A DNA stretch of 34,601 bases from Thermoplasmata archaeon (GTDB taxonomy: Archaea > Thermoplasmatota > E2 > DHVEG-1): NCBI GenBank assembly GCA_014894395.1, contig JADBLO010000066.1, positions 1-34,601 on the forward strand. The letters run 5' to 3'. The notes beneath the pieces were generated by a model, which saw nothing but the letters and a program-made list of their open reading frames with translations, searched no databases and was not told where the DNA came from. Made by a program: the position numbers and the translations under genes. Positions 1 to 34,601 of the stretch are shown piece after piece (position 1 is the stretch's first letter; the number at the start of each line of letters is the position of its first letter).

Positions 1-2
1 GC

Positions 3-182
3 GGGTCTTACGCTGATGCTTCAGACCGCGCAGTATTCCCAGCCGCAGTTAATAACAATTTGAACTCTTATTTGACGGTAGAACCATCTTCTCACCCTGA
101 CGGTACTGGTGTGTTCTGTTACTTGATGGAAAGTAGATGGCAACTTGATTTTTACAAGGCTTTCTCATTCATAGCTTATTGA
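3..182 (+). CDS. C-terminal fragment of an unidentified protein
   Basis: Frame 3 is open from the window edge to a TGA at 180-182 and gives 59 residues. The fragment contains DRAVFPAAVNNNLNSYL and ends in QLDFYKAFSFIAY. The composition is ordinary and protein-like, while the other two forward frames stop early, so this is most likely the end of a real gene whose start lies before the window. I do not recognise the family. There is no hydrophobic anchor or sorting motif in the visible part. The next gene starts about 170 bases downstream with its own likely promoter (an AT-rich TATA-like stretch near 304-315), so the two need not be one operon. Confidence 0.5.
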   Translation, partial: GSYADASDRAVFPAAVNNNLNSYLTVEPSSHPDGTGVFCYLMESRWQLDFYKAFSFIAY

Positions 183-350
183 TTTATGTTTATAAGTTTT
201 TCAAGGTCGTATTTTTATCTGAACGTTGTTCCAGATAGTGCTTCATTCGGAAAAGAATAACGAGATATGATGTCCTATCAAATAAGTATGATTTGTATGA
301 AAAAAAATAAATATCACTATTTTCTTACCGGTACTGGAAGCTGAAGATTT

Positions 351-590
351 ATGAAAGGAATGAAATTTTATGGTAGTACAACAATGGGTGAACGAGGGCA
401 AATAGTTCTACCCATAAAACTACGAAAGGATTTCAAAATAAAAAAGGGAGATAAACTCGTAGTGGCTGGAAACCCCGATTTCTCTCGTATTGTCTTAATC
501 AATGCAGATACTATGGATGATTATCTCGATATTATGAGTGAAAAAATCAACCAGATGAGAATAAAAATTAAGAAAAAGGGATATGAATGA
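351..590 (+). CDS. AbrB/MazE/SpoVT-family swapped-hairpin transcriptional regulator
   Basis: A 79-residue protein with the typical SpoVT-AbrB N-terminal beta-hairpin fold: ERGQIVLPIKLRKDFKIKKGDKLVV (residues about 14-38) matches the family pattern G-Q-[IV]-x-[IL]-P-x-x-[LI]-R. The C-terminal 25 residues are lysine-rich and helical. Proteins of this family bind DNA as dimers, often autoregulating the operon. The ATG at 351 was chosen over the one at 360 because the latter abuts its purine-rich stretch with no spacing. The gene overlaps the next by ATGA, so it is co-translated with the ABC transporter and most likely regulates it. No toxin-like partner is present, so an antitoxin role is unlikely. 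Confidence 0.8.
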   Translation: MKGMKFYGSTTMGERGQIVLPIKLRKDFKIKKGDKLVVAGNPDFSRIVLINADTMDDYLDIMSEKINQMRIKIKKKGYE

Positions 591-1786
591 CAGAGAATTC
601 AACTCAAGCAATGAAGATCACAAATAATTTTAAATGTCCTCGTTGTGGTACCATTGGAACATACGATGGACTGCCTGGTGAACCACGCATGGTTACCTGC
701 GCTTCTTGCGGTTTAAACGGAAGGGTGACTATAGCTAAAGGGACGATTTCAACGAATTCAACAAATGGTAATGCTATTGAGATCGCCCATCTGAAGAAAG
801 CATTCGGGGATTTCACTGCAGTGGATGATGTCTCGTTCTCAGTGAAAAAAGGAGAAATTTTTGGGTTACTCGGGCCGAACGGTGCTGGGAAATCCACTAT
901 CATCAGGATGCTGTGCACCCTGAGTACACCTACTGGGGGCTCCGCAACAGTCGCTGGCTATGACATTAAAAAACAGGACAATAAAGTAAGAGAGCACATC
1001 GGTCTCGTCTCTGAGAAAATGATCATGTATGATGAATTAACAGCCCGGGAAAACCTTAAACTATTTGGAAAGCTGTATAATCTTCCAGATCACAATTTGA
1101 ATAAGCGGATCGATGAACTATTAAACCTTGTACGAATGGAAAAATGGGCAGATCAAAGAATAAAAACATTCTCAACCGGTATGAAACAACGGATTAATGT
1201 CATCCGTGCGCTTGTCAATCAACCTGAAATTCTGTTTCTGGACGAGCCCACCCTTGGATTAGATCCACAATCGACTGCAGAGATACGGGAACTTATCAGG
1301 AGAATCAATGTTGAAAATGGGACAACAATCATTCTTACGACACACATCATGGGTGAGGCTGATATGCTGTGCAAACGGATCGGAATTATTGACCATGGAA
1401 AAATTGTCGCTCTCGATACATCCGCAAACCTGAAAAAGCTTGTCTCCGGGACAGATAATTCTGCATTTCAAATCGAGGTATCGAATCTTGAACCTCGGAT
1501 GATGTCGTCATTGCAATCTCTGGGTTTTGTGAAATCGCTTGTTCAGGAAGATCCGACGCACCTTATAATTCGAACAAACGGGAACGATGCATTTGATAAG
1601 ATCATAGACAACTTACGGACAAATGATGCAAAAGTAATGATGATGAAAAATCTTGAGCCCTCCTTGGAAGATGTCTTTCTGCATCTGACGGGGCGTGAAG
1701 CACGAGAGAAAGTCTCAGAGAATCCAGTGAGCTCAGGGCCTAGACATGGACCAGGTAGACGACGGAGAGTCGCGAGAGTAAGGTAG
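587..1786 (+). CDS. ABC transporter ATP-binding protein with N-terminal zinc ribbon
   Basis: A 399-residue ATPase of the DrrA/CcmA-type exporter class. Residues 17-41 form a zinc ribbon (C17-x2-C20 ... C38-x2-C41), which is unusual for this class. The ATPase domain follows: Walker A GPNGAGKS at about 96-103, signature FSTGMKQR at about 195-202, Walker B ILFLDEP with the catalytic Glu at about 220, and the H-loop TTHIM with His253. The Q-loop position reads GLVSEK, so Glu seems to replace Gln, and the signature is STGMK instead of SGGQ-like. After the nucleotide-binding domain comes the usual C-terminal domain of about 100 residues, then an extra arginine-rich tail (RRRRVARVR). The gene overlaps the AbrB gene upstream and lies 8 bases before the permease, so all three form an operon. 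The substrate cannot be told from sequence. Confidence 0.9.
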   Translation: MTENSTQAMKITNNFKCPRCGTIGTYDGLPGEPRMVTCASCGLNGRVTIAKGTISTNSTNGNAIEIAHLKKAFGDFTAVDDVSFSVKKGEIFGLLGPNGAGKSTIIRMLCTLSTPTGGSATVAGYDIKKQDNKVREHIGLVSEKMIMYDELTARENLKLFGKLYNLPDHNLNKRIDELLNLVRMEKWADQRIKTFSTGMKQRINVIRALVNQPEILFLDEPTLGLDPQSTAEIRELIRRINVENGTTIILTTHIMGEADMLCKRIGIIDHGKIVALDTSANLKKLVSGTDNSAFQIEVSNLEPRMMSSLQSLGFVKSLVQEDPTHLIIRTNGNDAFDKIIDNLRTNDAKVMMMKNLEPSLEDVFLHLTGREAREKVSENPVSSGPRHGPGRRRRVARVR

Positions 1787-1794
1787 GTGAAAGC

Positions 1795-2973
1795 ATGAGC
1801 GTAAGAAATGTAGTAAGTCATAGTTTATGGATTTGTTGGAAAGATTTGCTGGAGTTTAGCAGGAGTAAATTGAGACTGGTCATGTTAATTCTGATGCCTT
1901 TGTTTATGATGGTCATGATCGGTTTTATTTTTCCCTCTGGAAATTCTATCAGTGATACGCCTATCGCGCTCGCAAACACGGATACGGGTTTGATGGGCAA
2001 TACGTTTGTGGCACAACTGAATGCGATCAATAACAAAACAGGGATGATGAAACTCAGTAATGCAAAAGATTTTGAGAGCATTAAAACCAAGCTTCAAAAT
2101 AGTGAAATCAATGGCGGGATCATCATACCGGAGAATTTCTCATCGAATCTTCTTTCAGAGAAGCAGGGTTATATAACGATTGTTATCGATCAATCTAATC
2201 CACAAATGTCCATGACGATTCAAGACGTTTTGTCGCAAACAATCGTAGCGATGGGTGAACAAATGGCTATCCATCAGCTCAACATAAAATACAATGTTTC
2301 CACAACCCAGGCAACCTCAATGGTAAAACCCTATACCGTTCAGTCTAAAGGAATCGTTCCTGGAGAACCAAACTACTTCCAGTTTGTCGCACCGGGAATC
2401 ATCGCCATGGTCGTCATGATGGCGCTAATGACGGGACTGCCTCATGCGATTTCCTATGAAAAAGACATGGGGACGCTTGATGGGATGCTTACCGCACCTA
2501 TCAACCGACTCTCGATTATCCTTGGGAAAGTGATGGCTCAGACGATTCGAGGCATGATTCAAGGGTTTATCATCCTTCTTCTTGCCGTGGTTCTCTTTGG
2601 TGTTGTCATCGAGGGAAGCATCCTATTGGTGATTGCTCTTATCATTCTCACTGTCTTTAGCTTTGTCGGTCTTGGTATCTTGATCACGTCTTTTACCGAT
2701 AAAGAAGAAACCGCAACTATGGTGATGATGACATTGATATTCCCGATGATGTTTCTTTCCGGCGTGTTCTTCCCCTTGCAACAGATGCCCGGGTATATGC
2801 AGACTTTTGCGCATTTCCTTCCGTTGACCTATGCAACAGCTGCATTACGGAAAGTAATGGTGCTTGGTGCGGATATCCCTGCAGTAGGAACTGAGATACT
2901 GATTCTTGTTGGATTCGGTATCGTGCTGCTGTTAATTGCAGTGCCGATGTTCAAGAGAGCGATGAGTAGGTAG
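1795..2973 (+). CDS. ABC-2 type transporter permease
   Basis: A 392-residue ABC-2 permease. The layout is characteristic: one N-terminal membrane segment (about residues 24-44, LRLVMLILMPLFMMVMIGFIF), a large extracytoplasmic domain (about 45-195) and five further hydrophobic segments in the C-terminal half, including FLSGVFFPLQQMPGYMQ between the later helices, a hallmark of the DrrB/YhgE-like exporters. It would form the membrane half of an exporter with the ATPase encoded just upstream. A GGTGA ribosome-binding site sits 5 bases before the ATG, and the ATPase stop is 8 bases upstream. The likely role is export of a lipid, drug or peptide, but the substrate is unknown. Confidence 0.88.
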   Translation: MSVRNVVSHSLWICWKDLLEFSRSKLRLVMLILMPLFMMVMIGFIFPSGNSISDTPIALANTDTGLMGNTFVAQLNAINNKTGMMKLSNAKDFESIKTKLQNSEINGGIIIPENFSSNLLSEKQGYITIVIDQSNPQMSMTIQDVLSQTIVAMGEQMAIHQLNIKYNVSTTQATSMVKPYTVQSKGIVPGEPNYFQFVAPGIIAMVVMMALMTGLPHAISYEKDMGTLDGMLTAPINRLSIILGKVMAQTIRGMIQGFIILLLAVVLFGVVIEGSILLVIALIILTVFSFVGLGILITSFTDKEETATMVMMTLIFPMMFLSGVFFPLQQMPGYMQTFAHFLPLTYATAALRKVMVLGADIPAVGTEILILVGFGIVLLLIAVPMFKRAMSR

Positions 2974-3291
2974 GATTTATTCTTGCTACTTTTTCTATTC
3001 TTTTTATATTTGTTTCATTCAAAGGTATTGCTACGAAAGGATACTTTTCATAATTACCACTATTTCAGAAAGTTGAACAATCAGACACATTTTCAATGAC
3101 ACGATGATATTGAGGTACTTATTCGTTACTATTGTAGCAGATTTTCATCTGTGAACATACTTATTTGTTTCTGTCCTTGAAATCGCATCGTTATAATCGT
3201 GTATTCTTTTCTTAACATAATTTATATGAAGGTTTATATACTACTACGTCCCCTATAACTTTTGTTAAAACTTAGGTCGAGGTAGAAATTA
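2974..3291. other. Intergenic region before the C25 peptidase gene
   Basis: This stretch of 318 bases has no credible reading frame in either direction. It is AT-rich, begins with T-rich sequence after the permease stop (2978-3012) that could end transcription of the exporter operon, and contains the promoter of the peptidase gene near its 3' end. Confidence 0.6.
3233..3240 (+). promoter_or_regulatory. TATA box of the C25 peptidase gene
   Basis: TTTATATA at 3233-3240 is a good archaeal TATA element. Initiation about 25 bases on would give a leader of roughly 25-30 bases, which carries a GAGGT ribosome-binding site at 3279-3283, 8 bases before the ATG at 3292. A second TTTATAT lies at 3221-3227. 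Confidence 0.5.
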
Positions 3292-5811
3292 ATGATGAAG
3301 AAGATCGTAGGAATTTTTGTTTGTATGCTGATGATATGCGGTGCATTTGTAAGTGCCAATAACATAACAAAAAACAAACAAGGTTTCAATATCGAAGATG
3401 GCGCAATAACGGCAAATATCCCTGTGGGTAGCTATGAGATTAAAGAAACAACACAGGGTCATGAAGTAACAGTCGACAATTATGGTCGTTTACTAATACC
3501 GGGAAAACCAAACCTACCATCGAAGATATTTTCTATAGCGATTCCACCCGGTGCAAAAGTTCGTGACGTTACCTTTGAGACGAATAGAGGTATCGTCATT
3601 CCTGGATTGTATCAGATAGCTCCTAGTTCACTCCCCCGAGTTATCGGCGAAGAGAACTCTGTCCTCTACGAACGCGATCAACACCAATATGAGCAGAACT
3701 ATAAATCGGTGTATGGACAAAACAACCCCTATCCATTATCGATCGGGGAGGTTGTCGGAACAGGCGGATATCGCAAGTATAACCTTGTTGACGTAAGAAT
3801 CACCCCGTTTGTCTACTATCCACTCTCTGGCAAATTAATGTATTATCCAGACATTACTGTCAGTGTGCAATATACGTTTCCAGAAGGGTTTTCCTCCAAG
3901 GATATCATAATTGATAATCTTCCACGGACTGAACAGACTGCAAAAGAAATAATCCTTAACTATGATCAAGCCAAGAATTGGTACCCAAACGGTCCGGAAG
4001 GCAGAGAACAGTATAATTATGTGATCATTACCCTTGATTCATTGACTTCGTCTGTGACACCACTTGCAGACTGGGAGAGTGCCAAAGGGCGAAGTGTCAA
4101 TGTAGTTACAACCTCATGGATAGATAATAACTACGATGGTTATGACCTTGCTGCGAAAATGAGAGCGTTTTTACTTGATAAATATCCCTCAGGTGCCTGG
4201 GGTATCGAAGATGTATGTCTTATTGGTGGATACGATGACGTACAGATACGACGTACAGCACAGGATGTTGGGTATGGGGCGCCTGAGACCGATTATTATT
4301 ATGCCGAGCTCTCACTTCCTGACAGTCAGTCCTGGGACGCGAATGGGAATCATCAATATGGGGAGAATTCTGATCCTATCGATTTTGAGACCGAAATAAA
4401 CGTTGGTCGTATCCCCTGGAGTGACCCTGCAACCGTGCAAAGTATCTGTGAAAAATCGGTTGCCTATGAACAGAACAATGATGAATCATTTAAGAAAAAC
4501 ATCCTTCTTCTCGCTGCATTCTTCTGGTCTGATACTGATAACGCAGTGCTCATGGAAGCGAAAGTCGATCAGGAATGGATGACCGATTGGACGATGATAC
4601 GCATGTATGAGGATGCGCAATCATCGCATCCCTGTGATTATGATCTCACATATAATAATGTCAAATCAATCTGGTCTGCGGGAACCTATGCGTTCGTGGA
4701 TTGGGCAGGACATGGATCACCTGATGCCTGCTATGAATTATACCCCTCCCAGCCTTTCGTTGATGAAGCTACATGCACCTTCCTTAATGATGACTATCCT
4801 GCGATTATCTTTGCTGATGCCTGTAGCAACTCAGATACTGATGACCTGAATATCGGTCAGGCGATGCTCAAGAAGGGTGGCGTTGGTTTCGTTGGTGCGA
4901 CGAAGGTTGCATTCGGATGTCCTGGGTGGAACAACCCTATGTCTGGTTCGAGCCAGTCTCTAGATTACTTTTTCACGACCTGTTGTACCTCAGGCGAATA
5001 CACTCAGGGTCAGGCACTTCAATGGTCACTGAGACAGATGTACACCAACAACCTCTGGTCTTACGATCGATATGAAACGTTCGAATGGGGATCAATCTGG
5101 GGAAATCCAGATCTTACCATGGGTCCGGTTACCACCAGTGATCCACCAGCCACACCATCAAAACCAAGTGGACCTACTCATGGAACAATCGATATACAAT
5201 ACACATTTTCAAGCGTAAGTACTGATCCGAACGGTGATCAAATCTATTATATGTTCAGTTGGGGCGATGGAACATCTAGCGAATGGCTTGGGCCATATTC
5301 ATCTGGAATAACGGTATCTTCCATTCATTCTTGGTCTGCACTTGGAAACTATACCGTAAAAGTAAAAGCGAAAGACACAAATGGTGCCACAAGCGACTGG
5401 TCGGAATCACTCACAATAACAATCGTCCTAAACGATGCACCAAACACGCCGATAATATCAGGGCGAACACCGGGGAAGGTCGGGGTAAGCTACCTGTACA
5501 AATTCTCTACGACAGATTCAAACGGGGACGATGTCTACTACTTCATTGACTGGGGGGATGATACAAACAGTGGGTGGATCGGTCCCTATGATTCCGGAGT
5601 GCAAGCAACCATTACCCATAGTTGGAGCGAGCAAGGAACATATACTGTTAAAGTCAAAGCAAAAGACGTACCAGGTGATGAGAGCGACTGGGGTACTTTA
5701 GATGTCGTTATGCCGACGGAATACCGATTCTCTTTCCAAGTGCTCCTCCAGCATCTGTTCGAGATGTTCCCGCATATATTCCCAATCCTGCGACATCTCA
5801 TGGGGTATTAA
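3292..5811 (+). CDS. Secreted C25 (gingipain-like) cysteine peptidase with two PKD-like repeats
   Basis: An 839-residue extracellular protease. The order is: signal peptide (about 1-23, basic start then IVGIFVCMLMICGAF), a C25-type propeptide region (about 35-220), the C25 catalytic domain (about 225-610), two PKD-like beta-sandwich repeats (about 617-710 and 714-806), and a 33-residue tail from 807. The catalytic dyad is visible: His474 in WAGHGSP and Cys511 in FADACSNS. The domain closes with WGNPDLTMG, the usual end of this fold. Each PKD-like repeat contains a WGDG/WGDD core and ends in KVKAKD. The tail ends FPHIFPILRHLMGY and recurs in the protein at 6571-8613, suggesting a shared surface-attachment or sorting function. 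The gene is monocistronic with its own promoter. The likely role is degradation of external protein. Confidence 0.92.
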   Translation: MMKKIVGIFVCMLMICGAFVSANNITKNKQGFNIEDGAITANIPVGSYEIKETTQGHEVTVDNYGRLLIPGKPNLPSKIFSIAIPPGAKVRDVTFETNRGIVIPGLYQIAPSSLPRVIGEENSVLYERDQHQYEQNYKSVYGQNNPYPLSIGEVVGTGGYRKYNLVDVRITPFVYYPLSGKLMYYPDITVSVQYTFPEGFSSKDIIIDNLPRTEQTAKEIILNYDQAKNWYPNGPEGREQYNYVIITLDSLTSSVTPLADWESAKGRSVNVVTTSWIDNNYDGYDLAAKMRAFLLDKYPSGAWGIEDVCLIGGYDDVQIRRTAQDVGYGAPETDYYYAELSLPDSQSWDANGNHQYGENSDPIDFETEINVGRIPWSDPATVQSICEKSVAYEQNNDESFKKNILLLAAFFWSDTDNAVLMEAKVDQEWMTDWTMIRMYEDAQSSHPCDYDLTYNNVKSIWSAGTYAFVDWAGHGSPDACYELYPSQPFVDEATCTFLNDDYPAIIFADACSNSDTDDLNIGQAMLKKGGVGFVGATKVAFGCPGWNNPMSGSSQSLDYFFTTCCTSGEYTQGQALQWSLRQMYTNNLWSYDRYETFEWGSIWGNPDLTMGPVTTSDPPATPSKPSGPTHGTIDIQYTFSSVSTDPNGDQIYYMFSWGDGTSSEWLGPYSSGITVSSIHSWSALGNYTVKVKAKDTNGATSDWSESLTITIVLNDAPNTPIISGRTPGKVGVSYLYKFSTTDSNGDDVYYFIDWGDDTNSGWIGPYDSGVQATITHSWSEQGTYTVKVKAKDVPGDESDWGTLDVVMPTEYRFSFQVLLQHLFEMFPHIFPILRHLMGY
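5710..5808 (+). other. Conserved 33-residue C-terminal tail, copy 1
   Basis: The last 33 codons of the peptidase begin MP and end FPHIFPILRHLMGY. The tail is aromatic- and leucine-rich, amphipathic, and placed straight after the last PKD-like repeat. Copy 2 is at 8512-8610, with the same length and the same position relative to the repeats. It resembles neither an LPxTG signal, a PGF-CTERM signal nor a type IX secretion domain. Confidence 0.7.
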
Positions 5812-5813
5812 AC

Positions 5814-5833
5814 CCCTTTCTTCTTTATTTCTT
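5814..5833 (+). terminator. Pyrimidine-rich terminator after the peptidase gene
   Basis: A C/T tract beginning three bases after the stop codon contains several runs of three T. Archaeal RNA polymerase commonly terminates in such T-rich tracts. No hairpin precedes it. Confidence 0.35.
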
Positions 5834-5952
5834 ATATTGTTTATCATAATGCTAAAACCTTAGAAGCGTTGTATTATACGGGAAAAAACGGAAGGAAAAA
5901 ATTTAAAATACTAACGGGGGATAATTGCTACCCTCTTGTAGATTGAAGAACA

Positions 5953-6483
5953 ATGCAAAAGAAAAAACAATTCATAATATTTGGATTCATGCTTGTCCTT
6001 GTAGCTATAGCACTAAGTGGGTGCATACAAGAAGATAATCAAAATAACCTCAGCTATGTAAACCAAGAATTTGGATTCGAAATCAATCCACCGGTAGGCT
6101 AGACAACGAATGAAAACACGTAAGACCTCGTTAAATTTTTTTGTCCAGATCAAAATGACTACCCGGTAAATCTCGCCATAAAAGTACCCATAAGTTCAAA
6201 CGAAACGCTGAACATTGTTGTTGAACAATTGATAGATTATTATTCTCATACCTCTTTTAAAAATTTTTCACTAATATCTAGCGAACCAAAGACAATCAAT
6301 GGTATAAATGCATACGAAATGGTATATTCCGAAGGTCAAGAACCGTATATGCTCCAACACAAACAAATCCTTCTTGAAAAAAATGAAAAAATATATTCCT
6401 TAACCTACACTTCATTGGTCAATACATTTGATATTTATATTTCAGTTGTTGACCAGAGTATAAACTCCTTTACACTCATCTAA
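5953..6483 (+). pseudogene. Lipoprotein gene (PsbP/DcrB-like) broken by two in-frame stop codons
   Basis: One frame of 177 codons runs from the ATG at 5953 to the TAA at 6481-6483, but it is interrupted by TAG at 6100-6102 (codon 50) and TAA at 6121-6123 (codon 57). The N-terminus is a clear lipoprotein signal, with a hydrophobic stretch then ALSGCIQ (lipid-modified Cys at about residue 24). After it comes FGFEINPPVG-stop-TTNENT-stop-DLVKFFCP, then about 115 residues ending VVDQSINSFTLI. The pattern GF-x-I-x-x-P-x-G-W-T is the usual start of small PsbP/DcrB-like lipoprotein domains, so the TAG most likely replaces TGG (Trp), and the TAA probably replaces CAA (Gln). The frame is intact otherwise, which points to recent inactivation. 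A TATA-like ATTTAAAATA lies at about 5900. The family assignment is moderate; the two stops are seen directly. Confidence 0.78.
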
Positions 6484-6570
6484 ATACAAGTTTTATTTGC
6501 AGATTTTATCATAATGAAAACATTTAAATGGTATAGGTTATATTTGAACAGTAAGAGAGGATAGAGTACC

Positions 6571-8613
6571 ATGCAAGAGAAGAATATGTTTTGGAAAATT
6601 TGGATTTCTGTATTAATCGTGGTATTGTGTATAGGAAGTGCTGTTCAAGGTTTTGTTGCAACAAAGCAATCGAGTAATAGTAAAGCCCCACAAATATTGT
6701 GGTGGTATGACTTACAAGCTCCCTCGTTTGGGTCAGCAGCCGCTGGTGATATTGATAACGACGATAAGCTGGAAATCGTTTTTGGAACCTATTTTAATGA
6801 TGAAAACATCTATGCGTTAAATGCGGAGGATGGTTCTCTTCTTTGGAGTTATAATACCGGTGGGTGTAACGACGCATCACCAGTAATCGCAGATGTTGAT
6901 CTGGATGGTAACCTGGAAGTTGTAATCCCTGCGTCCTCACCATCAACGGTGTTCTGTTTCGATGGAATGACCGGTTCAGTAAAATGGTCGAGATTCACAG
7001 GAACCGCAAACTGTATTGACTCGCCTCCCGCAGTCGCTGACGTTGATAACGACAACAAACCAGAAGTTGTTTTTGGCACCTTCCATGGCTATGTCTTCTG
7101 TCTGAATGGGGAAGATGGCAGTATCTGCTGGCAAATAAACCTTGGAACAAATAGTTATATTCAATCGTGTCCGAACATCCTTGACATAAATGGTGATCAA
7201 AAGTTAGATGTTGTCGTCGCTCAATGGAATGGTGATCATAGGATTTATGCTTTAAACGGAGAAAATGGATCAACGAAATGGTATTCAAATCAACCTTCAG
7301 ATTGGATGTATCATGGTGGTTCATTTGCGGACATCGATGAGGATGGCAAAGCTGAAATTGCTATTGGTTGCTACGATAATCATGTGTATGTGATGAATAG
7401 CGAAGATGGTAGTCCCGTGTGGAATTACCTTGCACCATTCTATGTTGGAGCACCAACATCAATAGCGGATCTTAACAACGATGATCACCTCGAGATCGTG
7501 TTCGTCTCGTATAACATACTCGGAGTATTATCATATACGGGATCGTTACTCTGGAGTTATTCCGCTAGTGGCAATATCTTTCGCGGAGCTGCCATCGCAG
7601 ATATTAACGGTGATGATACTTTGGATGTCGCATTTGGTGCGGAAGACGGAAAAGTAAGAGTTCTGAGCGGTGATACCGGTCAAGTAATTTGGACCTATGA
7701 TTTACAAGCTCATTATGGAATGGTATTTAATATCGACCATGCACCTATTATTGCTGATTTTGATAATGATGGGAAACTCGATCTTTTCATTGTAGGTGGA
7801 TATGGTATTTCCTCACCAGAGACCAATAATCACGGACGTGCGTATGTGCTTTCAGCAGGTGATGGAAGAAATCCGGGATGGCCGATGTTTCGGCATGACC
7901 TCAGGCATAGCGCATATTATGGTGAGAATCAGATACCAAATACCCCGGCTACACCATCGGGACCATCATGGTTATACATCGGACAGTCAGGTATTTTTAG
8001 TACGAGTGCTACCGATCCTGATGGAGATCAAGTACAATATCGGTTTGATTGGGATGCAGTTGGTGCTCATGACTATAGCAATTGGACGTCCTTGGTTTCT
8101 TCAGGTGAATCTGTAAACATATCTCACTTTTGGAATTCTCCCAGTACATATGCTGTGAAGACACAGGCTCGTGACGAACATGGGGCTATGAGTAACTGGT
8201 CAGATCCACTTACGATAACCATCGTTCAGTATGGTCCTCCACCTAGTCCACCATCAATAGATGGTCCAACACAGGGAAAAGCAGGAGTAGCATATCCCTA
8301 TACCTTTGTTTCATTTAATCCTGAATCAAATGATGTGTATTACTGGATAGAATGGGGAGATGGAGCTCAAACTGAATGGATCGGACCCTATCCAGCAGGT
8401 CAAATCGTCACCGTTAACCACACATTTACTCAAAAGGGAACCTACACAATTAAAGCGAAAGCAAAAGACATCCATGGTGTTGAGAGCGATTGGGCAACAC
8501 TTGAAGTGAGCATGCCGAAAAACAGTGCGTTTTCGTTCAACTTTTTCTTCCAGCAGTTGTTCGAACGATTCCCGCACATGTTCCCCATACTGAGACATCT
8601 GCTAGGATATTAA
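6571..8613 (+). CDS. Secreted FG-GAP/VCBS beta-propeller protein with two PKD-like repeats
   Basis: A 680-residue surface protein. A signal peptide occupies about residues 1-28 (IWISVLIVVLCIGSAVQGF). Residues about 40-450 hold eight repeats, each with a calcium-loop motif of the form D-[IVLF]-[DN]-x-[DN]-x-x-[LPAT]-[ED]-[ILV], for example DIDNDDKLEIVFG, DVDLDGNLEVVIP and DFDNDGKLDLFIV. Eight such blades fit one closed propeller of the FG-GAP/integrin-alpha type, and the NAEDGSLLWSY stretches also recall PQQ-like propellers. Two PKD-like repeats follow (about 457-552 and 557-647), then a 33-residue tail ending FPHMFPILRHLLGY. The C-terminal half is homologous to that of the C25 peptidase upstream. 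The likely role is binding or adhesion at the cell surface. A GAGAGG ribosome-binding site lies about 14 bases before the start. Confidence 0.88.
   Translation: MQEKNMFWKIWISVLIVVLCIGSAVQGFVATKQSSNSKAPQILWWYDLQAPSFGSAAAGDIDNDDKLEIVFGTYFNDENIYALNAEDGSLLWSYNTGGCNDASPVIADVDLDGNLEVVIPASSPSTVFCFDGMTGSVKWSRFTGTANCIDSPPAVADVDNDNKPEVVFGTFHGYVFCLNGEDGSICWQINLGTNSYIQSCPNILDINGDQKLDVVVAQWNGDHRIYALNGENGSTKWYSNQPSDWMYHGGSFADIDEDGKAEIAIGCYDNHVYVMNSEDGSPVWNYLAPFYVGAPTSIADLNNDDHLEIVFVSYNILGVLSYTGSLLWSYSASGNIFRGAAIADINGDDTLDVAFGAEDGKVRVLSGDTGQVIWTYDLQAHYGMVFNIDHAPIIADFDNDGKLDLFIVGGYGISSPETNNHGRAYVLSAGDGRNPGWPMFRHDLRHSAYYGENQIPNTPATPSGPSWLYIGQSGIFSTSATDPDGDQVQYRFDWDAVGAHDYSNWTSLVSSGESVNISHFWNSPSTYAVKTQARDEHGAMSNWSDPLTITIVQYGPPPSPPSIDGPTQGKAGVAYPYTFVSFNPESNDVYYWIEWGDGAQTEWIGPYPAGQIVTVNHTFTQKGTYTIKAKAKDIHGVESDWATLEVSMPKNSAFSFNFFFQQLFERFPHMFPILRHLLGY
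8512..8610 (+). other. Conserved 33-residue C-terminal tail, copy 2
   Basis: The last 33 codons of the propeller protein begin MP and end FPHMFPILRHLLGY. In the last 14 positions it differs from copy 1 (5710-5808) at two residues. Copy 1 reads LFEMFPH and copy 2 LFERFPH, so the similarity continues upstream. Confidence 0.7.
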
Positions 8614-8620
8614 AACCACT

Positions 8621-8640
8621 TCTTCTTTCTTTTTCTTTTT
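8621..8640 (+). terminator. Pyrimidine tract after the propeller gene
   Basis: A 20-base run made only of C and T, ending in runs of four and five T, starts 8 bases after the stop codon. It fits archaeal intrinsic termination and resembles the tract after the peptidase gene. Confidence 0.4.
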
Positions 8641-8830
8641 GTATTATAGGAGAAATTGACACGAATTTACTAATAAAAAATAATTTTTACGGTTGTTTAC
8701 CTTTAGGTCAATGAAGGATATTTTTATTTATTGGAAAACTTTTAAATTAACCTAAGCTATGTGAACCCATACTTCAAGGGAAGATGGAAATAATGGAAAA
8801 TGCGCTATAGTGGAGAGGTTTGGTTGAATC

Positions 8831-10042
8831 ATGAATTACGATGTTGTCGTAGTTGGTGCGGGTCCAGCTGGTGCAACTGCAGCAAAATTCCTCGCTGAAA
8901 AAGGAGAAAAAGTTCTCCTCATCGACAAAAGCTCATTCCCGAGAGATAAACCATGTGGTGGTGGGTTATCAGTCAGAACTCTCAAACGATTTAACTACAT
9001 TTCAAAAGATTTGATTGCTTCGTATTCCTTCAGTGGTAGCATCCATTCATCATCTCTCAAATATCAGGTCCAATTGCATAAAGATGAACCTATCGCAGCA
9101 TTTGTTCTCAGAAAGGATTTTGATGATGGACTCCTGCAACTTGCAATTGAGGGGGGAACCACTTTTATGGAAGGAAAAACTGCTACAGATGTTAGTATAC
9201 TTCCAGAAAAAGTAAAAATCAAATTGAATAAAGGAGAATATGTTGAATCCCAACTGGTTATAGGCGCTGATGGAATCTGGAGTACGATAGCTAAAAAATC
9301 TGGATTAGGTCATCACTACCAACCTATGGGCAGATGCCTCTTTCAAGAATACCCCTTAGCAAGTAGTCTGCTCGATGACTATTTTACTGAAAAAAGAATT
9401 TTTCACTTCCACTTAAAATTCATGGGAATAATTGGCTATGGATGGGTATTTCCCAAAAAAGACAGCGTAAATATCGGCATCGGCGAAATCAAACCATCAG
9501 CGTCCCAACCAACAAATAGACCGAATTTAAAAGAATTTTATGAAAATTATATTCGTCTTCTAAAGGAAAGTAAAATTATCCCTCCAACAATAAACCTAGG
9601 AAAGATTCAGGGAGGAATCCTCCCCCTAACTCCTTTAAAAAAAACCTTTACTGATCGCGTTGTTCTCTGTGGCGATGCAGCAGGACTCATGAATCCACTT
9701 ACTGGCGATGGCATCGATTATGCTATGTCCTCAGGTAAGATAGCAGCGGAGGTTTGCACGGAGGCGCTAGAAGCAGATGACACCAGTGCATTCTTCCTAT
9801 CGAAATACCAACGGCTCTGGAAAAATGATTTCGGGAAAGAAATCAAACTCTGTTTACGTATCCTGAAAGGATTATTAGAAAGGAATAGTGGCGAAAAATA
9901 TGTCAGACTTTTATCCAGAGATACACAAATTGTTGACATGGTTCTTACTCTATTGAATAATCAGGGTAGACTCCATGAGTATCAATGGAAATTAGTAAAA
10001 CGGTTTGTCTATATTTATTGTAAGGATCTTCTTCGATTATAA
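8831..10042 (+). CDS. Geranylgeranyl reductase family FAD-dependent oxidoreductase
   Basis: A 403-residue flavoprotein. The N-terminal dinucleotide-binding motif is VVGAGPAGATAAKFLAEKG with the acidic end LLIDK, followed by the family-typical PRDKPCGGGLS (about residues 36-47). The GYGWVFPK segment (about 198-205) corresponds to the substrate-site motif Y-x-W-x-F-P, and GDAAGLMNPLTGDGIDYAM (about 281-299) is the second FAD motif. Members of this family reduce the double bonds of geranylgeranyl chains in archaeal membrane lipids or related isoprenoids. The gene is single on this strand, and its 3' end faces a UbiA prenyltransferase gene 57 bases away, so a joint role in ether-lipid or quinone side-chain synthesis is plausible. 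A TATA-like CTTTTAAATTA lies at 8739-8749. Confidence 0.9.
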   Translation: MNYDVVVVGAGPAGATAAKFLAEKGEKVLLIDKSSFPRDKPCGGGLSVRTLKRFNYISKDLIASYSFSGSIHSSSLKYQVQLHKDEPIAAFVLRKDFDDGLLQLAIEGGTTFMEGKTATDVSILPEKVKIKLNKGEYVESQLVIGADGIWSTIAKKSGLGHHYQPMGRCLFQEYPLASSLLDDYFTEKRIFHFHLKFMGIIGYGWVFPKKDSVNIGIGEIKPSASQPTNRPNLKEFYENYIRLLKESKIIPPTINLGKIQGGILPLTPLKKTFTDRVVLCGDAAGLMNPLTGDGIDYAMSSGKIAAEVCTEALEADDTSAFFLSKYQRLWKNDFGKEIKLCLRILKGLLERNSGEKYVRLLSRDTQIVDMVLTLLNNQGRLHEYQWKLVKRFVYIYCKDLLRL

Positions 10043-10099
10043 AGAAGCGTTTTCCCTTTTTGTATCTCTAGTGATAGCATTGTGGAAGTGCCTATTCGT

Positions 10100-11098
10100 T
10101 TAAATTTTCAAAACCGGTCGAACCAAACCGAAGGTTTTCACCAATAGTATACATAAACTGCTGATGGTAATTCCTGAGAGACCATAGGCATGCCATAAAG
10201 GGTATTCAGGCATCTTCTGCCGAAGTTCTTGAAGAAAAAAGGTTTCAGAGGATATCGATTTTGATCGTTTCACCAGCGCATAGACTTCTTTGAAAGAAAA
10301 ATACCGTCCTAGAGCCACCAAAGGAACGAGAATGAACAACCAAATGTTTATCAATAAAAATAAACCTATGAGAGCGAGTATTGTCAGAATTGAACCGATT
10401 ACATTTAACAGAAATGATAGCCTAATTGTTTTGTAGAGTCCCCATTTCACCGCAGGGGTCAATAAACCCATTTTCTTATCATCTGGTTGATCCTCAGCTT
10501 GACTAATGAGTATTAATGCATAATGACCTATAGTTATCCCAGTTGCTGCAAGAAGGAAAAAAATAGTATACGGATCAGTAATAGACAACGATGAAACAAG
10601 GAAATAGGAATAGACTCCAGGGATAAAAAAAATTGGAAGCGCTACTATTGAATGAAGAATTCCTCGCTTCTTAAAACGAATAGGTTCAATGGAGTAACCA
10701 ACACCAAGAAATGTACCAATCCAGACAAGGAGGCTAATTTCGATTCTTTGTAAGACCATACTTAAATGAAACGCCAATACAAACGCTAGAAGAATATGTA
10801 TTATAATGATGACTCCGAGCGAACGACGGCCTAGTTTTTTGACAGCTTGGTATAATCGAGTCTTATAGAGTTCATCAACCTTCCAATCCGCCCAACAATT
10901 CACCATGAACCCAACGTTAAATAATAAGATGAATATGAAAATGCCTTCAAGTAGAAAAGGAAAAGAACTTGCCGCTAGAATTGAACCTACTGAATTAGCA
11001 CCAATCAGAATTCCAATAAAAATGCCAATAAACACAGCGGGTAAGAATTCCCAACGACTTACTGTAATATAGAGATGTATGGCTTCGCCAATTTTCAT
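10100..11098 (-). CDS. UbiA-family prenyltransferase
   Basis: A 332-residue integral membrane protein with about eight to nine hydrophobic segments. The two aspartate-rich active-site motifs are present in modified form: N67-x3-D71-x3-D75 (NCWADWKVD) and D203-x2-D206-D207-K-K-x-G (DQPDDKKMG). These bind Mg-diphosphate of the prenyl donor. In archaea the family includes digeranylgeranylglyceryl phosphate synthase and quinone or heme prenyltransferases. At 332 residues this one is longer than most archaeal DGGGP synthases, so the exact acceptor is uncertain. It converges with a geranylgeranyl reductase gene, which supports an isoprenoid-lipid role. A TATA element lies about 27 bases before the ATG, so the transcript is probably leaderless. 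Confidence 0.82.
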   Translation of the reverse strand: MKIGEAIHLYITVSRWEFLPAVFIGIFIGILIGANSVGSILAASSFPFLLEGIFIFILLFNVGFMVNCWADWKVDELYKTRLYQAVKKLGRRSLGVIIIIHILLAFVLAFHLSMVLQRIEISLLVWIGTFLGVGYSIEPIRFKKRGILHSIVALPIFFIPGVYSYFLVSSLSITDPYTIFFLLAATGITIGHYALILISQAEDQPDDKKMGLLTPAVKWGLYKTIRLSFLLNVIGSILTILALIGLFLLINIWLFILVPLVALGRYFSFKEVYALVKRSKSISSETFFLQELRQKMPEYPLWHAYGLSGITISSLCILLVKTFGLVRPVLKI

Positions 11099-11120
11099 AA
11101 ATCAATAAAAACATGATCAT

Positions 11121-11129
11121 ATTTAAAAT
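11121..11129 (-). promoter_or_regulatory. TATA box of the UbiA gene
   Basis: On the minus strand the sequence reads ATTTTAAAT, centred about 27 bases upstream of the ATG at 11098. This spacing puts the transcription start at or next to the start codon, as in leaderless archaeal genes. Confidence 0.5.
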
Positions 11130-11201
11130 GTCTCTTCGTTCAAGATTAAAAAAAAGTAAAATATGATTTAATCTATATTGAGGGATTGTTGTTCTGCTTC
11201 T

Positions 11202-11600
11202 TTATTTTTTTTCTATAATATCTAGAATCAGTTTTTCAACATGATTCCGAATCGTGTCTCGGACCTCTCGATATTTGTCAAGAGATTTTCCTTTTGGATC
11301 TTCAATCGTCCATGCGATGGTTTTTTCCCGAGGTGTGAGAGGACAGTCATCAACACAACCCATTGTGACTATTACGTCGAACAGGTCATTCATCTCGAAC
11401 GTTAATTTCTTTGGTTTGTAGTGACTGATATCGATGCCAACTTCGTTCATAACCTTGATTGCAGAAGGCTCGACATGGGTTTCTGGTTTCATACCAGCAC
11501 TATCAGCAGATTTACTCGAAGAGAGCGTGTTGAAAAATCCTTTCGCCATTTGGCTACGGCAAGTATTTCCTATGCATATAAAAAGAACTTTTTTCATCAT
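11202..11600 (-). CDS. arsC: ArsC-type arsenate reductase / low-molecular-weight protein-tyrosine-phosphatase fold
   Basis: A 132-residue protein with the CX5R phosphate loop CIGNTCRS (C9, R15) right after the first strand, and the redox pair C82 and C86 in TMGCVDDCP, which marks the thioredoxin-coupled arsenate reductase branch, as opposed to plain tyrosine phosphatases. EDPKGKSLDKYREVRD near the C-terminus carries the Asp-Pro general-acid motif. It would reduce arsenate to arsenite. The frame is open up to 11651, but the ATG at 11600 is preferred because CAGGAGAG at 11607-11614 gives a strong ribosome-binding site; a second ATG follows directly. No arsenite pump or ArsR gene is adjacent, though a 22-bp palindrome lies 262 bases upstream. 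Confidence 0.88.
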   Translation of the reverse strand: MMKKVLFICIGNTCRSQMAKGFFNTLSSSKSADSAGMKPETHVEPSAIKVMNEVGIDISHYKPKKLTFEMNDLFDVIVTMGCVDDCPLTPREKTIAWTIEDPKGKSLDKYREVRDTIRNHVEKLILDIIEKK

Positions 11601-12085
11601 GTTAACTCTCCTGTCTTTAATACTCTGATGTCGATTGTATGGGTGAATCATTAAATAATATTTTCGTGAGATAGCTTGTTTCGTTTGGTTTTTTCCGAAC
11701 GTTTTCTTACTGTTTAAATAGAAAAAGGATATTATTGATTTATGGGGGAGTCTTCGAAAAAAACTAGATTTTTTAAATCTTTTCCATTTTTTCCTCCCTT
11801 CTACTCCCCCGTTGCTTAAAATACTTGACTTTTTCTCCTATAAAACGCCTTTATAAATATATATAAATGAATATTCATTTATAAATCTTTTTTTAACCAT
11901 TGACGCATACAAACTCAGATCAATAACCTATTTACTCATTGCTATAATATTGAAGATATGTGTCCACTTCCTACGTTTATCTTTCGTATGAAAATGATTT
12001 AATATTTTAATAGAAAAATTATCATAATTTAGACATCGTTATAGAAGAAGTTGTTATGAGAATAAAATTTGGAGGATTCAGAAAA
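11601..12085. other. AT-rich intergenic region with inverted repeats
   Basis: This stretch of about 485 bases lies between divergent genes and has no credible gene. It contains a likely TATA element for arsC (near 11651-11663), a perfect 8-bp inverted repeat GGGGGAGT (11744-11751) / ACTCCCCC (11803-11810) enclosing A- and T-rich runs, and a 22-bp perfect palindrome at 11862-11883. The rest is very AT-rich. Confidence 0.55.
11862..11883. promoter_or_regulatory. 22-bp perfect palindrome, possible repressor operator
   Basis: The left arm is TATAAATGAAT (11862-11872) and the right arm its exact complement (11873-11883). The inner TGAATATTCA core with AT-rich flanks resembles operators of ArsR/SmtB-type metal sensors. 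It lies upstream of both arsC (minus strand) and the lipoprotein gene (plus strand). No ArsR-family gene is in the window, so the link to arsenic control is an inference; chance occurrence in AT-rich DNA is possible but not very likely at this length. Confidence 0.45.
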
Positions 12086-13036
12086 ATGAAAAAACAATTG
12101 GTAATCATTGGAGTTATCTTTCTTTTCTGTACGATCATTATAAGCGGATGCAATGAACAAAAAAAACCTGTTATTTCTTCTTTCGAGGTAATACCAAATC
12201 AAATCGAAATAGGACAAACAACCCAACTAAGCTGGACTGTTTCAGAGGCTACTTCGGTAACCATCGATAATGGGATTGGCAATGTTACTCTTTCTGGCAA
12301 TCGAACCATTACGCCAACGGAAACAACAACGTATACCCTAACCGCAAAATCCTCCACAACAACTGCAACAGCAACAGTGCAGATTAGTGTTATTGAACCA
12401 AGTGAAAAACCAAATATCAGTATGATTCAATCTAGATTTTACATACAAATCACTGGAATGACGAATAAGCATGTAAATCAGACTCAAGTAGTTGTTACGG
12501 CTATAAATAAAGTGAACGGAGAAAATCAAACAATCGCTTTAGGACCTTACATAACCGATGGTGATGGCAACCCGAAAACGATAGGAATTGGAGATCTGAT
12601 TAACTTTAGCCATCTAGCAGATTTCCCAGATGGGGAAGAATGGACAATTCAATTATTTTATAAAGGCGAAATCATTGGTCAATGTATCTTTATAAATCTA
12701 CGAGGACCTTATAATATTCCATTTGTGCTCATGTCACAATCTAGAGCAAACGTAACAATCATTGGAATAATCAACGGCCCAATAGATCAAACTCTCAGTT
12801 CAATAATTGCTATTAATAAAACCAGTGGAGTAATTCAAACAACTGCACTTGGAGCTACCATTACTGATGGAGATAAAAATCCAACTTTACTTGGGATTGG
12901 CGATCAAATCGCATTTAGCAATTTAGATAAATTCCGAACCGGAGACCAATGGATAATTCAGCTAGAGTATAAAGGAGAGCATATTGGCCAATGTACATTT
13001 ACTAAGCAGCCAAACATCATAGTAATTCCACCTTAA
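12086..13036 (+). CDS. Lipoprotein with an Ig-like domain and a duplicated C-terminal domain
   Basis: A 316-residue exported lipoprotein. The signal ends with IIISGCNEQ, giving a lipid-modified Cys22. Residues about 30-112 form an Ig-like domain of a common bacterial and archaeal type (ISSFEVIPNQIEIGQTTQLSW, ending TYTLTAKSSTTTATATVQI). Two homologous domains of about 100 residues follow; shared landmarks are TDGDGNPKTIGIGDLI / TDGDKNPTLLGIGDQI, a W-[TI]-I-Q-L strand, YKGEIIGQCIF / YKGEHIGQCTF, and TALG-like strands. The duplicated domain resembles archaellin/type-IV-pilin-like beta domains (DUF1628-like), but I am not sure. The ATG at 12086 is used because GGAGG at 12071-12075 precedes it; an upstream in-frame ATG at 12056 has no such site and would bury the signal peptide. 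Confidence 0.8.
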   Translation: MKKQLVIIGVIFLFCTIIISGCNEQKKPVISSFEVIPNQIEIGQTTQLSWTVSEATSVTIDNGIGNVTLSGNRTITPTETTTYTLTAKSSTTTATATVQISVIEPSEKPNISMIQSRFYIQITGMTNKHVNQTQVVVTAINKVNGENQTIALGPYITDGDGNPKTIGIGDLINFSHLADFPDGEEWTIQLFYKGEIIGQCIFINLRGPYNIPFVLMSQSRANVTIIGIINGPIDQTLSSIIAINKTSGVIQTTALGATITDGDKNPTLLGIGDQIAFSNLDKFRTGDQWIIQLEYKGEHIGQCTFTKQPNIIVIPP

Positions 13037-13407
13037 ACGCGGCCACAATCAAAGAAATATCTGTTTAATACAAACTGCTAAGTAAAATGGTTCAGTAGAA
13101 AATATTTTAATTAGAATGTAAGTCATCAATTAATGTTCTAACAAAACAGAAATCTAGTATTGAAAAACTTGATATCGCTGGCGATAGAGTTATTGAAAGA
13201 ATATCATAACAGTATGAGAAGATCATATCCCTCATTTCACCATGAATTTAACGTTCTCGTATTTCATAAATCTAAAAAATTTTTTTATAATCGATAGTAT
13301 GACTGTGTCTAGCAAATTGAAAAAGATGAGATGTTAAAAAGAAAAAATTATTGAAGAAGAAACAGTGTTTAATCTTTGAAACGAAAAAATAAAATCTCTA
13401 AAGAAAC
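13037..13407. other. Gene-poor stretch, possibly with a decayed coding remnant
   Basis: No intact gene is seen. The plus strand is open at 13132-13209 (reading NVLTKQKSSIEKLDIAGDR and onward, then TAA), with no start codon or recognisable family. It may be the remains of a helical protein gene or may be chance. Confidence 0.4.
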
Positions 13408-13470
13408 TTATTTCTTCTTCTTTTTAACGACTTTTTTCTTTGTTGTTTTCTTTGTCTTTTTTGCCGGCAT
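13408..13470 (-). CDS. Lysine-rich 20-residue microprotein
   Basis: The minus strand encodes MPAKKTKKTTKKKVVKKKKK followed by TAA. Thirteen of the 20 residues are lysine. A very strong ribosome-binding site, AAAAAGGAGGAG, ends about 8 bases before the ATG, which is the main reason to accept so short a frame. An AT-rich TATA-like stretch lies 50-80 bases further upstream. Such Lys/Thr/Ala-Pro peptides resemble the tails of archaeal and bacterial nucleoid or ribosome-associated proteins, so nucleic-acid binding is a fair guess, not a demonstration. It lies between the lipoprotein gene and the broken transporter gene and could be read as the last gene of the latter's transcript, although the 107-base gap speaks for its own promoter. 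Confidence 0.55.
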   Translation of the reverse strand: MPAKKTKKTTKKKVVKKKKK

Positions 13471-13577
13471 TGCCACATCTCCTCCTTTTTGTATTGTGAT
13501 AGTTCATATCGTGTAGGTGATTAAAAAGGTTTTGTTCTTTTTAAAAATAATAGCGGTTTTTTTCAATAAATTTTTTT

Positions 13578-15560
13578 TTATATGTCGATACGCACAGGTA
13601 GAATAACCACAGGCAGACCTTTCCATTGCAATCGACGCTGGACTGAAAACGCGGTTTCGTTGTGAAGCAATTTATGAAAGAGAGTCTCATGTCGGAAAAC
13701 GAGTTTTGCAGTGAAAAACATGACTTTTGGGAACTCTTCTGCGATGGATTCACAGAGATGGCTCGCGGTCTCTACCACATCAGTACCAATATCCATTCGA
13801 TAGTCAGCGGAGAATCCGAGTCTCTGCGCAAGAATGACGTACTTGAGTAACGAACTTTGTACTGATGTTTTCAATGCTTCTACTTCCTCAGCGCCTTTGA
13901 AGGAGCCTGAGTCGATCTCCGCAATTGAAACAAAAATAATATTCTTATACAACCCGGGAAAGCTTCTGATCAATGATAAAAACGTGTTCACCCCATAGCC
14001 ATTATACCCTGTCACTAGAATCACGGCGGTCATGTGTTTCGGATTCACCGGTTTTGTATTTGGATGCCCAACAAGATGGATGCTTGATAACAACAATACC
14101 TCATCGAATTTCCGCATCGCTTTTTTGATTTTTTTATAATGATTATGAATCAAATAGCAAATAAGAACAACAGCCAAGGTAACCACTAGAGTAAACCAGC
14201 CACCTTGCCAAAGTTTTTCATAGATGGTAACAATCAGGATGGTAAAACAGAGAATAAACCCGATAACGAAGATGAAAAGGTATCGTATCCAATGCTCTTT
14301 CTTTTTTCTGATTTTTATCGAAAATTTTGCCATACCTAATTGTGAGAGTGAGAACGTGAGGAACACATTAATCGCGTACATCACCACGAGCGCGGAGATG
14401 GAACCATTGGTACCAATCATTAAAAAAAGAGCGGCAATTCCCATGAACAAAACACCGTTTCGCATAGTGAGTCGCTCTGATAACGCGGCGAATTTCTTTG
14501 GAAACCATGAGTCGACAGCCATGTTGGCCATCACTCGCGGTCCGTCAATGAAACCGGTCTGAGCTGCAACAAAAAGGAGCAAACCCTCAGAAAAGATAAT
14601 AATTGCCGCAATCCAAATTCCTGCTGGCCACCCGCCAAAGAGTCTTGTTGCAAGGACAGCGTTTAACGTCTTACCTTGTACAGCCTGAATATCGAGAAGA
14701 AAATAGCAAATAAAAAGCACCCCTGCCACTAGAGCAAGGGAAATTGCCATATACATCATAGTTCGTTTACCGGTCTTTACTTTGGGTTCTCTCATGACCG
14801 GGAGACCATTGGAGACAGCTTCAATTCCGGTATATGTTCCACCTCCTAATGAGAAGGCGCGGAGGAAAATCGCAAGGATGCCAAAGAGCCCTATTACCTG
14901 CAAATCACCTCCCAATCCTGTTGAAAATTGATTGACGTGTGTACTAACCACAGATGCTTGACTGAAAATACCGTATCCTAGCAGGATGATATGAGTGATG
15001 ATAAATAGGAGAAAGATAGGAGCAAGGATAGTCACCGACTCCTTAATCCCTCGAAGATTTAGAATGATCAAGATGAAAATTTAAGAGACTTTGAATAGAA
15101 GACTGTACTGATGAAATTCTAAAGGTAAAAAACTAAAGATAGCGTCTCCACAGGCGGCAATGGAAACTGTGATAGTGAGCACATAGTCGATAAGTAAGGC
15201 AGACCCGGAGACAACCCCTGCACTTTTGCCGATTGTATGGGTGGCAACGATGTACCCTCCACCACCGTGAGGGAACTGCTCAATGATTTTCGAGTAGGTA
15301 TACGATATGATAAAAACTGTGAGCGCTGTGGCTATCGCTAAAAAAACCGCAAGATAGATATGTCCTGCGATTGCTTTGAATGCTTCCTCAGGACCGTAGG
15401 AGGAAGATGAAAGACCGTCTGCTCCAAGCCCTATCCATGACAGTAATGCTATTAATGATAATTTATGAAAAATTGAAGGGTCTTTGATATTGCGCGGGCG
15501 ACCAATAATCTTTGTTGAAATCCTCCGCAATATGCTTGGTTTAGGATCATTGTTTTCCAT
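13578..15560 (-). pseudogene. KimA-like APC-superfamily transporter interrupted by an in-frame TAA
   Basis: A frame of 661 codons from the ATG at 15560 to the stop at 13578-13580 is interrupted only by a TAA at 15081-15083 (codon 160). Before it the sequence reads through the first helices (WIGLGADGLSSSSYGPEEA, then HGGGGYIVATHTIG, typical of KimA/YdaO potassium carriers), and the stop falls in a membrane helix (FKVS-stop-IFILIILNLRGIKES). KimA-like proteins have a hydrophobic residue there, so TAA probably arose from TTA (Leu). The remaining helices include YTGIEAVSNGLPVM, and the last 160 residues are a soluble UspA-like domain (AVILVTGYNGYGVN to LPVVILPVRI). A functional downstream piece starting at the TTG at 15071 would lack the first helices, so the gene is most likely dead unless the stop is a sequencing error or is suppressed. 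The substrate guess is K+ or amino acids. Confidence 0.82.
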
Positions 15561-15589
15561 GGTTTTCGCTTCTTTTTATAGTGAGATAA

Positions 15590-15604
15590 GGAGGAAAAAC
15601 CTCC
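15590..15604 (-). other. Small GGAGG/CCTCC hairpin in the leader of the broken transporter gene
   Basis: GGAGG (15590-15594), five A, CCTCC (15600-15604) form a perfect 5-bp stem about 30 bases upstream of the ATG on the minus strand. It might hide a ribosome-binding-like sequence but is short enough to be coincidental. Confidence 0.25.
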
Positions 15605-15827
15605 GTATTCTGTTGATATAGATAGTACCCGCAAGCTACTAGGGATTTATTATCGGCTATTAATACCTATTTACAGCGATTTGTTTAGGAGAAAAACAAA
15701 AAACACTCATCCGAATTTATTCCGAGTTGCTCTTGGGAGCTTTATGAAAGAAAATAGACCTTGTTGAATTCACTGTAACATAATAAAAAGTTATAAAAAA
15801 TAAGAAAAGAAGGTTGGATAAGCTGTT
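15605..15827. other. Intergenic spacer between the transporter and the membrane-protein pair
   Basis: This stretch of 223 bases has no open frame of note and no recognised motif beyond AT-rich tracts. T-rich sequence on the minus strand just after the stop of the downstream membrane protein could end that operon. Confidence 0.4.
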
Positions 15828-16151
15828 TTATTCAACCTGCTTTGACACACGTGGCATTCTTGAAGTGATTGCTACAAGGATGACCCATATAAGCACAATG
15901 GCGATTGTCATTGTTCCACCTACTGTTGCCAATTCCTGTAACATAACTGGGATATCAGCGGGGTTCTGCATTGCAGTCAGGAATGGTGGATAAAACACCA
16001 CTGCTCCATGTGCTATGTGCTCGATTGCAAGCATTGCGACTCCACCCCACAACATGATATTCAACCAGCCTATTTTAAGTGCTGCTGGAATTTTTTTTCT
16101 AAACACAGTCGTTACTATTCCTGTCGCCATTGGTGCTAAAAAACACGCCAT
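15828..16151 (-). CDS. Small three-helix membrane protein B, NikR-linked pair
   Basis: A 107-residue protein of no family I can name. Hydrophobic segments lie at about residues 1-18, 29-48 and 73-95, with a short basic C-terminus. The second helix reads MLWGGVAMLAIEHIAHG, and the same pattern W-G-x4-M-x4-[ED]-H-I occurs in its upstream neighbour (MFWGASFMILVDHILG), so the two are paralogues from a tandem duplication. Histidines and an acidic residue inside or beside a membrane helix would suit metal binding or transport. Its ribosome-binding site AGGAGGTAA contains the stop codon of the neighbour, which shows tight translational coupling. The operon diverges from nikR. A nickel transport or homeostasis role is an inference from that position. 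Confidence 0.75.
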   Translation of the reverse strand: MACFLAPMATGIVTTVFRKKIPAALKIGWLNIMLWGGVAMLAIEHIAHGAVVFYPPFLTAMQNPADIPVMLQELATVGGTMTIAIVLIWVILVAITSRMPRVSKQVE

Positions 16152-16155
16152 TTTT

Positions 16156-16446
16156 TTACCTCCTTTCTACATTTTGTTTTGGTTTTTTTATGATAAGAAC
16201 GGTTATCCAAATAATGAACACAGGTATTAACATAACGATTCCAAGTACGATGCCATTAGTGATGAGGCCACCTGTTTCCATTTCAACGAATGATCCACCT
16301 TTATAGCCTAAAATGTGATCAACCAGTATCATGAATGATGCGCCCCAGAACATCAAACTGAGCAAATCAAGCTTATATATTCTAGGTACTACATACCAGA
16401 GAATTGTTGCGCCAATTGCTGCAATGAGTGTAGTAATAAGCCACAT
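16156..16446 (-). CDS. Small three-helix membrane protein A, NikR-linked pair
   Basis: A 96-residue membrane protein, first gene of the pair. Hydrophobic segments lie at about 2-20, 30-48 and 60-86, ending with a lysine-rich cytoplasmic tail. The second helix carries W-G-x4-M-x4-D-H (MFWGASFMILVDHILG), matching its partner, followed by GYKGG. No signal peptide, ATPase motif or known transporter signature (such as NikM/CbiM or NiCoT HX4DH) is present. The TATA box lies 25 bases upstream of the ATG, so the mRNA is probably leaderless, and a GTTGCTACC half-site sits between the two. This placement would let a repressor such as NikR block transcription. Confidence 0.75.
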   Translation of the reverse strand: MWLITTLIAAIGATILWYVVPRIYKLDLLSLMFWGASFMILVDHILGYKGGSFVEMETGGLITNGIVLGIVMLIPVFIIWITVLIIKKPKQNVERR

Positions 16447-16466
16447 GTTTTATTTCTCGGTAGCAA

Positions 16467-16475
16467 CTTATATTT
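16467..16475 (-). promoter_or_regulatory. TATA box of the NikR-linked membrane-protein operon
   Basis: The minus strand reads AAATATAAG, centred 25 bases before the ATG at 16446. This is the spacing expected for a leaderless transcript. The GTTGCTACC motif begins directly downstream of it. Confidence 0.55.
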
Positions 16476-16500
16476 TTTCGTGCCCTTAATACAATCAAGG

Positions 16501-16509
16501 GTATAAAAG
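16501..16509 (+). promoter_or_regulatory. nikR: Possible TATA box of nikR
   Basis: GTATAAAAG on the plus strand is a good TATA match, preceded by the inverted repeat CCCTT (16484-16488) / AAGGG (16498-16502). Initiation near 16530 would give a leader of about 145 bases that contains several of the half-sites. Confidence 0.4.
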
Positions 16510-16674
16510 AATTATGGTAACAAAAATTAATAATTCGTGCTACGCTCCTCAGGCAAACGTGTTACCATAGATGCAATAAAAAATTTGGAATCTCTATCAA
16601 ACATAAACGTTAAAATAATTATTCGTAGCAGCTTTCTTATAATAGTTCCACGATTTTCCTATGGACGTGCTACC

Positions 16675-17082
16675 ATGCCTGTAGAAAGAGTAGGAGTATC
16701 TTTTGAACCTGAGTTGCTAAACAAATTTGATATATTAATAAAAAAAAAGGGCTATACAAATCGTTCTGAAGCTATTAGAGATCTGGTAAGAAAAGAGATT
16801 ATCGAATCAGGGATTAAGGAGGAGGAAAGTGAGGTCATCGGGACTCTGACTATCATCTACGATCATGATATTGGAAACGTCACAGACAAATTGCTTCACC
16901 TCCAACACCATCATCACGAGGAAATCATCTTCACGACCCACATTCATGTAGACGATCGTACATGCCTTGAAATAGTTGTGATACGTGGTCGATCGAGCCG
17001 TGTGAAAAAATTTTCAGAAAACGTCAAAGCTCTCAAAGGTGTAAAACACGGGCAGCTGGTCGTAACAAAAACATCATTCTAA
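16675..17082 (+). CDS. nikR: Nickel-responsive regulator NikR
   Basis: A 135-residue ribbon-helix-helix plus ACT-domain regulator. The DNA-binding part is RVGVSFEPELLNKFDILIKKKGYTNRSEAIRDLVR in outline (residues 5-39). The high-affinity nickel ligands of the family are all present with a shift of two from the E. coli numbering: H78 in QHHHH, H89 and H91 in THIHVDD, and C97 in TCLEI. The C-terminus KGVKHGQLVVTK is also typical. The frame is open back to 16537, but the ATG at 16675 matches the standard N-terminus of the family; the extra 46 codons are unlike NikR and overlap candidate operators. Nickel-loaded NikR usually represses uptake genes, and here the divergent membrane pair is the obvious target, while hypF on the other side links it to [NiFe]-hydrogenase maturation. 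Confidence 0.93.
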   Translation: MPVERVGVSFEPELLNKFDILIKKKGYTNRSEAIRDLVRKEIIESGIKEEESEVIGTLTIIYDHDIGNVTDKLLHLQHHHHEEIIFTTHIHVDDRTCLEIVVIRGRSSRVKKFSENVKALKGVKHGQLVVTKTSF

Positions 17083-17142
17083 TGCGACAAACATTGAAAA
17101 AGAGTAATAGAAGAAGAAAAGCCCTGAAAAATTTCTGAATAA

Positions 17143-19323
17143 TTACATATTTTTCTTCATATTAGCTAAATATGCTTGACCATAGCAGATACCACCATCT
17201 CCCGCGGGTAGCTCTCTATTAACAAGAACACCATGTTGAAGCATAAATCCGGAAATCATTCTGTTATATGCAACGCCCCCTGAAAAAACGATAGGCATAT
17301 CTTTCTTTTTTAATGCTGTTTTTGCTATCTCAAAAAGCCCTTTGGCGATATACATCTGAGCAGTTGCTGCGAGTTTTCCTTTATCTTCTTTATTACCAAG
17401 AAGATAATCAAATAACGGGGTTGTCATCAGAATTGTTTTACCCTGTTGATGAGAAAAAACTGGTTCAAATTCTAAAGGTGTTGTCGCCATGCTTTCCAGA
17501 ATCATCGCTGGTCGTCCATCATAAGTTCTCTTATCACAGAGACCTAACAACGCAGAAACCGCATCAAGGATCCTCCCGGTACTTGTGGTGTGTTGTACGT
17601 TGAAATTATTATGTAAAATTTGGAGATATAATCTGCTCTCTTTTTCATCAAATAATCTAATTTTTAGAAGTTCTTTTTCAGTCAATATCTTGGAAAGAAT
17701 CCCAAAGAGCATTTTCTTTGGATATATCGTTGCAGAATCCCCACCCAACTGAAGTTGTTCTTCAAGATGTCCTATTCGTGTAAATGTATTTCCTTTTCGT
17801 ACGGAGAATATTTCTCCACCCCACAACTCCCCATCATCACCATACCCTAATCCATCCATCGCAATTCCTACATAATCTGTCATATTATGCTCAGCTGCGA
17901 CGCTAGCCACATGCGCTTTATGATGTTGTATTTGAATTAATTTTGCGTTATACATTGTAGCTAATTCCTTTGCAAACATTGTTGAATTATAGCTAGGATG
18001 AAGATCACATGCAATAATCTGTGGTTTTAAACGGGTGAGATGGATAAACTTCATAACAGTATCTTTTAAAAAATTGTATGTTTCATATTTTGATGTATCA
18101 CCAATGTACTGAGAAAGATAACATTTATTTTTCTTTGTCGTACAGATGGCGTTATTTAACTCAGCACCCACCGCAACTGTATCTTGACACTCTACCGGTA
18201 ACATGATGGAAATAGGTGTATATCCCCGTGAACGTCTGAGAAAAAACGTTGTGTCATGAATAACCTTTAAAACAGAGTCGTCACATCTATGGACAATTCT
18301 TCGTTCATGGGTCAAGAAATATTTACCTATTTTTTCTATGATTGATACAGGTTCTCCTGGAATATTGCACGATGTCATTAAGAGCGGCTCATTACTATAA
18401 TCAAATAGGAGGTAATGCAACGCTGTATAGGGTAACATCACTCCAATGGTATCTAACTCCGAGGTGGTTTTGAAGGCATCCTTTTTTTTCTTTTTTAGAA
18501 CAACAATTGGTCGTTGTGGACTTTGCAATAATTCTTTTTCTTTTTCAGATACGTAGGCAATCTTTTCAACCATCTCTACATCTTTGACCATGATCGCATA
18601 TGGTTTGTGGGGGCGGTGAAACATCTCTCTTACTTTTCCCACATTCTCGTCATCACATAATGAACAGGTGTGAAACCCTCCGACTCCTTTGATTGATAGT
18701 ACCTCCCCAGATTTGATGAGATCGATTGCTTTCCCAATCGTTTCCATATCCGATTTACCGCTAATTTCTTTTTCATCACTAAGGAGACGTAATTTTGGAC
18801 CGCACTTTTTACAAGCGATTGTTTGTGCATGATATCTCCTATTAAGGGGATCGGTGTATTCTCTTTTGCATTGGGGACACATCTTGAATTGATGCATCGA
18901 TGTAAACGGTCGATCATAGGGATAATCTTCTATCATCGTAAATCGTGGTCCACAATTTGTACAGGTGATGAAATAATAGTCATGTCGTCTATTTTTTCCA
19001 TCTCTGAGTTCTCTGAGGCAATCATGACACATGAAAATATCTGCGGGAAGCTCTGTTTCTCCTTCAGATACTGAGCTTTTAAGAATTGAAAAATCAGAAA
19101 AATGTTTCTTTGATTTGATTTTCTTAACCGTGTAATTCGAGATTTTTGCAAGCGGTGGAAGATCAGTGAGTTTTTGAATGAATTCTCTGTCATTAATGAT
19201 GATTTCAACACCATTACCTATGTTTTTTACCGAGCCGACGAGTGTATGTTCTTTTGCTTTTCTGTAGATATATGGTCGAAACCCAACACCTTGAACAATG
19301 CCTTGAACGAATATTTTATACAT
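17143..19323 (-). CDS. hypF: Carbamoyltransferase HypF, [NiFe]-hydrogenase maturation
   Basis: A 726-residue HypF with all domains: acylphosphatase (about 1-90, with QGIVQGVGFRPYIYRKA), two Cys4 zinc fingers (CHDCLRELRD with CTNCGPRF; CPQCKREYTD with CKKCGPKL), a YrdC-like carbamoyl-adenylation domain (about 190-380, SIKGVGGFH), and a Kae1-like domain with HHKAHVASVAAEH and FSGGVAYN. It makes the carbamoyl group that becomes the cyanide ligands of the Ni-Fe centre, working with HypE. The frame reaches back to 19443, but the ATG at 19323 starts MYKIFVQGIVQGVG, the normal N-terminus, and has a TATA box 31 bases upstream. No other hyp or hydrogenase gene is in the window. Its neighbour, nikR, converges on it and suggests hydrogenase-linked nickel demand. 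Confidence 0.93.
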   Translation of the reverse strand: MYKIFVQGIVQGVGFRPYIYRKAKEHTLVGSVKNIGNGVEIIINDREFIQKLTDLPPLAKISNYTVKKIKSKKHFSDFSILKSSVSEGETELPADIFMCHDCLRELRDGKNRRHDYYFITCTNCGPRFTMIEDYPYDRPFTSMHQFKMCPQCKREYTDPLNRRYHAQTIACKKCGPKLRLLSDEKEISGKSDMETIGKAIDLIKSGEVLSIKGVGGFHTCSLCDDENVGKVREMFHRPHKPYAIMVKDVEMVEKIAYVSEKEKELLQSPQRPIVVLKKKKKDAFKTTSELDTIGVMLPYTALHYLLFDYSNEPLLMTSCNIPGEPVSIIEKIGKYFLTHERRIVHRCDDSVLKVIHDTTFFLRRSRGYTPISIMLPVECQDTVAVGAELNNAICTTKKNKCYLSQYIGDTSKYETYNFLKDTVMKFIHLTRLKPQIIACDLHPSYNSTMFAKELATMYNAKLIQIQHHKAHVASVAAEHNMTDYVGIAMDGLGYGDDGELWGGEIFSVRKGNTFTRIGHLEEQLQLGGDSATIYPKKMLFGILSKILTEKELLKIRLFDEKESRLYLQILHNNFNVQHTTSTGRILDAVSALLGLCDKRTYDGRPAMILESMATTPLEFEPVFSHQQGKTILMTTPLFDYLLGNKEDKGKLAATAQMYIAKGLFEIAKTALKKKDMPIVFSGGVAYNRMISGFMLQHGVLVNRELPAGDGGICYGQAYLANMKKNM

Positions 19324-19349
19324 CTTCTGCTCACTGCATAAACATGCAT

Positions 19350-19358
19350 CTATAAATT
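19350..19358 (-). promoter_or_regulatory. hypF: TATA box of hypF
   Basis: The minus strand reads AATTTATAG, centred about 31 bases before the ATG at 19323, predicting a leader of only a few bases. It supports the ATG at 19323 over the upstream in-frame start. Confidence 0.45.
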
Positions 19359-19545
19359 TATTTTCGAGGGAAGTGAACCTTGCATAAATTTTGTGTCTTT
19401 TTCCGAAATTACCTTCTGTTGGTATATAAAATAGTTGATTCAATATACTTACAAGACAAATGATCTGATTAATTGAAAAGTTATCTAGAAAATCTAAAAA
19501 AAAAGTAATCGATAATAGAATCGTAGATATGCAAGAATATACCCT

Positions 19546-19707
19546 TTATTCTATAGTGATTTCTTTCTTAAATAAAATATCTCTGAAACGTAATTTCTTG
19601 CCATCGGGTAACAGCTCTAAAGGAGGTTTGATTCCCTGCTCCAATAATTTATAATTTGCGCAGAGAACATGATTTTGTTCCGATGAACAATATTTGTCAG
19701 AGGTTCT
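19546..19707 (-). pseudogene. Remnant of a small Cys-containing protein, start lost
   Basis: The minus strand is open for 53 codons between a TAG (19708-19710) and a TAA (19546-19548), with no start codon near the front. The reading looks like real protein: DKYCSSEQNHVLCANY, then KLLEQGIKPPLELLPDG and RFRDILFKKEITIE. Two cysteines nine residues apart with a nearby His could be part of a zinc site. I do not know the family. Because it lacks a start and lies next to another gene fragment, it is best read as the tail of a decayed gene. Confidence 0.45.
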
Positions 19708-19762
19708 CTAAAAAAATTAATCTTATCTATTAGAGGTCACTTGAAGTGCCAAATAGGTTTTT

Positions 19763-19838
19763 TTAATTAAGTGTATCCACTCTCTTTTTCATCTCGAGGA
19801 TATCACGGTTTTTCGATGAAGTCATCACCGACGATCAG
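19763..19838 (-). pseudogene. Fragment of a second response-regulator receiver domain
   Basis: The minus strand reads LIVGDDFIEKP then TGA, and in the next frame DILEMKKRVDTLN then TAA. Joined across a small indel at CCG-T-GAT, this gives GDDFIEKP(F)DILEMKKRVDTLN, which matches the end of the intact receiver just upstream (GEDYIEKPFEIVDLKNRIEKVF). The conserved Lys-Pro of receiver domains is present. It is the C-terminal remnant of a duplicated or replaced regulator gene, frameshifted at the Phe codon. Confidence 0.6.
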
Positions 19839-19842
19839 GTTT

Positions 19843-20253
19843 TTATTTATCGACGAGCGCCTTTTTAGAAGCTTTATTGTGAAATACTTTTTCAATTCTA
19901 TTTTTCAGATCGACGATTTCAAATGGTTTTTCAATGTAATCTTCACCTAAAAAACTTCCTGCATTTTTTGCAATTCTGTCTGTCCGTGCAGTGAGAAATA
20001 TGACAGGAATAGTATTCCAGGAAGGGTTCTCCTTTATTCGGTCAAAGACCTCCCAGCCGCTCATCTGCGGCATCATAATATCAAGAAGGATAATATCAGG
20101 AATTATATTATCTTTCAACATTTCCAGGCATTTCTGACCATTTTCAGCCCCAAGAATTCGATACACTCGAGTTGCGTCTTCTAAACCTGTTTTCAGAGAG
20201 GTAATGACATCAGGATTGTCATCTACCACCAATATCGTTTTCGTTATAATCAT
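19843..20253 (-). CDS. Single-domain response regulator
   Basis: A 136-residue CheY-like receiver with no output domain. The acidic pair D11-D12 (VVDDNPD), the phosphorylation site D58 (ILLDIMMPQMSG), the Thr in FLTART and the Lys in YIEKPFE are all present. The C-terminus is a short basic extension (NKASKKALVDK). It follows the histidine kinase gene by 31 bases on the same strand, so it is the probable cognate partner. Without a DNA-binding domain it must act by protein contact or as a phosphate relay. Confidence 0.9.
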   Translation of the reverse strand: MIITKTILVVDDNPDVITSLKTGLEDATRVYRILGAENGQKCLEMLKDNIIPDIILLDIMMPQMSGWEVFDRIKENPSWNTIPVIFLTARTDRIAKNAGSFLGEDYIEKPFEIVDLKNRIEKVFHNKASKKALVDK

Positions 20254-20284
20254 TCCTCATAAAACCATATTGATTCTTACTTCA

Positions 20285-21844
20285 TTAGTGTTTGCACATG
20301 ATGTTTTCTTCACCGCTCGTTCTTTTATGAGGTTTTAAAGTGAAAAAAAACGTTGAACCTTTCCCTTTGCCTTGGCTTTCAACCCATATACGACCACCAT
20401 GTTTCTCAACAATTCTCTTGCAGATTGAAAGACCAAGCCCGGTGGAATCAAGATCATGCCTGGAGCAATCCACTTTATAAAATTCATCAAAGACGTGTTT
20501 AATTTGATCTGGCTCTAGCCCAATACCCGTGTCTTTTACAGAGATGACAATAAAGTCATCCATTTCCTTTGCATCGAACGTGATTTTTACTTCACTTTCC
20601 TGTGAATATTTTACTGCGTTGGAAATGAGATTGTCGAATAATTCTCTGATTTGTAATAAATCGACTTGTACAATGGTTTCTGCTGGTATATTGTTTTCCA
20701 AGACAATGTTTTTCCCCTCAAATAGGGCTCTTTGCAAATCAAGAATATCACGAATTTGCATGGAGAGATCAATATCTTGGAGGAACAATTGCGTATTTGG
20801 AGAATTTAACTCAGCAAGAGCTAAGGTTTTGATAACAAGATTTTTCATATAATATACGTTTTTAAAAATCACCTCAAGAAGCTCTTTCAATTGAGGATCT
20901 TGTTCTCGTTCCTTGACAATAGGCAGTAAAATATTAAGGGGTGTTAAGGGTGTTTTGAGATCGTGACCAAGCTGGCCGATGAACTCATCTTTCTGTTTCA
21001 AGAGTTTTTCAACATCAGCGGTTCGTTCCTTGACCTTTTTTTCAAGATCTCGGTTGAGGAAGGTGAGTTCTTCTCGTACAGAAGTTAACTCACTATTTAT
21101 TTTTTGAAGTTCTTGATTCTTTTCACGGATTTTCGTCTCAGCTATTGTGAGCGCTCCTATAGTATTTTGTAGATCTTCCATAATGTTAAGGGTGGCAAGT
21201 TCACTCTTCTGCAACTTATCAAATTTTTCATGCAATTCGTGCTCCATTCGCTTCTGTTCAGTGATATCCTTTGAAATAAAAAGTAATTCATCATTTACCA
21301 TATCGACGGTACTATGCAGAAAATGCCATTGGCCCGATTTATCGCGAAAACGAAAATCCAGTTTTGGCGTATTTTCCACCATATCAGCCGTTAAAACCCC
21401 ATTTATTTTCGCATCAATATAGGCAAGTAATATCGTCATTATGTGTTGTTTATCATCTTCATGAATAAAATCTAACCCTGATTTTCCTAACAGATCGTCT
21501 GCTTCAAATCCGAGAATCTTTAAATGTGAAGGACTAACAAATGTAAAAATTGGATCCACATCAAATGTAGTAAATACAATCAAATCACTTGTATTAAGTG
21601 CAATCAAACGATATTTCTCCGATAGATCCTTTGATGGTTCTGTATTTTTTCCATTATTACTATTTCGAGTGTTTTCCAATACTTCCATACTATTTCCACT
21701 AATACTAGAAGGCACTCCTAATACTGTCCCAGAGGAACCTTTAGCGATTTGTTCAACTCGAACTGTATTTTGTGATGTAGTAGAAATTCCTGCCAGTTTT
21801 TCTTCTTTTGACATTTCTTTTCCGATTTCAGGTTCATTACTCAT
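20285..21844 (-). CDS. Soluble PAS-domain sensor histidine kinase
   Basis: A cytoplasmic kinase of 519 residues without membrane segments. Order: a low-complexity N-terminus of about 75 residues, one PAS/PAC unit (about 78-200, containing FTFVSPSHLKILGF and FISKDITEQKRME), a long coiled coil (about 203-285), HisKA with the phospho-acceptor His294 in GQLGHDLKTPLTPL, and HATPase_c with the N box NLISNAVKYS, G1 DTGIGLEP and G2 GLGLSICKRI. It would autophosphorylate in response to an intracellular signal, perhaps through PAS, and pass phosphate to the receiver encoded next. The ATG at 21844 is chosen over a TTG at 21865 because AGGT lies just upstream. The signal is unknown. Confidence 0.9.
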   Translation of the reverse strand: MSNEPEIGKEMSKEEKLAGISTTSQNTVRVEQIAKGSSGTVLGVPSSISGNSMEVLENTRNSNNGKNTEPSKDLSEKYRLIALNTSDLIVFTTFDVDPIFTFVSPSHLKILGFEADDLLGKSGLDFIHEDDKQHIMTILLAYIDAKINGVLTADMVENTPKLDFRFRDKSGQWHFLHSTVDMVNDELLFISKDITEQKRMEHELHEKFDKLQKSELATLNIMEDLQNTIGALTIAETKIREKNQELQKINSELTSVREELTFLNRDLEKKVKERTADVEKLLKQKDEFIGQLGHDLKTPLTPLNILLPIVKEREQDPQLKELLEVIFKNVYYMKNLVIKTLALAELNSPNTQLFLQDIDLSMQIRDILDLQRALFEGKNIVLENNIPAETIVQVDLLQIRELFDNLISNAVKYSQESEVKITFDAKEMDDFIVISVKDTGIGLEPDQIKHVFDEFYKVDCSRHDLDSTGLGLSICKRIVEKHGGRIWVESQGKGKGSTFFFTLKPHKRTSGEENIMCKH

Positions 21845-21907
21845 TTGCTCATTACCTAATAACAATTGATAATTCTAACAAACCAAACAGGTGAAATGCT
21901 TAGATCG

Positions 21908-21931
21908 TATACACCATACCTTTGGTGCATA
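21908..21931. repeat. Inverted repeat upstream of the histidine kinase gene
   Basis: TATACACCA (21908-21916) and TGGTGCATA (21923-21931) pair at 8 of 9 positions around a 6-base loop. The repeat is 64-87 bases before the kinase ATG and downstream of a TATA-like GATATATG on the minus strand, so it could be an operator or a leader hairpin. Confidence 0.35.
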
Positions 21932-22084
21932 CCCCATCATATATCTCTCCAAAGTGACAATATTCTAAATAAATTAGTGCTATAAAATAGTGACGGATGA
22001 ATAAGATACTGATAAATCAATGAAAAAAAACCTACCAATCTCTATTTCAAATTGAGGAAAAAACAAATATCAAACTATGAAAGG

Positions 22085-22426
22085 CTATCGCATGCGACGT
22101 GCTTTCATTCTAACAATCGGATCATCAGAAATATTACAGATTTTTTCCGCAAGACCTTCAAAACCATTGACGGTATTAATATCAAATCTACCAAGTGAGA
22201 CACCTTTGCTGTTGACAAGGCTTATTTCACCAGAGGTTTTATCTAGTTCACCTATGTGAATATTTGAGAGAGTCTTAGAAGCAGCATGCATCTCATTGTC
22301 AGAAACATGTAGATGATTTTCAAGAAGTTCTGAGACAAAAATAGATCGAGTACCAATCGTATTTTGTTCATCAATTTTTTCAATAATGTTAGTCGGCAGC
22401 TCCAAAAAGATGACTTTCTTTTCCAT
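22085..22426 (-). CDS. Ribbon-helix-helix-like small protein with an extra C-terminal domain
   Basis: A 113-residue protein. The first 38 residues (VIFLELPTNIIEKIDEQ, then TRSIFVSELLENHL) have the strand-helix-helix pattern of CopG/Arc-type regulators, with a Ser/Thr-Arg-Ser start of the second helix. The rest (SGEISLVNSKGVSLGRFDI, then GFEGLAEKICNIS) looks like a small alpha/beta domain and ends in basic residues (RMKARRMR). The target is unknown. It lies downstream of aspS on the same strand, 87 bases away, so it may be part of that transcript or separate. The RHH call is moderate. Confidence 0.6.
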   Translation of the reverse strand: MEKKVIFLELPTNIIEKIDEQNTIGTRSIFVSELLENHLHVSDNEMHAASKTLSNIHIGELDKTSGEISLVNSKGVSLGRFDINTVNGFEGLAEKICNISDDPIVRMKARRMR

Positions 22427-22513
22427 GCAAAATAAAAATGTTGTAGTAGCTACATTAAGTTTTAGTTTCTTTTTTTCTTGACAGCAGAGATATGCATGTC
22501 ACTATCCCTGTCG

Positions 22514-23815
22514 TTATGGCGTTAGTCGTGATCGGTCACGCGGGAATAAGATACACTCCCGAATATTATTCATATCTAAGAGCTCCATCAAGAACCGTTC
22601 AATGCCAAAACCAAACCCCCCGTGCGGCGGCATCCCATATCGGAACGCCTTCAGATACGCATCGAAATCTTTTGGATCAAGACCGCATGCTTTCAGTCTC
22701 TCTTTCAACAATGCGACATCATGGATTCGTTGACTGCCAGAGGAAATCTCAATACCTTTGCATTCCAGATCAAACCCACGGGAATACTTCTCCCCATCAG
22801 GCATCGTATAAAACGGCTTTGACTCTAACGGATACTTGGTGATGAAGTAGAAATCAACTCCGTCTTCTTTCATGATGTCTCCAAGGAGCCGTTCATCTTC
22901 AGTGCTGAGATCCATACCCCACTGGATCGGTGACTTCCTCTGCTGAACCTTACTGACCGCATCATCATAAGGCACTCTGGTAAACGGCAATTTCGGAATA
23001 GTAACAATCTTTTTTAGAACATCAAGTTCTTCGGAACATTCACCCGCGCGTTTCCACATCGCATGAACCAGATGCTCAAGTATTTTCATTACATCTTCTT
23101 CATCCTTAATAAACGCCATCTCCACGTCAACTGCTGTGGACTCATTCAGATGCCGCCGTGTGTTGTGTTCCTCCGCTCTGAAATACCAGGCAATCTCATA
23201 GACCCGGTCAAGACCGGTCGCCATCAAACTCTGCTTATACAACTGAGGGGACTGCGCAAGAAACGCCTCTTTCTCAAAATACCGAAGCTTAAACACATCA
23301 GTTCCACCCTCTGAGGAACTCGCGACGATCTTCGGGGTATGCACCTCAAGAAAAGACTGAGACCTCAGATATTCATGTGCCGCGGCAAGTACAGCGTTGC
23401 GTATCTTAAAAATTGCTTGGGTCTCCGGTTTTCGCAGATCAATCACCCTGTTATCAAGCCGCGTATCAAAATCAGCCTCAACCTTATCAACAACACCAAG
23501 TGGTAACGGGGTTTCAGCAACAGAAAGAACTTCAACAGACTCAGGCAAAATCTCATACCCATTCCGGACTTTTTCATTTTCCTTACAGAAACCCTTCACC
23601 GAAATAACAGACTCCCTCGGCAACGAAACTAATTGTTCAAAAAGATCAGGAGTCTTCTTTTTCAGAATCGTCAACTGTAAGGTCCCTGACTTATCACGCA
23701 GGATGAGAAACGCAATCGAACCAAGATTCCTGATATCTTCAACCCAGCCAGCAACTGCAACTGAAGAATTATACTCCTTTTTTGTGATTTCTTTTGAGTA
23801 ATGACTTCGATACAT
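22514..23815 (-). CDS. aspS: Aspartyl-tRNA synthetase, archaeal type (AspRS)
   Basis: A class II synthetase of 433 residues, the usual archaeal length. An OB-fold anticodon-binding domain (about 1-100, VAGWVEDIRNLGSIAFLILRD) is followed by the catalytic core: motif 1 region LRSQSFLEVHTPKI, the flipping-loop region SSSEGGTDVF, QSPQLYKQ, motif 2 YEIAWYFRAEEHNTRRHLNE and motif 3 GFGFGIERFLMELL. In archaea such enzymes may charge only tRNA-Asp or also tRNA-Asn. The residue after GWV is Glu and LPRESV carries a Pro at positions tied to that choice, but I cannot decide from them. The ATG at 23815 is preferred to a GTG at 23824. It follows the phosphopantoate ligase gene by 13 bases, as an operon. 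Confidence 0.93.
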   Translation of the reverse strand: MYRSHYSKEITKKEYNSSVAVAGWVEDIRNLGSIAFLILRDKSGTLQLTILKKKTPDLFEQLVSLPRESVISVKGFCKENEKVRNGYEILPESVEVLSVAETPLPLGVVDKVEADFDTRLDNRVIDLRKPETQAIFKIRNAVLAAAHEYLRSQSFLEVHTPKIVASSSEGGTDVFKLRYFEKEAFLAQSPQLYKQSLMATGLDRVYEIAWYFRAEEHNTRRHLNESTAVDVEMAFIKDEEDVMKILEHLVHAMWKRAGECSEELDVLKKIVTIPKLPFTRVPYDDAVSKVQQRKSPIQWGMDLSTEDERLLGDIMKEDGVDFYFITKYPLESKPFYTMPDGEKYSRGFDLECKGIEISSGSQRIHDVALLKERLKACGLDPKDFDAYLKAFRYGMPPHGGFGFGIERFLMELLDMNNIRECILFPRDRSRLTP

Positions 23816-23828
23816 ATGACACACCGTA

Positions 23829-24578
23829 TTAAGACAAGGAATTTAGTCTTTTTGAAAGAAAAGACAGTACCTCAGCAAGGTTTTTTGCATTATCCCATGT
23901 TTTTACCAATTTATCAAGATCAGATCGTTTTGTATCTTTTAAATCATGAATCCAATGTTCAATCCGAGGAACAGCTCTGGTCACATTATCGACGATGGTG
24001 ATGGTGGCAGCCTGTGCCGTACGAGACAACGGGTTCAAATCAATCGCTATAACGGTCTTTCCCATCCTTTGAAGTGCTTGACAGCGGTCACCATCCTCAA
24101 GAGGAACAAGAACGACGTCAGCAGTAAAAATCCCTTTTTTCTCACAGAGCGCACGATCAGAATCAAGCCCTGGTATCCTAGCATCAGGATTCAAACCATA
24201 TACGGTTCTCACGCCCTTCTTACGAAGCAAGGCGGTAATCTTCTTCATCCGCTCCGACGTACGATGAAACAGGTTCACTTCGAGCTTTGCTGGAATACTC
24301 TTTGCTAATGAAATACACCCATCAGCAGCTAGCGCAACAACATTTCCATTCACAGAAATCACCGGATTTCTTGCACACAACAAGACTGCTGCTGCAACCT
24401 TCGCTGCAACATCAGCAGGAGGTATCGTGGTTTCACCAAGGAGATAATCAAATGCTTCACCACGACCATGAGCGATCAATCCTGTCTCATGAACGATACC
24501 AAGCTTCATTGCCTGTGAAATCTGTTCTCGCGTCACCAAGGAAAGGTACCGTGGATGACTCGTAGGTATCTTCTTCAT
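23829..24578 (-). CDS. 4-phosphopantoate--beta-alanine ligase (archaeal phosphopantothenate synthetase)
   Basis: A 249-residue protein of the DUF137 family, known from Thermococcus as phosphopantothenate synthetase. It condenses 4-phosphopantoate with beta-alanine using ATP in archaeal CoA synthesis, replacing bacterial PanC. Family landmarks include SHPRYLSLVTREQI at the start, GLIAHGRGEAFDYLLGE (about 34-50), VSVNGNVVALAA-like SVNGNVVALAADG, NLFHRTSERM, VLVPLEDGDRCQALQRMGK and VIAIDLNPLSRTA. The length is standard. A TATA-like CTTTTTAAAAG about 30 bases upstream suggests a near-leaderless transcript that continues into aspS. Confidence 0.92.
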   Translation of the reverse strand: MKKIPTSHPRYLSLVTREQISQAMKLGIVHETGLIAHGRGEAFDYLLGETTIPPADVAAKVAAAVLLCARNPVISVNGNVVALAADGCISLAKSIPAKLEVNLFHRTSERMKKITALLRKKGVRTVYGLNPDARIPGLDSDRALCEKKGIFTADVVLVPLEDGDRCQALQRMGKTVIAIDLNPLSRTAQAATITIVDNVTRAVPRIEHWIHDLKDTKRSDLDKLVKTWDNAKNLAEVLSFLSKRLNSLS

Positions 24579-24659
24579 TCTGTCGCCATAAATAACCAGA
24601 GAGCCTTTTTAAAAGTTAGGGAGAAAAAACAGAAAAAAAAGATAACAGAACCTATTCTC

Positions 24660-25424
24660 TTATCCGTACATTTCCGGTTGTGGAATCTGACTGGCACCAG
24701 ACACAATTGGTTTTGCCTGTTTGTGGAATTTCTGGAGTTGTTTCTCAATCCGTTCCGCCTCCTCATACAAGGGGCCGACGTTAATCTCGATACCAATTAC
24801 GAGAGCAATGACATTAATCGCGGAAGCAGCAGCACGGGCATCAGGGTAATTCGGATGCGCCTCAGCAAGAATCGATATCACGTCGAACTTCTCATGTTTC
24901 CCCTTATTCAACAGTACCCCGGAAACACCAGCGATGATCCCGTTTTTAAACTGTGGGATGTTTTTCGCCGTAAGTGTCGCCCGAGCGTTTTCTGTTGACC
25001 CGATCGCGTACGCATCAACAATCATATCATCTTCTGATGATTTGCCTTCAACGACCATCCCTTCAGGTGAAATCAACAGTTTACAGCCTTTTTTCTTTGA
25101 CCAGGCCATAATCACGTCTGATAATGAATTAATCAAGTTTGGTTTTGGTTTGAACTCAGAGACAAAGACAGCGAGTTTCTGCCCGTTTGGTAGCGTCCCA
25201 CCATAGATCCGTACGGGGGAGAGTGGCTCACCGGTATGCACAACAGAGAGAGTGGGAAAATACGCTGAATCCATCGCTCCAATCTGTTTTAAACCTAATG
25301 CATCAATCATGTAATTCGCAACAATCGTACTCACCAAGCCTATGGATGGAAACCCTGCTATAACGGTTCCGTCTCCTAGATTCATCTCTTCATAATCCAC
25401 GATTTGAATATCTTCCAACTGCAT
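24660..25424 (-). CDS. PAC2-family protein (proteasome assembly chaperone 2-like)
   Basis: A 254-residue PAC2 (PF09754) protein. Features are the N-terminal GTVIAGFPSIGLVSTIVANYMID, the FPTLSVVHTGEPLSPVRIY segment, FVSEFKPKP, GIIAGVSGVLLNKG, and AEAHPNYPDARAAASAI near the C-terminus. Archaeal members are related to proteasome-assembly chaperones, but their function is largely untested. The C-terminal 40 residues are helical (EEAERIEKQLQKFHKQ). The frame opens at 25460, but the ATG at 25424 gives the standard start and leaves room for a TATA-like TTTTAAAT at about 25457-25464. The gene is in the housekeeping block, 81 bases upstream of the CoA-pathway gene. Confidence 0.88.
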   Translation of the reverse strand: MQLEDIQIVDYEEMNLGDGTVIAGFPSIGLVSTIVANYMIDALGLKQIGAMDSAYFPTLSVVHTGEPLSPVRIYGGTLPNGQKLAVFVSEFKPKPNLINSLSDVIMAWSKKKGCKLLISPEGMVVEGKSSEDDMIVDAYAIGSTENARATLTAKNIPQFKNGIIAGVSGVLLNKGKHEKFDVISILAEAHPNYPDARAAASAINVIALVIGIEINVGPLYEEAERIEKQLQKFHKQAKPIVSGASQIPQPEMYG

Positions 25425-25493
25425 CACCACACAATATACACCGTAATAATTCCCAAGCATTTAAAACTAATTGGTATAAACCCGCTAAAGCGA

Positions 25494-26963
25494 TTACCCT
25501 TTTACGACGCCCAACGGTAACAGTCTTGCAACTTTCAAGGAAATTCCAGCACCATGAGTAACGTTTACGACTTCACTGACGTCTTTGTATGCATCCGGTG
25601 CTTCCTCTGCCATCACTTTCCAGCTGGCTGGATGCGCGTAGATACCCTTCATTTTCAAATCGTTCATGATTTGTTCTCCCCGATAACGATGAACTGCTTC
25701 GGTTCTCGACATCACTCTTCCTGCGCCATGGCAGGTGGAGCCAAATGTTTCTTCCGAGTCCTTGGTACCATGCAGCAGGTAACTTTCCGTCCCCATATCC
25801 CCCGGGATTAACACCGGTTGTCCGATATCACGGTATTTCAGAGGCACTTCCCGTTTTCCCGGTCCGAACGAGCGTGTCGCACCTTTCCGGTGAACATATA
25901 CTTTTCGTTTTCTTCCTTCGACTTCATGTTCCTCGAGTTTTGCGATATTATGGCAGACATCATACACGATGCCCATGTTAAGATCCTCAGCACGTTGACG
26001 AAGCACTTTCTCAAAAGACTCCCTAATCCAATGTACTATCATCTGTCTGTTGCACCAGGCGAAGTTTGCGGCACATGCCATCGCTTTCAAATAATCCTGC
26101 CCTTCTTTTGAAGTAACCGGGGCGCAGGCAAGCTGACGGTCCGGAAGCCAAATATTATATTTTTTTACTGCTTGCTCAAGCACACGAAGATGATCAGTAC
26201 ACACCTGATGACCAAACCCACGGGAACCCGTATGAATCATCACCATGATTTGGCCTTCATTCTGGATGCCGAACGCTTTTGCTGCAGCAGGATCATAGAT
26301 CTCAGCGACTTTCTGGATCTCTAAAAAATGATTGCCTGCACCAAGAGAACCCAGTTGAGGGGCACCACGTTGTTTTGCTTCATTGGAGACTTTTGAGATA
26401 TCCGCGTATTCTAAACAACCGTTTTCCTCAAGATACTCCACGTCTTCTTTCCAGCCGTACCCATTCTCGATAGCCCATTTCGCCCCCAGTTTTAAAACAT
26501 CATCAAGTTGCTTTCTGCTCAGATGAACCTTAGCCTTCGAACCAAGACCAGACGGGACATTGATAAACATCTCATCAATAAGACGCTGTATCTTTTGTGG
26601 ATCCAAATCGGTGAAATGGAGATTTGTTCGCATCAATCGTACACCACAGTTGATGTCATACCCGACACCACCTGGAGAAATCACGCCATTTTCCTCATCC
26701 ATGGCTGCCACGCCACCTATCGGAAACCCATACCCCCAGTGGATATCAGGCATCGCTAGGGATTTCCCGACAATACCAGGGAGCATTGTCACATTGGCAA
26801 CCTGCTCGGGGGCATTATCCTTACGAATAGACTCAATCATTCCATCGTTTGCATAGATGACCGCAGAGGTCTTCATATGAAGATTCTTATGCTCGCCTTG
26901 ATAACTCGAAGGAATTTCAAAACGAAAATCTTTAATTTTCTGTAATGGCCCGTTCCAGTTCAT
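25494..26963 (-). CDS. rtcB: tRNA-splicing ligase RtcB
   Basis: A 489-residue RtcB without an intein. It joins 2',3'-cyclic phosphate (or 3'-phosphate) and 5'-OH RNA ends, as needed after archaeal tRNA intron removal, using Mn and GTP. Metal-site motifs are visible: GVGYDINCGVR (D103, C106), GAGNHFLEIQ, HTGSRGFGHQ and the region GSTCHGAGRVMSRTEA holding the His that takes GMP. HWGYGFPIGGVAA and the C-terminal NVTHGAGISLKVARLLPLGVVKG-type ending are classic. The promoter is a TTTATAAA element at about 26995-27002, 35 bases before the ATG. Confidence 0.95.
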   Translation of the reverse strand: MNWNGPLQKIKDFRFEIPSSYQGEHKNLHMKTSAVIYANDGMIESIRKDNAPEQVANVTMLPGIVGKSLAMPDIHWGYGFPIGGVAAMDEENGVISPGGVGYDINCGVRLMRTNLHFTDLDPQKIQRLIDEMFINVPSGLGSKAKVHLSRKQLDDVLKLGAKWAIENGYGWKEDVEYLEENGCLEYADISKVSNEAKQRGAPQLGSLGAGNHFLEIQKVAEIYDPAAAKAFGIQNEGQIMVMIHTGSRGFGHQVCTDHLRVLEQAVKKYNIWLPDRQLACAPVTSKEGQDYLKAMACAANFAWCNRQMIVHWIRESFEKVLRQRAEDLNMGIVYDVCHNIAKLEEHEVEGRKRKVYVHRKGATRSFGPGKREVPLKYRDIGQPVLIPGDMGTESYLLHGTKDSEETFGSTCHGAGRVMSRTEAVHRYRGEQIMNDLKMKGIYAHPASWKVMAEEAPDAYKDVSEVVNVTHGAGISLKVARLLPLGVVKG

Positions 26964-27019
26964 GGTTCATCTCAACTTGCGAATACGAAAAAGGATTTAT
27001 AAACACTGTGAGACGCAAT

Positions 27020-28477
27020 TTACTTTTTCTTTTTCAGATACGGGATTCCGGTTTTCTTATTAACCGCGATTTGATACCCGTCCGGTAGCTGAGCAGGGTC
27101 GCCCATATCTGGTTTTTCTTTACTAAAGAAATGAATTGTTGTTTTCTTCCCACTGTATTTACCTGTTTCTCGTTTATAGAGGGTGTATTCCTTATGGGTA
27201 CAGGCAGATCTAAGAGACGGCTTTTTTAATATTTTCTCAACAGGGTACGATTCCCACTCGGCAGTATCTTCCGGTTCTTCTTTTGGTTTTTTCGCACCCC
27301 TTTTTTGCTTTATGGGAACAAACTCTGGCTCCTCGGGTATTGTGGTTTTTTGTTCAATTTCTTTTTTAATTTGTGTTGCGAGTTTCCGTTTGATCCCGCG
27401 GATTTGAACAAGATCATCCACGGTTGCATCTTTGAGGTTTTCTATGGAAAAATATCCGTTCGTATATAACAGTTCAGCGATGTTATCATCGATGCTTTCG
27501 ATGCCCTTGAATGCGATGAGATCAACCTTTATCTGGGGCGACGACTCAACCTTCATGATCGGCTCTGAATTCGAGGGTTTCTCCCCTGGTGTTTGTTGGA
27601 CTTTTTGTTGTTCTTTGACGATTCGTTTTGCTTCTCGTTCTTTATCTCGTTTTTCTATTTTTAATTTTTTCAGTTCGAGCTTCTTCAGTCGTTTCGCTTC
27701 TTTTTCTTTTTTCTTCTGTGTTTTTTTTGCTTCACGTTCTTGTTTCTTTGATAATTTTTGGAGTTGCGGTTCTGGTGATTCTACAGCTGTGAATTCAACC
27801 GGTGCTTCAATAGTTTCTTCTTTTTCAGGGAATGGTTCCCACTCGACTGCTTTTTCCACTTTTTCAGGAGTAACAGGGATATCAACTCGCTCAAACTCAG
27901 GGATGTGGTCAACCGCTGATTTTGCATGAGACATCGGTGGCTCTGCTGGTTGTTTTTCTTCAACCGGTTGCCATTCTGGGAGATTAGAGTCATGAGCCGA
28001 TGTTTCATCGTGTTCTGTGATCATTTCTGTTTCCAAAGACTTCTGTAGTACCTCCTTAGGTGTGACTTCTAGAAACTCAGGCAAGCTTACATCAACTTTT
28101 TCAACCTCGTAGAGCTCTTCAGCGGTAAACGACAATTCCTGCGAAGGAATTGACCTCGCGGGCGTGGAAGGAGATACTAATTCAAATTCAGGTAGGGTTG
28201 TTGACGGTTCAGATTTAGGCAGGGGGGCTATCAACCGAGGGCTCACTACACTTTTTGCATGAACAGTTACTTTCGGTTCTAAGGAATCGAATGTGCGGAA
28301 AAAACTGTCAGATTGCGGCTTGGTTTTTAATGTATCACCAGCCAATCTTCTGCGAACGGAATCAAGGGCTTTCTCATCCGCCGAAATCATTGTTTTAATA
28401 TTCGGGTCTGACGAGTTATCTAAAATCTTCCGTAGTTTCACTAAATCATCTACTTTAGATTTTTTCTCTCGAGACAT
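27020..28477 (-). CDS. Charged helix-hairpin-helix protein of unknown function
   Basis: A 485-residue protein. The first 65 residues are helical (KVDDLVKLRKILDNSSDPNI); then comes about 150 residues rich in Glu, Pro and Ser with repeats of the type LPEFE-V-P or LPEWQPVE, probably disordered. A highly charged coiled coil follows (about 235-290, KKQEREAKKTQKKKEKEAKRL), then a Rad51-N-terminal-like helix-hairpin-helix domain (about 315-372, GIESIDDNIAELLYTNGYFSIENLKDA and onward). The last 65 residues form a compact basic domain (KKTTIHFFSKEKPDMGDPAQ, GIPYLKKKK). DNA or RNA binding is likely; the exact role is unknown. The ATG at 28477 is used instead of a TTG at 28486. It diverges from pyrB. 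Confidence 0.75.
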   Translation of the reverse strand: MSREKKSKVDDLVKLRKILDNSSDPNIKTMISADEKALDSVRRRLAGDTLKTKPQSDSFFRTFDSLEPKVTVHAKSVVSPRLIAPLPKSEPSTTLPEFELVSPSTPARSIPSQELSFTAEELYEVEKVDVSLPEFLEVTPKEVLQKSLETEMITEHDETSAHDSNLPEWQPVEEKQPAEPPMSHAKSAVDHIPEFERVDIPVTPEKVEKAVEWEPFPEKEETIEAPVEFTAVESPEPQLQKLSKKQEREAKKTQKKKEKEAKRLKKLELKKLKIEKRDKEREAKRIVKEQQKVQQTPGEKPSNSEPIMKVESSPQIKVDLIAFKGIESIDDNIAELLYTNGYFSIENLKDATVDDLVQIRGIKRKLATQIKKEIEQKTTIPEEPEFVPIKQKRGAKKPKEEPEDTAEWESYPVEKILKKPSLRSACTHKEYTLYKRETGKYSGKKTTIHFFSKEKPDMGDPAQLPDGYQIAVNKKTGIPYLKKKK

Positions 28478-28558
28478 AATATCCAAAGAGTATAAGATTC
28501 CACATATATTAATAAATTTCCTTCTGTAGTTATTTATTTTATCGATTTTTCTCTATAA

Positions 28559-29989
<1,431 letters not shown>

Positions 29990-29997
<8 letters not shown>

Positions 29998-31267
29998 CCT
30001 TCTTTCTCATTTTTTCTAGGAGCTCTTTTGCATAATCAAGTTTTACTTTGCCGTTGTGCACAAGTTGGTCTGCGAGTTTTTCGATTTCGTCTCTTTGTGC
30101 ACCTGCCATTACCGCGATGTTTTTCGCATGCAAAGACATATGTCCTTTTTGGATACCAACCGTTGATAGTGCAAGGAGTGCAGCAAAGTTTTGGGCAAGA
30201 CCAAGACTTGCGACAACCTCAGCAAGTTCTCGTGCGGAACTAATTCCAAGTATCTTTCTGCAGAGTTTTGCTTTCGGATGCATGTTCGCGGCACCACCGA
30301 CCACACCAACCGCCATTGGTAATTCGATTTCACCGACTAGGTCCCCATTGTTGTTCTTGTGATATCTAGTGAGTGCTGTATATTGGCCATCTCGGGCTGC
30401 GTATGCATGAGCGCCTGCCTCAATAGCACGGGAATCATTACCGGTGGCAATAATCAAGGCATCAATGCCGTTCATGATACCTTTGTTATGCGTTGCTGCC
30501 CGATAGGGGTCGATGGAAGCAAGCGTGTAGGACTCAAGAAATGCGTCAACCACCCGATCTCCACCCATCTTCTCTTTGTCAAAGACAGCGGTTGCTTTTA
30601 CCAGTCTTTTATCCGCAAGATTTGAGAGTATCTTCAGTCTGACTTTCCCACCGGAGATCTCTTCTAACATTGGAGCGAGTGCCTCGCACATGGTGTTGAC
30701 TGCGTTTGCACCCATTGCGTCACGCACATCAACAATAAGATGGGTTACAATCATGGTACCAAGCGGGCTATCAAGGATTCTGACTTCCAGATCCCTTGCG
30801 CCGCCACCTAAATCGACAAGGATTTTATCTTGAGAGTTCGCAAGTGCAAGGAGCTGCTCTTTATGCTTCAGGATTTCTTGGGCTGCGGTGACCACATCCC
30901 CGATGTGCAACAACTGCAGTTGGCCAATCATAAGAGGCTCAGAGCAAGTGGTTGAAAATCCACCTTTGATTCGAGCGATTTTCGCTGCGTTACTCGCTGC
31001 AGCAACGACACTGGATTCCTCGGTTGCCATCGGGATAATATAGTCTTTCCCATTAATGAGAAAATTCACAGCCAATCCAAGTGGTAACTCAAAGGTTCCC
31101 AGAACATTCTCAATCATACGATCTGCTGTTGCGAGATCGAGACATGAAGAAAAAATCTTCGCATCATCCTCGCTTAAATTTGCGAAATGCGTGACAAATT
31201 CTCTTCGCTTTTCAATTGGGAGTTTATAGAATCCTGAGACAACAGATGTTTTTTCAGTCGTTGACAT
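29990..31267 (-). CDS. Hydroxymethylglutaryl-CoA reductase, class II
   Basis: A 425-residue HMGR, soluble, of the class II (Pseudomonas mevalonii) type. It reduces HMG-CoA to mevalonate, the committed step to archaeal isoprenoid lipids. Catalytic residues are seen in MATEESSVVAA (Glu), ATHNKGIMNGIDA (Lys), GNDSRAIEAGAHAYA (Asp) and GHMSLHAKNIA (His). The DAMGANAVNTMCE segment is the cofactor and substrate motif. Most euryarchaea outside Archaeoglobales and Thermoplasmatales use class I, so this is informative for placement. GAGGT directly before the ATG, plus an upstream GGAGG, serve translation, and ATTATAAAA about 45 bases upstream may be a private promoter. It follows the UPF0248 gene by 48 bases. 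Confidence 0.94.
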
Positions 31268-31315
31268 ACCTCATATGCCTCCTTCTATTGTACTCGGGAA
31301 AACAGTTCATTGTTT

Positions 31316-31570
31316 TTATAATTGTTTATCCTTAGAGCGGAGTTCCCATCGATCAAAAACTGTTTTCTCGCCGTAGAGAATCTTGATGATACGATGATAC
31401 GGGATAGTTGCCGTAGATGTCTCCAGAAAAGATCTTCCAATACCGGTAATTTCGATACCAGAAATAATTTTAGTGTTATTCAATGCTCCTCGATGGATAT
31501 ACCAGATTTTTACTTTTTCCAAATCCTTTGTCCATTTGATTTCATTAAGAATATCTCGAACGTGTGTCAT
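31316..31570 (-). CDS. UPF0248 / DUF504 family protein
   Basis: An 84-residue archaeal conserved protein. The sequence closely follows the family pattern: VRDILNEIKW, LEKVKIWYIHRGALNNTKII, ISGIEITGIGRSFLET and TIPYHRIIKILYGEKTVFDR. A role in RNA handling has been proposed for related proteins, but the function is unproven. The ATG directly follows the TAG stop of the MBL hydrolase gene, so the two are translationally coupled, and HMG-CoA reductase follows downstream. Confidence 0.88.
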   Translation of the reverse strand: MTHVRDILNEIKWTKDLEKVKIWYIHRGALNNTKIISGIEITGIGRSFLETSTATIPYHRIIKILYGEKTVFDRWELRSKDKQL

Positions 31571-32221
31571 CTACATCAACGAGCGAATACTGCGGAGTGT
31601 TTTTAACACATGATCCTTTCCGTGTTGTTCAACGATAGGCCCATGACCAGGATAAAGGTTTTTTACCTCAAGTACCGCCAGTCGTTCAATAGAATTCAGT
31701 AACGTATTGAAATCCCCGCCAGGAAAGTCATATCTACCAAAGCCACCATCAGCAAAAATCGTATCACCTGAGAAAAGAACCTGCCTTTTTTTGCTGTAGA
31801 AACAGAGGCTGCCGATGCTATGACCTGGTGTGACTAGAACCTCAAATGGTTGATCTCCGATAGTCAGTTGTTCTCCGCCGGATAACGGAACATCAACCTT
31901 GAGTTTCGGCATCACCCCACCAAGCATCTCAGCAAATGTGCTTTTTCCTTCTTTGAGTTTCGGTACGACATCCTTGTGAGCAAAGATTCTCGCGTTTCCT
32001 TTTGATGCCTGAACGATATCTTGGACACCGCCGACATGATCATAGTGTTCATGGGTGAGAAGTATCTGTTGTATCTGACTTACTTTGACAATCTTTTGAA
32101 TCGTTTCTAAAATCACCCGAGTATGAAAACCGGTACCCGTATCGATTACGGTTGGAATCTTTCCAACAACGACATAAACATTAGAGTCGTACTCCCTGCC
32201 AGGTATCGTAAAAATATCCAT
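31571..32221 (-). CDS. MBL-fold metallo-hydrolase (glyoxalase II-like)
   Basis: A 216-residue metallo-beta-lactamase-fold hydrolase. Metal ligands appear in order: HEHYDH (LLTHEHYDHVGG), His in TPGHSIGS, Asp in FSGDTIF and His in YPGHGP. The pattern and length fit the hydroxyacylglutathione-hydrolase-like group, which in archaea acts on unknown thioesters or related compounds. The frame extends upstream to 32308, but the ATG at 32221 begins MDIFTIPGREYDSNVYVV, the normal start of the fold. It is the first gene of a likely operon with the UPF0248 protein and HMG-CoA reductase, and it diverges from the GAPDH-like gene. Confidence 0.9.
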   Translation of the reverse strand: MDIFTIPGREYDSNVYVVVGKIPTVIDTGTGFHTRVILETIQKIVKVSQIQQILLTHEHYDHVGGVQDIVQASKGNARIFAHKDVVPKLKEGKSTFAEMLGGVMPKLKVDVPLSGGEQLTIGDQPFEVLVTPGHSIGSLCFYSKKRQVLFSGDTIFADGGFGRYDFPGGDFNTLLNSIERLAVLEVKNLYPGHGPIVEQHGKDHVLKTLRSIRSLM

Positions 32222-32353
32222 AGAAGTGACTGTATGTCTTGTACAGAAATAAGTGTATCGAAATTTTAGAGGATAAAATTTTATTAAAAACCTGGATAAT
32301 AGTAACAATTAAATGTAACATACCGATTACCCATTAACTTGGGGAGTTAGAAC

Positions 32354-33421
32354 ATGAGTGATAGAAATATTGTTCACGTTGTGGGCACAGGCACAATAGG
32401 AGAGCCATTGATTGGATTGCTTTGCGATGCAAAAGATGATCTAGGGATCGATGAAGTGACGTTTTACAAACACAGCCCCACACTTGAAGATCGACCAAAA
32501 ATGAAAGGTATGATAAATCGGGGTGCAAACCTTTGTGTCGCCAATGATAAAGTCAAGGATTTCCAAGAGCTCGGTCTTGAACCAATGTACGATGCAGAAG
32601 AAGCAATCAAACGAGCATCAGTTATTATCGACTGCACGCCTAAAGGCACCGGGCTGATGAACAAAGAAAAATACTACAACAAATACAAGAACAAAATCAA
32701 GGGGTTTATTGCACAAGGATCTGAGTTTGGGTTCGGGAAGATGTACGCTCTTGGCATCAACGACGAAACGATTACCAAAAAAGATCAATTTATTCACGTG
32801 GTGAGTTGCAATACGCACAATATAGCGGTGCTTATCCATACACTTGCAATTGAGAAGAAAAAAAGTCATTTGAAAGAGGGACGGTTTCTCTGCATGAGAC
32901 GAGCGAACGATATCAGTCAGGTGAAAAGCTTTGTGCCCTCTCCTGAAGTCGGAATTCATAAAGACGAGAAAATGGGGACACATCATGCAGTTGACGTCTA
33001 CCATCTCTATAAAACCTTAGGAATTAACCTAAACGTGTTTTCCAGTGCAATGAAACTAAACACTCAGTACATGCATTGTATCTGGTATGACCTGAAACTT
33101 GATACGAAAATCACAAAAGAAGAGGCGATCAAGAAGTTTATGGAGAATCCGCGGGTCGCAGTCACCTATAAAAAATCCGCGAACCTTGTTTTTTCGTTCG
33201 GACGAGACCATGGTCACTATGGAAGAATCTTGGATCAAACCGTGATAGTCATCCCAACGATTCATGTGATTAACGATAACGAAGTTATTGGTTTCTGTTT
33301 CACCCCACAAGACGGGAACGCGCTGCTGAGTAGTATCGCAGCCACCGAACGGTTCTTATCTCCTGATTCGTACGAAGAGAAACTCAAATGCCTTGGCGCA
33401 TTTCTGATGCAAGAAGTATAA
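32354..33421 (+). CDS. Divergent archaeal-type (type II) glyceraldehyde-3-phosphate dehydrogenase-like protein
   Basis: A 355-residue protein aligned by eye with archaeal GAPDH. The NAD(P)-binding loop is VVGTGTIG (G11-G16), followed by VIIDCTPKGTGLMNKEKYY, equivalent to the archaeal VDCTPEGIGAKNKE-type segment. The catalytic Cys152 sits in VSCNTHNI (canonical SCNTT). KLNTQYMHCIWYDLKLD replaces the usual MHQHNVMVE, and the segment after the cofactor domain (GSEFGFGKMYALGIND) differs from GEKHEDIG. So the fold and nucleophile are kept but several substrate-site stretches have changed; it may be the cell's GAPDH of a diverged lineage or a paralogue with another aldehyde substrate. GGGGAG lies 8 bases upstream of the ATG. 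Confidence 0.75.
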   Translation: MSDRNIVHVVGTGTIGEPLIGLLCDAKDDLGIDEVTFYKHSPTLEDRPKMKGMINRGANLCVANDKVKDFQELGLEPMYDAEEAIKRASVIIDCTPKGTGLMNKEKYYNKYKNKIKGFIAQGSEFGFGKMYALGINDETITKKDQFIHVVSCNTHNIAVLIHTLAIEKKKSHLKEGRFLCMRRANDISQVKSFVPSPEVGIHKDEKMGTHHAVDVYHLYKTLGINLNVFSSAMKLNTQYMHCIWYDLKLDTKITKEEAIKKFMENPRVAVTYKKSANLVFSFGRDHGHYGRILDQTVIVIPTIHVINDNEVIGFCFTPQDGNALLSSIAATERFLSPDSYEEKLKCLGAFLMQEV

Positions 33422-33494
33422 ATGATTTCTTGTAGGAGTAATACCTTATACTTCTTTTAACAATTTTTCGTAAAAAAAAAGAGAGATTCCTCGT
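33422..33494. other. Convergent spacer between the GAPDH-like and C25 peptidase genes
   Basis: This 73-base spacer contains T-rich and A-rich runs (TTTTTCG at 33463, followed by nine A) that could terminate transcription from both sides. Confidence 0.35.
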
Positions 33495-34601
33495 CTACGA
33501 GGAATACCCGCCGAATCTCAAGCTTGGGTCACCGAAGAGCGCCCAGTTGGTAATACAGAACGCTGCGAGTTGATTGATTTCGTTTTCATTGATAAACTTC
33601 GATATAGCTTGGCTGTGAGCTTTGGCAAGGTTTGTTACGCTGTTATTACCGATCTGCCAGAAGAAGTTCATCTCAAGTGCTCCACTTAATGTATTCGGGT
33701 TTCCTCCACTGCCGAAACCATATCCAGTACAGCCAGTTGAAGCGATTGCACCACCACGGGGTTTTACAACAAGACCCCAGCTGAAACAGACAGGGAATGG
33801 CGTACCATAGCAGAAGTAATCTTCACCCGTTTTATCACGCAAGGTACCAAGAATAGTGATGTTATAGAGAGCATTGTGACATCCACCGACGACCACGACA
33901 GGTAATTTATCACGGTTGGAGATCAACGGAAACAGGAAGACATTCAAACCACCAGTCCAGTCACCTGCATCGTAAGATCCATCAAACCAGATCGTGTTCC
34001 ACCCGAGCGGGTACCCGTGTCCTTCGAAGTCGACAAAGCCAGCTCCTTTGTTTATGGATTTGATGATATCCTTTGGTACCGGAGTCAGACCACCAGAGTC
34101 CCTGTTTGATGAGTAACATCTCACAAGCTCTAGATCAGGAATTGCGTTCTTTGTATAGTTATATGCGAGGTCATTGAGGTATTCACCATCAGGTTTTCCT
34201 TGGTAATAAGCAAATGTTTTACCACCGACACCAACAAAGGTCTTGTACCACGGTTTTTCAGCTGGACCTGTGCTTTCATATGTGAGGATCTTTTTAACGA
34301 CTACTTTGACTTCGCTTACAGTGGTGCATGGTAGTCGTGATACATAGACTTCTGGGTACATATCGAATGTATCTTTCGCCGCACCTGGTGCATTCCAGGC
34401 GGCATAGACGCCGTCACCGTTCGAATCCCAGCTGTCAAAACCACCAGTAGCGTTGTACAAACAGCCATAATAGAGATCAGATAAACATCCTTCATCTTGA
34501 TTCTGTGGCATACTGACGTATCGGACTGGGACCCACCACGCTGTGTAACCAGCGGATCGTGTATCCTTATCTTTTGCAGTAATATGGGATTTCAAACCAC
34601 C
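33495..34601 (-). CDS. C25 (gingipain-like) peptidase, C-terminal part; 5' end outside the window
   Basis: The frame is open to the window edge and gives 368 residues. The visible part is a C25 catalytic domain: YVSRLPCTTVSEVKVVVKKI (the region that in homologues precedes the active site), His in FVDFEGHGYPLGW, and Cys in VVVGGCHNALYN. It ends GDPSLRFGGYSS, the normal end of the fold, with no PKD repeats or C-terminal tail such as that of the peptidase at 3292-5811. So this is a different architecture, and how it is held at the surface is not seen here. The propeptide and signal peptide should lie beyond 34601. The TTG at 34595 is internal, not a start. Confidence 0.88.
   Translation of the reverse strand, partial: GGLKSHITAKDKDTRSAGYTAWWVPVRYVSMPQNQDEGCLSDLYYGCLYNATGGFDSWDSNGDGVYAAWNAPGAAKDTFDMYPEVYVSRLPCTTVSEVKVVVKKILTYESTGPAEKPWYKTFVGVGGKTFAYYQGKPDGEYLNDLAYNYTKNAIPDLELVRCYSSNRDSGGLTPVPKDIIKSINKGAGFVDFEGHGYPLGWNTIWFDGSYDAGDWTGGLNVFLFPLISNRDKLPVVVVGGCHNALYNITILGTLRDKTGEDYFCYGTPFPVCFSWGLVVKPRGGAIASTGCTGYGFGSGGNPNTLSGALEMNFFWQIGNNSVTNLAKAHSQAISKFINENEINQLAAFCITNWALFGDPSLRFGGYSS

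Follow-up and report, generated by a model that had tools for sequence, protein, structure and literature searches.

Paired small membrane proteins beside nikR, a candidate nickel-uptake family of archaea and bacteria

Results

A coupled gene pair diverges from nikR

The window (the whole stretch of 34,601 nucleotides that was analysed) belongs to an archaeal genome of 2.73 Mb, 93% complete, whose named close relatives are MAGs of the Thermoplasmatota/Euryarchaeota. It carries two adjacent genes for small membrane proteins, which we term P1 and P2. The features of the locus are as follows.

15828-16151, minus strand: P2, encoded second in the pair, a membrane protein of 107 residues and three helices (ORF list)
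16156-16446, minus strand: P1, encoded first in the pair, a membrane protein of 96 residues and three helices (ORF list)
16158-16164, minus strand: AGGAGGT, the P2 ribosome-binding site, which shares bases with the final codons and the stop of P1 (read from the sequence)
16460-16486, no strand: second, imperfect operator-like site GTAGCA-N15-TGCCCT adjoining the P1 start (read from the sequence; equal position in the sister genome G050, locus L048)
16517-16543, no strand: NikR-type operator, GTAACA-N15-TGCTAC, located between P1 and nikR (agrees with the reversed consensus GTAACAC-N13-GTGTTAC of PMC545781)
16675-17082, plus strand, from the likely ATG: nikR, nickel-responsive repressor, divergent from P1/P2 (NikR_C, E=4e-27; NF003381 above cut-off)
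17143-19443, minus strand: hypF, [NiFe]-hydrogenase maturation carbamoyltransferase, a context gene beyond nikR (TIGR00143, E=2e-232)

The P1 gene ends in GAA AGG AGG TAA and the P2 ATG follows AGGAGGT by 7 nt; as read from this overlap, the two genes are translationally coupled. The initial annotation had described two proteins of these lengths, coupled through a ribosome-binding site lying over a stop codon, and the reading frames and sequence confirm it. Matches to NikR_C and TIGR00143 likewise bear out its placement of the pair, divergent from a NikR retaining all its nickel ligands (the H...HxH...C pattern is intact) and with hypF on the other side. The nikR frame as listed begins at GTG 16537, ATG 16675 being the likely start, and the TIGR00143 match begins at residue 44 of HypF, whose listed TTG start is probably too early.

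Two further observations were made in the vicinity. Between the operator and nikR (16559-16674) lies an apparent decayed second nikR start, found also at L048 and L051 and genus-wide; in L048 it reads M-V-A-I-R-R-F-G-I-S-I-E-S-E-R-stop, and a CGTGYTACCAT element is duplicated ahead of the intact nikR in the window's genus. On the other side of the pair (13578-15560, minus strand), a gene for an APC-type amino-acid permease is split into two ORFs by an in-frame TAA, which is either a nonsense codon or an assembly error; the frame is open in relatives (660 residues in G050 and G045).

P1 and P2 are members of a widespread paired family

Sequence searches with P1 and P2 of the window found no match in Pfam, NCBIfam or PDB, eight divergent relatives gave no Pfam match above cut-off, and Foldseek against PDB returned no E below 1 for either model. 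A confident match to a family of unrelated function, which the initial annotation had set beforehand as a ground for abandoning its proposal, was thus absent from these three databases. A literature search for the family found no description of it.

The GTDB collection has at least 540 loci that encode relatives of P2, in both prokaryotic domains. Among the matches listed, the archaeal ones lie in Thermoplasmatota, Archaeoglobaceae, Altiarchaeales, Bathyarchaeota, Methanomethylicota, Terraquivivens, Desulfurococcaceae and Diapherotrites, and the bacterial ones in Patescibacteria groups, Omnitrophota, Elusimicrobia, Chloroflexi, Clostridia, Bacteroidetes and Gordonibacter. The named loci analysed here are the best 80 of the 540 or more, nearest to the window's P2, a choice that may favour NikR contexts. 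P1 adjoins P2 in nearly all of these 80 fetched loci that have enough contig, in three gene orders (P1-P2, P2-P1 and divergent), and the recurrence of the two side by side across hundreds of genomes is far beyond chance. One genome (G018) has two copies of the pair (L056 being G018:C140). Copies of the L056-L058 type cluster near those of Methanomassiliicoccus on the tree, a position that suggests lateral transfer inside the family.

The two proteins resemble each other. Profile-profile comparison (hhalign) aligned them with a probability of 96.7% (E=4.6e-10, 91 columns), by which measure they are paralogous, as the initial annotation had supposed. Its shared motif in the second helix also stood, with a correction: the spacing it gave, W-G-x4-M-x4, is one residue too long at each interval, and the motif common to P1 and P2 of the window is W-G-x3-M-x3-[DE]-H, of which relatives keep parts only. 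An alignment of 42 relatives of P1 has M39, D43, L68 and W80 invariant, H44 being substituted in Lachnospiraceae, Gordonibacter and Elusimicrobia. The 40 relatives of P2 in its alignment all have M1-A-C-F4, G37, L41, H45, P56, E73, M81 and W89, and each of E44, H48 and E50 is kept in at least 90%. The AlphaFold2 model of P2 (pLDDT 84.5) comprises three helices, at residues 5-16, 27-47 and 64-98.

The pair recurs beside nikR behind a NikR-type operator

Within the taxonomic order of the window, nikR directly adjoins the pair in 16 of the 20 pair loci examined. Counting the window together with the 80 named loci, we found nikR no more than 2.5 kb from the pair 25 times, and once in the equally long DNA at 2.5-6 kb. 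A chance association with nikR was rejected on this count and on the recurrence of the adjacency across genomes.

Sequences upstream of the pair have in common an inverted repeat, GTARCAC-N13-GTGYTAC, which corresponds in reversed form to the published delta-proteobacterial NikR signal, GTGTTAC-N13/14-GTAACAC; in Desulfotalea that signal reads GTAACAC-N13/14-GTGTTAC (PMC545781). Accepting either orientation of that consensus with at most 3 mismatches in 14, we found it ahead of 49 of 86 loci, where about one would be expected (with the window's close set removed, 36 of 73); no recognisable NikR site precedes the other 37, many bacterial copies among them. Outside the close set, the reversed form occurs in 34 of 84 upstream regions; dinucleotide-shuffled sequences give 0.8 and wrong spacer lengths 7-8. 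The operator persists where nikR has left the locus (L050/G044, L065, L078 and L080), and in Bathyarchaeota and Terraquivivens it sits between divergent P1 and P2. Across the whole of G000 the degenerate pattern showed no enrichment (18 sites, with 31 for the control), so the weight of the operator lies in its position and conservation, since the pattern alone is not rare; other matches in the window's genome, inside or near unrelated genes, were discarded. By sequence, then, the pair has the published consensus upstream that marks the NikR regulon, and NikR carrying nickel may well repress it through 16517-16543.

Adjacency to nikR, and that only, would also accord with a membrane sensor or signalling pair working with NikR, and the initial annotation had offered sensing as an alternative. 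This went unsupported: P1 and P2 have neither a signalling domain nor a cytoplasmic domain, and the pair also occurs without a local nikR, with Fur, or with no regulator at all. We regard a sensor as the least credible reading, with a very slim chance of being right.

Nickel genes prevail among the other neighbours

The pair is also accompanied by hypF (9), larC (6), larB (6) and larE (3), as well as hypA/B/D/E, and at least one nickel gene lies within 2.5 kb at 32 of 81 loci (genes in these bulk counts were assigned by seed similarity, with representatives checked with Pfam). In Ruminococcus albus 7, whose pair has the accessions WP_013483715/WP_013483714, cooS, which encodes the nickel carbon-monoxide dehydrogenase CooS, is followed after 13 bp by P2 and then P1; the arrangement cooS-P2-P1 recurs in a second Ruminococcus. 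Operon-like links are seen with larBC (L133, L129), hypF/D/E (L126, L113) and cooS (L210, L139). The initial annotation would have given way had homologues mostly been found away from nickel genes; in fact they do not lie mostly apart from such genes or from nickel control.

Genes for other metals (zinc, iron, manganese or cobalt) accompany some copies too. ZnuABC (L123), FeoAB (L096, L145) or Nramp (L085) neighbours the pair in some genomes, Fur in others (L134, L135, L146) and CbiQ with corrin genes at L082 and L132, while in Methanomassiliicoccus CbiQ/CbiO and corrin genes flank it. From the Methanomassiliicoccus flanks and the Fur, Znu, Feo and Nramp neighbours one might conclude that the pair imports cobalt or divalent ions in general, under NikR control in some lineages and Fur-type control elsewhere. 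However, NikR sites and nickel enzymes predominate, and the Fur-linked L146 also adjoins a nickel gene, hypA. An importer of such broader or other specificity seems to us decidedly unlikely.

Two neighbouring arrangements are recorded in their own right. Most genomes of the family have, convergent with nikR, a gene for a 68-residue protein that bears a GCIGC motif and resembles the DUF1858 type (L053, L054, L059, L064, L169, L175 and others). In Elusimicrobia (L103, L136), two radical-SAM genes resembling HydG/HydE come after nikR-P2-P1, and one of them carries a HypC domain at its N terminus; this is possibly a nickel-starvation switch to [FeFe] hydrogenase.

Transport systems take the place of the pair in relatives

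In 20 pair-less nikR loci of the window's order, the slot divergent from nikR is occupied 13 times by a ZnuA-type ABC operon, twice by NikM/CbiM with a CbiQ-type operon, three times by a lone P2 relative, and once each by hypA and larC. By the strict pattern, the same operator as that of the pair precedes most of the ABC operons in the slot and one of the lone-relative genes. Replacement is visible inside one genus, g18, with the pair in G034 and NikM in G033. Among the 44 genomes of the window's family, f1, 17 have the pair, 14 the slot-type ABC system and none both (p=1.7e-4 by genome and 0.017 by genus, the latter respecting kinship better). Exceptions in the order are G003, with the pair and a slot-type ABC system, and G014 and G027, with the pair and a lone relative. 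An importer survey of the order, confined to NicO and CbiM, found NicO in 0 of 52 genomes and CbiM in only two, G033 and G035, both pair-less. Proteins of the NiFe-hydrogenase family are present in 50 of the 52.

The 13 ZnuA-type operons, which encode a ZnuA-type binding protein, an FmdE-domain protein and an ABC ATPase, are found in Thermoplasmatota genomes (L171-L173, L176-L179, L182, L184-L188) and are candidates for an ABC importer of nickel akin to ZnuABC, one that also appears to be undescribed. The lone P2 relative, a 97-residue protein (MVCY...VDHLWNGE) occurring in 7 of the 52 genomes, is divergent from nikR and followed by larC-larB at L170:6536-6826, L180:6511-6804 and L183:6088-6384.

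These occupants bear on two further readings. P1 and P2 might form a membrane accessory or chaperone complex, delivering or storing nickel for the maturation of hydrogenase, Lar or CODH enzymes or aiding another importer, without being the path themselves. Such a role would suit the operon-like links to larBC, hypF/D/E and cooS, the very small size of the proteins, and the presence of hypA and larC in the slot in two pair-less genomes. Yet transport systems occupy it in 15 of the 20 pair-less loci, NicO and CbiM were not found in pair-bearing genomes of the order, and the partner enzyme changes while the link to NikR is constant; we judge an accessory role unlikely. The second reading draws on the SMR family, small paired membrane proteins that act as exporters, and would make the pair a nickel exporter or detoxification unit. 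NikR, however, generally shuts off uptake genes at high nickel, and importers use the equivalent slot and operator, which makes export very improbable. The earlier proposal that the pair handles nickel is thus supported by proximity to nikR, the operator and the importers in the same slot, and transport is what we would infer from them.

The P2 motif changes where P1 has been lost

Where P1 adjoins P2 and the motif can be read, all 78 distinct P2 copies have E-H-x2-H. The motif is D-H-x2-A, N or S in four P2 copies that stand alone on contigs of sufficient length for the call, and the tree requires that P1 was lost three times independently: in Thermoplasmatota (G049), in Patescibacteria and in Dehalococcoidales. 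A P1 profile search of G049 matched the P2 gene only; for the other three copies absence was judged at the locus rather than genome-wide. The lone 97-residue protein, homologous to P2 (E=1.8e-12), has D-H-x2-N. The P2 motif therefore moves to the P1-like D-H in just those copies that have no P1. This would be expected of two helices with one site in common, and it suggests such a site for P1 and P2. The initial annotation had ventured that the two might form a heterodimer, and the idea gains from the almost invariable pairing, found in each of three gene orders, and from this switch of motif. A pseudo-fusion of P1 and P2 made by reading through the stop, modelled from paired rows plus P1 rows, reached pLDDT 79.6 and pTM 0.62, which is weak evidence: the predicted topology suggests that both proteins are N-out/C-in, so the short read-through linker strains the fused model.

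Comparison with known transporters

NiCoT permeases are single chains of about eight helices with an H-x4-D-H motif. P1/P2 resemble them as a proposed single-step nickel permease without an ATPase and in the acidic-His pair of the second transmembrane helix, but are two chains of three helices, with M-x3-D-H in P1 and E-H-x2-H in P2 in place of H-x4-D-H. Neither the window proteins nor the eight relatives matched the NiCoT family (NicO, PF03824). With NikMNQO/CbiMNQO the pair has in common the slot beside nikR and a related operator in close relatives, whereas genes for the ATPase and CbiQ (T component) are absent beside it in the window; identity with CbiM or CbiN/NikN was rejected, there being no Pfam match and an hhalign probability of 0.1 against CbiM and a CbiN-like protein. 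That P1 and P2 lack a known nickel transporter motif, as had been stated initially, holds for PF03824, CbiM and H-x4-D-H alike.

Like CbtAB, the pair consists of two neighbouring membrane proteins with predicted metal transport; it matched neither CbtA/CbtB nor HupE/UreJ in Pfam, and most Cbt candidates come from Proteobacteria and Actinobacteria (PMC2667541). SMR and Fluc/CrcB proteins also have two homologous short subunits encoded side by side, but differ in that P1 and P2 are predicted to have three helices per subunit. No Pfam match to SMR or Fluc was obtained, and the top Foldseek match of P2 was a Fluc channel (E=3.6, TM 0.28). On these comparisons the family is unrelated to the known nickel importers tested; its proposed role is already known elsewhere.

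The nearest possible earlier sign of the family is cluster 422176-177 of Desulfotalea psychrophila, a two-gene cluster marked '?', NikR-controlled and hypothetical (PMC545781). Its two genes and two reversed NikR sites recall the layout of the present locus.

Discussion

Our favoured reading, which we consider somewhat better than even, makes P1 and P2 the subunits of a heteromeric permease for nickel uptake, repressed by NikR and belonging to a new family. The pair is probably a previously undescribed route of cellular nickel uptake. P1 and P2 would assemble in the membrane as a heteromer, in the simplest form a 1:1 heterodimer of six helices, importing nickel ions when nickel is scarce; at sufficient supply, nickel-bound NikR would occupy the operator between nikR and the pair and repress it. 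The direction of transport and selectivity for nickel are part of this proposal. The putative metal site would be formed by the second helices, with D43-H44 of P1 opposite E44-H45-x2-H48 of P2, and C3 and E73 of P2 are further likely ligands. As the P1/P2 unit has no ATPase, it may be a secondary carrier or a selective channel driven by the membrane potential, comparable with NiCoT permeases.

A 2009 survey recognised Nik/CbiMNQO, NikABCDE and NiCoT as the only nickel/cobalt transporters in archaea (PMC2667541). Many anaerobes living by [NiFe]-hydrogenase, CODH or Lar enzymes are without a recognised specific importer. It is an even call whether the pair represents a new class of nickel permease, built of two homologous proteins of about 100 residues and three helices with a metal site across the subunits, present in both prokaryotic domains and serving as the specific importer of many such anaerobes. 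If so, hundreds of 'hypothetical protein' pairs could be named, including those of the cultured gut bacteria Ruminococcus albus 7 and Lachnospira eligens, and a small, portable importer would close the gap in anaerobes and offer a minimal system for studies of nickel selectivity.
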